Shown in pieces: positions 1 to 64,000 of a stretch of 64,000 bases of DNA; the stretch's first letter is position 1, and every line of letters starts with the position of its first letter. The notes beneath the pieces were generated by a model. The model was not told where the DNA came from. It worked only from the letters and a program-made list of their open reading frames with translations, and did not search any database. Source of the DNA: Marmoricola sp. (GTDB lineage: Bacteria; Actinomycetota; Actinomycetes; Propionibacteriales; Nocardioidaceae); assembly GCA_025964775.1 (NCBI GenBank), contig JAOPYE010000040.1:62001-126000 (forward strand), read 5' to 3'. The position numbers and the translations under genes are program-made.

Positions 1-2
1 CC

Positions 3-497
3 GCAGCACGTCTCAATGAGTCCGCAGCCATGGAATTCGTGGCCGCCTACTGGCAGCGAGATGTGTCCAGTATCGGGGTGCGGTCGACGACCTACAACAC
101 CACAACGCATACCTTCACCTCGCAGAACTCCGTCAATGTGACGTTGCCGTCGGGTTGTACGGCCGCCGCAGGAACCAAGCTGATCACCCTCGCTTGGAAC
201 GAATACACATTTACGAGCCCGAACAGTCCGACGCTCGACACTGTGACGTATTACGCGAACGGCGCGACCTTGGCGAGGGTTCGCTGCTCCGGCGGCAACG
301 TCACATCGTCGACCGCGCTTTCCTCGCGACTCTCCGGAACGCCGTCGGTCTCTTGTGATGGCGGCACCTGCGCGAGCCTGACCTCGCCCCCGAATGTCAT
401 CACCATGAACCTGACCGTGCTCGACACGACCAACGACCAGGCTGGCGCGCATCCATACAACGTTGTGCTGACCGGTGATCGGAGACAATCGTCATGA
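3..497 (+). CDS. Pilin-like protein, C-terminal part (5' end outside window)
   Basis: The frame is open from base 3, so the gene starts upstream; the internal ATG at 30 in the ORF track is probably not the start. The visible 164 residues are Thr/Ser/Asn-rich with two likely disulphide cysteine pairs and no membrane segment, as in the exported globular part of a minor pilin or pseudopilin. Its TGA overlaps the ATG of the next gene (ATGA), and the prepilin peptidase follows, so it very likely belongs to a type IV pilus or pseudopilus operon. The N-terminal prepilin motif that would prove this lies outside the window. Confidence 0.6.
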   Translation, partial: AARLNESAAMEFVAAYWQRDVSSIGVRSTTYNTTTHTFTSQNSVNVTLPSGCTAAAGTKLITLAWNEYTFTSPNSPTLDTVTYYANGATLARVRCSGGNVTSSTALSSRLSGTPSVSCDGGTCASLTSPPNVITMNLTVLDTTNDQAGAHPYNVVLTGDRRQSS

Positions 498-2437
498 ACA
501 AACTCAGGAAAGATGAGGGCGCGAGCCTGATCTTGGCGATCCTGATCGTCACGACAATTTCTCTCGTGGTCGTTGCCTTGCTGACCCAGGGTTCGAGCAG
601 TCTGCGTGTCACGCTCGCCGTCCGCAGCGTCGCCGACTCGTCGTACAGCGCAGATGGCGCCGCTCAGATCGCGATCAACAATCTCCGGGCAGGCACGGGC
701 TTCGGTAGCAATCCGAACGAGGCCGGTTTCAACAATGGCAATGACGGCGCGGGTTGTTTCGGCAACTCAGTGGGCTTGGGTAATACCGACAATCTCCCTC
801 TTTCGTCGTCGTTCTACACCCCGTACGGCAGCGGCGGCGGGAACTCGGCTTATGTCCAGTGCACCCCCGAGACCGGTACCGGTGCTCAGGGGTCGCCTGT
901 GATCATCAGCTCTACCAACAAGCCAGGTCAGGCGATCCTCACCCTCGACACGACCAACTCCGACGGCCTCGATTTCGGGCACAGCAGTGAGACGAATACG
1001 GTGCACGGTTCCGTGACATCCGACTCGGGTCTGCAAGTGAAGAACAACTCCAGCCTTAACGTGACCGGGACCGGCGTCTCGATCAACGCCAATAGTGCTA
1101 CCGGCGGATGTCAACAGGCAGTTCAGGTCAACGGCGTCAATACACCCTGCGGAACCACGAGTATCCCGGATCCGAACTACGCGGCGCCGTCGGTCACGCC
1201 TGCGTTCCCCGCGACCCCGACCTGTCCTACCTCCAACAACGGTCCTGAGATCTTCTACCCCGGCGTTTACACGATGACGCCAGACACCGCCGGCGTCGGC
1301 TCGCAAACAATCACGATCACGGTCAGCAGTGGGTCTGCCGGTACTTTCACCCCGACACTCACTGCGCCAACCGGATATCCGGTGGCCACTGCACAGGCGT
1401 GGAACGTTACGCCGGCGGCCATGCAGACCAGCCTGCGGAACTCGTGGGGCATCCCCGTCACGGTCACCGGGACACAGACGACGGCCACCGTCGCCGGAAG
1501 TTACGCGATCACTTTCCCCGGCGTTTTGGGCACGACACCTGCCCTGACGGTAGCGGGAGTCGGGCTCGGAGTCGGGAAGACGGTGACGCGATCGACGACC
1601 ACTGCCGGGAAGGCATCGTGCGCCCCCACGACTGTCGGTTGGTATTACTTCGCGCCACAGGACTCAGTAACCACCGGCGTCTACTACTTCAACTGGTCGG
1701 GCAGTTGGGGTCTGTCCGGCACTGCGGTCGGCGGGACCCTCGCGACGAACAAACTTGGCACCACGGCTGGCGGGTCAACGATCGCGCCTGCGGGCAACGC
1801 TCTCGCGCCCACGCAGCCGGGAGCCTGCGTCAATCCGATCAAGGACCCCAACGCCGTCGGCGACGAGTTCGTTTTCGGCGGGACGGCCCAACTGCATCCG
1901 AGTAGCACGTCGCTGAAGGAGTTCTGCGCCACCTACAACGGCACCACGTCGATTCCGACGGTGGTCTACGGACTCAAGAGTTCAGTAGGAACTGCACCGG
2001 CTCCGGTGGTTCCGGCGCAGAGCACATGTGTGGTCAACAGCGGTTGTGCGATGATCACCATCAGCAATGGTGACCATGCGGTTATCTATTTCGAGGGCTT
2101 CGTGTACGCGCCACGTGCCTACATCACCCTCGACGTCAACAACGCCACCCAGCCATTCTTCAACTTCGGACTCATCACAAACACGCTGCACCTTGGACAG
2201 ACCGGCAGTGGATGCGGCACGTGCGCGTACATCAATCTGCCCGACAATTCGTTGGGTTACGGACAGGTGAGCACCATTGTTGATCTCACCGTGTATCTCT
2301 GCCCGGGGGCGGCCAGTTGCACCCCCGCTTCAGGTGCGGTCGCCCTCAAGGCACGCGTCCAACTGTACGACAGCACGGGCACACCGGTCGCAGGTCAGCG
2401 AGGGGTAAACATCCTCAGCTGGAGTGAGCAGAGGTGA
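494..2437 (+). CDS. Large PilX/pseudopilin-like exported protein
   Basis: 647 aa. Residues 1-35 look like a class III (prepilin) leader: a short basic head (MNKLRKDEG), a Gly just before ASL, then about 22 hydrophobic residues. Glu at position 5 of the mature protein, usual in major pilins, is absent, as in PilX/GspK-type minor components. The remaining 600 residues are Thr/Ser/Asn/Gly-rich with scattered cysteines, typical of a long extracellular beta-rich domain and far larger than a standard pilin (about 150-200 aa). It overlaps both neighbours by 4 bp and is presumably processed by the downstream peptidase. A role as pilus-tip or adhesive component is inference. Confidence 0.6.
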   Translation: MNKLRKDEGASLILAILIVTTISLVVVALLTQGSSSLRVTLAVRSVADSSYSADGAAQIAINNLRAGTGFGSNPNEAGFNNGNDGAGCFGNSVGLGNTDNLPLSSSFYTPYGSGGGNSAYVQCTPETGTGAQGSPVIISSTNKPGQAILTLDTTNSDGLDFGHSSETNTVHGSVTSDSGLQVKNNSSLNVTGTGVSINANSATGGCQQAVQVNGVNTPCGTTSIPDPNYAAPSVTPAFPATPTCPTSNNGPEIFYPGVYTMTPDTAGVGSQTITITVSSGSAGTFTPTLTAPTGYPVATAQAWNVTPAAMQTSLRNSWGIPVTVTGTQTTATVAGSYAITFPGVLGTTPALTVAGVGLGVGKTVTRSTTTAGKASCAPTTVGWYYFAPQDSVTTGVYYFNWSGSWGLSGTAVGGTLATNKLGTTAGGSTIAPAGNALAPTQPGACVNPIKDPNAVGDEFVFGGTAQLHPSSTSLKEFCATYNGTTSIPTVVYGLKSSVGTAPAPVVPAQSTCVVNSGCAMITISNGDHAVIYFEGFVYAPRAYITLDVNNATQPFFNFGLITNTLHLGQTGSGCGTCAYINLPDNSLGYGQVSTIVDLTVYLCPGAASCTPASGAVALKARVQLYDSTGTPVAGQRGVNILSWSEQR

Positions 2438-3213
2438 TCCCCGTCGCCGTCTCGGCGACGCTCATCGGAGTCCTCGGCCTCGCCATCGGTTCCTTCCTGA
2501 ACGTGGTCGCCTACCGCGTCCCACGCAACGAGTCGATCGTCAGCCCGCCGTCACACTGCCCGTCCTGCGACGCCCCGATCCGCAACCGGCACAACCTCCC
2601 GGTCTTCGGCTGGCTGGTCCTGCGGGGCAAGTGCTTCGACTGCCAGGCGCCGATCAGCGCCCGCTACCCGCTCGTCGAAGCCGGCACCGGGATCGCCTTC
2701 GCGGCGACCGCAGTCAGATTCGGAGACCACCCACGATTGCTCCCGGCGTACCTGGTCTTCGTGGCGGTCGGGATCGCGCTGGCCCTGATCGACCTGGACG
2801 TCCGCCGGCTCCCCGATGTGATCGTGCTGCCGTCGTACGTGGTCCTCGGCGGCCTGCTGGCGATCGGTGGAGACGCCCACGCCCTGCTCCGCGCGGCCAT
2901 GGGCGGAGGCGCCCTGTTCGCGTTCTACCTGCTCATCGCGGTGGCAGCACGCGGGAGCATGGGCTTCGGCGACGTGAAGCTGGCCGGCGTCGTCGGCGGG
3001 ATGCTCGGCTACCTCTCGTGGGGAGCCTTGCTGACCGGAGCCTTCCTGGCTTTCGGCCTCGGCGCGATCATCGGCGTCATCCTGATCCTGGCGACCAAGG
3101 CCGGCCGGAAGACTGCTGTACCGTTCGGTCCGTTCATGATCGCCGGCGCCTGGATCTCGATCCTCGGCGCCAGCGGAATCGGTGAGGCGTACCTCAGGTC
3201 GCTCGGGGCCTGA
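2434..3213 (+). CDS. Prepilin peptidase (A24 family, PilD/GspO type)
   Basis: 259-aa polytopic membrane aspartyl protease that cleaves prepilin leaders and usually N-methylates the new terminus. Evidence: N-terminal GSFLNVVAYRVP; two CxxC pairs (Cys42/45 in CPSC, Cys67/70 in CFDC) of the zinc-bearing methylase loop; catalytic aspartates in LIDLDVRRLPD (about 120-122) and GMGFGDVKL-type GFGDVKL (Asp180); about seven hydrophobic segments. The full-length form with the Cys4 loop is retained, unlike the short actinobacterial TadV/CpaA forms. The GTG start overlaps the upstream TGA (GTGA), indicating translational coupling within the pilin operon. Confidence 0.93.
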   Translation: MIPVAVSATLIGVLGLAIGSFLNVVAYRVPRNESIVSPPSHCPSCDAPIRNRHNLPVFGWLVLRGKCFDCQAPISARYPLVEAGTGIAFAATAVRFGDHPRLLPAYLVFVAVGIALALIDLDVRRLPDVIVLPSYVVLGGLLAIGGDAHALLRAAMGGGALFAFYLLIAVAARGSMGFGDVKLAGVVGGMLGYLSWGALLTGAFLAFGLGAIIGVILILATKAGRKTAVPFGPFMIAGAWISILGASGIGEAYLRSLGA

Positions 3214-3228
3214 GGGAGCCGCGACCGA

Positions 3229-3414
3229 TCAGCGGGTTTCGAAGCAGACGACGCAGGAGTGCGGGTCGTGCTGGATGTTCGCACTGTGCAGGCGCTCGCA
3301 GTGCCCGAGCAGATTGGTCAGGGCCTTGACCGATCGGTTGAGAGCGGCCGGCGTGACCGACTGAGATTCGGTGGACGAGAAGTCGATTTCGGTGACGGTG
3401 GCTACGGCGTTCAT
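3229..3414 (-). CDS. Small Cys/His-containing protein, unknown function
   Basis: 61 aa from the ATG at 3414, which has GGGAGG just upstream on the minus strand; the 84-aa ORF-track version starts before this site and is less likely. The C-terminal half holds HCERLHSAN and a late HSCVVC pair, a pattern that could bind a metal or form a disulphide. No signal peptide or membrane segment. An AT-richer stretch at 3470-3510 upstream (unusual for the region) probably holds its promoter. It ends 15 bp from the convergent prepilin peptidase. I do not recognise the family. Confidence 0.6.
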   Translation of the reverse strand: MNAVATVTEIDFSSTESQSVTPAALNRSVKALTNLLGHCERLHSANIQHDPHSCVVCFETR

Positions 3415-3530
3415 GGGGTCCCTCCCGTTGAAATTCCGCTGGGGCCTCGCCTTCCCCTGGCTCGGCCTAGACCAGAATGACATAAAACGGACAAAAAGGA
3501 TAGATCATCTCAGGTCTGTCCCCAGGCGGA

Positions 3531-3568
3531 CGAAAGCGGCGGACCCCCGTAGGTAGCCGCCGCTTTCG
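3531..3568 (-). terminator. Terminator-like hairpin after the anti-sigma gene
   Basis: A perfect 12-bp stem (CGAAAGCGGCGG with CCGCCGCTTTCG) around a 14-nt loop lies just past the stop of the 3581-4345 gene on the minus strand. There is no U-tract, as is common in high-GC actinobacteria, so factor-assisted termination or mRNA 3' protection is possible. Confidence 0.55.
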
Positions 3569-3580
3569 AGTCGTGGTGCC

Positions 3581-4345
3581 TCAGCGCCTGGGCGACGGGT
3601 TCTGGGTCGGGTGAGCCGGGTGCGTCGGCGTCGGCGTCGGGTGAGCCGGGTGCGTCGGCGTCGGCGTCTGGGTCGGCTTGGCCGGGTGTGTCGGGTGCAC
3701 CGGCTGGGTCGGCGTGGCGCTCGGGTGCGTGCCGGGAGCGCCGAGCAGCGCGGTGCAGTACGCCGCAACGTTGGGCCTGCCGCCGGCAACCGTGGCCAAC
3801 GCGGTGAACGCTGGGCTGTCCAGGGCCATGCCGTTGGTGCCACCCGCTCCGGCCCGGAATGCCCTGCACAGGCCCCGGAAGGACGGCGTCGGGGCAGCTG
3901 ACGGGTGCTCGGTGGCACCGTTCGTCGGGTGCGCCGGATCGGTCGGGTGGGTGGTGAGCATGCCCGGAGCGTCGGAGGAGTGCCGTGCACCGGTCGCGGA
4001 CCGGTGGTCGCCGCCGAAAGGCAGGTGCCCGGTCGAGGCGGCAAGTGCTACGCCGCCCGTGCTCAGCGCGATAGCGGTTGCGCCGGCCACGACGAACCTG
4101 CCCGCCGCGAATCGCCTGCGCGTGTGCTGGAACACGGTCGCGCGGGTTGGCACCGGGACTGCACCGAGGCGAGCCTGACGGAACATCGCGACCTGAGTAC
4201 TTTCGCGGCTGAGTTCGGATGCACTGGCCGGTGCCACCGCAGCGGCGAGGACCTGGTCGACGCTTGCCGCCCCTGAACTTCCCGTCTGATCGAGGGCCTG
4301 TGCGGCCGATCTACGGGTAATCCGGGCAATTCGTCGTGTAGTCAT
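3581..4345 (-). CDS. Putative anti-sigma / sigma-associated membrane protein with Pro-Thr-His tail
   Basis: 254 aa. The start codon overlaps the stop of the ECF sigma gene (ATGA), the usual arrangement for a cognate anti-sigma factor. Residues 1-75 are cytoplasmic-like and basic, residues 80-105 form one hydrophobic segment (RFVVAGATAIALSTGGVALA), and the rest would be extracytoplasmic: a short cysteine-containing region (RGLCRAF, AAYCTALLG) and a low-complexity tail of HPAHPT/TPTP repeats. No zinc-binding HxxxCxxC anti-sigma motif is present, so sigma binding is inferred from context only. The His-rich tail could bind metal or traverse the cell wall. Confidence 0.6.
   Translation of the reverse strand: MTTRRIARITRRSAAQALDQTGSSGAASVDQVLAAAVAPASASELSRESTQVAMFRQARLGAVPVPTRATVFQHTRRRFAAGRFVVAGATAIALSTGGVALAASTGHLPFGGDHRSATGARHSSDAPGMLTTHPTDPAHPTNGATEHPSAAPTPSFRGLCRAFRAGAGGTNGMALDSPAFTALATVAGGRPNVAAYCTALLGAPGTHPSATPTQPVHPTHPAKPTQTPTPTHPAHPTPTPTHPAHPTQNPSPRR
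3610..3669. repeat. Two tandem 30-bp units encoding a TPTPTHPAHP-type decapeptide
   Basis: The unit beginning GGTGAGCCGGGTGCGTCGGC occurs twice head to tail with one difference at the final base, inside the C-terminal coding part of the 3581-4345 gene. Copy number is likely to vary between strains by slippage. Confidence 0.8.
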
Positions 4346-4953
4346 CTCAACTCCTCAGCGTTCGGGGGTACCGAAGTGTCACTCCCAGACTCGGCCGGCT
4401 GCTCCGCCAACTGGGTGGCCAGCGCGCGAAGGCCCCGGTAAGCGGCGGTGCGCACGGCCCCGGACGTCCGGCCGACAATCCGGGCCACCGTCTTGGCATC
4501 GAGCCCCATCACGGCCCGCAGCAGCACCGCCTCGGCCTGCTCGGCAGGGAGCGCCGAGATCAGCCGAAGGGCAGCGTCGGTGCCCAGGAGGCCCTCGATC
4601 GTCGCCTCGATGTCATCGGGGGCGACCCGCTCTGGCAGGTCCTCCGGCGCAAAACTGGCGAGTGGTCGCCGCCCCTGCGCCCGCAGGTGGTCAAGTGCCC
4701 GGTTTCGACCGATCGTGGTGATCCAGCCGCGAAAACCGTCCGCATCCCCGGAGAACCGATCCAGGTCCCGGAAAGCCTGGGCCCACGTGTCGGAGGCGAC
4801 GTCCTCGGCATCGTTGCGGCCGACCAGCGCACTCAGATAGCGCTCCAGTCGGGGATGGACCGCTCGGTAGACGATCCGGAACGCCTCGTCGTCGCCTGCG
4901 AGCATGCGCTGCACCGCATCGTCATCCGAGTCTGCTGAGCTGGCCACAGGCAC
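4342..4953 (-). CDS. ECF-family RNA polymerase sigma factor
   Basis: 203 aa, the normal ECF length. The sigma-2 region (about residues 10-90) includes DAEDVASDTWAQAFRDL and RFSGDADGFRGWITTIGRNRALDHLR, matching the region 2.2-2.4 core/-10 recognition helices. The sigma-4 region (about 125-185) contains LPAEQAEAVLLRAVMGLDAKTVARIVGRTSGAVRTAAYRGLRAL, the helix-turn-helix that reads the -35 element. Start is a GTG; a second GTG two codons on is equally possible. It is co-transcribed with the overlapping downstream membrane protein, the presumed regulator. The inducing signal cannot be read from the sequence. Confidence 0.92.
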   Translation of the reverse strand: MPVASSADSDDDAVQRMLAGDDEAFRIVYRAVHPRLERYLSALVGRNDAEDVASDTWAQAFRDLDRFSGDADGFRGWITTIGRNRALDHLRAQGRRPLASFAPEDLPERVAPDDIEATIEGLLGTDAALRLISALPAEQAEAVLLRAVMGLDAKTVARIVGRTSGAVRTAAYRGLRALATQLAEQPAESGSDTSVPPNAEELR

Positions 4954-5006
4954 GTTCTACGGTATTGCGCCCAGCGTCGCGCACCAAACCGTTCGTGAAA
5001 CTGGAA

Positions 5007-5032
5007 CGCCCCGCGATCAAGATCGCGGGGCG
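5007..5032. other. Perfect 12-bp inverted repeat between divergent genes
   Basis: CGCCCCGCGATC and its exact complement are separated by only AA, in the gap between the minus-strand sigma gene and the plus-strand DUF998 gene. It lies 5' of both genes, so it cannot be a terminator of either; it could be an operator or a leader hairpin. Confidence 0.5.
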
Positions 5033-5241
5033 CTCGTGGTCGGGTCTCGGGTCCCGACGAGGACGACTATGGCACCCGGAACGGCCCGATGCGAAGGCCT
5101 CTGCGGGAAGTACCGTATTAGGTCTAGGCATTTGAAAAGACGCTGTGACATTTCAGGGACCGAAGACGCTGAAGACCTCCGCCTTGTGCTCCCGGGCTCA
5201 GACCGCTCTCAGGAAACGCACAGAACGACTACTCTGAGCGA

Positions 5242-5994
5242 GTGTTGCTCACCCTCCCGTTGGCCCGCAAGTGCGTCGTCGGGCTGCTCTGCCTGGGCGG
5301 CCTGGGCTACGCGGACTGGATCCTGCAGTTCTTCCTGCCGATCTCGACGAGCCCGGTGACCAGCTACGTCAGTGAGCTCTCGGCCGATGGCCAGCCGTTT
5401 GCGGACGTCTTCCGCAACACCGACATGATCAGCGGCGCGTTCATCATGCTGGGCGCCGTCGGGGCCTGGCTGCTGGTCCGGCGCTGGTCACCGGTCTGGA
5501 TCGCGCTCTTCCTGCTCGGCGTGTCCAACGTCCTCGAGGCGACCACGCCGATGCACTGCGTGATCACCTTCGCAGCGAACTGCACCCCGCCGGAGCCTGG
5601 GTCGTTGTTCGCGACGGTGGTCAACCCGCACGCCTGGGTCAGCGTCCTGCAGACGGTCTCGTGCTTCTCGCTCATCGTGTTCGGCACCGTGGCACTGCGT
5701 CGGGCCCAGGCGAGCCCGATTCGCTGGCGGCTGCTGACTGCGATCGGGATGCTGGCCCTGTTGATCAGTCTCATCGAGGGCCTGTTCACCGTCGAGCTCC
5801 TGGTGCACTCCAGAGACAGCGTTCTGGGCATGATCCAGCGCACCGAAGTCACGTTCACCGCGCTATGGCTGGCCCTGGCACCCGGATCACTCCTGCTGCT
5901 CGGCCTGGGTCGCTCCACGGGTCGGCTCGCCGACGGGCAGCGCGGCTACCGCGGTTCGCCGGCCCGCCGTACGTCAGCGGCACGCGCCCGCTGA
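5242..5994 (+). CDS. DUF998-type integral membrane protein
   Basis: 250 aa with about six or seven hydrophobic segments: near residues 8-30, 62-85, 88-102, 130-155, 165-185 and 205-225. The order of segments, the early TSYVSELSADGQPFADVFR loop and a central loop with paired cysteines (MHCVITFAANC) fit the DUF998 family of six-to-seven-TM proteins of unknown function. GTG start at 5242. The tail after residue 225 is basic and probably cytoplasmic. No operon partner: it stands divergent from the sigma factor and 118 bp before the LCP gene. Confidence 0.7.
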   Translation: MLLTLPLARKCVVGLLCLGGLGYADWILQFFLPISTSPVTSYVSELSADGQPFADVFRNTDMISGAFIMLGAVGAWLLVRRWSPVWIALFLLGVSNVLEATTPMHCVITFAANCTPPEPGSLFATVVNPHAWVSVLQTVSCFSLIVFGTVALRRAQASPIRWRLLTAIGMLALLISLIEGLFTVELLVHSRDSVLGMIQRTEVTFTALWLALAPGSLLLLGLGRSTGRLADGQRGYRGSPARRTSAARAR

Positions 5995-6112
5995 ACAGCG
6001 GGTTTCCGTTCAGAGAATTTGGGGCTCACGCTCCGTTCCTCCACAATGGGAGGTCACCTAGTGGATCGCGGGACTCGCCCGTCGAGTCTGTGAAACCTGT
6101 GGGGGTCGCATC

Positions 6113-7321
6113 GTGTCGGAGGCAGAAGCGCGCCATCGTGGCCGTACGCCGAAAGCACGACGCCTCCTGAAGCGGATCGCCATCGGCTTCGGTGTGTTCC
6201 TGATGGTCATCTCGCTGGTGCTCTTCGGCGCCTACCGGTACCTCCAGGGCAACATCACCAGCATCGACATGACCCACCTGGGCAAGCGCCCGGCGCCGGT
6301 CATCGTCGCGGGTCCGACCCAGCCGATCAACATCCTGGTGATGGGTTCCGACACCCGCGCCGGAGCGAACGGCAAGGGCATCGGTGGCAGTACGCCGGGC
6401 CTCTCGGACACCACGATCATCCTGCACCTCTCGGCGAACCGTAAGTTCGCCTACGGCGTCAGCCTCCCGCGCGACGCGATGGTCGAGCGGCCTTCGTGTG
6501 AGTACAAGAACGGCAGCGGCGTCGACCCCGGCGGGCTCACCCAGTTCAATGCGGCGTACGCGATCGGCGGGCCGCTGTGCACGGTCAAGACCGTGGAGCA
6601 CCTGACCGGGATCCGGATCAACCACTTCGTGGTCGTCGACTTCGTCGGGTTCCGCTCGATGGTCGACGCCATCGGCGGCGTCACGATCTGCGTGCCGACC
6701 AAGGTCAACGACGACGTCGGCCACATCACGCTGCCCGCCGGCACCTACAACGTCACCGGCCAGCAGGCGCTCGACTACGTCCGCGTGCGCCACGACATCG
6801 GCGCGCCCACCGGTGACATCGGCCGGATGAAACGCCAGCAGTCGTTCATCTCCGCGATGATCAAGAAGGTCGTCTCGGCGGGCACGTTGGCCAACCCGAT
6901 CCACCTGTTCAACTTCCTGAACGCGGCGACCAAATCGCTGACCACCGACACCCAGTTCGCCAACCTCAAGGCGCTCGCCAGCCTCGGCGACTCGCTCAAG
7001 AACATCGGCCTGGACAACGTCCAGTTCATCACCGTGCCGTGGCAGCCCTACCCGCCCGACGTGAACCGGGTCGAGTGGGCGCCGAACGCGACCCGCCTGT
7101 GGTACCTGATCAAGAACGACCGACAGCTCGGCTCGCAGTTCAACGGAGATGCCGTCAGCCCCGGTTCCGGCAAGACCCCGACCAGTACGCCGACCGGCAC
7201 GCCGACCGGGACCCCGACGGGAACCGCGACCCCGGGCAGCCCGAGCACCCCGTCCGGGACCTCGACCGCGTCGGCGGCCCAGAAGAAGGCCGACGCGCAG
7301 GCAGCAGGCCTGTGCACCTGA
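6113..7321 (+). CDS. LytR-CpsA-Psr (LCP) family cell-wall polymer ligase
   Basis: 402 aa. A basic N-terminus and one membrane anchor (about residues 22-45, IAIGFGVFLMVISLVLFGAY) place the LCP domain (about 65-290) outside the membrane. Family motifs visible: ILVMGSDTR, the SDTTIILHL strand, SLPRDAMV with the conserved Arg-Asp, VDFVGFRSMVDAIGGV, and ALDYVRVRHD followed by GDIGRMKRQQ, where arginines bind the polyprenyl pyrophosphate. LCP enzymes transfer polyprenyl-linked glycopolymers to peptidoglycan. The C-terminus is a TPTG/PST low-complexity spacer with a late cysteine. GTG start. Monocistronic by spacing. Confidence 0.92.
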   Translation: MSEAEARHRGRTPKARRLLKRIAIGFGVFLMVISLVLFGAYRYLQGNITSIDMTHLGKRPAPVIVAGPTQPINILVMGSDTRAGANGKGIGGSTPGLSDTTIILHLSANRKFAYGVSLPRDAMVERPSCEYKNGSGVDPGGLTQFNAAYAIGGPLCTVKTVEHLTGIRINHFVVVDFVGFRSMVDAIGGVTICVPTKVNDDVGHITLPAGTYNVTGQQALDYVRVRHDIGAPTGDIGRMKRQQSFISAMIKKVVSAGTLANPIHLFNFLNAATKSLTTDTQFANLKALASLGDSLKNIGLDNVQFITVPWQPYPPDVNRVEWAPNATRLWYLIKNDRQLGSQFNGDAVSPGSGKTPTSTPTGTPTGTPTGTATPGSPSTPSGTSTASAAQKKADAQAAGLCT

Positions 7322-7389
7322 CCTGATCGGTCGGTCCGCATTCCGGGAAGGCCGCGTTCCCTTTTCTGGACCTCCTCGTTGGTGCACAC

Positions 7390-8877
7390 ATGGAACATGT
7401 GTCACGCCGGACCGTCCTGGGGTCTGCCGCTGCTCTCGGAGCCCTCACCGCCCTCGGCTCGCTGGAGGCCGAGTGGAACGCCGCTGACGCAGCCACGCTG
7501 CACGGGCATCTGCCCCGACATGTCGACGTCGTGGTCGTGGGCGGCGGCATCTCCGGGCTGGTCGCGGCGCGCAAGGTGCTGGCCAAGGGCCACTCGGTCC
7601 TGGTCCTGGAGGCCCGTCACCGGGTCGGCGGGCGGATCCTGAACCACCGGCTCACCGAAGGCGGCACCATCGAGTCCGGCGGCGCGTTCGTGGGCCCGAC
7701 GCAGGACCACATCAAGGCCCTGGCAGCCGAGCTGGGCGTCAAGACGTTCAAGGAGTACACGACCGGCAAGAGCGTCTACATGAGCAAGCAGCTCGGCAAG
7801 ATGACCTACGACGGCACCGTCCCGCCCGACCCGACGATCCTGCTCGACGCGGCGCTGCTCCAGTCCAGGATCGACCAGATGGCCGCGGAGCTCGACGTCG
7901 CCGCACCCTGGGCTCACCCCCAGGCCAGGCTCTGGGACTCGATGACCCTGGGCGACTGGCTGCGCCAGAACACCCTGAACAAGGACGTCATCGACGTGCT
8001 CCAGTGCTGGACCGAGCCCGGTTTCGGAGCCGACGTCGACGAACTCTCGTTCCTCTTCGTGCTCTGGTACGTCGCGTGCTCGGGCAACGAGAGCAACAAG
8101 GGCACCTTCGAGCGGAACTCCGACACCGCCGACGGCGCCCAGGACTCGCGCTTCGTCGGAGGTTCCCAGCTGGTGCCGTTGCGGATGGCCCAGCTGCTGG
8201 GCAATCGCGTCGCACTCAACGCCGCCGTCACCCGGATCGATCAGCGCCGTGGAGCCGTCAAGGTGGTCAGCGCGCGAGGCACGGTGAGGGCGAAGCGCGT
8301 CATCGTCGCGTGTCCTCCGCCCCTGGTCAGGGAGATCGAATTCCTCCCCGCGATGCCGGCTCGGCGTCGCCGGCTGATCGCGCACATGACCATGGGCAAG
8401 CTGATGAAGTGCGACGCCGTCTACCGCACCCCGTTCTGGCGAGCCGAGGGGATGAACGGATTTGGCATCGCGTTCACCGGGGCCGCGCGCGCCGTGTTCG
8501 ACAACAGCCCGGCCGACGGCAGCGTCGGTGTTCTGCTCGCGTTCGTCGGCGGCCAGACGTGGCGGACCTACGGCAACCAGTTGCACGCGGATCGAAAGGC
8601 GGCCGTCCTCAAGGGCTTCGCAGACATGTTCGGCGACGAGGCGCTGCACCCGATCGACTACGTCGAGCACGACTGGACCCGGGAGAAGTGGACCAGGGGT
8701 GCACCCGTCGCGATCATGAAGCCGGGGACGTTGACGTCGTACGGGCCCTCGATCCGGACGCCGCACGGGCGCATCCACTGGGCCGGTACCGAGACGTCGA
8801 CGTACTGGACCGGATACATGGACGGGGCGGTGCGGTCGGGGGAGCGTGCAGCCGCGGAGGTCAACCAACACCTCTGA
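7390..8877 (+). CDS. FAD-dependent amine oxidase, probable Tat substrate
   Basis: 495 aa of the flavin monoamine oxidase family. The N-terminus SRRTVLGSAAALGAL is a twin-arginine type signal, so the folded holoenzyme is probably exported. FAD binding: VVVVGGGISGLVAARKV (Rossmann GxGxxG, about 47-65), LEARHRVGGRI (about 76-87), and the C-terminal HWAGTETSTYWTGYMDGAVRSGERAA (about 460-490), where Thr-Ser-Thr-Tyr-Trp marks the aromatic cage before the flavin. The substrate (a mono- or polyamine) cannot be told. ATG at 7390 chosen because it begins the Tat motif. Confidence 0.9.
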   Translation: MEHVSRRTVLGSAAALGALTALGSLEAEWNAADAATLHGHLPRHVDVVVVGGGISGLVAARKVLAKGHSVLVLEARHRVGGRILNHRLTEGGTIESGGAFVGPTQDHIKALAAELGVKTFKEYTTGKSVYMSKQLGKMTYDGTVPPDPTILLDAALLQSRIDQMAAELDVAAPWAHPQARLWDSMTLGDWLRQNTLNKDVIDVLQCWTEPGFGADVDELSFLFVLWYVACSGNESNKGTFERNSDTADGAQDSRFVGGSQLVPLRMAQLLGNRVALNAAVTRIDQRRGAVKVVSARGTVRAKRVIVACPPPLVREIEFLPAMPARRRRLIAHMTMGKLMKCDAVYRTPFWRAEGMNGFGIAFTGAARAVFDNSPADGSVGVLLAFVGGQTWRTYGNQLHADRKAAVLKGFADMFGDEALHPIDYVEHDWTREKWTRGAPVAIMKPGTLTSYGPSIRTPHGRIHWAGTETSTYWTGYMDGAVRSGERAAAEVNQHL

Positions 8878-8919
8878 GGTGGGTACGGCGAGTTGTGCGT
8901 TACCCGTTCGTTATGCAAG

Positions 8920-9861
8920 ATGGACAGCGTGAGGGTAGTCGTAACGGGAGGGACCGGAGTTATCGGGCGCGCCGCGGTGCGGAGCCTGGTCGACGCCGGA
9001 CACTCCGTCGACGTCCTGGCACGCTCGGCGGCGAACGTCGAGATCATCACCGCGCTGGGCGCGCGCCCGCAGGCCGCCGACCTGTTCGAGGCCGACACGC
9101 TCGTCCGGATGTACGACGGCGCTGACGTCGCGATCAACCTGGCCACTGACATCCCGGTCGGGTACGCGGCCGGCTGGCCGAACTCGTGGCGTCGCAACGA
9201 CGACCTGCACACCCGTGCTGTGGCCAACGTGACCGCTGCTGCGCGAACGGCCGGGGTGCACCGGATCATCCAGGAGAGCGCCAGCTTCATCTACGCCGAC
9301 GCGGGCGATACCTGGATCACCGAGCAGAGCCCCCTCGAGATCACCCCGGCCACCGAACCGGTCGCCGTGGGGGAGTCGCACGTCCAGGAGTACGCCGGCG
9401 CCAAACAACAATTCGCTGGCCGTGTCGGTGTGCTACTCCGCTTCGGCTCGATCATCGGGGACGACCCGCGCACCCGTTTCTGGTTGCGCGCCGCTGCCAA
9501 CGGTCGGCCGGTGGGACTCGGTCGACCGCACGAGTGGGCGCACCTGGTCCACGCCGACGACCTGGGCCCCGCGGTCCTGGCCGCGCTGCACGCGCCCAGC
9601 GGTGTCTTCAACGTCGGGGCTGCGCCGGTGCTGCGCTCCGAGTTGGTCGAGGGGATCGCCAAGGCCGCGGGTGCCGATTCCGGCGCCTTCCTCGGTCCCG
9701 TCCTGCGCCGCCTCGCCGGCGGGCGCGTCGAGCCGCTGGCCCGGTCACTGCGGGTCTCCTCGGACCACTTCGCCGCACAGACCGGGTGGTTGCCGACGCA
9801 CTCCACCTTCGACGCGGCCTGGTTCGACCCGGCGTTGCGGGTGACCCGGGCCGGACGATGA
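8920..9861 (+). CDS. NAD-dependent epimerase/dehydratase (extended SDR-like)
   Basis: About 313 aa. VVVTGGTGVIGRAAVRSL is the NAD-binding GxxGxxG motif at the extreme N-terminus, so the start must be close: ATG 8920 or GTG 8929; the TTG at 8893 used in the ORF track adds residues without a family match. Other marks: INLATDIP, a QESASFIYAD segment where the catalytic Ser/Tyr region is expected, and VHADDLGPAVLAAL near the C-terminus. The usual YxxxK is not obvious (EYAGAKQQ may supply it). Its TGA overlaps the ATG of the 60-aa gene that follows. Substrate unknown. Confidence 0.82.
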   Translation: MDSVRVVVTGGTGVIGRAAVRSLVDAGHSVDVLARSAANVEIITALGARPQAADLFEADTLVRMYDGADVAINLATDIPVGYAAGWPNSWRRNDDLHTRAVANVTAAARTAGVHRIIQESASFIYADAGDTWITEQSPLEITPATEPVAVGESHVQEYAGAKQQFAGRVGVLLRFGSIIGDDPRTRFWLRAAANGRPVGLGRPHEWAHLVHADDLGPAVLAALHAPSGVFNVGAAPVLRSELVEGIAKAAGADSGAFLGPVLRRLAGGRVEPLARSLRVSSDHFAAQTGWLPTHSTFDAAWFDPALRVTRAGR

Positions 9862-10040
9862 GCAAGGACCTCACGCCGGCTGAGCGGGCCGAACGCCGCC
9901 GCCGGCTCGCCGAGGTCTTCGGCGACGTACTGCCCGACCAGACGACCGACGAGACCGGCCCGGACGCAGCGGACCCGGCCGGTCAGGTCGATGCGAGCGA
10001 GGACTGGCTGTTGCGCCAGGTCCCGCCGCACCACGGCTGA
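9858..10040 (+). CDS. 60-aa charged protein translationally coupled to the epimerase
   Basis: Too short to appear in its own right in the ORF track (it is the tail of the 9186-10040 shadow ORF). ATG overlaps the upstream TGA. The first 25 residues (MSKDLTPAERAERRRRLAEVFG) predict a basic amphipathic helix, followed by an acidic stretch and the end DWLLRQVPPHHG. The good codon use, overlap and sensible composition support a real gene. No family recognised; the shape resembles small actinobacterial accessory proteins that end in a DxWLLxxRPPHHG-like motif. Confidence 0.7.
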   Translation: MSKDLTPAERAERRRRLAEVFGDVLPDQTTDETGPDAADPAGQVDASEDWLLRQVPPHHG

Positions 10041-10114
10041 GGTTTCGACAAGCTCAACCGACGGTGGCTAGGTCGGTTGCTGGCCGAACCCCGGTGGTTG
10101 AGCCTGTCGAAACC
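10041..10114. repeat. Inverted pair of a 19-bp palindrome-arm repeat (GGTTTCGACAGGCTCAACC type)
   Basis: Left arm GGTTTCGACAAGCTCAACC (10041-10059) and right arm GGTTGAGCCTGTCGAAACC (10096-10114) are complementary at 18 of 19 positions around a 36-bp loop. It starts immediately after the stop of the 60-aa gene and lies before the convergent mscL stop, so it may also end transcription. The right arm recurs exactly at 16704-16722. Confidence 0.8.
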
Positions 10115-10124
10115 CGTGGCTGTG

Positions 10125-10472
10125 TCAGGCCTGGCGCTGGGCGAGCAGGTCGCGGATCTCCTCGAGCAGGGCGATGTCTGCCGGCTTGCCGTCCTCGGGG
10201 GTCGGGAAGAACCTTTCCTTCGTCCTGACGTACGGGACGACCACGAAGAAGTAGACGACCGCCGCCAGGAGCACGAAGGCGATCACGGCGTTCATGAACG
10301 CACCGAAGCTGTTGGCGTGGTCGCTGAAGACCTTGCTCCAGCTGGACGGCAGCTGCGCGGTCAGCCACGAGGTGAAGGTCTTGACGACGAGACCGAACGC
10401 GGTACCGATGATCACGGCGACGGCAAGGTCGATCAGGTTGCCCTTGAGGATGAAGCTCTTGAAGCCGTTCAT
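10125..10472 (-). CDS. mscL: Large-conductance mechanosensitive channel MscL
   Basis: 115 aa, slightly shorter than the E. coli protein (136). MNGFKSFILKGNLIDLAVAVIIGTAFGLVVKTF holds the N-terminal amphipathic helix and pore-lining TM1; AFMNAVIAFVLLAAVVYFFVVVPY is TM2; the C-terminal LLEEIRDLLAQ helix forms the cytoplasmic bundle. The homopentamer opens on membrane tension to release solutes during osmotic downshock. ATG at 10472. It sits in the block of housekeeping envelope genes typical of actinobacterial chromosomes near moeA/sepX. Confidence 0.96.
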   Translation of the reverse strand: MNGFKSFILKGNLIDLAVAVIIGTAFGLVVKTFTSWLTAQLPSSWSKVFSDHANSFGAFMNAVIAFVLLAAVVYFFVVVPYVRTKERFFPTPEDGKPADIALLEEIRDLLAQRQA

Positions 10473-10536
10473 GGGTTTCGCTCCTATGGTTCAGATCCCG
10501 AGAAGGGGAGGTGCCGATGACAGAACGGTGGAAACG

Positions 10537-11163
10537 CTAGCGGCTCCACTGGATCGTCAGGTAGAGCGAGGCCGCCGCCGCTGCGACCGCCGGTGCCTCG
10601 TCCTGGTGCACCGCAAGCACGACCAGCCGTCCCGGTAGCCCCGTGCCGCTGGTCCCGGCAGACGGCACGGCGAGGACGGTCGCGTCCGAAGTGAGCTGCG
10701 CCGGCGCCTTGGCTCCCTGAGGATCGCTGGCGATCAGCCCGACGACGTCGCCGTGGTGCAGGAGGCCCACCGCGTCCGGGTCCGAGATCCGTACGGCGAC
10801 CGCGGTCCGCCCCGGATAGCCCGCGAGCCGATCGGCCGACAGCACGGCGTCAGAGGTCGCGACCTGGCCCCGGTCCAGCGGCGTGACCAGCGTGCGGCCG
10901 ACCAACTGGGCCAACCTGGTCGCCGCCGTCGCAGGCACAGTCCCGGGCCGGAATCCCGTACGCCGGAAGTCGACCGCCGTCAGCACCGTCCCACTGGCCA
11001 GGTCACGGGCCGCGGTCCAGGCCGGCACCGTCGGCGCGGGATCAGCAGTGACGGCGTGGATCGTCGACCAGACCGCGAACCCGAGGCACAGCGCTGCCAG
11101 CCCTCTGCGGTGGATCAGCAGGCGACGGCGTACGGCGTTGACGAGGGCATGCAGGTGGGACAT
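10537..11163 (-). CDS. SAF-domain membrane protein (CpaB/RcpC-like)
   Basis: 208 aa. One hydrophobic segment (GLAALCLGFAVWSTIHAV, about 21-38) follows a basic head. Residues 47-112 form a SAF domain (VPAWTAARDLASGTVLTAVDFRRTGFRPGTVP ... LVGRTLVTPLDRGQ), as in Flp pilus assembly CpaB and antifreeze/sialate-synthase families. The rest is beta-rich with no motif I know. Start is ATG 11163 or the GTG two codons earlier; neither has a clear ribosome site. No Flp/Tad genes adjoin it, so a pilus role is unsupported; many actinobacteria carry this gene beside mscL and fmdB. Confidence 0.78.
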   Translation of the reverse strand: MSHLHALVNAVRRRLLIHRRGLAALCLGFAVWSTIHAVTADPAPTVPAWTAARDLASGTVLTAVDFRRTGFRPGTVPATAATRLAQLVGRTLVTPLDRGQVATSDAVLSADRLAGYPGRTAVAVRISDPDAVGLLHHGDVVGLIASDPQGAKAPAQLTSDATVLAVPSAGTSGTGLPGRLVVLAVHQDEAPAVAAAAASLYLTIQWSR

Positions 11164-11214
11164 GGCCACACGCTAGGAAGGAATCGGCGCCGCGTGCCGA
11201 CGCTGTCCACAGGG

Positions 11215-11526
11215 TCAGGCAGGAGCCGGGGCGCTCGCGGTCGAGGAGGTCGTGCTCTCGGTCTTCTTGCTCGTCGACTCTGCCGCCGGGGCTGCCGGCG
11301 TCGAGGAGCCGTTCTCGCTGCTTGTCGCAGGCGTCGCCGAGGTCGTCGAACCGCGGCTGTCGTTGCGGTAGAAGCCGGAGCCCTTGAAGACCACACCGAC
11401 CGCGTTGAAGACCTTGCGGAGCTTGCCGTCGCACTCGGGGCAGACGGTCAGCGAGTCGTCGCTGAAGCTCTGGACGGCTTCGAAGAAGTGTCCGCACTCG
11501 GTGCAGGAGTACTGATAGGTGGGCAC
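11215..11526 (-). CDS. FmdB-family zinc-ribbon protein
   Basis: 103 aa from the GTG at 11526, which has AAGGAAC upstream and gives the family N-terminus (V)PTYQYSCTECGHFFE; the longer ORF-track start adds an unrelated leader. Two CxxC knuckles (CTEC and CPEC, about residues 8-11 and 29-32) form the zinc ribbon, and the core ends at VVFKGSGFYRND, the classic FmdB end. Residues 60-103 are a Ser/Thr/Ala/Pro tail of low complexity. FmdB proteins are named as putative regulators of formamidase genes but their real role is unknown. Confidence 0.9.
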   Translation of the reverse strand: MPTYQYSCTECGHFFEAVQSFSDDSLTVCPECDGKLRKVFNAVGVVFKGSGFYRNDSRGSTTSATPATSSENGSSTPAAPAAESTSKKTESTTSSTASAPAPA

Positions 11527-11609
11527 GTTGTTCCTTGCGGCTGCAGGTTCTGGGGCTGGCACTCGCGGGTGCCGACTGCCAATCGTACGGCACCACGCAC
11601 GCGAAACCC

Positions 11610-12188
11610 TCAGAAGCGAAGCAAGCGGGACTCGGTCACGGCCGCGGTCACCGGCCGGTCGTGCGGTGCGGTCGGGACTTCGTCCAGCACCTCGTCGTCG
11701 TTGAGGACCACACAGGTGAACGTCCCGACCGGCACCCGGGCCAGCGCCCGGTCATACGAGCCGCCGCCACGGCCCAGCCGCAGGCCGCGGACATCGACGG
11801 CGAGCCCGGGCACGATCACGGCGTCGGCTCCGCCGATCGCATCGACCCCCAGGGCCGGGGTCGTCGGTTCGAGCAGGCCGCGCCTCGCGGTGGCCAACGA
11901 GGCGGCACCGGCGTGCACGGCCCAGTCCAGGTCGTCGTCGGGACGAAGCAGCGGCACGATCACCCGCTTGCCGGCAGCGCCGAGCCGGTCGAGCAGCGCC
12001 CCGGTCCCCGGTTCCCGCCCGACCGAGACGTAGGCGGCCACCGTCGCGGCCCGGCGTACCTCGTCGGTCGCGAGCAGCAGCTCGGCGATCGCCAGGCTGC
12101 GAGCAGAGAGTTCGGACACGGCGAGCCGCCCGCGCGCCGTCAGCAGCTGGTCGCGCAGGGCCAGTTTTGCGGTACCGATGTGGTCCAT
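11610..12188 (-). CDS. 5-formyltetrahydrofolate cyclo-ligase
   Basis: 192 aa, standard length. Converts 5-formyl-THF to 5,10-methenyl-THF using ATP, recycling a folate that inhibits one-carbon enzymes. Motifs: AAYVSVGREPGTGALLDRL (substrate side), VIVPGLAVDVRGLRLGRGGGSYDRAL, whose LGRGGGSYDRAL loop is the hallmark nucleotide/Mg site, and LNDDEVLDEVPTAPHDRPV near the end. Its ATG is 26 bp from the divergent UDP-glucose pyrophosphorylase start; this adjacency is conserved in many actinobacteria. Confidence 0.94.
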   Translation of the reverse strand: MDHIGTAKLALRDQLLTARGRLAVSELSARSLAIAELLLATDEVRRAATVAAYVSVGREPGTGALLDRLGAAGKRVIVPLLRPDDDLDWAVHAGAASLATARRGLLEPTTPALGVDAIGGADAVIVPGLAVDVRGLRLGRGGGSYDRALARVPVGTFTCVVLNDDEVLDEVPTAPHDRPVTAAVTESRLLRF

Positions 12189-12214
12189 GGCTGGAACAAC
12201 CCTACGATCGAGGC

Positions 12215-13597
12215 ATGAACGATGCTGCGAGTGGACCCGGGCTTGCCCTGGCCCGCGAGAAGATGGTTGCGGCGGGCGTTGACCCGCTGGCCATCGAGGT
12301 CTTCGCCCACTACTTCCGCCAGCTCGAGCGCGGCGACACCGGAATGATCCCGGAGGCGACGATCGAGCCGCTGGACATGCCGTCGCTCGACGACATCCCG
12401 GTACCGGTCGAAGCCGGCATCGAGGCGCTCCGCACGACCGCCGTCATCAAACTCAACGGTGGGCTCGGGACGTCGATGGGCATGGAGCGTGCCAAGTCGC
12501 TGCTCTGCGTCCGGCGCGGCCTGTCGTTCCTCGACATCATCGCCCGCCAGGTCCTGCACCTGCGCAAGGAGCACGACGTCGCGCTGCCGCTGATCTTCAT
12601 GAACAGCTTCCGCACCAGCGCCGACACGCTCGCTGCCCTGGCCCGGTACGACGGCCTCGCCGTCCCCGGCCTGCCCCTGGAGTTCCTGCAGAACAAGGAA
12701 CCGAAGCTGACCGTCTCCGACCTCAAGCCGGTGACCTGGACCAAGGACCCCGCCCTGGAGTGGTGTCCACCGGGGCACGGCGACATCTACACCGCGATGA
12801 CTGCGACCGGTCTGATCGACGACCTGATCGCCGCCGGCTACACGCAGGTCTTCATCTCCAACTCCGACAACCTCGGTGCCGTCCCCGATCCGCGGCTGGC
12901 CGGCTGGTTCGCCCGGTCCGGTTCCCCGTTCGCGATCGAGGCCGTACGCCGTACGGCATCGGACCGCAAGGGCGGCCACTTCGCGACCCGGCGCAGCGAC
13001 GGCCGGATCATCCTGCGTGAGAGCGCCCAGGTCCTGCCTGAGGACACCGGAGCACTCGGCGACCTGGCCCGGCACCGTTTCATGAGCACCAACAACATCT
13101 GGATCGACCTGGTGGCGCTGCGCGACGAGCTCGTCAGCCGCGACGGCATCCTGGGGCTGCCGATGATCCGCAACGTCAAGACCGTCGACCCGGGCGATGC
13201 CGCCAGCCCGTCGGTGGTCCAGATCGAGTCGGCCATGGGTGCGGCGATCGAGATCTTCGCCGGCGCGCAGACCATCGAGGTCGGTCGCGACCGGCACGTC
13301 CCCGTGAAGACGACCAACGACCTGCTGGTCCTGCGCTCCGACGTCTACGACATCGGCCCCGACTTCGTGCTCGACCAGGCTGCGCCTGCAGTTCCGTTCG
13401 TCGATCTCGACGGTGTGTACAAGCTGGTCGGCGACTTCGACAAGCGGTTCAAGTCCGGCGCTCCGTCGTTGCGCCAGGCCGAATCACTCGTCGTCGACGG
13501 CGACTGGACCTTCGAGGAGAACGTCACCGTCGTCGGTTCGGTCAAGCTCGCCGGGGAGCGCGGCCGGGTCGCGGCCGGCACCGTGCTGTCGGAGTGA
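12215..13597 (+). CDS. UTP-glucose-1-phosphate uridylyltransferase, eukaryotic (UDPGP) type
   Basis: 460 aa. Makes UDP-glucose from UTP and glucose-1-phosphate for polysaccharide, teichoic acid and glycolipid synthesis. It is not the bacterial GalU fold family: the UTP loop LNGGLGTSMGMERAKSLL, MNSFRTSADTL, FLQNKEPKL, CPPGHGDIY and SNSDNLGA match the eukaryotic UGP/UDPGP family, and the C-terminus ends in a short beta-helix-like stretch (WTFEENVTVVGSVKLAG). The ATG at 12215 lies in a 26-bp gap to the divergent cyclo-ligase gene. Followed by moeA at the place galU holds in related genomes. Confidence 0.9.
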   Translation: MNDAASGPGLALAREKMVAAGVDPLAIEVFAHYFRQLERGDTGMIPEATIEPLDMPSLDDIPVPVEAGIEALRTTAVIKLNGGLGTSMGMERAKSLLCVRRGLSFLDIIARQVLHLRKEHDVALPLIFMNSFRTSADTLAALARYDGLAVPGLPLEFLQNKEPKLTVSDLKPVTWTKDPALEWCPPGHGDIYTAMTATGLIDDLIAAGYTQVFISNSDNLGAVPDPRLAGWFARSGSPFAIEAVRRTASDRKGGHFATRRSDGRIILRESAQVLPEDTGALGDLARHRFMSTNNIWIDLVALRDELVSRDGILGLPMIRNVKTVDPGDAASPSVVQIESAMGAAIEIFAGAQTIEVGRDRHVPVKTTNDLLVLRSDVYDIGPDFVLDQAAPAVPFVDLDGVYKLVGDFDKRFKSGAPSLRQAESLVVDGDWTFEENVTVVGSVKLAGERGRVAAGTVLSE

Positions 13598-13633
13598 TCG
13601 GCGGGCTGCGGCGTCGGGACATAGTGTTGCGTC

Positions 13634-14875
13634 ATGCCTGACCCCGAAGCCGTGCCCCTCACGGTCGACGAGCACCTGGCGCTGATCCTTGACCGGGTCC
13701 GCGAGCTGCCTGCGTACGACCAGCCGCTGCTCGAGACGATCGGGCTCCCGGTGGTGGCGGACATCGTGTCGCCGATCTCGCTGCCCGTCTTCGACAACTC
13801 TGCGATGGACGGGTACGCCGTCGTGTTCCGCGACGTCGCTCACGCGACGGCCGACACTCCCGTGCACCTGCCGGTCGTCGGCGAGATCGCCGCGGGCCAG
13901 ACCACGATCTTCGCGATGTCGCCCGGGACCGCCGTACGGATCATGACCGGGGCGCCGATCCCGACGGGCTGCAACGCGGTCGTTCCCGTCGAGGCGACCG
14001 ACAACGGGGTGGCCAAGGTGCAGATCAACCAGGCACCCACCGAGGGCCAGCACATCCGCCGCGCCGGGGAGGACGTCACCCAGGGTGAGGTCATCATGGC
14101 GATCGGCGACCGGATCGACGCGCGCCGCGCGGGCCTGCTCGCCTCGGTCGGCATCGGCCGGATCTCGGCACGTCCGCGCCCGCGGGTCGTGATCATGTCG
14201 ACCGGGTCCGAGCTGGTCGAGCCCGGTGGTGAGCTGGCGCGCGACAGCATCTTCGACGCGAACTCCTACCTCCTGGCTGCCGCTGCCAAGCAGGCCGGGG
14301 CGATCGCCTACCGGGTGACCGCTTCGCCCGATGACCCGGAATCTTTCACCGAAGCGCTCAGCGACCAGCTCGTGCGGGCCGACGTCGTGGTGACCAGCGG
14401 CGGGGTCAGCAAGGGCACCCACGACGTGGTCAAGGAGGCCCTCGCGGGTCTGGGCACGGTGTCGTTCCACGAGGTGGCGATGCAGCCCGGCAAGCCGCAG
14501 GGCTTCGGCGTCGTCGGTGAGGACGCGACGCCGATCTTCACGCTGCCGGGCAACCCGGTCTCGGCGTACATCTCCTTCGAGCTGTTCGTGGTGCCGGCGC
14601 TGCGCAAGATGATGGGCCGTACGCCGCTGCACCGCTCGCTGGTCCGGGCCACGCTGACCTCGACGGTCTCCTCGTTCAAGGGTCGGCGCCAGTACCTGCG
14701 CGGCATCTTCGAACCGAAGGTCGGCGGCTCGACCGTGACGCCGGTCGGTGGCGCCGGCTCGCACCTGATGGGCGGGCTGTCGAGGGCGAACGCGCTGATC
14801 GTGCTGGGCGAGGATGTCCTCTCGGCCGAGGGTGGTACCGACGTCCCGGTGATGTTGCTCGATCGGGACTACTGA
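13634..14875 (+). CDS. moeA: MoeA/gephyrin-like protein (molybdopterin molybdotransferase or Glp)
   Basis: 413 aa with all four MoeA domains: [13 protein letters not shown] (N-terminal), [17 protein letters not shown], the MPT-binding domain with [12 protein letters not shown] and [35 protein letters not shown], and a C-terminal beta domain. The enzyme inserts molybdate into adenylated molybdopterin. Its place between a UDP-glucose pyrophosphorylase and a rimJ-sepX/glpR pair is that of Glp, the gephyrin-like protein reported to bind FtsZ and the membrane protein GlpR in corynebacteria, so a division role is plausible in addition or instead. moaC and a mog-like gene follow directly, favouring retained cofactor synthesis. 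Confidence 0.9.
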
Positions 14876-15354
14876 TGGAAGACGTGCCGGGCCTGACGCA
14901 CCTCGACGAGTCCGGGGCCGCGCGGATGGTCGACGTCTCCGGCAAGGAGGTCACCGCCAGGGTCGCGGTCGCGACCGGTCGGGTGCTGGTCTCGCCCGAG
15001 GTCGTCGCGCTGCTGCGCGGTGAGGGCGTGCCGAAGGGTGATGCGCTCGGGGTGGCCCGGGTTGCCGGGATCATGGCGACCAAGCGGACCCCGGACCTGA
15101 TCCCGTTGTGCCACCCGCTGGCGATCTCGGGCGTCGAGGTCGACCTCGAGGTCCTCGACTCCGCGGTGGCGATCACCGCGACCGTCCGCACCGCCGACCG
15201 CACCGGTGTCGAGATGGAGGCGCTCACGGCCGTGTCGGTCGCCGCGCTCACGGTGGTGGACATGGTCAAGGCCGTCGACAAGGCTGCGGTGATCACCGAC
15301 ATCCGGATCGAATCGAAGAGCGGCGGGAAGAGCGGCACGTGGCAGCGGACGTAG
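14875..15354 (+). CDS. moaC: Cyclic pyranopterin monophosphate synthase MoaC
   Basis: 159 aa. With MoaA, converts GTP to cyclic pyranopterin monophosphate, the first molybdenum-cofactor step. Motifs: [48 protein letters not shown] (catalytic LCHPL loop), and [31 protein letters not shown], including the GVEMEAL signature. The ATG shares a base with the moeA stop (TGATG), so the two are translationally coupled. moaA, moaD and moaE are not in the window. Confidence 0.96.
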
Positions 15355-15827
15355 CACTGGCAGCAGCCGTCGTGGTGGCGTCCAACCGCGCGGCTGCCGG
15401 GGTCTACGCCGACGAGACCGGTCCGTTGATCGTCGCGGCGTTGCGTGCTGATGGCTGGGTGGTGGCCGACGCGGCCGTCGTACCGGACGGTGAGCCGGTC
15501 GCCGCAGCCATCCGAGCGGCGGTGTCTGCCGGTGCGCGCGCCGTGCTGACCACCGGCGGCACCGGCCTGACCCCGACCGACCTGACGCCGGAGGTCACGC
15601 GGCCGTTGCTGGATCGCGAGGTGCCGGGCATCGCCGAGGCGATTCGCGCGTACGGCGTCGCGCACGGCGTCCCGACCGCTGCACTCTCGCGCGGGCTCGC
15701 CGGCGTGATGGGCGATGCCCTGATCGTGAATCTGCCGGGCTCGAGCGGGGGTGTGCGCGACGGCCTCGCGGTCGTCGTACCGGTCCTGCGGCATGCGGTG
15801 GATCAGATCGCCGGAGGCGACCATTGA
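15339..15827 (+). CDS. Mog/MoaB-type molybdopterin adenylyltransferase
   Basis: 162 aa. Start is the GTG at 15339, preceded by GGGAAG; it overlaps moaC by 16 bases. The ORF track buries it in a longer shadow frame. Motifs: [22 protein letters not shown], the [33 protein letters not shown] signature (given in parts: [15 protein letters not shown]), and [16 protein letters not shown]. It adenylylates molybdopterin before MoeA inserts molybdate. With moeA and moaC it forms a compact cofactor sub-operon inserted between the pyrophosphorylase and rimJ-sepX. Confidence 0.92.
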
Positions 15828-15836
15828 GTACCAGTC

Positions 15837-15852
15837 GAGGAAGTGACCACTG
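15837..15852 (+). promoter_or_regulatory. rimJ: Ribosome-binding site that points to a CTG start codon
   Basis: GAGGAAG (15837-15843) is followed after 6 nt by CTG at 15850, in frame with the acetyltransferase; a TGA at 15844 closes the frame just upstream. No ATG, GTG or TTG lies between that stop and conserved N-terminal residues of the family. Confidence 0.6.
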
Positions 15853-16464
15853 AACGCGCCGCCGGCACCGAAGACCTGGCCGGTCGTCCTCGAGGACGGT
15901 CTGCTGCGGTTGCGGCCGCTCTCGCTCCACGACCGCAAGGCCTGGCGGCAGGTCCGCGAGCGCAACGTGCCCTGGCTCAGCCGGTGGGACGCGACGACAC
16001 CACCCGGCGCTGACGCACGGCCGCGCACCTACGCAACGATGGTCCGGGCGATGCAGGCCGAGGCGCGAGCGGGGAGACAGCTGCCCTTCGCCGTCGAGTA
16101 CGACGGCGAGTTCGTGGGGCAGCTGACGGTCAACAACATCACCCGCGGCTCGGGGCAGTTCGCCTCGATCGGCTACTGGATCGACCAGGACGTCGCTGGT
16201 CGCGGGTTGATGACGCGCAGCGTCGCGATGGTGATCGACCACTGCTTCTTCGCCCTCAAGCTGCACCGGATCGAGATCGCGATCCGTCCGGAGAACGCCG
16301 CGTCGTTGCGGGTCGTGGAGAAGCTCGAAATCGCCGAGTACGGGTTCGCGCCGAGGTTCCTGCACATCGACGGCGACTGGCGCGATCACCGGCTCTTCGC
16401 GATCACGAAGGAGGAGTGCCCCCTGGGTCTGGTGCACCGTCTCTCCCAACTGTCACAGGAGTGA
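15850..16464 (+). CDS. rimJ: GNAT acetyltransferase, RimJ-like
   Basis: 204 aa if read from the CTG at 15850. The ORF track begins at TTG 15910, which removes the conserved opening WPVVLEDGLLRLRPLSLHD found in this family, so the rare CTG start is preferred. GNAT core: LPFAVEYDGEFVGQLTVNNI, GYWIDQDVAGRGLMTRSVAMVIDHCF (acetyl-CoA pyrophosphate loop GRGLMT), and LHRIEIAIRPENAASLRVVEKLEI. RimJ-type enzymes acetylate protein N-termini or side chains. The gene order moeA - rimJ - sepX/glpR is conserved in actinobacteria, though the substrate is unknown. Confidence 0.88.
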   Translation: MNAPPAPKTWPVVLEDGLLRLRPLSLHDRKAWRQVRERNVPWLSRWDATTPPGADARPRTYATMVRAMQAEARAGRQLPFAVEYDGEFVGQLTVNNITRGSGQFASIGYWIDQDVAGRGLMTRSVAMVIDHCFFALKLHRIEIAIRPENAASLRVVEKLEIAEYGFAPRFLHIDGDWRDHRLFAITKEECPLGLVHRLSQLSQE

Positions 16465-16524
16465 TCTCGCGACACACCGATCTACCTGCGTCACTCGGAC
16501 CCCCGTCGCTCATACCCTCGTTCC

Positions 16525-17310
16525 GTGTCAGGAATCCTCTTCGCGGTGATCGCGGTCGGGTGGGCCGCCTACCTTCTGCCCATGGCGCTGAAGCGTCACG
16601 ACGACGTCGCGAAGAGTCGTCCGGTCGAGGAGTTCTCCAGCTCGATGCGCGTGCTGGGCCGTCGGCCCGCAGCAGCGGCAGCTCCCGCGGTGTCGTCGCC
16701 GGTGGTTGAGCCTGTCGAAACCGTTGCAGCCCAGACCACCACCCCCACCATCACTCGCGAAGCAGCTCGCCGCGCAGCCCGCCGTCGCCGCCGTGTGCTG
16801 GCCGTGCTCCTGCTCGCTGCGGTCGCCGTCTCGGCGACCAGCTATCTCGGATACACGCCGTGGCTCACGACCGCGATTCCAGGCGCCCTGGTGGTCGCCT
16901 TCCTCGTGGTCGCCCGGCTCACAGTCCGGGCGCAACAGGTTCGCCGCGTTGCGCCCGTCCAGCACAGTGTGGCGCCGGCGCCGCTCACTGCCGAGGAGAT
17001 CGAGCCGGACCTCGGAGGCGAGGACACGGTCGGCCTCTCCCGCGACGAGCTCGCCGACGCGGTCGCTGCCCCCGTCCTCGACGAGGGCAGCCTGTGGGAC
17101 CCCTTGCCGGTCACGTTGCCGACGTACGTCAACAAGGCGCGTGCCCGTCGTACGGTCCGCACGATCGAGATCACCACAACGACGACCGGGATCACGTCCT
17201 CGGGTCACGACGCCGCCGACTCTGCCCTCGCACGTGAGGCCGAGGCGCTGCAGGCAGAGGTAGAAGCCGAGGCCGACATCGTCGAGGCACCCAAGGCCGC
17301 CGGAGCCTGA
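16525..17310 (+). CDS. sepX: SepX/GlpR-like septal membrane protein
   Basis: 261 aa. An N-terminal membrane segment (SGILFAVIAVGWAAYLLPMAL) is followed by the conserved KRHDD and a short cytoplasmic stretch, then RRAARRRRRVLAVLLLAAVAV and a second hydrophobic region (TTAIPGALVVAFLVVARL), then a long acidic cytoplasmic tail with DPLPVTLPTYVNK. The N-terminal pattern and synteny with moeA and rimJ match SepX of Streptomyces (septum stabilisation) and GlpR of Corynebacterium (membrane receptor of gephyrin-like Glp). GTG start. Residues 59-70 (VVEPVET) are encoded by a copy of the genomic repeat found at 10096. Confidence 0.75.
   Translation: MSGILFAVIAVGWAAYLLPMALKRHDDVAKSRPVEEFSSSMRVLGRRPAAAAAPAVSSPVVEPVETVAAQTTTPTITREAARRAARRRRRVLAVLLLAAVAVSATSYLGYTPWLTTAIPGALVVAFLVVARLTVRAQQVRRVAPVQHSVAPAPLTAEEIEPDLGGEDTVGLSRDELADAVAAPVLDEGSLWDPLPVTLPTYVNKARARRTVRTIEITTTTTGITSSGHDAADSALAREAEALQAEVEAEADIVEAPKAAGA
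16704..16722. repeat. Exact copy of the 19-bp repeat inside the sepX-like coding region
   Basis: GGTTGAGCCTGTCGAAACC is identical to 10096-10114. Here it is read in frame as part of PVVEPVETV in the linker between the membrane segments, so a mobile palindrome arm appears to have been absorbed into a coding sequence. Confidence 0.85.
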
Positions 17311-17360
17311 TCCCCGATTCGGCCCCGGCCGGTCACGGTGGTAACTTTTCCTCTGCACTT

Positions 17361-17801
<441 letters not shown>

Positions 17802-17882
17802 ATGAGCGGCCGACTAAGTCTGACGCGTGCGCGCGGCAATTCGACCACGCCAATACGTTGCCGCCGAACGGGGCTGACGTGA
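17802..17882 (+). CDS. 26-codon upstream ORF coupled to the Ig-repeat protein
   Basis: MSGRLSLTRARG... has a strong Shine-Dalgarno (GGAGGG at 17792-17797, 4 nt before ATG) and ends in a TGA that overlaps the GTG of the large protein (GTGA). The large gene has no good ribosome site of its own, so this leader ORF probably delivers ribosomes to it and could gate its expression. The peptide is basic and shows no similarity I recognise. It is too short for the ORF track. Confidence 0.5.
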   Translation: MSGRLSLTRARGNSTTPIRCRRTGLT

Positions 17883-20800
17883 GCACTGCCCGCGGGCTTG
17901 TCGCTACCGGCATCGCCGGTGCATTGACCAGCGAGTCCCCCCGCCGGCGGGCCGTCGCAATCGCCATCGCGACGACTCTGTTGACAGGTGCCCTGGCCAG
18001 TATCGCTCTCGCGCCGCCCGCGGCTGCGACGAACCTGTACCAGTACTTTCCGCAGAACGGCGGCGGCACCGGCGCCGGTACCTGCAGCGCGGCGGGTACC
18101 TACGTGGTGCCCGCCGGGGTGGCGCTACTTGACGTCACGGCGTACGGACAGGACGGGATACATGGCTCGGGCACCGGCTTCGGGCTCGGCGGGCTCGGTG
18201 GCAAGGTGGTGGCCAGGGTCGGGGTCACGCCCGGTCAGACGCTGTGGGTGGCACCCAACTCGCTGGCCGTCGCCGGGGGGACGTCATCCGGCTTCCGGTC
18301 GGGCGGCAACGGGTCGCTGCTCTCGAGCGTCGACCCGGCTACGTACTGCGGAACGAACCATCCGGCAATGCCCGTGTCAGACGTGCTGGTCGTCGCCGCC
18401 GGCGGAGGCGGCGGCGGGGACGGGGTCGGCGGGGCAGGTGGTACAGGCGGCGCTGCGGGTCGGGGCGGCGGGGACGGTGGCAGCAATAGCGCAGCCGATG
18501 GCGGCGGCGGCGGTGCGGGCACGCAGACGGCGGGTGGTGCCGGCGGCTCTGGGGGCAGGTCGCTGCAAGAGTACTGGGGAGTCGCCGGCGCCTCGGGGCA
18601 GTACATGACTGGTGGAAACGGCGGGAACATCGGCGCCGCACCCAATGACAGCTCGGGTCAAGCGGCCGGAGGTGGCGGTGGATTCTTCGGCGGTGGCGGT
18701 GGCGGTGGCGGCGCCCAGTTTGCGGCCGTGGGCGGCGGTGGCGGCGGGTCGAACCACGTCATCACGTCGGACCCGTCGACCTACCCCCCGGACACGCCGC
18801 CCGGCGTGTTCTTCAACGGCTTCGCAGAGAACGGCGCGGAGATCGACATCACTCCGGTCTACGCCAGTACTACCGCGCCGGTGCACAGCGCTATCAACCC
18901 TGTTCCCCAGGGTCAGCAGGTGCGGTTGAGCACGGTCGTCACCCTCAGCGACGGCAGCTATCCGAATGACGGCGTCGTCGACTTCTACGACGGCAGCACG
19001 ATCGTAGGCACCGGCGGAGTCTCGGACTCCACCGGAATCGCCGCGGTCAGCGTCTCGTTCGCGACCCAGGGCGCGCACGACATCCAGGCGATGTACGACG
19101 GGACCGACCGACCGGGGGACCAGCACGACGCGGCCAGCTGGGCCGCGGATCCGCAGCTGATCCAGCAGGTCGGCCCGCCGCCGATCCCGCCGGCACCGCC
19201 GCTGGTGACCGAGAACCCGCAGTCCAGGGCGAGGTACTACCCGAGCGCCGGCTCCTTCAGTGCTGCCGCCCACGGCTTTCCGGCGCCCACTGTTCAGTGG
19301 CAGGAGTCCAGCGACGGCGGGCACAACTTCACCGACATCCCCGGTGCCACCAGCACCGCGCCCGACACGTCGAGTTCCTTCCCCGGTGCCGTCACCAGCG
19401 ACGTGCAGATCCCTGACGCATTCGACCTGTCAGGCAACCAGGTCCGTGCGGTGTTCAGCAACGCCTCGGGTGCTGCCACCACTTCGGCGGCGACCATGAC
19501 TGTCTTGCGGGAGCCGATCAACATCGTCCCCGCCGACGTGTCGGTGTTCCCCGGCTCGGCGGTGCCGCCGCTGACGGTCTCCTACCCGTTTCTACAGGGG
19601 TCGGTCGCCGACGAGGTGACGACGCCACCGACGTGCACGACAACTGCCACGCCCAGCAGCCCGCCCGGCAACTACCCGATCACCTGCGACGGCGCGGTCA
19701 CGCCCAACTACATCCCCACCTATCAGGACGGCACGTACACCGTCGACCCCACCAGCCCGCGGACCGCCTTCGATATACCTGGGGCAGCAACCGACTGGTT
19801 CGCCGGTGACTGGATCACTCTGTCGGCCGTGGGTGGCGTCTCGGGGAACCCGGTCGCCTTCTCGATCGACCCGGCGACGCCTCCCGGGATGTGCTCACTG
19901 GACGGCTCGACCCTGATGCTGGCCACCGCGCCGGCGCAGGCCGGTGACTGCCTGGTCACCGCAACCCAGCTGGGCGTCGCGCAGTCGGTGGCCCCGCCGG
20001 TCACCCTCGCCGTGCACGTGAACCTGCCGACCCGAGCGGCCACCCTGACCGTGCCGGCCACTGGCGCCGTGACCGGCAGCGACGTGCTGAGCGCGACCGG
20101 CTACACCGACGACGGCGACTCGTACACCGCCACCTCATCGATCGCCATCACACCAGCGCCCAGCGACGCCGGCGTCTGCTCGCTCAGCACGGTGGGCGGG
20201 GTGACGACCGTGAGCTACCTCGCCGTCGGCAACTGCACGGTGCACGCCCAGCAGCCGCAGGGAGCCGGCCGCGCTGGCGGCACGACGCAGCTGATCGCCG
20301 TCAATCCTCCGACGGCGCAGACGATCACCTTCTCGCTGCCGGCCTCCGCGCGGGCCGGTGACGTTGCGACGACACTGACAGGCACCGGAGGCGGCTCGGG
20401 TTCGCCGGTGGTGTTCAGCTCCGATTCGCCGACCGTGTGTTCGGTCGTCGGGACGACGTTGACCTTCCTTGCCGAGGGGACTTGCACGGTCACGGCGAAC
20501 CAGGCGGCCAGCCCCGGCTACGCCGCCGCCGCATCGACCCCGCACTCCGTGGCGGTCTTGCCAGGCATCGTGTTCAACCCACCGGCGACCGGCATTGCAG
20601 GCCAGAGCGACACCCTGACAGCGATCAAGGTGCCCTTGGGCCGCCCACCGGTCACCTACGCGCTGGCCGCGAGCAGCGGCGCCGGCGTCTGCCATCTCAG
20701 CGGCGCCAACAACTCCCAGGTGACCTATCTGGCGGTGGGGCCCTGCGTGGTCACGGCCAGCCAGGCATCGATCCCGGGGATCTTCATCGGGCCACCCAAC

Positions 20801-22762
20801 GTGACACGCACCATCCACGTTCTCCCCGGCACCCAGACCGTCGCGTTCACCAGCACCCCGCCGGCCGACCCCGTCGCGGGCGGCACCTATAGCCCGACGT
20901 TCACGCGCACCACGACATCGACCTCGCCGGCTGTGCTCGCGACGACATCGCTCGCAACCGTCTGCACCCTCGACCCGGTCTCGAACCAGGTCTCGTTCAT
21001 CGGCGCAGGGACCTGCACCGTCACTCTGGACCAGGCCGCGAACAGCTCCTACTCCGCGGCGCCGCAGGTCACGCAGGACATCGTGGTGACCTCACCGTTG
21101 GCCATCACCAGCGACGATCACGCCACCTTCGCGGCCGGCAACGCAGCCAGCTTCAGCATCGACACGACGCAGGGGGGCTCGGACACACCGGCTCTCGCCT
21201 GCAGTTGCGACACCCTGCCCTCCGGAGTGAGCTTTGTCGACAACGGTGACGGCACGGCGACGTTGTCCGGCACGCCGGCCGCGGATGCCGGGGGCTCCTA
21301 TCTGCTGACAGTCACCGCGAGCAACGGGGTCGGCCCGGACGCGACGCAGGCGTTCACGCTGACCGTGACCGAACTGCCCTCGATCAGCAGCGCGGATGCA
21401 GTCACGTTCGTCGCGGGCAGTTCGGGCAGTTTCACCGTGACCAGCGTGGCCGGCTTCCCGACCGCGACCGGGCTGAGTGAATCCGGGCCACTGCCGGCCG
21501 GTGTCAACTTCGTCGACAACGGTGACGGCACGGCCACCTTGGCCGGCACTCCAGCGGCCGGCACCGGTGAGGCCTACCCGGTCACCATCACGGCCATCAA
21601 CAGTGTCGGACACACCGACCAGGCCTTCACGTTGAGCGTGGTCGCCAGCCCAACGATCAGCAGCACAAACCACACGACGTTCGCGGTCAGCAACGCCGGC
21701 TCGTTCGAAGTGAGTACCACGGGCGGCTTCCCCGAACGGCCCGCACTCTCGGTCCGCGGCAGCCTGCCCACCGGAGTCACATTCCATGACAACGCCGACG
21801 GCACGGCCACGATCTCAGGCACGCCAGCCGTCGGCACCGGTGGCAGCTACCCGATGACGATCACCGCGAACAACAGCCTAGCCGCGGTAGCGACCCAGAC
21901 GTTCACGCTGACCGTCGACGAACTCGCCTCCGTCACGAGCGAGGATCACACCAACTTCGGCGCAGGAGTCTCGGGATCCTTCACCGTGACAACCGCTCCC
22001 GGTTACCCGCTCGCGACGAGCCTCACCGAGTCGGGCGTGCTTCCCTCCGGAGTCAGCTTCGCGGACAACGGCGACGGAACCGCCACGCTCACCGGTACAC
22101 CCGGGTCCGGCACGGTCGGCAGCTACCCGCTGACCATCCATGCGAGCAATGGCGGGGGCAGCCGATCACAGTCGTTCACGTTCACCGTCACCGCCCAGTC
22201 GCAGACGATCATCTTCGCGACGATCGCCGATCGTCTGATCGGCACCGCGCCGTTCACGGTGTCGGCGTCAGCGTCCTCGGGCTTGCCGGTAGCACTGACC
22301 TCCGCGACGAAGTCGGTATGCACAGTCTCCGGCCGCACCGTAAGTGTCATTGCCGCCGGCGCCTGCGCGCTCACGGCAACTCAGCCTGGCAGCACTGGCT
22401 GGCTCGCCGCGCCCCCCGTCAGCAGGACCTTCGTCGTCGGCTACTCCGTCTCGAGCCTGGCCGCACCGAACAAGACGCAGTTCACCCCGGGGTCCACGAT
22501 CCCGGTCAAGTTCCAACTCACCGGAGCCACCGGCAAACCGATCGCGAACGGCGCGGCCAGCACCCTCGGCTGCACCGTCAAGGTCAGCTTCAACGGCGGT
22601 GCGGGCGTCTGCGCGGTCTACAACTCGAAGTCACAGCAGTTCCAGGCCGACGTGGCCACCCCCGCCAAGCTCACCCACGGCGCCACGTATCCGATCGTTG
22701 TCAGCGTGACCGTGGGGACCACAACCGTGGCCTCCGCTCACACCACCGTCATCGCGAAATAG
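17879..22762 (+). CDS. Giant secreted glycine-rich / Ig-repeat protein (putative adhesin)
   Basis: 1627 aa from the GTG at 17879; the ORF-track start at 17501 precedes the signal peptide by 126 residues. Signal: SPRRRAVAIAIATTLLTGAL ... APPAAA, cleaved near residue 45. Then a Gly-rich beta domain (about 165-295), a Big3-type Ig domain (about 325-417, VDFYDGSTIVGTGGVSD), an Ig-like and an MBG-like unit (about 440-625), a run of QTITF/CTVTA-type repeats (about 630-1065), four tandem He_PIG putative-Ig repeats (about 1070-1440, each with DNGDGTATLSGTP), and a final PxKF-like domain (IPVKFQLTGATGKPI) ending at VIAK. No LPXTG or C-terminal anchor, so it is released or held non-covalently. It is the only large gene between the two tRNA-Ala ends. 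Confidence 0.82.
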   Translation: MSTARGLVATGIAGALTSESPRRRAVAIAIATTLLTGALASIALAPPAAATNLYQYFPQNGGGTGAGTCSAAGTYVVPAGVALLDVTAYGQDGIHGSGTGFGLGGLGGKVVARVGVTPGQTLWVAPNSLAVAGGTSSGFRSGGNGSLLSSVDPATYCGTNHPAMPVSDVLVVAAGGGGGGDGVGGAGGTGGAAGRGGGDGGSNSAADGGGGGAGTQTAGGAGGSGGRSLQEYWGVAGASGQYMTGGNGGNIGAAPNDSSGQAAGGGGGFFGGGGGGGGAQFAAVGGGGGGSNHVITSDPSTYPPDTPPGVFFNGFAENGAEIDITPVYASTTAPVHSAINPVPQGQQVRLSTVVTLSDGSYPNDGVVDFYDGSTIVGTGGVSDSTGIAAVSVSFATQGAHDIQAMYDGTDRPGDQHDAASWAADPQLIQQVGPPPIPPAPPLVTENPQSRARYYPSAGSFSAAAHGFPAPTVQWQESSDGGHNFTDIPGATSTAPDTSSSFPGAVTSDVQIPDAFDLSGNQVRAVFSNASGAATTSAATMTVLREPINIVPADVSVFPGSAVPPLTVSYPFLQGSVADEVTTPPTCTTTATPSSPPGNYPITCDGAVTPNYIPTYQDGTYTVDPTSPRTAFDIPGAATDWFAGDWITLSAVGGVSGNPVAFSIDPATPPGMCSLDGSTLMLATAPAQAGDCLVTATQLGVAQSVAPPVTLAVHVNLPTRAATLTVPATGAVTGSDVLSATGYTDDGDSYTATSSIAITPAPSDAGVCSLSTVGGVTTVSYLAVGNCTVHAQQPQGAGRAGGTTQLIAVNPPTAQTITFSLPASARAGDVATTLTGTGGGSGSPVVFSSDSPTVCSVVGTTLTFLAEGTCTVTANQAASPGYAAAASTPHSVAVLPGIVFNPPATGIAGQSDTLTAIKVPLGRPPVTYALAASSGAGVCHLSGANNSQVTYLAVGPCVVTASQASIPGIFIGPPNVTRTIHVLPGTQTVAFTSTPPADPVAGGTYSPTFTRTTTSTSPAVLATTSLATVCTLDPVSNQVSFIGAGTCTVTLDQAANSSYSAAPQVTQDIVVTSPLAITSDDHATFAAGNAASFSIDTTQGGSDTPALACSCDTLPSGVSFVDNGDGTATLSGTPAADAGGSYLLTVTASNGVGPDATQAFTLTVTELPSISSADAVTFVAGSSGSFTVTSVAGFPTATGLSESGPLPAGVNFVDNGDGTATLAGTPAAGTGEAYPVTITAINSVGHTDQAFTLSVVASPTISSTNHTTFAVSNAGSFEVSTTGGFPERPALSVRGSLPTGVTFHDNADGTATISGTPAVGTGGSYPMTITANNSLAAVATQTFTLTVDELASVTSEDHTNFGAGVSGSFTVTTAPGYPLATSLTESGVLPSGVSFADNGDGTATLTGTPGSGTVGSYPLTIHASNGGGSRSQSFTFTVTAQSQTIIFATIADRLIGTAPFTVSASASSGLPVALTSATKSVCTVSGRTVSVIAAGACALTATQPGSTGWLAAPPVSRTFVVGYSVSSLAAPNKTQFTPGSTIPVKFQLTGATGKPIANGAASTLGCTVKVSFNGGAGVCAVYNSKSQQFQADVATPAKLTHGATYPIVVSVTVGTTTVASAHTTVIAK
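21091..22197 (+). repeat. Four tandem about 91-residue putative-Ig coding repeats
   Basis: Units begin at ITSDDHATF, ISSADAVTF, ISSTNHTTF and VTSEDHTNF and each contains a DNGDGTAT/DNADGTAT segment followed by GTP and a YPLTI-like strand. They are diverged at protein level but keep near-identical DNA around GACAACGGTGACGGCACGG, suggesting partial gene conversion or selection on that loop. Confidence 0.85.
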
Positions 22763-23104
22763 CACAAGGCCTTTGCCGTCGAGCTGAGTGGCAGGCCGCG
22801 GCCGTCGCCGTCCCGCGGACAAGCTTGCGGCGCGCCCAGCCAGCCAACCTGTAGGCCCGCGCCAGTCTGGGCACGGGCAGCGGCTCTGGAGCGCGATCCA
22901 TTGTTGGAGCCTTCTCATCATCAGTGGGTCGGAAAATTGTCACCATCGAGTCAGCAGATTGAAGGTCGAAGGGCCCCGAGAAGTGCAGAGAGATTCCGGT
23001 AAAGTGAGGCCCGTCAACGAAAGCGACTCCGGGCATTGCTGCAGGTCAGACCCTGTTTCTCCAAGTACCAGCCAGGTTTGGACGAGATGTGGATACCGTC
23101 TTCT
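22763..23104. other. 342-bp island end without a supportable gene
   Basis: Between the adhesin stop and the second tRNA-Ala end. Minus-strand ORFs here (for example 22749-23036) have no ribosome site or recognisable protein character. No integrase or excisionase remnant is visible. Base composition is more mixed than in the flanks. Confidence 0.5.
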
Positions 23105-23148
<44 letters not shown>

Positions 23149-23150
23149 GA

Positions 23151-23172
23151 GGCGGCCCTTCGGGGCGGTTTT
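23151..23172 (+). terminator. Probable original terminator of the tRNA-Ala gene, displaced by the island
   Basis: GCCC-TTCG-GGGC tetraloop hairpin with outer partial pairing, followed directly by TTTT, two bases beyond the second att repeat. This is where the terminator of the uninterrupted tRNA gene is expected. Confidence 0.5.
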
Positions 23173-23181
23173 CTGGTTTCA

Positions 23182-23592
23182 CTACCTCGGCGTGGAGCCG
23201 ACGAAGTATTGCGACAGACGCCGTCTCACGACACTCCCGGCGGGAAAGTGTTCGGCGACTCGGAACACGTCGTGCAACGACTCCTCGACCATCGCCTCCG
23301 CCAGGTCAGCGGTGCAGATGGTCGGGTCGAGCCAACCGCCGGCTTCAAGGCTCGACCTCAGCGCCTCGCGGATCTCCTCGCGCCCAAGGTCAGAGTCCGT
23401 GACCAGCGCAGTTGTGGTCGCCCGATGCGAACTCATCCCGGCGAATCCGCGACCACACCCGCATGGCCCGTCGGGATTTTTGAGGTCGCTTGCGCACGGC
23501 TCCTGCATGTAGACGAGCTCGCCTTCCACGCAGTGCGTGTAGTCGCCAGGTTCGACACCGTTCGACCTGTCTGTGGCTACCAGTACCCGCAT
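23182..23592 (-). CDS. Conserved actinobacterial protein with CGCGRGFAGM motif, unknown function
   Basis: 136 aa from the ATG at 23592, which has GGAGGAGAAC upstream; the 217-aa ORF-track version is an upstream extension. N-terminus MRVLVATDRSNG; a cluster GELVYMQEPCASD ... DGPCGCGRGFAGMSSHRATTTALV suggests a Cys-rich metal or redox site conserved in similar actinobacterial hypothetical proteins; the C-terminal half is helical (EEIREALRSSLEAGGW, DLAEAMVEESLHDVFRVAEHFPAG). No operon partner. It lies just outside the second att repeat and so belongs to the chromosome side of the insertion. Confidence 0.7.
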   Translation of the reverse strand: MRVLVATDRSNGVEPGDYTHCVEGELVYMQEPCASDLKNPDGPCGCGRGFAGMSSHRATTTALVTDSDLGREEIREALRSSLEAGGWLDPTICTADLAEAMVEESLHDVFRVAEHFPAGSVVRRRLSQYFVGSTPR

Positions 23593-23699
23593 CTCTGTTC
23601 TCCTCCGTTTGTGTCGGCCCGACGCTAGGCCCGGCCACCGACAACGCGGGCTGTGCGTTGGTTCTCGTCGTTGACGGCTGTCGCGTCTACCCTTGTCAT

Positions 23700-24020
23700 A
23701 TGACCACTCCGACTGCGGCCGCCATTCGGCTTCGCGCTGCGTTGGAGCAGAACGTGAGTCGTGTTGGCGAGGTGTTGACGACGTACGGCGCAACCAACCC
23801 AAGACTCTTTGGCTCAGTGGCGCGGGGCGATGCACGTCCCGACAGTGACGTCGACCTGCTCGTCGACCTGGTGCCTGGCGGGGGCAATGAACTTCTGCGT
23901 CTCTCAGGGATCGCAGAGGAACTGTCGACGCTTATCGGCGTGCGGGTTGATGTGGTCGCCGCGACACTGCTGCGCGGCGAAGTCTCCGCTACAGCTCTGG
24001 CAGACGCGGTGGCTGTGTGA
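23700..24020 (+). CDS. mntA: MntA-like minimal nucleotidyltransferase (antitoxin)
   Basis: 106 aa. GSVARGDARPDSDVDLLVDL is the nucleotidyltransferase signature GSxxRG(x)nSDxDLxV (about residues 37-56), with both catalytic aspartates. In MntA-HepT toxin-antitoxin pairs the MNT protein transfers AMP to a tyrosine next to the HEPN RNase active site and so silences the toxin. The ATG at 23700 begins a protein of typical length; the ORF-track start at 23490 is too early. It overlaps the hepT start by 4 bp. The partner is frameshifted (see next). Confidence 0.88.
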   Translation: MTTPTAAAIRLRAALEQNVSRVGEVLTTYGATNPRLFGSVARGDARPDSDVDLLVDLVPGGGNELLRLSGIAEELSTLIGVRVDVVAATLLRGEVSATALADAVAV

Positions 24021-24341
24021 GTCGCTCCGACACCGAACGGCTCAGCGACATTCAAGTTGCCATCGAGCGGTGTCTTTCGTACCGAGAATATCTCGGCACC
24101 GCGGAACTGGGTTCGATGTCGTACGACGCGGTCTTGCGAAACCTCGCAGTGATCGGGGAGGCAGTCCGTGCGCTATCCGACGAGTTCAAGGCTGAGCATC
24201 CCGAGGTCACCTGGCCAGCTATCGCGGGCCTTCGCAACGTCGTCGTTCACGAATACTTCCGCGTCAATCCTGACCTGATTTCGGGACATCCTCGACAACC
24301 ACCTGTCGGTGCTGGCGACGGCGATCGCAGATGGGGCGTAG
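24017..24341 (+). pseudogene. hepT: HepT-like HEPN toxin, frameshifted near its C-terminus
   Basis: Residues 1-85 read as normal HepT: SDIQVAIERCLSYREYLG, AVLRNLAVIGEAVRAL, WPAIAGLRNVVVHEYFRVNPDLI, with the intact RNase/AMPylation motif RNVVVHEY (Rx4HxY). The expected C-terminal helix is then found one frame away (RDILDNHLSVLATAIADGA followed by TAG at 24339-24341). A single inserted base near 24281-24286 explains this; unrepaired, translation runs on in frame to 24580 with a nonsense tail. Either the toxin is inactivated or a sequencing error is present. Confidence 0.75.
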
Positions 24342-24410
24342 GTCGTCGGCCCCGATCGGGCATCGGCCAGCTGAGTTCGTCTACGAGGTTCGACAGTTGT
24401 CCTGTCCGGG

Positions 24411-25033
24411 GTGCACCAGGAGATTCGGGCACGGCTGATCGCGGCCACCGCAGCATTGGCCCGACTCGACGAAGTGACGGCGGCGGGCGACTTGGCGCCG
24501 ACCGTGTCTGCGAAGCTTCGCCGGCTCTACTGCGCGCGTATCTCGGACCTGACTGCGGGCGCCGAGTTCGCCGGAGGTGACGCTGCGGCGGGCCGCGCGA
24601 ATCCGGCGACCTGGCGAGCCATGCTCGGATTGTTGCGCGTCGAGCGCCAGGCTCTCGGCAAGGCAACGCCGCGCGGTGCTTCAGCGTCGGCTCCGGCAGA
24701 CCAGGTTCGAGCTGAGCGTGACGTACGCGTCCATGCCTTGAACGAAGCGATGGCGACCCTGGACGGACGTGCGCACAGTGACCTCTCGGCAACGGACCGT
24801 GATTCGTTGTGCAGCCTGGTTGAGGACCGAATCCAGGCTCTGAGCGGCGGGCCGGAGGATGTGGCTCCGGTGTCGAACTGTCTTCGGGGATGTGGGCCGC
24901 TGTGGGGGACATCCTGGCGACCGAACGTCGGGCCCTCACTGAACTCGAGCAAAAACTTGGAGTCGACATCCGAGCGCGCCTTGATCGTGACCACGCCGAC
25001 GAACAGGCCAACCTCGCGCTGGCCGATTCGTGA
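24411..25033 (+). pseudogene. Decayed remnant resembling a Na+/H+ antiporter (CPA1) C-terminal tail
   Basis: Frame 24411-24880 reads HQEIRARLIAATAALARLDEV ... WRAMLGLLRVERQALG, then RVHALNEAMATLDGRAHSDL; after about 24820-24890 the sensible frame shifts to ILATERRALTELEQKLGVDIRARL ending at TGA 25031-25033. The two halves look like tandem copies of the helical cytoplasmic tail of actinobacterial CPA1 antiporters, in which a two-helix unit ends in RRELLxAERxAL. No membrane domain precedes it. Assignment is tentative; what is clear is a helical protein fragment with a frame break. Confidence 0.4.
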
Positions 25034-25056
25034 TTGCTGACTCCGTTGCAGTTACG

Positions 25057-25086
25057 AAACGAGACGTTTAGTTTCTATGCTATTCT
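25057..25086 (+). promoter_or_regulatory. Promoter/operator of the AKR-TetR operon
   Basis: AAACG-AGA-CGTTT (25057-25069) is a perfect inverted repeat, nested in GAAAC...GTTTC, immediately before a -10-like TATGCT/TATTCT at 25076-25086. The operon ends with a TetR gene, so this is its likely autoregulated operator. Confidence 0.5.
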
Positions 25087-25129
25087 TGTGGTGTCGGTGT
25101 TCCTGAGCACCGTCACCACAGGAGGAATC

Positions 25130-26089
25130 ATGACCACAACACTGCTCAACACGACCGAACTGGGCCGGACCGGCATGCAGATCACCCGCATCGGCTTCGG
25201 CGCGTGGGCCATCGGCGGAGGTGACTGGGAGTTCGGCTGGGGTCCCCAGGACGACGACCAGTCGATCGCCGCGATCCACCGGGCACTCGACGGCGGGATC
25301 AACTGGATCGACACGGCTGCGGCCTACGGTTTCGGCCACTCCGAGGAGGTCGTCGGACGAGCCCTCGCAGGCGTCGACGAACGCCCGTACGTCTTCACGA
25401 AGGCATCGCTCCTCGAGGGACCCGGACGGACCGTGGTTCACAGTCTCAAGCGAGACTCGGTCCTTCGCGAAGCCGAAGCGAGTCTTCGCCGGCTCGGGGT
25501 CGACGCGATCGATCTCTACCAGATCCACTGGCCGAACCCCGAGTCCGAGATCGAGGAGGGTTGGGCTGCGCTCGCCGAGCTGAAGGAGCAGGGGCTGGTG
25601 CGGCACATCGGTGTGTCGAACTTCGACGTCAGCCAGCTCGAGCTAGCTCAGCAGATCGCCCCGGTGGAGTCGCTGCAGCCGCAGTACTCGCTCATCGAGC
25701 GCGGCGTCGAGAACGACGTCCTTCCCTACGCGGAGGCTGTGGGCGCCGGCGTGATCGTGTACTCGCCGATGGGTTCGGGTCTGCTGAGCGGCGCCATGAC
25801 TCCTGAGCGCATCAACGACCTCGCCGACTCCGACTGGCGCAAGAAGGACCCGCGCTTCAACGAGCCGCAGCTGAGCGAGCACTTGAGCCTGGTGGAGCGC
25901 CTGCGCGAGATCGCCGAGCGCCACCACACCTCTGTCGGGGCGGTGGCGATCGCCTGGACGCTGCGCAACCCGGCGGTCAACGGTGCCATCGTCGGGATGC
26001 GCAGGCCCGACCAGGTCGACCCCTTGCTGGCGGCCGCGTCCCTCGAGCTCGATGGGGACGACCTAGCTCTGATCGAGGCACGGCCATGA
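25130..26089 (+). CDS. Aldo/keto reductase
   Basis: 319 aa from the ATG at 25130 (AGGAGG 5 nt upstream); the ORF-track start at 25034 runs through the promoter. TIM-barrel NADPH oxidoreductase: GFGAWAIGGGDWEFGWG, GGINWIDTAAAYGFGHSEEVVGRAL (catalytic Asp and Tyr), KASLLEG (Lys), LYQIHWPNP (His), VSNFDVSQLE, QPQYSLIERGVENDVLPYA, and GAIVGMRRPDQV for the cofactor. Substrate unknown; family members reduce aldehydes, ketones and sugars. First gene of a four-gene operon with 4-bp overlaps, under a candidate TetR operator. Confidence 0.92.
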   Translation: MTTTLLNTTELGRTGMQITRIGFGAWAIGGGDWEFGWGPQDDDQSIAAIHRALDGGINWIDTAAAYGFGHSEEVVGRALAGVDERPYVFTKASLLEGPGRTVVHSLKRDSVLREAEASLRRLGVDAIDLYQIHWPNPESEIEEGWAALAELKEQGLVRHIGVSNFDVSQLELAQQIAPVESLQPQYSLIERGVENDVLPYAEAVGAGVIVYSPMGSGLLSGAMTPERINDLADSDWRKKDPRFNEPQLSEHLSLVERLREIAERHHTSVGAVAIAWTLRNPAVNGAIVGMRRPDQVDPLLAAASLELDGDDLALIEARP

Positions 26090-26967
26090 CAACGGTCGGG
26101 GTCGTCGGACTCGGCACCATGGGTGCCGGGATCGCTCGGCGGCTGCTCGCAGCGGGCTACGACGTACGGGGCACCAACCGCAGTGTCGAGAAGGCGGACC
26201 CGCTCATCGCAGAAGGTCTGCAATGGGACGCACACCCCCGCGCGGTGGCCCAGCGTTCCGAGGTCGTGCTCACGATGGTGACCGACGACGAGGCCCTCGC
26301 CACGGTCACCGAAGGCGCGGCCGGCGTGATCGCCGGCCTGCGCCCGGGGCAGGTGTACGTCGACATGAGCAGTGTCAGCCCTGCGGCGAGCATCCGAGCC
26401 GCGGAGCTGGTGAGTGCCGCGGGCGCGCGGATGCTGGATGCGCCCGTTTCGGGGAGCGTCCCCCAGGTCCAGGACGGCTCGCTGTCGATCATGGTCGGCG
26501 GCGACGAGCAAGCCTTCAGCTCCGTGCTGCCGATCCTTTCCGAGCTGGGAAAAAGCGTCGTACACGTCGGCCCGAACGGCGCCGGAGTCCTGCTCAAGCT
26601 TGCCCTCAACATCAGCCTCGCGGTTCAGGCGCTGGCGTTCAGCGAAGGCCTGCTCCTCGCCGAGAGGGGCGGCATCGATCCCCGGCTGGCTGCGGAAGTC
26701 ATGAGCGCCAGCGCGATCGGCTCGCCGATGCTGAGGGCCCGCCAGCCGCTGTTCCTCGACCTGCCCCAGGAAGCCTGGTTCCCGATCAGGCTGATGGACA
26801 AGGACCTCGGCCTCGCCCTCGACGAGGCACGGCGACTGTCGGTCGACCTCCCTACGACGGTGGTCGCGGCTCGGTTGCTCGACGAGGCAACCCGACTGGG
26901 GCTGGGCGAGCGCGACATCGCCGGGGTGCGGGAGGCGCTCCAGCGGCTGAACCAGGCCCGGCCATGA
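26086..26967 (+). CDS. NAD(P)-dependent beta-hydroxyacid dehydrogenase (3-hydroxyisobutyrate dehydrogenase-like)
   Basis: 293 aa. VGVVGLGTMGAGIARRLLAAGYDV is the Rossmann motif, DVRGTNRS gives likely NADPH preference (Asn-Arg-Ser after strand 2), DAPVSGSVPQVQDGSLSIMVGG is the substrate motif, and GPNGAGVLLKLALNI carries the catalytic Lys region. The C-terminal helical domain includes KDLGLALDEARRLSVDLP. Overlaps both the AKR stop and the next start by 4 bp, so they form one transcript. The pair of reductases suggests oxidation or reduction of a small hydroxyacid or aldehyde. Confidence 0.9.
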   Translation: MTTVGVVGLGTMGAGIARRLLAAGYDVRGTNRSVEKADPLIAEGLQWDAHPRAVAQRSEVVLTMVTDDEALATVTEGAAGVIAGLRPGQVYVDMSSVSPAASIRAAELVSAAGARMLDAPVSGSVPQVQDGSLSIMVGGDEQAFSSVLPILSELGKSVVHVGPNGAGVLLKLALNISLAVQALAFSEGLLLAERGGIDPRLAAEVMSASAIGSPMLRARQPLFLDLPQEAWFPIRLMDKDLGLALDEARRLSVDLPTTVVAARLLDEATRLGLGERDIAGVREALQRLNQARP

Positions 26968-27671
26968 GCACGGCACTCGCTCCCGGGCAGGCAGAGGTAC
27001 GAGGCTCGCGAGTGTCGACCCTGCAGGGCATCCTGCTGGCCCTGACCGTGGTCACCGGGCTCCTCGATGCGGCGAGCTACCTGGGCATGGGCAATGTCCT
27101 GGTCGCGAACATGACCGGGAACGTCCTGTTCCTGGGTTTCGCGATCGGGCGGGTGCCAGGGTTCGCGATCACCGGCTTCCTGGTCGCCCTTGCGGCGTTC
27201 CTGGCCGGAGCCGCGGTGGGCGGTCGGCTCCACGCGAGGCTCGGGGCGCGGCGCCGGAACTGGCTGACAACAGCACTGCTGCTCCAGAGCGTCCTGTCCT
27301 GCGCGGCCGCCGCCACAGCCGTGCTCGCAGGCGCTGCGGGCGGCGGTCCCCGGGTGGCCGAGATCGCGCTGCTGGCGGTCGGCCTGGGAATCCAGAACGC
27401 GAGCGTCCGTGCGCTCGCCGTCCCCGACCTGACCACTACGGTGCTCACCATGACACTCACCGGACTGGCCGCGGACTCCTCGTTGGCCGGCGGAGACAAT
27501 CCCCGGCTGCTGCGTCGCGTCACGTCTGTCCTGGCGCTCGGCGTTGGTGGTCTGGCTGGTGCAGTACTGGTGACCCAGGTCAGTGTCGCCGCGACCTTGG
27601 CGACGATCTGCGCACTCCAGCTCGCCATCACGATGGCGGTTGCCGGCGCGGGAGAGGACCACCTTCAATGA
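26964..27671 (+). CDS. DUF1275 (YoaK-like) membrane protein
   Basis: 235 aa, hidden in the ORF track at the end of a longer shadow frame. ATG at 26964 overlaps the upstream stop. Six or so hydrophobic segments; the motifs LTVVTGLLDAASYLGMGNVLVANMTGNVLFLGFAI and LAVGLGIQNASVRALAVPDLTTTVLTMTLTGLA (given here in short: GNVLVANMTGN, GIQNAS, TTTVLTMTLTG) are those of DUF1275. The family may transport small acids or other metabolites; none is proved. Probably imports or exports the substrate of the two upstream dehydrogenases. Confidence 0.85.
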   Translation: MSTALAPGQAEVRGSRVSTLQGILLALTVVTGLLDAASYLGMGNVLVANMTGNVLFLGFAIGRVPGFAITGFLVALAAFLAGAAVGGRLHARLGARRRNWLTTALLLQSVLSCAAAATAVLAGAAGGGPRVAEIALLAVGLGIQNASVRALAVPDLTTTVLTMTLTGLAADSSLAGGDNPRLLRRVTSVLALGVGGLAGAVLVTQVSVAATLATICALQLAITMAVAGAGEDHLQ

Positions 27672-28270
27672 CGACGTCAGAACAGACGGAGTCCAAGGGC
27701 GGTCGCCCACGGAGCGAGAAGGCGCGTGCCGCAATCCTGCGTGCGGCCGCCGATCTCCTGCTCGAGCGTGGCCTGGACTCGGTGAGCATGGACGCGGTTG
27801 CCGAGCAGGCCGGAGTCAGCAAGGCCACGATCTACCGGTGGTGGCCCACCAAGGAAGCGTTGGCGCTCGACGCCCTGTACGCCGAATGGGCCGAGGCGAC
27901 CCCCGCATCGACCGAGACCGGATCCCTTCGAGGCGACCTGCTGGCACTGCTGCTGCCGTGGGTGCACCAACTGGCCAAGCGACCCTATGCACGCGTCATG
28001 GGCTCCTTCATCACCCGTGCCCGCAGCGACCCCGGGTTCGCATCGGCGTACGTCGAGCGGCTGATGGTGCCCCGGCGCGAGATCGCACGAGCCGTGCTCG
28101 AACGAGCACGCCAACGGGGTGAGCTCGAGCCGGCGGTGCAGATCGACGTGGCGCTCGACGTGCTCTACGGAGCGGTCTACCACCGCTTTCTCCACGGCCA
28201 CGCACCGTTGACGGATCAGTTCGTGACCGACGTGGTCGACACAGTTCTCGGTGGTCTGGCCTGCCGTTGA
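27668..28270 (+). CDS. TetR-family transcriptional regulator
   Basis: 200 aa. HTH in residues 18-64: AILRAAADLLLERGLDSVSMDAVAEQAGVSKATIYRWWPTKEAL, the standard TetR DNA-binding domain with YRWWPTKEAL recognition end. The C-terminal ligand domain resembles the TetR_C group with LDVLYGAVYHRFLHGHAPL. ATG overlaps the DUF1275 stop, so the regulator is last in the operon and likely binds the AAACG-AGA-CGTTT palindrome at 25057. Convergent with the acyl-CoA dehydrogenase 33 bp away. Confidence 0.93.
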   Translation: MTTSEQTESKGGRPRSEKARAAILRAAADLLLERGLDSVSMDAVAEQAGVSKATIYRWWPTKEALALDALYAEWAEATPASTETGSLRGDLLALLLPWVHQLAKRPYARVMGSFITRARSDPGFASAYVERLMVPRREIARAVLERARQRGELEPAVQIDVALDVLYGAVYHRFLHGHAPLTDQFVTDVVDTVLGGLACR

Positions 28271-28303
28271 GTGCCTACTGGACCGGCCGCTGGACCGGCA
28301 CCG

Positions 28304-29596
28304 TCATGAGTCGGTCGCGAGGAGGTGCGCGTACATCTCGTGCGCGACAGCACGGCGGGTCGGCACATGCTCACTGGGTACGCCGTCGCGTGGCGCTTCG
28401 TACCGCTTGAGAACCTGCCGCGCGACGCTCTGGCGGTGCACCTCGTCGGGACCGTCGTAGATCCGGGCAGCCCGGGCCCACCGGTACATCGCCTCCAGGG
28501 GCAGGTCGCTGGAGTAGCCGAGAGACCCGTGCGCCTGGAGCGACCGGTCGATGACGTCGTGCAGCACCTTGGCGCCGAAGTACTTGATCATCGCGATGTC
28601 CGTGCGAGCCGCCGAGGCGCCCTGCGTATCCATCACCCAGGCGGCGTGCAGGGTCATCAGGCGCGCGGCCTGCATCTCGGCAGCGGAGTCGGCGATCCAG
28701 TTCTGGATGGTCTGCTTCTCTGCCAGCAGGCTGCCGTGCGCATAGCGATAGGTCGCGCGCTCACACATCATGTCGAAGGCGCGCTGTGCCTGCCCCAGCC
28801 AGCGCATCGCGTGGTGGATGCGCCCGGGCCCGAGCCGGTGCTGCGCGATCACGAACGCATGGCCGACACCGCCGAGGACGGCATCGGCGGGCACCCGCAC
28901 GTCCTCATAACGGATCTCGGCGTGGTTTCCGTAGCGTCCGAACCGGGCGGACGGGTCGTCCATGCTGCCGACGTCGCGCAGGATCCTGACACCGAGCGTG
29001 TCTGCAGGCACGATGAACATGGTGGCCCGGGCATGGCTGACCGCGTCGGGGTCGGTGACCGCCATGACGATCAGGAAATCGGCGACCGACGCGTTCGACG
29101 AGTACCACTTGTGCCCGTTGATCACCCACTCGTCGCCGTCCTGGACGGCGCGGGTGACCAGGAGCGTGGGATCCGAACCGGCGCTGTCGGGCTCGGTCAT
29201 CGAGAAGGCCGATCGGATCTCACCGGCGAGCAGCGGTTCGAGCCAGCGCTTCTTCTGCTCCGGCGTCCCCACCAGGGCCAGGATCTCGCTGTTCCCGCTG
29301 TCCGGCGCCGCGCAGCCGAACGCCGCCGGTGCCAGCGTGCAGGTCCCGAGGATCTCGTGCATCAGGCCGAGCTTCACCTGTCCGTAGCCCTGGCCTCCGT
29401 GCTCCGGTTCCAGGTGCGCGGCCCACAAGCCCTGCTCCTTGACCTGTGCCTTCAGCGGGGCCAGGGCGCGGTCGATCGCGTCCATGTCGAGCTCGTCGAG
29501 CAGTGACTCGAGAGGCAGTAGCTCCGTGCGTACGACGTCGCGCATCCACGCCAGCTTCGCCTCGAACTCCGGCTCGGTCGAAAAGTCCCAGCTCAT
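28304..29596 (-). CDS. Acyl-CoA dehydrogenase family protein (ACAD11/LvaC-like context)
   Basis: 430 aa from the ATG at 29596 (GGAGGAA upstream); the ORF-track start adds a shadow of the SDR. ACAD domains: helical N-terminus with EPEHGGQGYG, FSMTEPDSAGSDP (FAD/substrate beta domain), WVINGHKWYSSNA, and C-terminal helices with SLQAHGSLGYSSDLPLEAMYRWARAARIYDGPDEVHRQ. The IYDGPDEVH end is that of the ACAD10/11 and phosphotransferase-linked branch. Third in a minus-strand operon with SDR and APH kinase. May act on 4-phosphoacyl-CoA intermediates (inference from context). Confidence 0.88.
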   Translation of the reverse strand: MSWDFSTEPEFEAKLAWMRDVVRTELLPLESLLDELDMDAIDRALAPLKAQVKEQGLWAAHLEPEHGGQGYGQVKLGLMHEILGTCTLAPAAFGCAAPDSGNSEILALVGTPEQKKRWLEPLLAGEIRSAFSMTEPDSAGSDPTLLVTRAVQDGDEWVINGHKWYSSNASVADFLIVMAVTDPDAVSHARATMFIVPADTLGVRILRDVGSMDDPSARFGRYGNHAEIRYEDVRVPADAVLGGVGHAFVIAQHRLGPGRIHHAMRWLGQAQRAFDMMCERATYRYAHGSLLAEKQTIQNWIADSAAEMQAARLMTLHAAWVMDTQGASAARTDIAMIKYFGAKVLHDVIDRSLQAHGSLGYSSDLPLEAMYRWARAARIYDGPDEVHRQSVARQVLKRYEAPRDGVPSEHVPTRRAVAHEMYAHLLATDS

Positions 29597-30336
29597 CGGG
29601 TTCCTCCATCTACTCGCAAGATCGCGCCGGTGGTGAAGCTGGATGCTTCGGACGCGAAGTACAGGGCGGCACCGACGACCTCGTCGGGGCGACCGGCTCG
29701 GCCCAGTGCCAGGCTCTGGGCGACGAACTGGTGGATATCCTCGGGCCAGGCCTTGGAGATGTCGGTCAGGAACGGGCCGCAGAGGATCGCGTTGACCCGC
29801 ACCGTGGGTGCGTAGGCCTGGGCGAAGCCTTCGGTCAGCGCGTTGAGCCCGGCTTTCGCCGCGGCGTAGGGGAGCGACAGGGCATCGGGGCGGATCGAGG
29901 CGATCGAGGACACGTTGATGACGGTCCCGCCGTTGCCGTCGGCCATCCGCTTGCCGACGGCAGCCGTGAGACGGAACGGACCCTTGAGGTTGATGCCCAG
30001 CACCTTGTCCCAGAGGTCCTCGCTCACCTCCTCCAGGCTCGGGTACAGCGGCGACATGCCTGCGTTGTTGACCAGGACGTCGATGCGGCCGAAGTCGGCG
30101 TACACCTGCTCGACCAGATCGTCGCACTGGGACCAGTCGCCGACGTTGCAGGCGACGCCGAGCGCGCGGACGCCGTACTTCTCGTGCACCTCGGCTGCCA
30201 GCGCCTCGCAGGCAGCCAGCTTGCGGCTGGCGATCACCACGTCCGCGCCGCGTTCCGCGAACGCGAGCACCATCTCTCGTCCGAGTCCACGGCTGCCGCC
30301 GGTCACCAGACACACCTTGCCGGTCAGGTCGCTCAC
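29593..30336 (-). CDS. Short-chain dehydrogenase/reductase
   Basis: 247 aa from the GTG at 30336, which overlaps the kinase stop (GTGA). Classical SDR: VCLVTGGSRGLGREM (NAD(P) motif TGxxxGxG), ACNVGDW, LVNNAGMSPL, INVSSIASIRPDALSLPYAAAKAGLNAL with catalytic Ser, Tyr and Lys (YAAAK), and ILCGPFLTDI. The C-terminal GAILRVDGGTR is typical of FabG-like enzymes. It stands between the kinase and the acyl-CoA dehydrogenase and probably oxidises or reduces a hydroxyacyl or keto intermediate of the same pathway. Confidence 0.92.
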   Translation of the reverse strand: MSDLTGKVCLVTGGSRGLGREMVLAFAERGADVVIASRKLAACEALAAEVHEKYGVRALGVACNVGDWSQCDDLVEQVYADFGRIDVLVNNAGMSPLYPSLEEVSEDLWDKVLGINLKGPFRLTAAVGKRMADGNGGTVINVSSIASIRPDALSLPYAAAKAGLNALTEGFAQAYAPTVRVNAILCGPFLTDISKAWPEDIHQFVAQSLALGRAGRPDEVVGAALYFASEASSFTTGAILRVDGGTR

Positions 30337-31406
30337 GCCATCACTCCTTGGGTGCTGAACTTCTCGGCACGCTCGATCAGCGCGCAGGCAACCTTGTGGA
30401 ACATCTCGCCGAGCGATCTGTCTGCCTTGCCGGCGCACGCGCGGGCGTAGGTGCCCTCAAGCACGATGCCGAGCTTGAAGCCGGCCAGGGCGGCGTACCA
30501 GTCGATCGCGCTGAGGTCCCGGCCCGAGAGCTCGGCGTACCGGTTCACCAGCTCCGCCCTGGTCGCCAGGCCTCCCTGCTCGGCGAAGCTGGACACCAGG
30601 ACGTTGATCTCGGAGCCCGGGTCGACCGGCCAGGTGACCAGCAGCCAGCCCAGGTCGAGGAGCGGGTCGCCGATCGTCGCCATCTCCCAGTCGAGGATGG
30701 CCGTGAGCTCCGGCCCGTCCCGGTCGAACAGCAGGTTCGCGAGGTGGAAGTCGCCGTGCAGGATCCCGGGTTGGTACGTCGTCGGGAGGTGGGTGCCGAG
30801 CCACTGCGCGAGCTCGAGGGCGCCGGGGAGGTCGGCTCCGGGATAGCCCTCCAACGCGTCGTACGACGCGAGCTCACCGAGCCAGCGGGGTACCTGCCGT
30901 TCGAGAAAACCGTCCGCGCGGCCGAAGTCGCCGAGGCCGAGCGCTTCGTGGTCCACAGCGCCCAGGGCAGCCAGGCCCTCGACGGCACTGAGCCCCATCC
31001 GATGCCGGATCAGCGGATCGCCCGCGTGGAGCCCGGGTAGCCCGGTGGAGGCGTTGAAACCGTCCATGGAGTCCATCAGCAGGAACGGTGCGCCACCCAT
31101 CACGGAGTCGTCGGGACAGGCCGCAACCAGCCCGGGAACGGGCAGGCCGTGTCCGGTCAGGGCGCCGAGGACTCGTGCCTCGCGCCGCAGGTTGTCGTTG
31201 CTCCTGGGGCGCAGGTGCCGGGGCGGACGACGCAGGACGTACGTCCGCCCGCCGCGGCTGAGGCGTACGAGCAGGTTCTGGGTACCGCCGGTCAGGACGG
31301 TGACGTCGTCGAACGCGCCGGGGGGCAGGCCCTGGCTGTCCATCCAGGTGCCGAGCGCGGAGAGGTCCACGAGGTCGCGGAGCGCCGGATCGAGATCGAG
31401 GGACAT
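30333..31406 (-). CDS. APH-type phosphotransferase (ACAD10/11 kinase or LvaA-like)
   Basis: About 357 aa. Protein-kinase-like fold: GGTQNLLVRL, YVLRRPP (Lys/Arg of N-lobe), HGDFHLANLLFD (catalytic HGDxxxxN), and AILDWEMATIGDPLLDLGWLL (metal-binding DWE). This clade is the one fused to ACAD in animal ACAD10/11 and is separate in LvaA of the levulinate pathway, where it phosphorylates the 4-hydroxyl of 4-hydroxyacyl-CoA. Antibiotic resistance is unlikely in this context. Start ATG 31406; GTG codons at 31415 and 31424 are alternatives, and an AGGTGG suits the former. Confidence 0.85.
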   Translation of the reverse strand: MSLDLDPALRDLVDLSALGTWMDSQGLPPGAFDDVTVLTGGTQNLLVRLSRGGRTYVLRRPPRHLRPRSNDNLRREARVLGALTGHGLPVPGLVAACPDDSVMGGAPFLLMDSMDGFNASTGLPGLHAGDPLIRHRMGLSAVEGLAALGAVDHEALGLGDFGRADGFLERQVPRWLGELASYDALEGYPGADLPGALELAQWLGTHLPTTYQPGILHGDFHLANLLFDRDGPELTAILDWEMATIGDPLLDLGWLLVTWPVDPGSEINVLVSSFAEQGGLATRAELVNRYAELSGRDLSAIDWYAALAGFKLGIVLEGTYARACAGKADRSLGEMFHKVACALIERAEKFSTQGVMA

Positions 31407-31562
31407 GCCTGACACCGTAGCCACCTGATCGAGGTCGCGACGGTCGTGCTCGCTTGTCCGATCTCAGACGAGACGTGATCCGCCGATCCGGCAGCTGCGC
31501 GGCGGGCCTGTTCGCCCAGAACGAACATCGGCGTTCGGTGGAACAGGTCCGCGTGCCTTGTA

Positions 31563-31583
31563 GTTGAGTTCACATGGCTCAAG
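31563..31583. promoter_or_regulatory. HAIR-like operator (HspR site) over the lon start
   Basis: GTTGAGT and GCTCAAG are separated by 7 nt, matching the HspR-associated inverted repeat CTTGAGT-N7-ACTCAAG at 12 of 14 positions with exact spacing. The lon ATG (31574) lies in the spacer. A TAGTTG -10-like box at 31561 would give a start at or next to the ATG, that is a leaderless mRNA. hspR itself is not in the window. Confidence 0.7.
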
Positions 31584-33916
31584 TTTCCGAGAACGAGGAC
31601 TTCGTGTCCCAGAACCGTCTTCCCGTGTTGTTCCTCTCCGACGTGGTGGTACTCCCGGGCATGGTCGTGCCGATCGAGCTCGACGAGCCCGCGCAGGCTG
31701 TCATCGATGCCGCAGGTGCGAGCAGCGGCGGCCGGCTGCTGCTCGCACCACGCCTCGAGGACCGGTACGCGTCCTACGGCGTGATCGCCTCCATCGAGCG
31801 GGTCGGCCGTTTCAGCGGCGGTGGCCCGGCGGCCCTGCTCAAGGCCGAGCGCCGTGGCCGGATCGGCACCGGCGTCAGCGGGCCCGGCGCTGCCCTGTGG
31901 GTCGAGGTCGAGCCGGTCGAGGACCAGGTCACCGATCGCGCCCGCGAGCTGGCCGAGGAGTACAAGCGCCTCGTCGTGGCCGTCCTGCAGCGGCGCGAGG
32001 CGTGGCAGGTCATCGACTCGGTCCACCAGATGACCGACCCGAGCGCGATCGCGGATGCCGCCGGCTACGCGTCGTACCTGTCGGCCGATCGCAAGCGTGA
32101 GCTGCTCGAGAACCCCGACGTGGCATCACGCCTGGAATCGCTGATCGGCTGGACCCGCGAGCACCTCGCGGAAGCCGAGGTCACGGACAAGATCAGTGAG
32201 GACGTCCGCGAGGGCCTGGAGAAGAGCCAGCGCGAGTTCCTGTTGCGCCAGCAGCTTGCGGCCATCCGCAAGGAGCTGGGCGAGGGCGAGCCCGAGGGTG
32301 CTGATGACTACCGCGGTCGCGTCGAAGCGGCCGACGTCCCCGACGCCGTGCGCGAGGCGCTGCTGCGCGAGGTCGACAAGCTGGAGCGTTCCAGCGACCA
32401 GAGCCCGGAGACCGCGTGGATCCGGACCTGGCTGGACACCGTGCTCGAGCTTCCCTGGGGCGTCACCACCGAGGACTCGGTCGACGTGGTCGCGGCGCGC
32501 GCGGTGCTGGATGCCGATCACCACGGCCTCGACGAGGTCAAGGACCGGATCGTCGAGTACCTCGCCGTCCGGAGCCGTCGTGCCGAGCGCGGCCTGAAGG
32601 TCGTGGGCGGTCGTGGTTCGGGCGCGGTGATCCTGCTGGCCGGTCCGCCCGGAGTCGGCAAGACCTCCCTGGGCGAGTCGGTCGCGCGCACGCTCGGCCG
32701 GAAATTCGTCCGCGTCGCGCTGGGCGGCGTCCGTGACGAGGCGGAGATCCGCGGACACCGCCGGACCTACGTGGGTGCTCTTCCCGGCAGGATCGTCCGG
32801 GCGATCAAGGAGGCCGGTTCGATGAACCCGGTCGTCCTGCTCGACGAGGTCGACAAGATCGGGGCCGACTACCGCGGCGACCCTGCCGCAGCGTTGCTGG
32901 AGGTGCTCGACCCCGCTCAGAACCACACGTTCCGCGACCACTACCTCGAGCTGGACCTGGACCTGTCCGACGTGCTGTTCATCGGCACCGCCAACGTGGT
33001 CGAGCAGATCCCGTCGGCCCTGCTGGACCGGATGGAGCTGATCACCCTCGACGGGTACACCGAGGACGACAAGGTCGCGATCGCCCGCGACTTCCTGCTT
33101 CCCCGGCAGCTCGAACGCGCCGCCCTGGATGCCGACGAGGTCACGATCTCGGACGCCGCCCTGCGCGAGATCGCGGCCAACTACACCCGTGAGGCCGGCG
33201 TACGGCAGCTGGAACGGTTCCTGGCGAAAGCGTTGCGCAAGGTGGCCACCCGCCTGGCCGCCGGCACCGAACGCGTCGACATCGACCTGGCCGACCTGAA
33301 GGACCTGGTCGGCCGGCCGCGGTTCACCCCCGACGCGCCCGAACGGACCTCGGTGCCCGGCGTGGCGACCGGACTCGCGGTGACCGGGCTCGGGGGAGAC
33401 GTGCTCTTCATCGAGGCGTCGGTGCACGAGGGGCCGGCCGGTCTCACCCTGACCGGCCAGCTCGGCGACGTGATGAAGGAATCCGCGCAGATCGCGCTCA
33501 CCTTCGTCCGCTCCCACGCGGCCGAGCTGGGCGTCGACCCTGCCTTCCTCGACCGAGCAGTCCACGTGCACGTGCCGGCCGGCGCGACGCCCAAGGACGG
33601 TCCGTCCGCCGGGATCACGATGGTGACTGCCCTGGTCTCGCTCGCCACTGGTCGCCCGGTGCGCCCGGAGGTCGGCATGACCGGCGAGGTCACCCTCAAC
33701 GGCCGGGTGCTGCCGATCGGTGGGCTCAAGCAGAAGCTGCTTGCGGCTCAGCGCAACGGGCTGACCGAGGTGTTCGTGCCGCTGCGCAACGAGCCCGACC
33801 TGGACGACGTACCGGCTGACGTGCTGGAGGCGCTGACCGTGCACGTGGTCGGCGACGTCCTGGACGTGGTCCGGGGTGCCCTGTCCGAGGGCGTCACCGC
33901 GACGGTCGCGGCGTAG
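31574..33916 (+). CDS. lon: ATP-dependent Lon protease
   Basis: 780 aa, normal LonA length. N-terminal substrate-binding domain ([21 protein letters not shown]), a long helical linker, AAA+ module with Walker [10 protein letters not shown] (357-365) and Walker [12 protein letters not shown] (about 417), and the C-terminal protease domain with catalytic Ser678 in [11 protein letters not shown] and Lys721 in [10 protein letters not shown], one residue off the E. coli numbering. It degrades misfolded and regulatory proteins in the cytoplasm. The HAIR-like repeat over its start suggests HspR heat-shock repression, as known for Streptomyces lon. Stands alone between two divergent/convergent operons. 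Confidence 0.97.
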
Positions 33917-33948
33917 TCGGTCTCACGACGGCGCACGACCTGGCGAGG

Positions 33949-34551
33949 TCAGCCGCGCAGCGCGGCCGGGCTGTTCGCCAGGTCGAGCACCGCGTGCACG
34001 GCGGCCCGCACGGTGGCGGAGATGGCGGTGGGGGAGGACGCGTCCAGCTTTCCGTCGAGATGGAGGAAGGCCAGGCCGTGGACGAGCGCCCAGATGGCCG
34101 TCGCGAGCGCTTCCGAGTCCGAGTCCGGGAAGCACCGGCTCACGATGTCCGCCACGTACGCCGACACGGCCTCGGTGGCCGCCACTCGCTCCGGACTGTC
34201 GTGGTCGCACGGCTCGCCGAACATGACGCTGAAAAGCACGCTGCGGCGTACGGCGAAGTCCACGTAGGCAACGGCGACGTCGGCGAGGTCCTCGGCGGTG
34301 GCCGGGGCAGGGTTGGCCTGCGCCAGGTGTTCCGCGAGCTCGGCATAGCCGACCGTCGCCACGGCCGTCATCAGAGCCTCACGATCGGCGTAGTGCCGGT
34401 ACGGCGCCGCGGGCGCAACCCCCGCGCGTCGGGCGACGGCCCGCATCGAGAACCCCGACGCGGTCGCACCTTCCTCCAGCAGCTCCAGCGCGGCTCGCAC
34501 GCAGGCCGCGGCCAGGTCGCCGTGGTGGTAGCGGGTCGGACCGGATGGCAT
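33949..34551 (-). CDS. TetR-family regulator (WHG-type C-terminus)
   Basis: 200 aa. HTH: RYHHGDLAAACVRAALELLEEG ... SMRAVARRAGVAPAAPYRHYADREALMTAV. The opening YHHGDL and the AAPYRHYADREAL recognition helix mark the subgroup with a WHG-type ligand domain, supported by AIWALVHGLAFLHLDGKL. Divergent from the Old Yellow Enzyme gene with an 88-bp gap that contains a long inverted repeat, its likely operator. It therefore probably represses both itself and the reductase. Confidence 0.93.
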   Translation of the reverse strand: MPSGPTRYHHGDLAAACVRAALELLEEGATASGFSMRAVARRAGVAPAAPYRHYADREALMTAVATVGYAELAEHLAQANPAPATAEDLADVAVAYVDFAVRRSVLFSVMFGEPCDHDSPERVAATEAVSAYVADIVSRCFPDSDSEALATAIWALVHGLAFLHLDGKLDASSPTAISATVRAAVHAVLDLANSPAALRG

Positions 34552-34567
34552 ACGTCACTCTCTCCTA

Positions 34568-34615
34568 TGTAGACAGCGATCACATCCTCTGGGCATGATG
34601 TGAGCACTGCATACA
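34568..34615. promoter_or_regulatory. 19-bp inverted repeat in the TetR/OYE divergent promoter
   Basis: TGTAGACAGCGATCACATC (34568-34586) and GATGTGAGCACTGCATACA (34597-34615) are complementary at 15 of 19 positions, 10 bp apart. Position between the two start codons and the neighbouring TetR gene suggest a dimer-of-dimers operator. Confidence 0.6.
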
Positions 34616-34639
34616 TTCTAGCGTGAAAGTGGTCCTGCC

Positions 34640-35878
34640 ATGTCGAGTGAGTTGTTTTCTCCCCTCGTGCTTCGTTCCGGGCTCGTGCTGGGCAACCGGA
34701 TCGCGAAGGCCGCGATGGAGGAGGGCATGGCCAGCGCCGAGCAGGTACCGGACGGGCGCCTTGTCGAGCTCTACCGCCGCTGGGGTGCCGGCGGGGCCGG
34801 ACTCCTGATCACGGGCAATGTGATGGTGCACGCCGAGGCGCTGACCGGTCCCGGTGGGGTCGTCCTGGACGACACCAGCGACCTTGCCCCCTTCGCGCGG
34901 TGGGCCGCCGCGGCGAAGGCCTCGGGTGCAGCGGTGCTGATGCAGATCAACCATCCTGGCCGTCAGGTCCCGGCCGCACTGCCCGGCGTCGTGTGGGGAC
35001 CTTCGGACATCGCTGTGGACCTCGGGCCGCGCTACAGCAAGCGCTTTGCCAAGCCGAGTGCCATGACCGGTGAGCAGATCGCGGCCACCATCGAGCGGTT
35101 CGCCATCACGGCTGCCCAGGCCGAGGTCGCAGGATTCGACGGGGTCGAGGTGCACGCAGCCCACGGCTACCTGATCTCCCAGTTCCTGTCGCCGCTGACC
35201 AACCAGCGCACCGACGAGTGGGGCGGATCGCTGGAGAACAGGGTCCGGTTCCTGCTCGACGTCGTGACCCGGATCCGGTCGGAGGTCACGCCGACCTTCA
35301 CGGTCGCGGTCAAGCTGAACTCCGCCGACTTCCAGCGCGGGGGCTTCGACGCCGACGACGCCCGCCAGGTCATCGACCTGCTCGCGCCGCTCGGAGTGGA
35401 CCTGGTCGAGCTGTCGGGTGGCACGTACGAGAGCCCGGCCATGTCGGGCCGACCGGCGGACGGTCGGACCGCAGCGCGCGAAGCGTACTTCCTCGAGCTC
35501 GCCGAGGACCTTGCGAAGACCAGTCCGGTGCCGTTGATGCTCACCGGCGGGATCACCCGGCTCGAGACGGCCGAGCAGGTCCTCGCCGGCGGAGTCGCGA
35601 TCGTGGGCATGGCGACCGCCCTCGCCGTGACGCCCGAGCTCCCCGGTCTGTGGCGCGACGGCAAGCAGGCGCCGAAGGCGCTGCGGCCGGTGACCTGGTC
35701 GGACAAGACGCTGGCCGCCGCAGCCGCGATGGCGGTCGTGCGTCACCAGCTGCGGCGCATGTCGCGAGGCGCGTCTCCCCGGGTCGGGGTGCACCCGGCC
35801 TGGGCGCTGGTCGTCGACCAGGCCGCAGCCGCCAAGGCGCTGCGGCACTACCGAACGTGGCTCAAGGCCGCGAGGTGA
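34640..35878 (+). CDS. NADH:flavin oxidoreductase, Old Yellow Enzyme family
   Basis: 412 aa FMN-dependent TIM-barrel ene-reductase. Motifs: NRIAKAAMEEGMA in the FMN N-terminal loop, LMQINHPGRQVP, FDGVEVHAAHGYLISQFLSP followed by TNQRTDEWGGSLENR (substrate/FMN site), and LTGGITRLETAEQVL (phosphate binding). The C-terminal 60 residues after WSDKTLAAAAAMAVVRHQLRR form an extra helical tail seen in an actinobacterial and fungal-like subgroup. Reduces alpha,beta-unsaturated carbonyls; true substrate unknown. Controlled by the divergent TetR through the inverted repeat at 34568. Confidence 0.92.
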   Translation: MSSELFSPLVLRSGLVLGNRIAKAAMEEGMASAEQVPDGRLVELYRRWGAGGAGLLITGNVMVHAEALTGPGGVVLDDTSDLAPFARWAAAAKASGAAVLMQINHPGRQVPAALPGVVWGPSDIAVDLGPRYSKRFAKPSAMTGEQIAATIERFAITAAQAEVAGFDGVEVHAAHGYLISQFLSPLTNQRTDEWGGSLENRVRFLLDVVTRIRSEVTPTFTVAVKLNSADFQRGGFDADDARQVIDLLAPLGVDLVELSGGTYESPAMSGRPADGRTAAREAYFLELAEDLAKTSPVPLMLTGGITRLETAEQVLAGGVAIVGMATALAVTPELPGLWRDGKQAPKALRPVTWSDKTLAAAAAMAVVRHQLRRMSRGASPRVGVHPAWALVVDQAAAAKALRHYRTWLKAAR

Positions 35879-35900
35879 CCGCCGGATAGATTGAAGGGCG

Positions 35901-37064
35901 ATGGGTCGAACACGTGTGTCTCTGGCAGCAGTCGTGGCGCTCGTCGTCGCGGTGGCGTGGCTCTCGATCGATCACGTCGGGGGTCGATCGACCCCGCCTG
36001 CGCCAGCCCCGTCGGCGGTTCTGGGTCCGTGCATCCGGACGGGCGCGATGGATTCCGTCGCCGCGTTGAACCGCTTCGTCGAGCGCGTTCGGGCCGCCCC
36101 CGGATTCGCCGGCGGTGACGTCGGTGCGAGCGTCGAGCTCCAGGACGGCCGACGTATCTTCGTCTTCGGCGACACGTTGCGGTCCGCGTCGTTCGCAGGC
36201 CAGCGATTCGTGCACAACTCGATGCTGGTCTTCGGACCCGGGTGCGGACGGGTCGTCCTTCCGCGCGACCACGGTGCGCTCATCCCCGACCGGGCGGATC
36301 ACGTCGGGTACTGGCCGATGTCGATCGCGCGCATCCAGGGACAGGGCTACGACCTGGTCGGCGTGGGCGTGCAACGAGTTCGAAGCGGTGCGACTGGCGA
36401 TCCGTTCTCGTTCGAGGTGCTCGGACCGGCGCTGGCGACGTTCGTCGTCCCGGTCGGCGGGACGCCGAGGCTCGTCTCCGTCCGCGACGTCGGCGCCGAT
36501 GACGCGAACACCGAACGCCCGATGTGGGGCGCTGCCGCGGTCGTAGACAGCGGCTGGGTCTACCTCTACGGGACGTCGCGAAGCCCGCAGGCGCGCCTTC
36601 AGGGCTTCGACCTTCGCGTCGCGAGGACGCGGCCCGCACAGCTGGCCGACCCCAGGGCCTGGTCGTACTGGGACGGCAGGACCTGGCAACCGCAGGCTGC
36701 CGCCGCCGCGGTCCTGATCGGGTCGAGGGGTGGTGTCTCGCAGACCTTGAGCGTCTTCCGGCAGGGGAGATCGTGGTACGTCGTCAGCAAGAAGGACGAG
36801 GTCCTCGGTTCGGACCTGACCATCTGGACAGCCTCCAGCCCCACCGGGCCGTTCGTCGCCGCACCCGCAGCGGCCTCGATCCCGTCGGACGCGGTCACCG
36901 GCACGCTGCGCTACATGCCGCTGGCCCATCCTGAGCTGCTCCCGATCCCGGGGACCGTGGTGGTCAGCTACAGCGAGAACAACACCGACCTGACCGTCGT
37001 ACAGGACGACCCGCGCAGGTACCGGCCGCGCTTCCTGCGGGTCGCCCTTCCACCACGTCGGTGA
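35901..37064 (+). CDS. Secreted/lipid-bilayer-anchored beta-propeller-like protein (DUF4185-like)
   Basis: 387 aa. A single hydrophobic segment at residues 6-24 (VSLAAVVALVVAVAWLSI) acts as signal or anchor, without a lipobox. The rest reads as repeated beta-blades: RIFVFGDTLRSASFAG, FVHNSMLVFGPGCG, YWPMSIARIQG, VYLYGTSRSP, WYVVSKKDEVLGSDLTIWTASSPTGPF, VVVSYSENNTDL. This pattern (gift of a GDTL and NSML pair) resembles DUF4185 and five-bladed glycosidase-like propellers. Catalytic carboxylates cannot be assigned. 22 bp downstream of the OYE gene but probably transcribed separately. Confidence 0.55.
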   Translation: MGRTRVSLAAVVALVVAVAWLSIDHVGGRSTPPAPAPSAVLGPCIRTGAMDSVAALNRFVERVRAAPGFAGGDVGASVELQDGRRIFVFGDTLRSASFAGQRFVHNSMLVFGPGCGRVVLPRDHGALIPDRADHVGYWPMSIARIQGQGYDLVGVGVQRVRSGATGDPFSFEVLGPALATFVVPVGGTPRLVSVRDVGADDANTERPMWGAAAVVDSGWVYLYGTSRSPQARLQGFDLRVARTRPAQLADPRAWSYWDGRTWQPQAAAAAVLIGSRGGVSQTLSVFRQGRSWYVVSKKDEVLGSDLTIWTASSPTGPFVAAPAAASIPSDAVTGTLRYMPLAHPELLPIPGTVVVSYSENNTDLTVVQDDPRRYRPRFLRVALPPRR

Positions 37065-37073
37065 CCTCGAGCC

Positions 37074-37793
37074 TCAGCCCCGCCGGATCGCGTCGTACGC
37101 ATGCAGCTGCCCGCACATGCCGAAGGTGCGCTCCCCGGGCTGCGCGATCCTGGCCACTTGCGCGTCACCCAGGTGGGTGACGTCGCCGACCCGCAGCGCG
37201 GCGATGCGCTCGAGGGCCTCGGTGGCACGCGCCTGTGCTCCGGCGGTGATCACGTGCTGCCACCGGTCGAGCAGCGGCGCGACGAGCGCAGCCGCGGCGC
37301 GGTGGAACCCGGTGAGCGCGTCGTGGTCGCCGGCATCCCAGCGACGGCGCAGCTCGGTGTACCCGGTCAGGGCCAGGTCGCGACGCGCGCGAGCGCGCTC
37401 GGCACTCTGGTGGCCGTCGGATCCGGCGAGCGACGCCGCCCGGTCGTAGGTCGCGCGGTCGACGAGGTGTTCGGGCGGGAAGGTGAGGACCGCATCACCG
37501 GCCTCGGGCAGGCCGCCGTTCTGCATCACCACGACGACCTCGAGCTCGCCGTCGTTGATGACCCGGTGAATGGTTCCGGGCTCGAACCAGACGACGTCGC
37601 CCACGCCGAGCACTACCTGGTCTGCGCCGCCGGAGGTCAACGTCTCGAGGCGGCCCGACCCCCCGGTGACGACGTAACCCTCGGAGCACGCGAGGTGAAG
37701 GTGCGGTGATCCGCCGTGCTCGCCGTCGGCCGTCTCCCAGGAGTACGCGCGCATGGCGGTCAGCCCGATCGCTCCGGGGAAGTCGAACGTCAC
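37074..37793 (-). CDS. Cupin-domain protein of a sugar-catabolism cluster
   Basis: 239 aa from the GTG at 37793, which overlaps the DUF6807 stop; the ORF-track start at 38249 is a shadow extension. Cupin core at residues 25-95: SPHLHLACSEGYVVTGGSGRLE, VLGVGDVVWFEPGTIHRVINDGELEVVVVM, with His-x-His and the second His for a metal. The helical C-terminal half (about 120-239) is not recognisable but ends GMCGQLHAYDAIRRG. Probably binds or isomerises a sugar or sugar acid. Last gene of the minus-strand half of the cluster. Confidence 0.8.
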   Translation of the reverse strand: MTFDFPGAIGLTAMRAYSWETADGEHGGSPHLHLACSEGYVVTGGSGRLETLTSGGADQVVLGVGDVVWFEPGTIHRVINDGELEVVVVMQNGGLPEAGDAVLTFPPEHLVDRATYDRAASLAGSDGHQSAERARARRDLALTGYTELRRRWDAGDHDALTGFHRAAAALVAPLLDRWQHVITAGAQARATEALERIAALRVGDVTHLGDAQVARIAQPGERTFGMCGQLHAYDAIRRG

Positions 37794-38719
37794 GGGGTGA
37801 ACTCCTCGGCAAGCGGTGCCAGCCCGGCACGGTCCAGTGCGCGATCGATGACGACCAGCCGGTGGGTCAGGACGAGCGTCTTGCCCGGCGCCAGGTCGAA
37901 CTCGTCGTGGAACGCGACCGACGGGTTGAGGGCGGCGAACATCTCGGTGCGGGCGAACCACGTGAGCGGTACCGCCGCTGACGATCGGCCGGCGTACAGG
38001 AGCACCGTCGCGCCACCGTCCCGGCCGTCGTGCTGCCCGGCCATCGCGACCCAGTCGGCCCGGTGTCCCATCACGGTCTCGCCGTCGGTCCCGTCCGCCG
38101 CGATGATCGGGGCGTCGGTCCAGGCGCGGGGGCCTCGCCAGAAGAACCCGGTGTAGCCGGCGCGGGGTCGGCCGTGCGTGGTCGGGCTGCCGATCCGCAG
38201 CGCGCCGGAGTGCGTGTTGGTCAGCGTGGTCGCGAAGTCGAGCACCCATAGTCCGCGGGCGAGGTCGACGTTGGAGAGACGCACGGTGCGCTCTTCGGCG
38301 AACCAGCGGTCGTCGGTGGAGGTGACCCAGTCGAGCCGCTCGGCCACCTCGACCGCATCGCCGGCCATGACCTTGTCGAAGACCACGTGGTCCTGCCTGC
38401 CGAGGTTGTCCCGCCAGACGTAGCCGTTGCCCGGGGCGTCGGCCTCGAACGTCGGCCCGCCCCAGAAGTTCTGGCCCACACCTGTCTCGACCTCGGTGAC
38501 GTGACTCAACGTCATCTGCACGCCCTTGTGCCAGCGGTGGTCCCAGGGCCGGTAGTTCGTCACGGGTGCGCCCGACGTCGTACGGAGAGGATGGAAGTAG
38601 GGCTTCGGCGCTTCGACCGCCGGTGCGTCGGGCAGGTAGACGTAGGTGGCGAGCGGGACGTCGGCCGCGGTGATCGTGAGTGCGCGTCCGTCGTCGCTGG
38701 TGCGGAGCTGTTCAGGCAT
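37790..38719 (-). CDS. DUF6807 (PmoA-like) protein
   Basis: 309 aa. ATG at 38719 overlaps the Gfo/Idh stop by 8 bases. Conserved pieces: FHPLRTTSGAPVTNYRPWDHRWHKGVQMTLSHV (segments YRPWDHRWHKG), NFWGGPTFE, NTHSGALRIGSPTTHGRPRAGYTGFFWRGPRAW, and WVAMAGQHDG. These fit the DUF6807 family, once called PmoA, which is found with Gfo/Idh dehydrogenases in glycan-utilisation clusters. A beta-sandwich mutarotase-like carbohydrate-binding fold is likely; catalytic role unknown. Confidence 0.8.
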   Translation of the reverse strand: MPEQLRTSDDGRALTITAADVPLATYVYLPDAPAVEAPKPYFHPLRTTSGAPVTNYRPWDHRWHKGVQMTLSHVTEVETGVGQNFWGGPTFEADAPGNGYVWRDNLGRQDHVVFDKVMAGDAVEVAERLDWVTSTDDRWFAEERTVRLSNVDLARGLWVLDFATTLTNTHSGALRIGSPTTHGRPRAGYTGFFWRGPRAWTDAPIIAADGTDGETVMGHRADWVAMAGQHDGRDGGATVLLYAGRSSAAVPLTWFARTEMFAALNPSVAFHDEFDLAPGKTLVLTHRLVVIDRALDRAGLAPLAEEFTP

Positions 38720-39806
38720 GCGATGTCCTCTCGCGACGGATGCCGCCCAGGGAGTCGTAGAAGTCGTGGTGAGGGGTGAGCTCGGACCGATGGACCTCGC
38801 GCCCGGAGGCCGCGGCGGCGTAGATCCCGGTGATGAGCTCGAGCGAACGCCGGCCATCCCGTCCGCTCGCCGGCGGCCTGATGCCTGCCCGCAGGCACGC
38901 GGCGACGGTCGCGAGCTGCGCGGCGTGCGAGCTGGTGGCGTCGTCGGCCGGAGGGTTCCACGGGCTCGGCGCCGCCGGGTCGAGGTGCGGCGCGGGCGTC
39001 CAGCGCCAGTCGTCTGCGGCGTAGCCGTAGAGATGCGCGAGCTCGACGGTGCCGTCGGCGAAATCGAACCGCAGGTAGCTCGTCTGCCGGGGCGAGAGCA
39101 CGCTGTTGACGATGGACACGAGACCGCCGGACGCGAGCCGCAGCACGGCCATGGACACGTCCTCGGTCTCGACGTCGCGCGCCAGGGTCGCCGTCGTGGC
39201 ACTGACCGACGTCCAGTCGCCGAGGAGCGAGAGCAGCAGGTCCATCTGGTGAATGCCGTGTCCCATCGTGGGCCCGCCGCCCTCGGTCTCGAAGCGGCCC
39301 CGCCACGGCAGCGCGAAGTACGCCGCGTCGCGGTACCAGAGCGTGTGGCAGACCCCGACCAGGAGCGGCCCGAGCGCATCGGCAGCGACGAGCTCCCGCA
39401 GGTGGCGGGCGCCGGTGGAGAACCGGTGCTGGAACACGTACGACGCGAACGGACCGCCCTCGCGTTCGTGGGCGGCGATCTCGTCGTAGTCGGCGAGGGA
39501 GAGCGCGGGCGGTTTCTCGCACCAGACCCACGCGCCGGCGTCCAGGCACGTGATCGCCGCTGCCCGGTGCTCACCCGGCGGAGTGCAGATCAGCACCAGC
39601 TCCGGGCCGGTCTCACGCAGCATGGTGTCGAGGTCGTCGTACGCCGCCGCGACCGACCAGTCACGAGCAAGGGCCTGAGCCCGGAGGAGGTCGATGTCGA
39701 CGACGGCGAGGAGCTCCAGATCGTCGGCCAGGCGAGTGATCGCAGGGAGGTGGGCACTCGCGGCGATCGCGCCGGCTCCGACCAGGGCGACCCGGATCCT
39801 GCTCAT
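38712..39806 (-). CDS. Gfo/Idh/MocA-family oxidoreductase (1)
   Basis: 364 aa NAD(P)-dependent sugar dehydrogenase. RIRVALVGAGAIAASAHLPAI is the Rossmann motif; WVWCEKPPALSLADYDEI contains the family EKP with the catalytic Lys; GHGIHQMDLLLSLLGDW gives the second conserved His/Asp (GxxxDxxxH-like). First gene of the minus-strand arm; its start is 101 bp from the divergent second Gfo/Idh gene. It may oxidise C3 of a sugar or glycoside, as many relatives in such clusters do (inference). Confidence 0.92.
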   Translation of the reverse strand: MSRIRVALVGAGAIAASAHLPAITRLADDLELLAVVDIDLLRAQALARDWSVAAAYDDLDTMLRETGPELVLICTPPGEHRAAAITCLDAGAWVWCEKPPALSLADYDEIAAHEREGGPFASYVFQHRFSTGARHLRELVAADALGPLLVGVCHTLWYRDAAYFALPWRGRFETEGGGPTMGHGIHQMDLLLSLLGDWTSVSATTATLARDVETEDVSMAVLRLASGGLVSIVNSVLSPRQTSYLRFDFADGTVELAHLYGYAADDWRWTPAPHLDPAAPSPWNPPADDATSSHAAQLATVAACLRAGIRPPASGRDGRRSLELITGIYAAAASGREVHRSELTPHHDFYDSLGGIRRERTSHA

Positions 39807-39818
39807 GGGTCGAACCTA

Positions 39819-39846
39819 GTGGCGGCCAACCCGGCGGGTTCGCCAC
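39819..39846. promoter_or_regulatory. Inverted repeat in the divergent promoter of the sugar cluster
   Basis: GTGGCG...CGCCAC (6 bp) encloses AACCC...GGGTT (5 bp) in the 101-bp gap between the two Gfo/Idh genes. The site is a candidate operator for a regulator encoded elsewhere; no LacI, GntR or ROK gene is present in the cluster. Confidence 0.4.
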
Positions 39847-39907
39847 GAGCAGGTGAACATTCGGGTTCGAGCCGACTCAGGGCTGCTCGGGCGCGCTTCA
39901 ATGAGGC

Positions 39908-41071
39908 GTGCAGACGAGGACCCTGCGGATTGCGATGAACGGCGTCACCGGCCGGATGGGATACCGCCAGCACCTCGTGCGGTCGATCCTGCCGCTGCGC
40001 GACGAGGGCGGGCTGAGGCTCGACGACGGTTCCGTCCTGCGCGTCGAGCCGGTCCTGGTCGGGCGTGACGAGACGAAGCTGCGCGACCTTGCCGAGGAGC
40101 ACGACGTCGCCGAGTGGACCACCGACCTGGACAAGGTGCTCGCCGACGAGTCGATCGACGTCTACTTCGATGCCCAGGTCACCTCGCGCCGACCCGATGC
40201 GGTGCGTGCCGCGATCGCCGCCGGCAAGCACGTCTACGCGGAGAAGCCGAGCGCCGAGCACCTGAGCGATGCCCTCGACCTGGCGAGGCTCGCTGCCCGA
40301 GCCGGCACGACGACCGGTGTGGTGCACGACAAGCTCTACCTGCCCGGGCTGATCAAGCTCCGTCGCCTCGTCGAGAAAGGCTTCTTCGGTCGGATCACCT
40401 CGCTGCGCGGGGAGTTCGGCTACTGGGTCTTCGAAGGCGACGACGAACCGGCGCAGCGACCGTCCTGGAACTACCGCGCCGAGGACGGTGGTGGCATCAC
40501 CGTGGACATGTTCGCCCACTGGAACTACGTGCTCGAGTCGATCCTCGGCCCCGTCCGCTCGGTCTACGCACGCTCGGTGACGCACATCGCCGAGCGGTGG
40601 AACGAGCAGGGGGACTCCTATGATGCGACCGCCGACGATGCGGCGTACGCGATCTTCGAGACCGACGGCGGCGTGATCGCGCAGGTCAACTCCTCGTGGG
40701 TGGTCCGGGTCCACCGCGACGAGCTCGTCGAGTTCCAGGTCGACGGGACGCTCGGCTCGGCGGTGGCAGGCCTGCACGGCTGCGTCAGCCAGGCGCGCGC
40801 CGCGACACCGAGGCCCGTCTGGAACCCCGACGTGCCGACCGATCTCGACTTCCGCGCCGACTGGGAGCCGGTCGACCCGGATGCGTCCATCGCAAACGGT
40901 TTCCGGGTGCAGTGGGAGGAGTTCCTCCGCGACGTCGCCGCCGGCCGGCCACACCGCCACGACCTGTACTCCGCAGCGCGCGGGGTCCAGCTCGCGGAGC
41001 TCGGGTTGCGCTCCTCGGCCGAGGGGCGCCGAGTTGCCGTGCCCGAGCTCGTGCCCGGAGCGACGCCATGA
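39908..41071 (+). CDS. Gfo/Idh/MocA-family oxidoreductase (2)
   Basis: 387 aa from a GTG. RIAMNGVTGRMGYRQHLVRSIL is an unusual Rossmann start (GVTGRMG rather than GxGxxG), followed by VYFDAQVTSRRPDAVRAAIAAGKHVYAEKPSAEHL with the catalytic Lys in EKP. Substrate side: HDKLYLPGLIKLRRLVEKGFFG, GGGITVDMFAHWNYVLESILG. Overlaps DUF993 by 4 bp, so the pair is translationally coupled. Probably the dehydrogenase that hands a keto-sugar to DUF993 and the isomerase. Confidence 0.92.
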   Translation: MQTRTLRIAMNGVTGRMGYRQHLVRSILPLRDEGGLRLDDGSVLRVEPVLVGRDETKLRDLAEEHDVAEWTTDLDKVLADESIDVYFDAQVTSRRPDAVRAAIAAGKHVYAEKPSAEHLSDALDLARLAARAGTTTGVVHDKLYLPGLIKLRRLVEKGFFGRITSLRGEFGYWVFEGDDEPAQRPSWNYRAEDGGGITVDMFAHWNYVLESILGPVRSVYARSVTHIAERWNEQGDSYDATADDAAYAIFETDGGVIAQVNSSWVVRVHRDELVEFQVDGTLGSAVAGLHGCVSQARAATPRPVWNPDVPTDLDFRADWEPVDPDASIANGFRVQWEEFLRDVAAGRPHRHDLYSAARGVQLAELGLRSSAEGRRVAVPELVPGATP

Positions 41072-42147
41072 CCTGGACACGACCGGCCGAACCGATCCGC
41101 AGCCGGGTCGCCTATGCCGCGGCGCACGTCGTCGCCCACGCTCATGGTGAGGTCGACTGGGAGCACACACTCGCGTTTCGCCACGAGCTGTGGTCCTGGG
41201 GGCTCGGCGTCGCCGACGCGATGGACACGGCACAGCGCGGGATGGGACTGGACTGGCCGACCACTCGCGAGCTGATCGAACGCAGCGCTGCCGAGGCGCG
41301 ATCGGTCGGCGGCGCGCTGGTGTGTGGCGCCGGCACCGATCAGCTCGACACGACGGGCCCGCACCCGCTGACGGCCGTCACGGCCGCCTACGTCGAGCAG
41401 ATCGATGTCGTCGAGGCTGCGGGCGCGACCGTGGTGGTGATGGCGTCCCGTGCACTCGCGGCTGCTGCTGCCGGTCCCGACGACTATCTCCAGGTGTACG
41501 ACGAGGTCCTGAGCCAGGTCGATCGACCGGTGATCCTGCACTGGCTCGGACCGATGTTCGATCCGGCGCTGGCGGGCTACTGGGGGTCCGCGGATCTCGC
41601 GGTCGCCACCAAGACGTTCGTCGAGCTCGTCGCGACGCACGCGGACCGGGTGGACGGAGTGAAGGTCTCGTTGCTCGACGCCGAGCACGAGATCGCCCTG
41701 CGGTCCGAGCTCCCGGCCGGTGTCCGCCTCTACACCGGCGACGACTACCACTACCCGGACCTGATCATCGGCGACGGCACAGGTCATTCCAATGGTGGTG
41801 GCCACTCCGACGCGCTGCTCGGGATCTTCGCCGCCATCTACCCGGCTGCCTCGACCGCACTGCAACGGCTCGACGCCGGCGACGACGAAGCGGCTCGCGC
41901 GATCCTGGCCTCGACCCAGGAGCTCAGTCGGCACGTCTTCGCCGAGCCGACGCGCTACTACAAGACCGGGATCGCCTTCCTGTCCTGGCTCAACGGACAC
42001 CAGCCGACCTTCACGATGCTGGGCGGTCTGGAGACGATGCGCTCTCATCACCACCTCCGCCGGACCTACGAGCTGGCCGGCGACTGCGACCTCCTGCTCG
42101 ACCCCGATCTCGCCGAGTTCCGGATGCGCTCGCTGGAAGCGCCGTGA
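41068..42147 (+). CDS. DUF993 family protein (TIM-barrel, dihydrodipicolinate-synthase-like)
   Basis: 359 aa, inside a longer shadow frame in the ORF track. ATG at 41068 overlaps the Gfo/Idh stop. Conserved: HELWSWGLGVADAMDTAQRGMGLDW, GAGTDQLD, VEQIDVVEAAGATVVVMASRALA, LHWLGPMFDPALAGYWGS, GVKVSLLDAEHEI with a lysine where class I aldolases form the Schiff base, YTGDDYHYPDLI, and MRSHHHLRRTYELAGDCDLLLDPDLAEFR. Likely an aldolase or dehydratase acting on a keto-sugar acid; function not established. Confidence 0.85.
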   Translation: MTWTRPAEPIRSRVAYAAAHVVAHAHGEVDWEHTLAFRHELWSWGLGVADAMDTAQRGMGLDWPTTRELIERSAAEARSVGGALVCGAGTDQLDTTGPHPLTAVTAAYVEQIDVVEAAGATVVVMASRALAAAAAGPDDYLQVYDEVLSQVDRPVILHWLGPMFDPALAGYWGSADLAVATKTFVELVATHADRVDGVKVSLLDAEHEIALRSELPAGVRLYTGDDYHYPDLIIGDGTGHSNGGGHSDALLGIFAAIYPAASTALQRLDAGDDEAARAILASTQELSRHVFAEPTRYYKTGIAFLSWLNGHQPTFTMLGGLETMRSHHHLRRTYELAGDCDLLLDPDLAEFRMRSLEAP

Positions 42148-42968
42148 CTGCACCTGTCCAGCGGTTGTCGCTGAACACGAAGACCACCGAGCGCTGGACG
42201 CTCGCCGAGGCGGTCGACGGTGCCGCTCGCGCCGGAATCCCGGCCGTTGGGCTGTGGCGTGACCGGGTCCAGGAGGCCGGTGTCGACCGCGCGGCGAAGC
42301 TCGTGCGCGACGCCGGCCTGCGAGTTTCATCGCTCTGCCGAGGCGGATTCCTGACCGGGCCGGACCCGCTGCCGGACAACCGTCGGGCGATCGACGAGGC
42401 GGCGACGCTGGGGACCGGCGAACTCGTCATGGTCGTGGGTGGGATGCCCGCGGGCAGCCGCGATCTGGTCGGTGCTCGCGCGCGGGTCGCCGACGGGATC
42501 GCCGCCCTGGTGCCGTACGCCGCAGAGTCCGGGGTGCGCCTCGCACTCGAACCGCTGCACCCGATGTACGTCGCCGACCGTGCGGTGATCTCGACGCTCG
42601 GTCAGGCGCTGGACCTCGCGGCACCGCACGATGCCGCCTCGGTCGGCGTTGTCGTCGACACGTTCCACGTCTGGTGGGACCCGGTGCTGGGAGAGCAGAT
42701 CGAGCGGGCCGGACGCGAGGGGAGGCTGTCGTCGTACCAGGTCTGCGACTGGCTCGTCCCGATCGCGGCCGATCCGCTGCTGTCGCGGGGGATGATGGGC
42801 GAGGGCCACATCGACTTCGCCACCATCACGCGCGAGGTCGCGGCCACCGGGTACCTCGGCGACATCGAGGTCGAGATCTTCAACGCCGACATCTGGGCGC
42901 GACCCGGTGACGACGTGGTCGCCACGATGATCCAGCGGTACGCGGAACTGGTCGAGCCGTACCTCTGA
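42144..42968 (+). CDS. Sugar phosphate isomerase/epimerase-like (xylose isomerase-like TIM barrel)
   Basis: 274 aa from a GTG overlapping the DUF993 stop. AP endonuclease 2 / xylose isomerase-like fold: LSLNTKTTERWTLAEAVDGAARAGIPAVGLWRDRV, GGFLTGPD, VRLALEPLHPMYVADRAVISTLGQAL, GVVVDTFHVWWDP, and GEGHIDFATITREVAATGYLGDIEVEIFN, whose Glu, Asp, His and Glu residues form the metal site. Members include keto-sugar isomerases, epimerases and 3-keto-glycoside eliminases. Ends the plus-strand arm of the cluster. Confidence 0.88.
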   Translation: MTAPVQRLSLNTKTTERWTLAEAVDGAARAGIPAVGLWRDRVQEAGVDRAAKLVRDAGLRVSSLCRGGFLTGPDPLPDNRRAIDEAATLGTGELVMVVGGMPAGSRDLVGARARVADGIAALVPYAAESGVRLALEPLHPMYVADRAVISTLGQALDLAAPHDAASVGVVVDTFHVWWDPVLGEQIERAGREGRLSSYQVCDWLVPIAADPLLSRGMMGEGHIDFATITREVAATGYLGDIEVEIFNADIWARPGDDVVATMIQRYAELVEPYL

Positions 42969-43033
42969 GGTTTACGCCTCGTTGTTCACGGGGGAAGATC
43001 CTCCTCCCCCTGACGATCAGGAACCCCTCCCCG

Positions 43034-43738
43034 ATGAACGCTGCTTCGCTGACCCGCCGCCCGGCCGCCCCGGTCAGGCGGGCACTGGCCTGCCTGACCG
43101 TCGTCGTCGTGGCCCAGGCGTTCATGGTGAGTTCGGGGTCGGCGACCACGCGCGAGGCGGGCTCCGCTCCGACGACGGCCTGCAAGCGGCCTGCCCACGG
43201 GTTCGTACCGTCGCGGGCCCGGATCCCCTCGATCGGTCGGACCGTGAAGGTCACCCAGGTCAAGCGCACCTCCAGCGGCGCGATCGGCGCGGTTCCCGCG
43301 ACGAACGCGAACAAGTGGGTGATGTCGATGGATCCGAAGACGCGTCCCGCGAGCCGCCACGGCAGCGTCCTGCTGGCCGGGCACACCTGGCCCGACGGCT
43401 CTGCGCTGGGCAACGCGATGCTGGCGAACCTCGAGCCCGGCGATCAGATCGTCCTGCTCGGCGCCAACGGCAAGCAGGCCTGCTACCAGATCACCGAGCG
43501 CGAGAGCTATCCCGTCAAGCACGTGCCGGCCAAGAAGGCCTTCCGGTCCAACGGGCCCGAGCGTGTGGTGATCGTCGCCTGCTCGGGGACGAGGCTAGGG
43601 CCGGGCAACTGGTCTGAGCGCACGATCTGGTACGGCAGCCCGGTCACCCCGAAGGCTCCGCCGCCACCTCCGCCGCCCCCGCCGAGCACTCCTCCGCCGA
43701 GCGGCGGCCTCCTCGGCGGTCTGCTCGGGGGCTTGTGA
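43034..43738 (+). CDS. Class F sortase with proline/glycine-rich tail
   Basis: 234 aa. Signal/anchor at residues 15-35, then the sortase beta-barrel: RARIPSIG, GSVLLAGHTWPDGSALGNAML (catalytic His), VIVACSGTRLGPGNWSERTIWYG (catalytic Cys and Arg). The usual TLxTC before the active Cys is VIVAC here. After the domain comes PPPPPPPPPSTPPPS and GGLLGGLLGGL, an uncommon C-terminal extension that could reach through the wall or self-associate. Class F sortases are actinobacterial and their substrates are mostly unknown; no LPXTG protein lies in the window. Confidence 0.88.
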   Translation: MNAASLTRRPAAPVRRALACLTVVVVAQAFMVSSGSATTREAGSAPTTACKRPAHGFVPSRARIPSIGRTVKVTQVKRTSSGAIGAVPATNANKWVMSMDPKTRPASRHGSVLLAGHTWPDGSALGNAMLANLEPGDQIVLLGANGKQACYQITERESYPVKHVPAKKAFRSNGPERVVIVACSGTRLGPGNWSERTIWYGSPVTPKAPPPPPPPPPSTPPPSGGLLGGLLGGL

Positions 43739-43747
43739 GGACGCACC

Positions 43748-44584
43748 CTAGAGCGAGCGCGGAACCCCGGACACCCGGCGAAGCATGCCGTCCAGCATCG
43801 GAGTCGGCGTCACGCGAGCCATCGCGTTCTGCACCTTCGGGCCTGCGCCGACGACGTAGCGGGCGCGTGGCCGGCCGGCCGTGAGGGCTCGCTCGATCGC
43901 GGCGGCGACCTTATCGGCCGGGCTGGCCATCCGCTGGGACATCGGGATCATCTTGCGCATGCCGGCGATGTGGGCGTCGTACAGGGTGCGGTGATCGGGC
44001 GTCAGTGATTCCACGGTCGCGTCGAGCTCGTCCTCGGCGGTCTGCCACATGTCGGTGTCGGTCTGGGCCGGCTCGACCAGCGAGACCTTGATCCTCCAGG
44101 GCTGGACCTCCATGCGGAGCGCGTCAGCGACGGCTTCGAGGGCGAACTTCGAGGCGTTGTAGGCACCGGTCATGGGGGTGACGATCCGGCCGCTGAGCGA
44201 GGACACGAAGACCACCCGGCCTTTCGAGGTGCGCAGCAGCGGCAGCACGGCCTGGGTCACGGCGACCTGACCCACGACGTTGACCTCGAGCTGTCGTCGC
44301 AGGTCGTCGAGCGGCAGGCCCTCGATGGGTCCGCCGACCACGATGCCGGCGTTGTTCACCACGGCATCCAGGCTCGTCAGCCGGCCACCCAGGGCAGCGA
44401 TGTCGTCGGCACTGGTGATGTCGAGCTGCACGGGTTCCACGGTGCCGGTCACCTCGGCAGCGAGCCGTTCACCGTCCTCGGTACGCCGGACCCCGGCCAG
44501 GACGTGCCACCCGGCTGCTGCCAGGCGAATCGTGGTCGCGCGGCCGATGCCGCGTCCTGCTCCGGTCACGAGAACTGTGCGCAT
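43748..44584 (-). CDS. Short-chain dehydrogenase/reductase
   Basis: 278 aa. MRTVLVTGAGRGIGRATTIRL (NAD(P) motif), VQLDITSADDI, VVNNAGIVVGG, VFVSSLSGRIVTPMTGAYNASKFALEAVADAL with Ser-Tyr-Lys catalytic residues (YNASK), and SLVEPAQTDTDMW. The C-terminal part (PADKVAAAIERALTAGRPRARYVVG) is that of the retinol-dehydrogenase-like group acting on lipids or steroids. Divergent from the large acyl-CoA dehydrogenase, 52 bp apart, and convergent with the sortase. Confidence 0.92.
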   Translation of the reverse strand: MRTVLVTGAGRGIGRATTIRLAAAGWHVLAGVRRTEDGERLAAEVTGTVEPVQLDITSADDIAALGGRLTSLDAVVNNAGIVVGGPIEGLPLDDLRRQLEVNVVGQVAVTQAVLPLLRTSKGRVVFVSSLSGRIVTPMTGAYNASKFALEAVADALRMEVQPWRIKVSLVEPAQTDTDMWQTAEDELDATVESLTPDHRTLYDAHIAGMRKMIPMSQRMASPADKVAAAIERALTAGRPRARYVVGAGPKVQNAMARVTPTPMLDGMLRRVSGVPRSL

Positions 44585-44636
44585 GGGGGAACTGTAACGA
44601 TGGGCCTCGAGGCCGGGCTCGCCCTAAGTTGGGGCC

Positions 44637-46379
44637 ATGTCCCTTCTGATGTCCCGGCGCGACCTCGACTTCCTGCTCTACGAATGGCTCGAGGTCGAGA
44701 AGCTCACCACGCGCGACCGGTACGCCGACCACTCGCGCGAGACGTTCGACGCGGCCCTCGACCTGGCCACGACGATCGCGACCGAACACTTCGCGCCGCA
44801 CAACAAGCTGGCCGACGCCAACGAGCCGACGTTCGACGGGGAGCGGGTCCACCTGATCCCCGAGGTGGCGAAGGCACTCGAGGTCTACTTCGGATCGGGC
44901 CTGCTCACGGCCTCGATGGACGAGCAGGTCGGGGGAGGGCAGCTGCCGCAGGTGGTCTCCAGTGCGCTGATGTCCTGGTTCCAGGCGGCCAACGTCGGCA
45001 CCTCGGGGTACGCGTTCCTCACCGCCGCGAATGCCAATCTGCTGCTGGCCCACGGGTCTCCGGAGCAGATCGAGACCTGGGTTCTGCCGATGCTCGAGGG
45101 GCGCTACTTCGGGACGATGTGCCTCTCCGAACCCGGCGCCGGCTCGTCGCTCGCGGACGTCGCCACCCGGGCCGAACCCCAGGCCGACGGCAGCTACCGG
45201 CTGTTCGGCAACAAGATGTGGATCTCCGGTGGCGAGCACGACCTGTCGGAGAACATCGTGCACCTGGTGCTGGCCCGGGTGGCCGGAGCGCCCGCCGGAG
45301 TGAAGGGCCTGAGCCTGTTCATCGTGCCGAAGGTCTTGCCGGACGGCGCCCGTAACGACGTGACGCTGGCAGGTCTCAATCACAAGATGGGCTATCGGGG
45401 AACCACGAACACGCTGCTCAACTTCGGTGAGGGCAACGGCGCGGTCGGCGACCTGATCGGTGTCGAGGGCCGTGGTCTGGCCTACATGTTCCACATGATG
45501 AACGAGGCCCGGATCGGCGTCGGGATCGGCGCGATGGCCCTGGGCTACACCGGCTACCTCAAGTCGCTGCAGTACGCGAAGGAGCGCGTCCAGGGGCGGC
45601 CGGTCGGCTCGGCCGAGCCGGTTCCGATCGCCGAGCACCCTGACGTGAAGCGGATGCTGCTCGCCCAGAAGTCCTACGTCGAGGGTGCTCTCGGCCTGCT
45701 GCTCTACTGCAGCCGGTTGGTCGACGAGGAGAAGACGGCGGAGACCGAGGAGTCCCGTGCCGCTGCGCACCTGCTGCTCGACGTCCTCACTCCGGTGGCC
45801 AAGAGCTGGCCGTCCCAGTGGTGCCTGGCCGCCAACGACCTGGCGATCCAGGTGCACGGCGGCTACGGCTACACCCGCGACTACGACGTCGAGCAGCACT
45901 ACCGCGACAACCGGCTCAACCCGATCCACGAGGGAACCCACGGCATCCAGGGCCAGGACCTGCTCGGCCGCAAGGTGGTCATGGCCGACGGAGCCGGGCT
46001 GGTCGCGCTGCTGGACGCGATGCGGGCCACCGTCGAACGTGCCGGGGACGCTGCGTCTTCGTCCGGGTACGCCGCGGCCCTGCGCGCGAACGTGGACCGG
46101 ATCGCCGAGGTCACTGCCACGATCTGGAGCCAACCAGACCCGGTGCTCGGCCTGGCGAACGCATCGACGTACCTGGAAGCGGTCGGGCACACGGTGATCG
46201 CGTGGATCTGGCTCGAGCAGCTGGTGGCCGTCGGCGCTGCCTCGGGCGACTTCTACGACGGCAAGCGTGCCGCGGCGGCGTACTACTTCGGCTACGAGCT
46301 GCCGAAGACAGGCCCGCAGTTCGACCTGCTGATGCGGCTGGACCGGACGACGATCGACACCCCGACTGCCTGCCTGTAG
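44637..46379 (+). CDS. Large acyl-CoA dehydrogenase (FadE5/AcdH-like)
   Basis: 580 aa, the long ACAD form rather than the usual 380-430 aa. Extra N-terminal DFLLYEWLEVEKLTTRDRY helix pair; FAD/substrate region GTMCLSEPGAGSSLADV and FGNKMWISGGEHDL; LNHKMGYRGTTNTLLNFGE; C-terminal catalytic-base region LNPIHEGTHGIQGQDLLGRKV; and the additional C-terminal DUF domain with GKRAAAAYYFGYELPKTGPQ. Introduces the alpha,beta double bond in beta-oxidation; long-ACAD members such as mycobacterial FadE5 have wide chain-length range. Possibly co-functional with the divergent SDR. Confidence 0.92.
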   Translation: MSLLMSRRDLDFLLYEWLEVEKLTTRDRYADHSRETFDAALDLATTIATEHFAPHNKLADANEPTFDGERVHLIPEVAKALEVYFGSGLLTASMDEQVGGGQLPQVVSSALMSWFQAANVGTSGYAFLTAANANLLLAHGSPEQIETWVLPMLEGRYFGTMCLSEPGAGSSLADVATRAEPQADGSYRLFGNKMWISGGEHDLSENIVHLVLARVAGAPAGVKGLSLFIVPKVLPDGARNDVTLAGLNHKMGYRGTTNTLLNFGEGNGAVGDLIGVEGRGLAYMFHMMNEARIGVGIGAMALGYTGYLKSLQYAKERVQGRPVGSAEPVPIAEHPDVKRMLLAQKSYVEGALGLLLYCSRLVDEEKTAETEESRAAAHLLLDVLTPVAKSWPSQWCLAANDLAIQVHGGYGYTRDYDVEQHYRDNRLNPIHEGTHGIQGQDLLGRKVVMADGAGLVALLDAMRATVERAGDAASSSGYAAALRANVDRIAEVTATIWSQPDPVLGLANASTYLEAVGHTVIAWIWLEQLVAVGAASGDFYDGKRAAAAYYFGYELPKTGPQFDLLMRLDRTTIDTPTACL

Positions 46380-46550
46380 TCGCGAGACCTCCGTGACCGG
46401 GACCGATGTGTCACGCTCGGCGCCTCATCGGGGTGCCGTAGCGGCTGCGATCTTGCTGAGAATCCGGTGTGATCGGCTGTTTTTGCAGGAGTGCCGGGTC
46501 CATGATGGCGGCGGCGAGCGCGGGCTGGCCGGGGGATCACCAGGAGAGCA

Positions 46551-48209
46551 ATGAGACGTCGTTGGTGGGCGCTGGTCGTCATCGGGATGCTGCTTCCCGC
46601 CGTTCAGGTCGTGCCGGGTTCGGCCACCGCGAGTGCTCCGGTGATCTCGGCGGCGTGCGACCAGAACGTGAAGCCCGGCTACTACGCCTGCTTCGCCGAG
46701 CGCGTGGTCCAGCCGAACCGGTCCGGCACTGCCTCCCGGGCGGCGGTGGCCCCGAGCGGCTACAGCCCGTCCCAGCTGGCCTCGGCGTACGGGTTCGGCT
46801 CGGCGCCCTCGGGTGCCGGCCGCCGGATCTACGTGATCGGCGCCTTCGACGACAGGAACGCGGCCTCTGATCTCGCGATCTACCGCAGCCAGTTCGGGCT
46901 GCCCGCGTGCACCGTCGGCAACGGCTGCTTCCAGAAGCTCAACCAGCACGGTGCGACCTCCCCGATGCCGATCTTCGACCAGGGCTGGGCGGTGGAGACC
47001 TCGCTCGACCTGGACATGGTCTCAGCGGCCTGCCCGGCGTGCTCGATCACACTGATCGAAGCGAACGACCCGAGCAACAACCTCCTGCTCGCCACTGGCG
47101 AGGCCAAGAGGTTCGGGGCCCAGTACGTGTCGATGAGCTGGGGCGGCCCCGACGACCAGTACGACGCCCCCTCGGACGCGGCATACCTGAGCCGGACGGG
47201 AGTCTTCTACTCCGTGGCGACCGGGGATGGCGGCTTCACCGGTGGTGTCAGCTATCCCTCGACGTCGCCGTACGTGGTCGCCGTCGGCGGCACCTCGCTG
47301 ACCCCGACGCCCTCAGGCAGCAGGGCGTGGAGCGAGTCCGCCTGGTCGGGCGCGAGTTCTGGCTGCACCTCGAACGAGGCCAAGCCCGGATACCAGGCAT
47401 CAGCCAGCACGTCCTGCGGTGGCCGTGCGGTTGCCGACATATCTGCTGACGCGGATCCGACCACCGGTGTCGCCGTCTACGACAGCTCCGACCAGGGCTG
47501 GGAGGTGGTCGGTGGCACCAGCGCGGCTGCCCCCCTGGTCGCCGGGATCGCGGCACGAGCCGATGCAGCGATCGGTGCGCCGAGCGCCTACCCGTACGCG
47601 CACACCGGCGAGTACAACGACGTGACCACCGGCTCGAACGCCGCGCTCTGCCTGTCCGGGGTGCTCTGCAACGCCGGTCCCGGTTGGGACGGTCCGACCG
47701 GGCTCGGTACGCCGCGCAGCATCGCTGCCCTCGGGAACCCGACCACGGCGGAGGCCTCGAGGTGCACCGGCAACCTGGTCAACAACTCCGGCTTCGAGCT
47801 GGGAACCACCGGCTGGTCGGTCGCGGCTGCCCGGATCCACACCCGCCACCGGCTGGCGCACACCGGCAACCGGTTCGCCCTGCTGGACGGCACCGGACAC
47901 ACGCACGTCGACCGGCTCGCGCGAGCGCTGGTGCTGCCCAAGGGCTGCGTCTCGACCCTGACCTACTTCCTCCGCGTCTCGAGCGCCGACCGGAGCCGTA
48001 TCGCCCACGACAAGCTGTTGCTGATGGTCAACGGAACGGTGCTCTCGATGCGCAGCAACCTCGCGCGCGGCCCGCGCTACTTCAAGGTCACCATCCACCT
48101 GAACCGGTACGCCGGCAGGACGGTCAACATCAAGTGGGTGGGCCGGGAGAACGCCAGCCTGGCCACGAGCTTCTACCTCGACGACGTCAGGGTGACGCTC
48201 TCGCGCTGA
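46551..48209 (+). CDS. Secreted S53 (sedolisin) family peptidase with C-terminal carbohydrate-binding-like domain
   Basis: 552 aa. Signal peptide to about residue 27. Mature catalytic domain: WAVETSLDLDMVSAACPACSI (Glu-x3-Asp of the Ser-Glu-Asp triad), VFYSVATGDGG (oxyanion Asp), and GGTSAAAPLVAGIAARAD (nucleophile Ser). The usual propeptide of about 170 residues is reduced to about 40, so activation must differ from kumamolisin. From about residue 400 (NLVNNSGFELGTTGWSV) a jelly-roll domain of the CBM type follows. Likely extracellular digestion of protein at acid to neutral pH. Confidence 0.88.
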   Translation: MRRRWWALVVIGMLLPAVQVVPGSATASAPVISAACDQNVKPGYYACFAERVVQPNRSGTASRAAVAPSGYSPSQLASAYGFGSAPSGAGRRIYVIGAFDDRNAASDLAIYRSQFGLPACTVGNGCFQKLNQHGATSPMPIFDQGWAVETSLDLDMVSAACPACSITLIEANDPSNNLLLATGEAKRFGAQYVSMSWGGPDDQYDAPSDAAYLSRTGVFYSVATGDGGFTGGVSYPSTSPYVVAVGGTSLTPTPSGSRAWSESAWSGASSGCTSNEAKPGYQASASTSCGGRAVADISADADPTTGVAVYDSSDQGWEVVGGTSAAAPLVAGIAARADAAIGAPSAYPYAHTGEYNDVTTGSNAALCLSGVLCNAGPGWDGPTGLGTPRSIAALGNPTTAEASRCTGNLVNNSGFELGTTGWSVAAARIHTRHRLAHTGNRFALLDGTGHTHVDRLARALVLPKGCVSTLTYFLRVSSADRSRIAHDKLLLMVNGTVLSMRSNLARGPRYFKVTIHLNRYAGRTVNIKWVGRENASLATSFYLDDVRVTLSR

Positions 48210-48244
48210 ACAGTGAGCGCCGGGCGCGTGGCTAGGGTGGTGCC

Positions 48245-49033
48245 ATGAGCACCGACGTGACGGTGTCGGCTGTCGACGGGGTCGCCGTCGTGACCCTCGA
48301 CGGGGCCGATGACCTCAATCTCTTCTCGCGCCAGACGGCTGTCCAGCTGGGCGAGGCGTTCCGCAGGTGCGACCAGGACGAGAGCGTCCGCGCGATCGTG
48401 CTCACCGGCGCCAGGAGCGCCTTCTGCGCCGGGGCGGACCTCGCCGCCGGATCGGGAGCCTTCGACGCGCGCGACACCACGTTCTCGGCGTCTCCGGTCA
48501 CACCGCGTCCCTGGGAGCTGTCCAAGCTCGTGATCGCCGCGGTCAACGGGCACGCGATCGGCATCGGACTGACCCTTGCCCTGCAGTGCGATCTGCGTTT
48601 CGTCGCGCAGGATGCCAAGCTGGCCATCCCGCAGGTGCGCCGCGGCATGATCGGCGATGCCCAGAGCCACTACACACTGCGGCACCTGGCCGGTACCGCC
48701 GTCGCCGCCGAGCTCCTGCTCACCGGGCGGACCTTCTCCGGTGCGGAGGCTGCGGCATACGGGATCGCCTCGCGGTGCCTGCCCGCCGAGGAGGTGCTCG
48801 GCGCAGCGCTCGAGGTGGCTCACGACGTCGCGGTGAATGTCAGCCCGGCCGCGCTCGCGCTCAGCAAGCGGCTGCTCTGGGACGACCTCTCGGCCGACGA
48901 GGTCGAGGTCCGCGAGACCGAGGCACACCACATCCTGATGGCGCATCCGGATGCGGCCGAAGGCCCGGCTGCCTGGCGCGAGCGGCGTCAGCCGATCTGG
49001 ACGCTGCGCACCGCGGAGCTCCCGGAACGCTGA
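48245..49033 (+). CDS. Enoyl-CoA hydratase/isomerase family protein
   Basis: 262 aa crotonase fold. Oxyanion-hole motifs: AFCAGADLAAGS and VNGHAIGIGLTLALQCDLRFVAQDAKLAIP. The segment where the catalytic glutamates of true hydratases lie reads VRRGMIGDAQSHYTLRHLAG, without a Glu in the standard places, so it may be an isomerase or another crotonase activity. Ends 1 bp from the convergent acyltransferase. Together with the upstream acyl-CoA dehydrogenase it may serve beta-oxidation, though it is separated by the peptidase gene. Confidence 0.9.
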   Translation: MSTDVTVSAVDGVAVVTLDGADDLNLFSRQTAVQLGEAFRRCDQDESVRAIVLTGARSAFCAGADLAAGSGAFDARDTTFSASPVTPRPWELSKLVIAAVNGHAIGIGLTLALQCDLRFVAQDAKLAIPQVRRGMIGDAQSHYTLRHLAGTAVAAELLLTGRTFSGAEAAAYGIASRCLPAEEVLGAALEVAHDVAVNVSPAALALSKRLLWDDLSADEVEVRETEAHHILMAHPDAAEGPAAWRERRQPIWTLRTAELPER

Positions 49034-49034
49034 T

Positions 49035-49619
49035 TCACGGGTTGGCGTCCTCTTCGCGAAGGCGCGGCTCGGTCCTGTTCTCCGGGCGGATGCCCTGCTT
49101 GTCGGCGTAGAAGGCACGCACGAAGTCCATGTCCGCCCGGACGTCACCGGTCGGGTGGAAGGTGGGACCGATCCCCAGGGTGCGGGTCGGACCGTCGACG
49201 AAGCCGAGGCTGATCGGCAGGCCGGTCTGCTGGGCGATGCGGTAGAAGCCGGGCTTCCAGTACTCGCCCTTGCCGCGGGTGCCCTCGGCCGCGATCGCCA
49301 GCAGGAACGGCTCGTCGCCCTGTGCTTCCACGAGGAGAGCCCGGATCGCGGCACCGGGATTCTCGCGGTCGAGCGGGACGCCGCCGGTCTTGCGCAGGAC
49401 CCAGCCGGTGAGGCCCTTGAAGTAGGTGTGCTTGATCAGTGCCTGCGGGCGCGCGCTGTTGGCCCAGGCGATCAGCACCATGACGACCCAGTCCCACTGC
49501 GAGGTGTGCGGTGCACCGACCAGGATCCCGCTGGCCGGTACCTCTCCGGAGAGGCGCCACCTCGTCACGCGGAGGGTGCCGATAGCGAACGCTCGTCGGG
49601 CCCTCATCCTGTGTGCCAT
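49035..49619 (-). CDS. PlsC-like 1-acyl-glycerol-3-phosphate acyltransferase family protein
   Basis: 194 aa. GAPHTSQWDWVVMVLIAW contains the HX4D catalytic motif (HTSQWD); GGVPLDRENPGAAI is block II/III with the conserved Arg; and LLAIAAEGTRGKGEYWKPGFYRIAQQTGLPISLGFVD gives EGTR (block III) and the Pro of block IV. Membrane associated but with no clear transmembrane helix. It transfers an acyl chain to a lysophospholipid or similar acceptor. Monocistronic on the minus strand. Confidence 0.92.
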   Translation of the reverse strand: MAHRMRARRAFAIGTLRVTRWRLSGEVPASGILVGAPHTSQWDWVVMVLIAWANSARPQALIKHTYFKGLTGWVLRKTGGVPLDRENPGAAIRALLVEAQGDEPFLLAIAAEGTRGKGEYWKPGFYRIAQQTGLPISLGFVDGPTRTLGIGPTFHPTGDVRADMDFVRAFYADKQGIRPENRTEPRLREEDANP

Positions 49620-49726
49620 GCCGTGACGCTAGCGCCACCAAGGAAACGGCCGGGTGGTGGGCGAACGGACGAGCCGCCGCAGCCGTTTCCGGAGGCGGAA
49701 CAGGGTGTGACTCGCGAGCAGCCCGG

Positions 49727-50149
49727 TCACTGACCGCCGAGCTGGGCGCGGGCGAGCCCGACCAGCTCCGCGTTCGTGTACGCCGTACCGCCCAGCCCCC
49801 AGCCGCCCTCGATGGCCTCGGTCAGCTGGACCCAGGTGCGCTCGGCCAGGGAGGCGTCGCCGGCCGCCTGGGCGACGACGTCGGAGAGTCGGCGTACGGC
49901 CTCGAGCTGCTTGGGGCGATCCAGCGCGCCGGCATTGGTCAGCACCGTGATGCGCACGTGGGTGCTCTCGCCGTCGACGTTGGCGAAGGCCGAGACCGGC
50001 AGCTCGTGGACGAAGGCCGCCGTGTTGGTGCGGAACAGCGGGATCACCGGCACCTGCTCGACCTCCATCAGGGTGCGCGCAAGGTCGGCGGCAAGCTGGT
50101 GGGTGTCGGCGAAGGTTCCGGAAGCGGCGTAGACGTCGATCATCGGCAT
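49727..50149 (-). CDS. 4-oxalocrotonate tautomerase superfamily protein
   Basis: 140 aa. Begins MPMIDVYAASGTF, so removal of Met exposes the N-terminal Pro that serves as catalytic base in this superfamily. Two beta-alpha-beta halves are visible (PMIDVYA ... LARTLMEVEQVP and HVRITVLTNAGALDRPKQLEAVRRL), as in the cis-CaaD/MSAD-length branch; the second half lacks an N-terminal Pro. Divergent from a TetR gene with two palindromes in the gap. Confidence 0.78.
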   Translation of the reverse strand: MPMIDVYAASGTFADTHQLAADLARTLMEVEQVPVIPLFRTNTAAFVHELPVSAFANVDGESTHVRITVLTNAGALDRPKQLEAVRRLSDVVAQAAGDASLAERTWVQLTEAIEGGWGLGGTAYTNAELVGLARAQLGGQ

Positions 50150-50177
50150 GGCTGATCTCCTCGGTGTCGGGTCAAAG

Positions 50178-50224
50178 ACTATGGTCTATTGCATAGTAGA
50201 CGTGACTATGCAGGTTTGCATAGT
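50178..50224. promoter_or_regulatory. Two 20-bp ACTATG...CATAGT palindromes (TetR operators)
   Basis: ACTATGGTCTATTGCATAGT (50178-50197) and ACTATGCAGGTTTGCATAGT (50205-50224) lie 27 bp apart centre to centre between the tautomerase and TetR start codons. The second is a perfect 8-4-8 inverted repeat. They overlap plausible -10 boxes (TATGGT, CATAGT) for both directions. Confidence 0.75.
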
Positions 50225-50245
50225 TTTCGGGACGGAGGAGTGATC

Positions 50246-50809
50246 GTGGCCAAGGGCGAGGCTCGTTCGCGCATGGTGGCCGGTGCTGTCCGTCTGCTGG
50301 CCGAGAAGGGCCTGGAGGGCACGTCGTTCGCCGAGGTTCTCGCCGTGACCGGCGGATCCCGGGGGTCGACCTACCACCACTTCCCGGGCGGGAAGAACGA
50401 ACTCATCGACGCTGCCCTCGACCTCGCCGGGGCGCACGCGAGCGCTGCCCTGGAAGCTGTGCGCGGCCGGCCGGCCAGCGAGGTGATTGCGGAGTTCCTG
50501 GCACTGTGGCGCCACCTGCTCGCGGCGACGGAGCTGCGTGCGGGCTGTGCCGTCCTGGCCGTGACGGTCGCCGCCGACGAACCGGATCTGCTCGCCCATG
50601 CCGGTCGGATCTTCCACGACTGGCGCGACCAGCTCGCCTCGCTGCTGGTCGAGGGCGGGCTCGAGCCCGGTCGCGCCCCTGAGCTGGCCGCCCTCACGAT
50701 CGCCGCGACCGAAGGCGCCGTCGCCCTGGCCCGGGCGGAGAAGTCCTGGGAGCCGTTCGACCTGGTGGAGTCCTTCCTCGTGGCCGAGACCCGGCGTGCC
50801 TCGTCCTGA
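50246..50809 (+). CDS. TetR-family regulator (LmrA/YxaF-like)
   Basis: 187 aa from the GTG at 50246 (GGAGGAG 5 nt upstream); the ORF-track start at 50189 lies inside the operators. HTH: RSRMVAGAVRLLAEKGLEGTSFAEVLAVTGGSRGSTYHHFPGGKNELIDAAL, whose GSRGSTYHHFPGGKNEL end is typical of the LmrA/YxaF subgroup. C-terminal domain with RAGCAVLAVTVAADEPDLL fits the same group. Likely binds the paired ACTATG palindromes and controls itself and the tautomerase. Confidence 0.93.
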   Translation: MAKGEARSRMVAGAVRLLAEKGLEGTSFAEVLAVTGGSRGSTYHHFPGGKNELIDAALDLAGAHASAALEAVRGRPASEVIAEFLALWRHLLAATELRAGCAVLAVTVAADEPDLLAHAGRIFHDWRDQLASLLVEGGLEPGRAPELAALTIAATEGAVALARAEKSWEPFDLVESFLVAETRRASS

Positions 50810-51841
50810 TCAGTCGAGCCGGATGACTGTTCGACCGATCGAGCGCCGGTGTTCGTGGTCGTCCAGCGCCCGAGCCGCTCCGTCGATGTCGGTGACCTGG
50901 CCGACGTGCGGGCGGATCGCTCCGGCGGCGACCAGGTCGAGCAGGGCGGTGTGCACCCTGTCGCCCTCGACCCGGGTGAACGGGTTGAAGCCGAAGCGGC
51001 GCAGACCGGGGTCGACCTCGGCGACCCACGCCCCCAGGACGCCGACGACCGAGAAGTTCCCGATGCTCGCCAGGCGCAGCGGGCGGCCGGTCATCCCGTT
51101 CTGGTCGTCATCGGTGAAGCCGACCGGCAGATAGCGCCCGCCCCGGGCGACGCACGTCCAGGACTTGCCGACGAAGTCGCCACCCGCCAGGTCGCAGATC
51201 ACGTCGGCGCCCACGTCATCGGTGGCCTGGAGCACGCTCTCGGCGAAGTCGGTCTGGGTGTGGTCGATGACGAGATCCGCACCCAGTGATCGACAGAGCT
51301 CGGCCTTCTCCGTCGAGCTCACCGTCGCGATCACCCGCGCGCCGGCGTTCGCACCGAGCTGGATGGCGGCTGTGCCCAGGCCGCTGGCGCCGGAATGGAC
51401 GAGCAGGGTCTCGCCGCGCTGCAGGTCCGCCCGGACGAAGAGTGCGAGATAGGTGGTGTGGAACGGGAGCAGGAAGGCAGCTGCCTCGATGTCGTCGAGC
51501 TGCTCGGGTGCCGCGAAGACGCCGGCGGCCGGTGCCGTCGTGTACTCCGCGATGCCGCCGAACGCGTCCTTGGAGACTCCGACGACCCGCTGCCCGATCC
51601 AGCCCTCGGCGCCTGCGCCGGCTGCCTCGACCACGCCGCAGACGTCCATGCCCAGGGTGAAGGGCGGTTCCTTCGGGACCGAGACGAGGCCGCCGCGGCA
51701 GCGCAGGATGTCGTTGAAGTTGAGGGCTGCGGCCGAGACCTTGATCAGCACCTCGTCGGCATCGGGTTCAGGTCGGTCGACGTCGTTCACCGACAGGACG
51801 TCGATCGGGTTGCCGTGGCGGTTGACCTGCAGCGCGCGCAT
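50810..51841 (-). CDS. Quinone-oxidoreductase-like zinc-free medium-chain dehydrogenase
   Basis: 343 aa from the ATG at 51841; the ORF-track start at 52141 runs into the divergent TetR gene. Medium-chain dehydrogenase fold: MRALQVNRHGNPIDVLSVNDV, AAALNFNDILRCRG, GMDVCGVVEAAGAG, LLVHSGASGLGTAAIQLGANAGARVIATVSS (NADPH motif), and DVGADVICDLAGGDFVGKSW. The catalytic and structural zinc cysteines of alcohol dehydrogenases are missing, as in QOR/CurA types. Divergent from a TetR gene with a perfect palindrome between them; probably a xenobiotic or enone reductase. Confidence 0.92.
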   Translation of the reverse strand: MRALQVNRHGNPIDVLSVNDVDRPEPDADEVLIKVSAAALNFNDILRCRGGLVSVPKEPPFTLGMDVCGVVEAAGAGAEGWIGQRVVGVSKDAFGGIAEYTTAPAAGVFAAPEQLDDIEAAAFLLPFHTTYLALFVRADLQRGETLLVHSGASGLGTAAIQLGANAGARVIATVSSTEKAELCRSLGADLVIDHTQTDFAESVLQATDDVGADVICDLAGGDFVGKSWTCVARGGRYLPVGFTDDDQNGMTGRPLRLASIGNFSVVGVLGAWVAEVDPGLRRFGFNPFTRVEGDRVHTALLDLVAAGAIRPHVGQVTDIDGAARALDDHEHRRSIGRTVIRLD

Positions 51842-51870
51842 CTGACCTCTTCGGGGGATGGACAAGAAAG

Positions 51871-51885
51871 TGATACTCAGTATCA
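51871..51885. promoter_or_regulatory. Perfect 7-1-7 palindrome TGATACTCAGTATCA (TetR operator)
   Basis: Lies in the 55-bp gap between the divergent oxidoreductase (start 51841) and TetR gene (start 51897), 11 bp from the TetR ATG. TGATACT-N-AGTATCA is a recurrent TetR-type operator form. Confidence 0.8.
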
Positions 51886-51896
51886 TTTTGCGAACC

Positions 51897-52493
51897 ATGC
51901 CAGTCAAGACGTCATCCGAAGCAGGGCTTCGCGAGCAGAAGCGATCGGCCACCCAACGGCGGATCGCCGATGCGGCCGCCCGGCTGGCTGTCGAGCAGGG
52001 CGTGGCCTCAACGTCGGTCGACGCGATTGCCGCAGCAGCCGGCGTCGGGCGGGCGACCTTCTTCCGGTACTTCGACTCCAAGGAGCTCGCGGTCGCCACC
52101 GGTTTCTCCGATGCCGGTGCCTGGATCCTGGCCGGAGTCATCGCGGACGTCGACCCGCGACTGGGGCCGCTCGAGGCGATCCGGGCGGCGTACGCGGTGC
52201 TCGGGGAGAATTTCGACAGCCAGCGCGAGATGTTCCTCGAGCAGGCCCGACTCAGCCGGTCGTCGGCGTCGATGTTCGCCTGGACCCTCTACCTGTACGG
52301 CGACTGGGAAGTCGCCATCGCGGAGGCCATCGCGCCGCGGTTCGTGGATCTCGCCGTTGACGATCCACGGCCCCGGATGCTCGGCGCCGTGACGATGGCC
52401 GCGGCTCGCCTCGCGTGCGACGTCTGGGTGGCCGATGACGGCCGCGGAGACCTGCCCGCGCTGATCCAGCAGCACCTGAGAGGAACGTCATGA
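51897..52493 (+). CDS. TetR-family regulator
   Basis: 198 aa from the ATG at 51897; the ORF-track start at 51858 would make the operator coding. HTH: RRIADAAARLAVEQGVASTSVDAIAAAAGVGRATFFRYFDSKELAV (recognition end ATFFRYFDSKEL). C-terminal domain resembles the TetR_C group with PRPRMLGAVTMAAARLACDVW. It overlaps the sulfotransferase ATG by 4 bp, so autoregulation through the TGATACT palindrome would also control that gene and the divergent reductase. Confidence 0.93.
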   Translation: MPVKTSSEAGLREQKRSATQRRIADAAARLAVEQGVASTSVDAIAAAAGVGRATFFRYFDSKELAVATGFSDAGAWILAGVIADVDPRLGPLEAIRAAYAVLGENFDSQREMFLEQARLSRSSASMFAWTLYLYGDWEVAIAEAIAPRFVDLAVDDPRPRMLGAVTMAAARLACDVWVADDGRGDLPALIQQHLRGTS

Positions 52494-53671
52494 CCGAGAG
52501 CACCGCACAACGCCGGGACCGACTCGCCGCCGCTGCCATCGAGGCAGCCGGAGCCGACGACTTCGGCGCCGACAGCTGGCAGGAGGGACTCGACCTCTTC
52601 CTCGAATCGCTGGCCGAGAGTGCCCAGCTCAACGAGATCGGCATCGGGGTCGCCGAGGACGGCGTGGTCGGCGACCTTGCCAACCGGCTGCGGATCGAGG
52701 CCTGGCGCAAGGCCCACCCCGCAGTCGCCGAGCAGGAGATCCGTCGTCCTATCGTCATCGTCGGACAGCCGCGGACCGGCACCACGATCCTGCTCGACCT
52801 GATGGCGCAGGACCCGGCGAACCGGGCGCCGCTGAGCTGGGAGGTCGAGCGGCCGGTGCCGGCACCCAGGACTGCGACCTACGGGACCGATCAGCGGATC
52901 GCGGAGGCGCAGGCCTCCTTCGACCTGGTCGATTTGTTCATCCCCGGTTTCGCGTCCTTCCACGAGCTCGGTGCACAGCTGGCCCAGGAGGACGTCCGGA
53001 TCTTCACCAGCGACTTCCGGTCGATGCAGCACTCGCTCCAGTTCAACGTGCCGCGCTACAACGACTGGCTCCTGCGCGAGGCCGACATGGCACCGGCGTA
53101 CGCGTGGCACCGGCGGTTCCTCCAGCACCTGCAGTCCGAGCACCACGCCGAGCGTTGGCTGCTCAAGTCCCCGGCCCACCTGTGGTGCCTGCCCGCCCTG
53201 GTAGCCGAGTACCCGGACGCCGTGGTCATCCAGAACCACCGCGACCCGCTCAAGGTGATCGCCTCGATCAGTGCGCTGGGAGCCAGCCTGCGCGAGATGA
53301 CCACCGACTCGTTCGAGGTGCGCGACCTGGCCGCCCAGTACGGCGAGGACATCCTGCTCGGACTGGACCGCGCGCTGGAGGCTCGTCGCAACGAGGTCTT
53401 CTCGCCGGGGCAGGTCATCGACATCCGCTACCAGGACATCCGCAGAGACCTTGTCGGTGCGGTGGCACGGATCTACGAGCAGATCGGCCTCGAGCTGAGC
53501 CCCGAGGCGGAGACGCGGATGCGCGACTTCCTGGCCCGCCATCCCGGGGACCAGGCAGGCAGCCTCAAGCGGTACTCGTTCGCCGAGACGGGCCTCGACG
53601 AGGGTGAGTTCCGGGAGCGGTCCCGGGCCTACCAGGAGTACTTCGACGTGGAGTCCGAAGAGCTGAACTGA
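52490..53671 (+). CDS. Sulfotransferase family protein
   Basis: 393 aa. VGQPRTGTTILLDLMAQD is the 5'-phosphosulfate loop of PAPS-dependent sulfotransferases; WLLKSPAHLWCLPALVAEYPDAVVIQNHRDPLKVIASISAL holds the 3'-phosphate Arg/Ser (HRDPLKVIAS); catalytic His candidates lie in the MQHSL/AWHRRF region. This is the actinobacterial branch expanded in mycobacteria and often linked to lipid or steroid metabolism. ATG overlaps the TetR stop. Substrate is unknown; co-regulation with the divergent enone reductase suggests a shared small-molecule target. Confidence 0.88.
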   Translation: MTESTAQRRDRLAAAAIEAAGADDFGADSWQEGLDLFLESLAESAQLNEIGIGVAEDGVVGDLANRLRIEAWRKAHPAVAEQEIRRPIVIVGQPRTGTTILLDLMAQDPANRAPLSWEVERPVPAPRTATYGTDQRIAEAQASFDLVDLFIPGFASFHELGAQLAQEDVRIFTSDFRSMQHSLQFNVPRYNDWLLREADMAPAYAWHRRFLQHLQSEHHAERWLLKSPAHLWCLPALVAEYPDAVVIQNHRDPLKVIASISALGASLREMTTDSFEVRDLAAQYGEDILLGLDRALEARRNEVFSPGQVIDIRYQDIRRDLVGAVARIYEQIGLELSPEAETRMRDFLARHPGDQAGSLKRYSFAETGLDEGEFRERSRAYQEYFDVESEELN

Positions 53672-53689
53672 TCCTGATCGACGACCGGG

Positions 53690-53950
53690 TCAGTGCGCGT
53701 GCGCGAGCCGGAATGCCCGCACCGAGCGGCTGCGCCGGCGCAGGGTACGGGCGCGTTGGAGCCGCCGTACGAGGGTCGGGTCGTGCTCGAGCGCGCCAGG
53801 CAGGTCGATGATGGCGTTGAGCTCGCGGTAGTAGGCCACCGGCGTCATGCCCAGGTGCTGCTCGATCTCGGCAGCCTTGCCTCCTGAGTACCGCCACCAC
53901 TGTCGCTCGAAGTCGAGGATCGCTCGCTGTTCGTCGCTGAGTACGGCCAT
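53690..53950 (-). CDS. DUF3263 family protein
   Basis: 86 aa. ILDFERQWWRYSGGKAAEIEQHLGMTPVAYYRELNAIIDLPGALEHDPTLVRRLQRART is the DUF3263 signature (parts: FERQWWRYSG, YYRELNAIID, DPTLVRRLQR): a small helix-turn-helix-like protein conserved across actinobacteria, of unknown function. The basic C-terminus (RRRSRSVRAFRLAH) would suit nucleic-acid binding. In many genomes it sits near cell-envelope regulator genes; here it precedes the glutamine synthetase on the other strand. Confidence 0.92.
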   Translation of the reverse strand: MAVLSDEQRAILDFERQWWRYSGGKAAEIEQHLGMTPVAYYRELNAIIDLPGALEHDPTLVRRLQRARTLRRRSRSVRAFRLAHAH

Positions 53951-54088
53951 GGCAAGAGCCTGCCATGCCGCCCGCGGCCATCGGGTTTCGGGTCTTTGAA
54001 CAGGTTGTTACATCGCGCGCACGACCCGGGGAGTGTCCCGCGGGTGTTCCGGGAGTGTCGGCGTAGTCACAGGAGATCTTCAGCCAAC

Positions 54089-54126
54089 TTCACGGGCCCG
54101 AAACATTCCCGAGACGATCAGGGAAT
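54089..54126 (+). promoter_or_regulatory. GlnR-like box upstream of the glutamine synthetase
   Basis: TTCAC-n6-GAAAC-n6-GAGAC-n6-GGAAT follows the spacing of the actinobacterial GlnR site (gTnAC-n6-GaAAc-n6-gTnAC-n6-GaAAc). The a-site matches 9 of 10 informative positions, the b-site is weaker. Located 72-109 bp before the start codon. Confidence 0.55.
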
Positions 54127-54137
54127 CCTGCGCACCT

Positions 54138-54176
54138 AGGTTTGATCGAGCGCCGCCCTTGGCGCCGGTCAAACCT
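54138..54176 (+). promoter_or_regulatory. Leader hairpin before the glutamine synthetase
   Basis: AGGTTTGA pairs with TCAAACCT (8 bp) and GCGCC with GGCGC inside it; the structure ends 21 nt before the start codon. It is flanked by two CACCTAGG direct repeats (54134 and 54182 region). No U-tract follows, so it is a leader structure or operator, not a terminator. Confidence 0.6.
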
Positions 54177-54197
54177 GAATTCACCTAGGGGTGCTCC

Positions 54198-56372
<2,175 letters not shown>

Positions 56373-56410
56373 TCAAGGACGTTGGTGGGGTCCGGGCGTA
56401 GCGTTCTCTC

Positions 56411-57274
56411 ATGCGCCTCGGACTCCACCTCGTCAACTTCGACGTGCCCGGAGGGCCTGCAGCTCTCGGGCCGATGATCTCCTCGGTCGGTGCTGCGGTC
56501 GAGGACGCCGGTTTCGACAACCTCTCGGTGATGGACCACTACCTCCAGCTGGAGTTCATGGGGCCGGCGACGAGCCCGATGCTCGAGGGCTACACGACCC
56601 TCGGTTTCCTCGCTGGGCACACCGCATCGGTCGAGCTGCAGCTCCTCGTCACCGGGATCACCTACCGCCACCCCGGACTGCTCGCGAAAGTCGTCTCCAC
56701 CCTCGACGTGCTCTCCGGCGGCCGGGCCGTGCTGGGGATCGGCGCGGCCTGGTACGAGCGTGAGCACCGTGCCCTCGGCGTGGAGTACCCACCGCTGGCC
56801 GAACGGTTCGAACGGCTCGAGGAGACGCTGCAGATCCTCCGGCAGATGTGGTCGTCCGACGACGGCCCGTACGCCGGCGAGCACTACCAGCTCGCCGAGA
56901 CGATCTGCGCGCCGCAGCCGCTGCGCCCGGTGCCCGTGATGATCGGTGGGTCGGGGGAGCGCAAGACGCTGCGCCTGGTCGCCCAGTACGCCGACGCCTG
57001 CAACCTCTTCGCCAGTGCGGAGGCCGGACCGGCAGCGATCAAGGACAAGCTCGATGTCCTGGCCGCGCACTGCGCCGACGTCGGCCGGTCCTACGACGAG
57101 ATCAGCAAGACGATCCTGTGGACCGGCGACTGCGACCCGGCGGGGTTCGCCGAGCAGATGAAGCCGTACGCCGACCTCGGCGTGACCGAGGTCCACGTCA
57201 TGCACCTCGGCGGCGAGCCCGTCTCGCTCGTACAAGCACTGGCGCCGCAGGTCGCGGCGCTGCACGCGCTCTAG
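56411..57274 (+). CDS. LLM-class F420-dependent oxidoreductase
   Basis: 287 aa TIM barrel of the luciferase-like monooxygenase family. MRLGLHLVNFDVPGGP, LSVMDHYLQLEFMG, LGFLAGHTASVELQLLVTGITYRHPGLLAKVVSTLDVLSGGRAVLGIGAAWYEREHRALGVEYPP (parts shown: HPGLLAK, GIGAAWYEREH), and VPVMIGGSGERKTLRLVAQYADACNLF are the F420/FMN-binding marks of the F420-type group. Substrate unknown. The TAG stop overlaps the convergent MprF-like stop within CTAG. It implies the host makes coenzyme F420. Confidence 0.9.
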   Translation: MRLGLHLVNFDVPGGPAALGPMISSVGAAVEDAGFDNLSVMDHYLQLEFMGPATSPMLEGYTTLGFLAGHTASVELQLLVTGITYRHPGLLAKVVSTLDVLSGGRAVLGIGAAWYEREHRALGVEYPPLAERFERLEETLQILRQMWSSDDGPYAGEHYQLAETICAPQPLRPVPVMIGGSGERKTLRLVAQYADACNLFASAEAGPAAIKDKLDVLAAHCADVGRSYDEISKTILWTGDCDPAGFAEQMKPYADLGVTEVHVMHLGGEPVSLVQALAPQVAALHAL

Positions 57275-59076
57275 TGCTGGGCCGAGGGCTGCTCGTCCGT
57301 GGTCGTCCGTTCTTCGCCGACGACGGCCTCGGACGCGGCGAGCCCGTCGTCCACGGCAGGGATCTCCTCGACAGCGCCGGCACGTGACGGCTTGCGGGAG
57401 AGCCGTCGGTACCAGTGCGGCGCGAGGACGAGGGCCTCGGCGCGAAGCACGGCCGTGGCGACGCGAGGAAGGTCGGTCACGTCGCCGTACACGAGATAAC
57501 GCGGGACCCACTCCGGTCGGTACTTCACGTTCGACCGGTACAGCGCCTCGATCTGGGCGAAGCGGGACGCCCACATCAGGATGGCGCGCCAGGCGCGCAG
57601 CATCGGACCGGCACCGAGACGCTCGCCGCGGGCGAAGACGCTGCGGAACGCGGAGAAGTTGAGGGAGACCTTGGTGATCCCGATGGTCTCGGCCTCCGCC
57701 ATGAGGGTGGAGACCATCAGCTCGATGATGCCGTTGACTGCTTCTGGCTGGCGGCGCATCAGGTCCAGCGACAGCCCGTCGTCACCCCACGGCACGAACG
57801 AGAGGAAGCCGGCGACCGCTCCGGATCCGTCGTGGGCGATGACCACCGTGCCGGCGTCGTCACGCGCCTGACCGAACCGGCCGAGCGCCATCGCGAAGCC
57901 GCGCTCGATGGAGCCGTCGCGCCAGTCGATCGCCCGGGCTCGCAGCTCGTCCTTCTCCTCCAGCGACAGGTCGGCGACCCGGTGGACCGACACGGTCAGG
58001 CCGGCGCGCTGCGCTCGTGCGATCGCCTGCCGGACGATGCGCATCGGCCGGCCCTCGAGCGTGAACTCCTCGACGCGCAGGATGGCCTCGTCGCCGACCT
58101 CGAGCACTTCCAGGCCGGCCTGGTGGTAGACCTGTGCGCTGCGCTCGCTGGAACCCAGGTTCGCCGGCGCCCAGCCGAAGTGCCGTGCCTCGTCCAGCCA
58201 GGCCGCGATCGCCTGGGGCCAGTCGTCGGGATGACCCAACGGGTCCCCGGCCGAGAACGAGACGCCTCCGATGACGCGGTAGGAGACGGCCGAGCGGCGG
58301 GTCGGGCTGAACACGATCGAGCGATCATCGCGCGTCGCGAAGTAGCCGAGCGAGTCGACCCAGCCCCATTCGGCGAGCAGGCGTCGGAGCTCGGCGTCCT
58401 CCTCGCTGGTCAGCCGGTGCGGGCCACCCGGGGGGACCAGCGCGTTCACCATCGCAAGCACGATGACGGTGGCGCCGAGGATCGCGAGGCCGACCGTGAC
58501 GATCGCCTCCGAACGAGTGGACGTGAAGCCGACCGGTCCCGGGATGCCGAGCAGGCCGAGGGCGGCCTGCGCGAGCCGGTCGCCGCCGCTGGTCCCCGGC
58601 ACCTGGCCCCTGTCGCGGACCGTGAGCCAGATCCAGCCCAGGGCGGTACCGATGAGGGGTCCCAGGACGACGATGCCCAGCACCTGCCGCAGCGATCTGG
58701 GATCAGGCCGGGCGGTGAAATTCTTGCGCGATGCCACCAGCAGGATGATCAGCAGGAAGCAGAGGAACGCCTGCTCGGCCTGGAGGTCACGGAGCAGGTG
58801 GATCGCGAGGGCCAGCGAGGTGAGCAGCAGCGCCACCGACCAGGCTCGGGCCTTCCCCCGGCGCAGGCCGCGGGAGAGCACCAGCAGCACCACTCCGATC
58901 GCGGCACCGCCGGTGGTCGCCGCGGCCGGGAAGGCGTCGGGCACGATCTCCTCGATCACCCCGGTACGTGCAGCGATGTCCGGCAGGTAGGCGCTCAGCA
59001 GGCTCACCAGACCGACGACGAACACGATCCGGCTGACCCAGAGCGGCGATCGCAGAGAGGAGAACCAGCTACTCAC
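57271..59076 (-). CDS. MprF-like DUF2156 protein (lysyl-phosphatidylglycerol synthase C-terminal domain)
   Basis: 601 aa. N-terminal half has about six hydrophobic segments (residues 12-32, 50-70, 77-95, 98-110, 130-150 and 195-215), fewer than the 14 of complete MprF. From about residue 225 comes the tandem GNAT-fold DUF2156 synthase domain: YFATRDDRSIVFSPTRRSAVSYRVIGGVSFSAGDPLG, VVIAHDGSGAVAGFLSFVPWGDDGLSLDLMRRQPEAVNGIIELMV, and SLNFSAFRSVFARGERLGAGP, all typical. The domain moves an amino acid from aminoacyl-tRNA to a lipid. It may modify envelope charge. Confidence 0.85.
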   Translation of the reverse strand: MSSWFSSLRSPLWVSRIVFVVGLVSLLSAYLPDIAARTGVIEEIVPDAFPAAATTGGAAIGVVLLVLSRGLRRGKARAWSVALLLTSLALAIHLLRDLQAEQAFLCFLLIILLVASRKNFTARPDPRSLRQVLGIVVLGPLIGTALGWIWLTVRDRGQVPGTSGGDRLAQAALGLLGIPGPVGFTSTRSEAIVTVGLAILGATVIVLAMVNALVPPGGPHRLTSEEDAELRRLLAEWGWVDSLGYFATRDDRSIVFSPTRRSAVSYRVIGGVSFSAGDPLGHPDDWPQAIAAWLDEARHFGWAPANLGSSERSAQVYHQAGLEVLEVGDEAILRVEEFTLEGRPMRIVRQAIARAQRAGLTVSVHRVADLSLEEKDELRARAIDWRDGSIERGFAMALGRFGQARDDAGTVVIAHDGSGAVAGFLSFVPWGDDGLSLDLMRRQPEAVNGIIELMVSTLMAEAETIGITKVSLNFSAFRSVFARGERLGAGPMLRAWRAILMWASRFAQIEALYRSNVKYRPEWVPRYLVYGDVTDLPRVATAVLRAEALVLAPHWYRRLSRKPSRAGAVEEIPAVDDGLAASEAVVGEERTTTDEQPSAQH

Positions 59077-59172
59077 CCGCCGAGGCTACGCCTCACGTGA
59101 GCGCCAGCCGAGCTCAAATCCCGACATGTGTCCCACGAGACAACAATCCTCGTAGGTCCGGGTGCGCGCCTG

Positions 59173-59745
59173 TCAGGTCGGTTTCAGACCCGCCAGCAGG
59201 ATCTCCAGGTGGCGTCGCCAACCCGGTTCCGGCAGGGCGTGCATGAAGTACATCGTCGCCGTGGTGCCGCACATCATCATCCCGTAGTCCTCGACGCGCA
59301 GATCGGCGCGGACAGCTCCGGCAGCCTGGGCGCGTTCGAGGAGGCGGCCGAGGATGGCGTTCAGGGCGGCCTTGTCCTCCTCGATCCCGTCCCAGCTGAA
59401 GCTGTCGATGTTCATCATCGCCAGCTGGAACGCGGCGTCACCGACGACCGACTCGGCCTGCCGGCGCATCGACGTGGCCAGCGCGTCGTACGGGTCGCTG
59501 ATCTCTTCGCACTCGGCGGCGATCACCGCGAACTCCTGGAACCGCTTGCGGACCAGCGCTGTGAGCAACGCTTCCTTGGTGGGGAAGCGCCGGTACAGCG
59601 TGCCGATCCCGACGCCCGCGTGAGCAGCGATGTCTTCCATCTGTGCTCGGGTCCCGCGCTCGGCAAACAGCACCTGGGCCGATGTCGTGATGCGCTCGAG
59701 GTTGCGTTGCGCGTCGGCACGCAGGGGACGCTGATCGGTAGTCAC
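59173..59745 (-). CDS. TetR-family regulator of the DHA2 exporter
   Basis: 190 aa. HTH: RITTSAQVLFAERGTRAQMEDIAAHAGVGIGTLYRRFPTKEALLTAL (recognition end GTLYRRFPTKEAL). C-terminal domain has the MCGTTATMYFMHALPEPGWRRHLEILLAGL end of a common actinobacterial TetR subgroup. Divergent from the MFS gene with a 143-bp gap holding two TGGAA...TTCC palindromes. Arrangement and operators make it the likely drug- or metabolite-sensing repressor of the pump. Confidence 0.93.
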   Translation of the reverse strand: MTTDQRPLRADAQRNLERITTSAQVLFAERGTRAQMEDIAAHAGVGIGTLYRRFPTKEALLTALVRKRFQEFAVIAAECEEISDPYDALATSMRRQAESVVGDAAFQLAMMNIDSFSWDGIEEDKAALNAILGRLLERAQAAGAVRADLRVEDYGMMMCGTTATMYFMHALPEPGWRRHLEILLAGLKPT

Positions 59746-59815
59746 GGCCGGCCTTTCTTGTCGGTGCTGGGTGCTAGCGGTATCCGGAATCTTACCTCCG
59801 TATTCGGTTGACAGG

Positions 59816-59865
59816 TGGAATCGACGTTCCGTATCGTCATAACCGGAAGTGGAACTACGGTTCCA
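59816..59865. promoter_or_regulatory. Two TGGAA-type palindromes between TetR and DHA2 pump
   Basis: TGGAACTACGGTTCCA (59850-59865) is a perfect 6-4-6 inverted repeat; TGGAATCGACGTTCCG (59816-59831) is a degenerate copy 34 bp upstream. Both lie just before the exporter start at 59889, after its probable -10 (CGTATCGTCAT region not resolved). Confidence 0.7.
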
Positions 59866-59888
59866 TATACAGTCTTTCAGGAGCTCCC

Positions 59889-61355
59889 ATGTCTCAGCCC
59901 GACCTCAGCACCTCCCGTGCGCGGAACCTCGCCCTCGCGCTCCTGGCCATGACCCAGTTCGTCGTGGTCATCGATGCCTCGATCGTTAACGTCGCGCTTC
60001 CGTCGATCGGCAAGGCACTCAATTTCTCCCAGGCCGACCTGTCATGGGTGGTCAACTCCTACACCCTGACCTTCGGCGGGTTCCTCCTCCTCGGCGGTCG
60101 CCTGGCCGACTACCTCGGCCGTCGCCGGGTGTTCATGATCGGCATGGCGCTGTTCGCCCTGGCGTCGCTGGCCGGCGGGTTCGCTCAGAACGAGACGTGG
60201 CTGATCACCGCCCGCGCGATCCAGGGCCTCGGTGCCGCGATCGCGTCACCCGCAGCGCTCTCGATCATCACCACTACGTTCCCCGAAGGCCAGGAACGCA
60301 ACAAGGCACTCGGCATCTGGGGCGCGGTCGCCGGAGCAGGGGGCGCCGCCGGCGTTCTCCTCGGTGGCGTGCTCACCCAGTGGGCAGGGTGGGAATGGGT
60401 GCTGTTCGTCAACGTTCCGATCGGCGCCTTCATCGTCTGGCAGGCGCCGAAGCGCCTCGCGGAGTCGACCTCGGACGAGGAGACCGACCGGACCCTCGAC
60501 CTGCCGGGTGCCGTCACCGTGTCCGCCGGCCTGGCCCTCGCCGTCTACGCGATGGTCGAGGCGACCAAGGTCGGCTGGTCCTCGGCCCAGACGATTTGGA
60601 GCCTCGCGGGCGCGGTCGCGCTCCTGACGGCGTTCGTGGTGATCGAGCTGCGGACGAAGAAGCCGTTGATCCCGTTCTCCATCTTCCGGCTGCGCACCCT
60701 GAGGGGCGCCAACATCGTCGGCGTACTGATCGGGATGTCGCTGTTCTCGATGTTCTTCATGATCACGCTGTACCTCCAGCAGGTGCTCGGCGACGACGCC
60801 CTGGAAGCCGGGGTGTCGTACCTGCCGTTGGCCATCGCGATCATCCTCAGTGCCGGCGTCTCCAGCGCCCTGGTGACGCGGCTCGGGTTCAAGAACGTGC
60901 TGATCACCGGCATGCTCTTCGTCGCGGCCGGCCTCATCTGGTTCGCCCAGATCCAGCCCGACGGCTCGTACGCCGGTGGTGTCCTCGGCCCCTCGATCCT
61001 GGCAGGCATAGGCCTCGGAGCCTCGTTCGTGCCGGTCACGATCGCAGCGGTCACCGGCACCCAGCCCCATGAAGCCGGGCTGGCTTCTGGCCTCATCAAC
61101 ACCACCCAACAGGTCGGCGGTGCCCTCGGGCTGGCGATCCTCGCCTCGATCGCGAACTCCTCGACGAGTGCGGCGTTCAAGACCGGTGCCGACAAGGCGA
61201 CCGCACTCACCCACGGGTTCGCCGACGCCTTCACGGTCGGGGCGTACTTCGCTGTTGCCGGTGCGGTCCTGGCGGCCTTCCTGATCTCCAGCCGGGACAG
61301 CCGCACTCACTCCGAGGCGGCCCGGAGCGGTGAGGTCGTGCCGGTCGCGGCCTGA
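59889..61355 (+). CDS. MFS transporter, DHA2 family (14-TM drug/H+ antiporter)
   Basis: 488 aa from the ATG at 59889 (AGGAG upstream); the ORF-track start at 59808 includes the operator. 14 predicted membrane segments. DHA2 motifs: MTQFVVVIDASIVNVALPSIGKAL (motif D1), GGRLADYLGRRRVFMIGM (motif A), ARAIQGLGAAIASPAALSI (motif B), and GAVAGAGGAAGVLLGGVLTQWAGWEWVLFVNVPIG (motif C: parts GVLLGGVLTQW). Likely exports a drug or endogenous toxic metabolite. Its 3' end overlaps the convergent MFS gene by 49 bp. Confidence 0.93.
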   Translation: MSQPDLSTSRARNLALALLAMTQFVVVIDASIVNVALPSIGKALNFSQADLSWVVNSYTLTFGGFLLLGGRLADYLGRRRVFMIGMALFALASLAGGFAQNETWLITARAIQGLGAAIASPAALSIITTTFPEGQERNKALGIWGAVAGAGGAAGVLLGGVLTQWAGWEWVLFVNVPIGAFIVWQAPKRLAESTSDEETDRTLDLPGAVTVSAGLALAVYAMVEATKVGWSSAQTIWSLAGAVALLTAFVVIELRTKKPLIPFSIFRLRTLRGANIVGVLIGMSLFSMFFMITLYLQQVLGDDALEAGVSYLPLAIAIILSAGVSSALVTRLGFKNVLITGMLFVAAGLIWFAQIQPDGSYAGGVLGPSILAGIGLGASFVPVTIAAVTGTQPHEAGLASGLINTTQQVGGALGLAILASIANSSTSAAFKTGADKATALTHGFADAFTVGAYFAVAGAVLAAFLISSRDSRTHSEAARSGEVVPVAA

Positions 61356-62644
61356 GGGGGTTCGTCGGGGGCCGGGGCGGGGAAGTGTCGAGCCGCGAAG
61401 CGCGCGGCCAGACGCACCGACGGCGTGATGCCGGCCGACGCCGCGACCACGATGGCGCCGATCACCAGCCAGCCGCGGGACCCCCACGAGATCGCCAGGA
61501 ACGTGTACAGCGCCGGCGCCCACATCGACCCGAGGGTGCGGAAGACATCGCCGACGCCCTGGTACTCGCCGCGGCGCCGGGGATCCATCAGCTCGGCCTG
61601 GAACGACCAGCTCGCGCCGGAGATGAACAGCTCGGCCCCGGTGACGGTGACGTGGCCGAGCCACACCAGGAAGACGGTCAGCAGACCGGCGGTGGAGTGG
61701 GTGACCATCGTGATCAGGCACGACCCCACGAAGAAGCCTGTCGAGATCCACACGTAGCGCAACGCGTCGCGCAGGTTGCGCACGCCTTTGGACGTGTACG
61801 CCGGCAGGAAGATGCACAGCACGGTGTTGGTGCCGAACAGCCAGGCAAGCAGCACGTGCGGTGCATCGGTGGCCTCGACGAGCCACAACGGGATCACGAT
61901 GTTGAGCAGCACCTGGTTGGTCCACAGCGTGCCGTTGAAGAACGTGACCAGCATCCAGCCCGGGTTGCGCAGCGCACCCGGCCCAGGAGGTCGTTCCCGA
62001 GCTTCGCCGCTGGCCACGCGCAGGTCGTGGGGCGCCTGCGGTAGCCGGTGGATCCACCAGCCGTTCGCCGCCATCAGTGCGGCCGCGAACAGCGGCGTCC
62101 AACGAATGACGCTGAGGTTGTCGAAGGCCAGCGAGATGCCCCCGATGACCGCACCGAGGGTGAACCCGACGTTGAGCGCGGAGTACAGGTACGCCTGGGT
62201 CTCGATGCGCTCCTTCGTGGGGAGCGCGCCGAGCACGTAGGACTGGCTGCTGGAGTGACCGGCCGACCCGGTGAGCGCGAAGAGCAGGCCCACGAGCAGG
62301 TACTGGCTGAAGGAGCCGACGAACGGAAGCGCCACGAAGCAGGCCGCGCGACCCCAGGTGCTCAGTGTCCACACGCGCTTGGGCCCGAACCGGTCGACCA
62401 CCCGTCCGGCCGGGTAGGCGAACAGGAACTCGGCGACGCCAGTGATCGTGATCGCGAGACCGACCCGGGCCGCGGACATGCCCACCACCTGGGTGAGGAA
62501 GACCGCGCTGCCGGTGTTGAACGCGCCCTCACCGGTGGAGAAGAGCATCGACTGGGTGGCCAGCCGTCGCGACATCGGCGTCGGCGGGATGAGCCGACGA
62601 AAGAACCCTGCTGGTCGCGCTACCGAGGTCGTCATCACGGGCAT
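61307..62644 (-). CDS. MFS transporter (12 TM)
   Basis: 445 aa with 12 hydrophobic segments. SMLFSTGEGAFNTGSAVFLTQVVGMSAARVGLAITITG is TM1-2, AEFLFAYPAGRVVDRFGPKRVWTLSTWGRAACFV contains the GRVVDRFGPKRV motif A, and TGSAGHSSSQSYVLGALPTKER lies at TM4-5. The family is that of actinobacterial drug/sugar-like MFS; substrate unknown. Start could be ATG 62644 or 62635; neither has a good ribosome site, and both fall in or next to a long inverted repeat in the leader. Overlaps the DHA2 gene tail to tail. Confidence 0.9.
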   Translation of the reverse strand: MPVMTTSVARPAGFFRRLIPPTPMSRRLATQSMLFSTGEGAFNTGSAVFLTQVVGMSAARVGLAITITGVAEFLFAYPAGRVVDRFGPKRVWTLSTWGRAACFVALPFVGSFSQYLLVGLLFALTGSAGHSSSQSYVLGALPTKERIETQAYLYSALNVGFTLGAVIGGISLAFDNLSVIRWTPLFAAALMAANGWWIHRLPQAPHDLRVASGEARERPPGPGALRNPGWMLVTFFNGTLWTNQVLLNIVIPLWLVEATDAPHVLLAWLFGTNTVLCIFLPAYTSKGVRNLRDALRYVWISTGFFVGSCLITMVTHSTAGLLTVFLVWLGHVTVTGAELFISGASWSFQAELMDPRRRGEYQGVGDVFRTLGSMWAPALYTFLAISWGSRGWLVIGAIVVAASAGITPSVRLAARFAARHFPAPAPDEPPQAATGTTSPLRAASE

Positions 62645-62703
62645 TCTCGCGACCTTGCCGGGCGCTGTCGCCCGGTTTTAACGCACCGTGATGCCGACCT
62701 CGG
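62623..62703 (-). promoter_or_regulatory. Long inverted repeat with nested hairpin over the MFS start
   Basis: CCGAGGTCGTCATCACGG (62623-62640) and CCGTGATGCCGACCTCGG (62686-62703) are complementary at 17 of 18 positions. Between them CCGGGCG-CTGT-CGCCCGG (62658-62675) forms a 7-bp hairpin. In minus-strand mRNA the outer stem would pair over the ATG at 62635. Confidence 0.7.
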
Positions 62704-62711
62704 GGTAGGAC

Positions 62712-62888
62712 TCAGATCGTGACGATGTTGGCACCGATCGCATCGAGCATCTCGGGCGTGACGTCGGTGACGCCGTGAGCTTCCTGCGCGTGGACCGAGA
62801 CCAGATCGAGGACCCGCTCGCGGCTGTCCTCCTCGAAACGTGCCGAGCAGCCAGGCATGGCGTCGCCGCACGAGAGTGTGAACTTCAT
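62712..62888 (-). CDS. DUF1059 small protein
   Basis: 58 aa from the ATG at 62888, with AGGAG 6 nt upstream; the 91-aa ORF-track version is an upstream extension into the kinase 3' region. MKFTLSCGDAMPGCSARFEEDSRERVLDLVSVHAQEAHGV is the DUF1059 pattern (parts: CGDAMPGC, HAQEAHG), with two cysteines and histidines that may bind a metal. It follows the kinase gene by 13 bp and is probably co-transcribed. Function unknown. Confidence 0.85.
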   Translation of the reverse strand: MKFTLSCGDAMPGCSARFEEDSRERVLDLVSVHAQEAHGVTDVTPEMLDAIGANIVTI

Positions 62889-62901
62889 CTTCTTCTCCTT
62901 G

Positions 62902-63822
62902 TTACTCGGCGCTCCGGGGCCGGTTGGCACCGGATGCGGCCGTTGGTTCGCGGGGGAGTCGGGTGTAGAGCATGGTGGTCTGGTCATCGCCCTCGGCGCC
63001 GAGGAAGCCGCCGTGGGCCACGGTGAGTGCGCGGGCCATGTAGAGGCCCATGGTCACTCCGGTCGCGTCGTCGTTGCTGCCGAACGGATCGAACAGCGCC
63101 TTGAGGACCATGGGGCTGATCGGGGTGCCGTCGCGCACGACCCGGATCTCGGTCCAGGCGCCGGACTCGACGACCTCGATCGCGACGCCGTCCGGGGCCG
63201 GCTCCCGGTGGGCGGTGGCCCACAGGTCGCGGAGGATGCGCCCGAGCAGGTCGGGGCTGGCGTACACGGTGAGGTCTGCCCCCTGGCGGACCTCGGGCTT
63301 GCCGGGGAGCGCCTGGCACAGGGCCACGAGATCGACTTCCTCGAGCTCGACCCTCAGCCGCCCCAGCGAGACGCTCGCGGCGAGCTCGACGTCGAGGATG
63401 TGGTCGGACAGGCGCGCGAGGGCGTCGGTGACGTGCTGGACTGCGTCGACCACTTCGTCCTGGGGTACCTCACCCTCGGCGAGCTCCATGGCCCAGCCGT
63501 TGGCCACGGTCACGGGGGAGCGCAGCTCGTGGGCGAAAGCGGCCAGGAAACGGTCGCGCTGGCGGGCCTCGTCGGGGTCCGGTCGATGGGTGATCACCGC
63601 GGTTCCGGCGACCAGGAAGTCCCGGACCCAGCGATGCAGCATCGAGGACTCGATGTCCCAGTCCAGGGCGACGTTGTCCACGGTCCGGCCGCCGAGCACC
63701 TCGAGCACCATCGCGACCCGCAGGTCCACGCCCGCCTGCGTCGCGACGCGAGGTTCGACCTGGTCGGGCGTGGGAGCGGTCCGTAGGTACGACGGCCGCG
63801 CGTAGTGAAGAGCTTCGCTCAT
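62902..63822 (-). CDS. HTH-histidine kinase fusion with degenerate ATPase domain
   Basis: 306 aa. Residues 30-75 (VDLRVAMVLEVLGGRTVDNVALDWDIESSMLHRWVRDFLVAG) resemble a transposase/resolvase-type helix-turn-helix. Then DRFLAAFAHELRSPVTVANGWAMEL is a HisKA H-box (HELRSP) around residue 99, followed by a dimerisation helix pair and an HATPase-like domain. The N-box reads ILRDLWATAHREP without the Asn, G1 is VRDGTPIS, G2 is GVTMGLYMARALTVAHGG. No membrane segment, so it is cytoplasmic. Might be a soluble kinase or a pseudokinase regulator. Immediately downstream of a partial secreted-type gene. Confidence 0.75.
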   Translation of the reverse strand: MSEALHYARPSYLRTAPTPDQVEPRVATQAGVDLRVAMVLEVLGGRTVDNVALDWDIESSMLHRWVRDFLVAGTAVITHRPDPDEARQRDRFLAAFAHELRSPVTVANGWAMELAEGEVPQDEVVDAVQHVTDALARLSDHILDVELAASVSLGRLRVELEEVDLVALCQALPGKPEVRQGADLTVYASPDLLGRILRDLWATAHREPAPDGVAIEVVESGAWTEIRVVRDGTPISPMVLKALFDPFGSNDDATGVTMGLYMARALTVAHGGFLGAEGDDQTTMLYTRLPREPTAASGANRPRSAE

Positions 63823-63843
63823 GGGTTCCTCCCGCCGGCGCTA

Positions 63844-64000
63844 CTAGTAGGTGTAACCCCACGCGGTGGCATGGCCGAACGCGTAGGGCACCGGTGGGGC
63901 GTCACCGTTGTGCGCCGCGCAGAACACGTCACGCGGGCCGGTGGAGTTCAGCAGCGGGATGTAGGACTGGCTGGTCAGGATGGCCTGCGCCGCGGTGTTC
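63844..64000 (-). CDS. C-terminal 51 residues of an unidentified protein (5' end outside window)
   Basis: Open in frame from the window edge to a TAG at 63844-63846, followed by a second TAG at 63841. The visible end is NTAAQAILTSQSYIPLLN ... DVFCAAHNGD ... FGHATAWGYTY, with one cysteine and an aromatic tail, suggestive of an exported globular protein. It lies 21 bp upstream of the HTH-kinase gene in the same direction, so the two may be co-transcribed. Too short for the ORF track; family not recognised. Confidence 0.5.
   Translation of the reverse strand, partial: NTAAQAILTSQSYIPLLNSTGPRDVFCAAHNGDAPPVPYAFGHATAWGYTY

Follow-up and report, generated by a model that had tools for sequence, protein, structure and literature searches.

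A REP-like palindrome arm, amplified as species-specific subtypes and probably inserted in frame into sepX and other genes of Nocardioides

In the passages that Di Nocera, De Gregorio and Rocco 2013 (PMC3733652) devote to CGTC-tagged REPs, these elements follow a rule of an 8-9 bp stem beginning with AT and a loop of 4-5, carry the tag CGTC (or TGTC/CCTC) and are reported without a dedicated transposase. The same passages place RPE-4 and RPE-6 among the CGTC types. They also describe the Rickettsia RPEs as in-frame palindromic repeats kept in protein genes as an added peptide, and report REPs that differ between two Xanthomonas species at nearly the same position of recB.

We analysed a 64-kb stretch of the genome of a Marmoricola sp. 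(GCA_025964775.1, contig JAOPYE010000040.1), hereafter the window, in which a repeat of this general kind was found both between genes and within the gene for the division protein SepX. The features concerned are the following.

16525-17310, plus strand: sepX, coding for the divisome protein SepX/GlpR of 261 aa (ORF; NCBIfam NF050099).
16700-16722, plus strand: repeat copy in sepX, of which 16702-16722 is read as VVEPVET (sequence, pattern scan, orthologue alignment).
10041-10064, minus strand: left arm of an intergenic inverted pair, the CGTC-preceded variant GGTTGAGCTTGTCGAAACC (inverted repeat search, pattern scan).
10091-10114, plus strand: right arm, the CCGGT-preceded GGTTGAGCCTGTCGAAACC, of the same type as the sepX copy (inverted repeat search, pattern scan).
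10041-10114, no strand assigned: the whole REPIN-like dimer (fold z-score -6.9; further dimers of the same build in the genome).

The original prediction was that the 19-mer GGTTGAGCCTGTCGAAACC of an intergenic inverted pair recurs exactly in sepX, giving three copies in the window. We found this 19-mer on the plus strand at 16704-16722, within sepX, and at 10096-10114. The identity extends to the 23 bp of CGGTGGTTGAGCCTGTCGAAACC, 16700-16722 being identical to 10092-10114, i.e. the sepX copy equals the right intergenic arm. The number of three copies was right, but only two are exact; the left arm (10041-10059, minus strand) is the variant GGTTGAGCTTGTCGAAACC, which differs from GGTTGAGCCTGTCGAAACC by 1 base. 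In a pattern scan of the window at up to 3 mismatches, 3 matches were observed versus 0.07 in dinucleotide shuffles, while at least 15 of 19 positions matched at 16 of 128,000 window positions, three of these being the real copies. The inverted pair was also confirmed, with 24-nt arms that are 88% complementary and spaced by 26 nt (inverted repeat search). It lies between convergent genes, directly after the stop of an ORF ending at 10040, and RNA of 10030-10125 is predicted to form a long hairpin (-58.2 kcal/mol, z = -6.9). The sepX ORF scored 205 bits against NF050099 (SepX/GlpR; cut-off 150), and the predicted reading of 16702-16722 as VVEPVET was correct, these being codons 60-66 of 261. 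An Rfam search of the window returned tRNA only; one tRNA gene (17361-17433) lies directly downstream of sepX.

Counts over the whole 3.93-Mb genome bore out the proposal of a dispersed REP-like family. The 18-mer GGTTGAGCYTGTCGAAAC is present in 21 copies on both strands, compared with about 1e-4 expected from base composition, and the 13-base core TGAGCYTGTCGAA in 43; the reversed control gave 0 for each. Besides the pair in the window, three inverted pairs of the same build were found elsewhere, four in all. The two arms of each pair (L001, L013, L015 and L017; G000) differ in flank, with CCGGT before one and CGTC or CGCC before its partner, so the dimers have unlike partners. Copies are flanked by sequences of the CCGGT, CGTC or GTGCT type; here CGTC precedes 7 of the 21 copies and CGGT most others, while in N. 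marmorisolisilvae (G018) the flank is mostly GCT or GTT. This genome also has a second subtype, CGTCGAGCYTGCCGAGACG, in 13 copies (contigs C1, C5, C6, C8, C11, C19, C24, C34 and C52).

The repeat consists of a nearly fixed core, GAGCYTGYCGA, within a covarying 4-bp stem. Among 71 core copies from foreign loci, which had not been selected by the search pattern, the 4 flanking positions on each side were complementary in 79-86%, compared with 32-46% expected from column composition, and GC, CG, TA and AT pairs all occurred. The Nocardioides subtypes show compensatory swaps at pair 4-16 (T-A/C-G), pair 1-19 (G-C/C-G) and pair 2-18 (G-C/A-T). GA faces GA between stem and loop. This anatomy is REP-like, the broad definition being a 20-40 bp palindrome with a conserved stem. 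Folding did not predict a stable hairpin for the lone 19-mer, and the idea of single arms working as hairpins is weakened accordingly.

Like the CGTC REPs as described in the passages cited above, these are short palindromes without a dedicated transposase, occurring in inverted pairs with unlike partners, placed beside 3' ends and also within genes. The CGTC tag precedes 7 of the 21 copies here and is missing from the others. By the published text rule, on which this comparison is based, the stem differs: it has 4 contiguous bp before GA opposite GA, instead of 8-9, and starts with GG, CG, CA, GA or CC rather than AT. With the GTAG REPs and REPINs it shares imperfect palindromes, dispersal, inverted pairs and species-specific subtypes, but the GTAG tag is missing, the flanks being those given above, and the Nocardioides genomes that bear the repeat have no RAYT gene. 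In its behaviour the repeat resembles the Rickettsia RPEs and REPs found within genes. Retention in frame within protein genes is shared with the RPEs, whereas the host is another one, the sequence is probably different as far as compared, and single arms here add only about 5-10 residues. We class the repeat with the REP and RPE elements, as a probable new member that the text description sets apart from the CGTC families. A text search of the available literature found no mention of the 13-base core; an 11-base part of it is present in 52 papers, and the 30 listed among these seem unrelated judging by title.

The family is patchy in Nocardioides, the genus to which we assign this genome. The 18-mer GGTTGAGCYTGTCGAAAC occurs 108 times in N. 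marmorisolisilvae, 87 times in G001 and 0-10 times in other congeners (reversed control 0). Other genomes have amplified subtypes of their own. The subtype GGTCGAGCYTGTCGAGAC is present in 79 copies in G015, 109 in G002 and 38 in G014; G016 has CGTCGAGCYTGTCGAGACG and CATCGAGCTTGTCGAGATG, G008 has GGTTGAGCYTGCCGAAACC (182 matches to the common pattern) and G019 has CGTCGAGCYTGCCGAGACG (105 matches), while G003, G007 and G012 were close to background in a relaxed search. Outside the genus, GGTTGAGCYTGTCGAAAC was found in Treponema, Bacteroidota, Chloroflexota, Burkholderiales and many actinobacteria (at least 118 stretches). At many copies in N. marmorisolisilvae (L134, L125, L127, L118, L137), a shortened copy lies 20-30 nt upstream and consists of the same flank and the initial 8-12 nt of the repeat, which looks like a tandem duplication of flank and half repeat. 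The same genome contains tandem arrays within genes or at gene ends (L072, L073, L114) whose spacings are multiples of three (33, 36, 60 and 96 nt), one of them in a Pro/Glu-rich protein with at least 8 repeat copies.

We aligned 20 SepX sequences, one of which aligned poorly. The nearest orthologues (G007, G021 and G016; 73-75% identity) lack VVEPVET, and the insertion in sepX looks real by this comparison. SepX of N. marmorisolisilvae has two exact copies of the repeat, one per loop, each read as VEPVET, and is the only one of the 20 with loop 2 occupied. SepX of G015 also contains VVEPVET, but its coding DNA differs from the copy here at two synonymous sites. The original prediction named an ancestral VVEPVET with synonymous divergence as the observation that would speak against insertion. 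The nearest orthologues do not support such ancestry, and the G015 differences do not rescue it, because they equal the subtype of that genome, GGTCGAGCYTGTCGAGAC, compensatory stem change included. The three carriers require three changes when mapped on a tree built from the SepX core together with the neighbouring acetyltransferase. An essential division gene had been thought a notable host, but in Streptomyces a null mutant of sepX is impaired yet viable, and SepX has three membrane segments with two largely disordered cytoplasmic regions between them (PMC8748795). The insertion sites are consequently permissive, the argument from an essential host falls, and insertion into a largely disordered region is less remarkable.

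As predicted, copies enter coding regions without breaking the frame, and sepX is one host among several. Coding capture was correctly foreseen and its scope was understated, as many genes and several species are affected. By a conservative codon-usage census of genome stretches, 3 of 21 copies in this genome and roughly 20 of 100 in N. marmorisolisilvae are clearly intragenic, and the remaining copies are not all proven intergenic. In-frame copies were found in SepX, NrdJ, TopA, NirB, GlgE, BagB and an HGD-like enzyme. NrdJ is the host here besides sepX; the hosts in N. marmorisolisilvae include TopA, NirB, GlgE, the ATPase BagB, Lhr, a CheA-like protein, a nickel-insertion (LarC-like) protein and the HGD-like cupin. 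In orthologues from up to 8 congeners the flanks are conserved and the loop is variable at the copy site, and the loop DNA splits into two groups, with 15-19 of 19 positions matched or with 13 and below.

Several of these loops are occupied in more than one species. The HGD-like loop carries the repeat in four species, in forward orientation in N. marmorisolisilvae and G019 and in reverse in G008 and G016. The NirB loop is occupied in N. marmorisolisilvae, G016 and G019, the BagB loop in N. marmorisolisilvae, G016 and G008, and the GlgE loop in N. marmorisolisilvae, G016 and this genome. The abundant subtype of the host genome is carried exactly in G008 (HGD-like, BagB), G019 (NirB) and G016 (HGD-like, NirB, GlgE), and with 1-3 bases off in the HGD-like copy of G019, the BagB copy of G016 and the GlgE copy here. 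The NrdJ linker reads SVEPVET here and VEPAET in G008, the latter matching that genome's own subtype. Leaving out N. marmorisolisilvae, from which the loops had been chosen, the repeat was present in 9 of 20 loops of REP-rich genomes and in 0 of 13 of REP-poor genomes (p = 0.004), a count in which four loops were judged from peptide alignment only and the species are not independent in phylogeny. The presence of both orientations at one loop, together with the matching of subtypes, argues for repeated independent insertion, and the alignments indicate that such insertion probably recurred in the same loops of different species. This recurrent, subtype-tagged insertion is what makes the finding interesting.

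Compared with unoccupied orthologues, the loop of NirB is longer by about 6 residues, that of BagB by 10 and that of TopA by 5. Alignments to PDB structures agree on about 5 extra residues in TopA and show a longer loop in GlgE, whereas the Lhr linker is not longer than in the mycobacterial protein. One in-gene copy sits at the N-terminus, the NrdJ match ends before the insertion, and for the HGD-like protein the PDB search found no relative. One of the six reading frames of the repeat contains TGA. Use of the five open frames in 16 genes of N. marmorisolisilvae is uneven (VEPVET type 7, VSTGST type 7, FRQAQP 2, LSLSKP 0, GFDRLN 0; p = 0.003). Hydrophilic, flexible repeat peptides thus appear to be tolerated and others purged.

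Three explanations without recurrent insertion were weighed. VVEPVET might be an ordinary or ancestral Val/Glu/Pro-rich linker whose DNA came to match the intergenic repeat by convergence; V, E, P and A abound in this variable loop, the natural sequence of G012 there is VEVEPVTV, and the G015 copy differs at two synonymous sites. However, the 23-bp identity covers synonymous sites, with about 1e-4 18-mers expected in this genome, the copy is missing in the nearest orthologues, and the G015 differences are exactly those of its abundant subtype, all of which makes convergence very improbable. We give hardly any credence to a selected word, such as a DNA uptake or segregation signal, that arises via point mutation. 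DNA uptake sequences are dispersed on both strands, in coding and intergenic DNA, with preferred reading frames, and the repeat shares these properties; but the loops of NirB, BagB and TopA are lengthened, copies are few and patchy with many congeners lacking them, and the stems covary between species. A single old insertion per loop, followed by gene conversion between repeat copies to the local subtype, would likewise make loop copies match the abundant subtype of the host, and at SepX loop 1 and at the NrdJ linker more than one species has a copy, read in the same frame. Yet conversion does not fit the two orientations of the HGD-like loop, the varying flanks and positions, the lack of any trace in REP-poor species or a SepX loop 2 filled only in N. 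marmorisolisilvae. We regard it as quite unlikely and infer that copies arrive by insertion and not by conversion of an old copy; at loop 1 of SepX, where carriers are few, a single old insertion with several losses may have occurred.

Dispersed REP-like palindromes with inverted pairs would also be expected of a classic RAYT-mobilised REP/REPIN family whose Y1 transposase acts in trans or was recently lost. A search for Y1_Tnp (PF01797) covered 59 relatives, a further 27 genomes bearing the repeat and 299 genomes of the family, with a positive E. coli control. The RAYT transposase suggested for checking in the original prediction was not found: the domain was absent from the 24 Nocardioides searched and present in 2 of the 299 family genomes, and the core was not found near any actinobacterial Y1 locus examined. 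At that sensitivity, a present-day recognisable RAYT is excluded in the genus Nocardioides, and RAYT was rejected as the mobiliser, no Y1 locus examined having the GGTTGAGC form nearby. Two of the three Niastella Y1 loci (L282 and L287) have five relatives of the repeat, of the CCCTGAGCYTGTCGAAGGG type, versus 0.6 expected from genome density, a post hoc lead picked out of many loci. A RAYT-mobilised family is, in our judgement, unlikely.

We consider it highly probable that a REP-like palindrome arm, amplified as species-specific subtypes, inserted in frame into sepX and other genes. The 19-23 bp word would be one arm of a REP-like palindromic element, some copies of which form inverted pairs and thereby long hairpins between genes. 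Each Nocardioides genome would amplify its own species-specific subtype of the element, which would insert at many places, genes included, mostly as single arms. Insertions would survive where the frame is kept, the stop-containing frame avoided and the loop permissive, leaving new linkers of 6-10 residues (VEPVET, VSTGST), so that selection on the encoded peptide probably filters the copies. In sepX, a single CCGGT-type arm would have entered the first cytoplasmic loop. It is conceivable, although we hold this wider reading only tentatively, that a GAGCYTGYCGA REP superfamily extends over several phyla, is still amplified in Nocardioides without Y1 and repeatedly enters the same permissive loops.

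Capture of palindromic repeats in frame can here be followed as a replicable and traceable process, in several congeners and in central enzymes (TopA, NrdJ, NirB and GlgE), with the subtypes serving as tags of origin and the same loops apparently hit repeatedly. The spread of REPs without RAYT becomes testable in one genus that has both REP-rich genomes (about 80-180 copies) and REP-poor ones. Our results suggest that repeat capture, and not a functional motif, accounts for VEPVET and VSTGST peptides in such proteins. If the superfamily reading is true, selfish hairpin DNA would be a standing source of new linker peptides.
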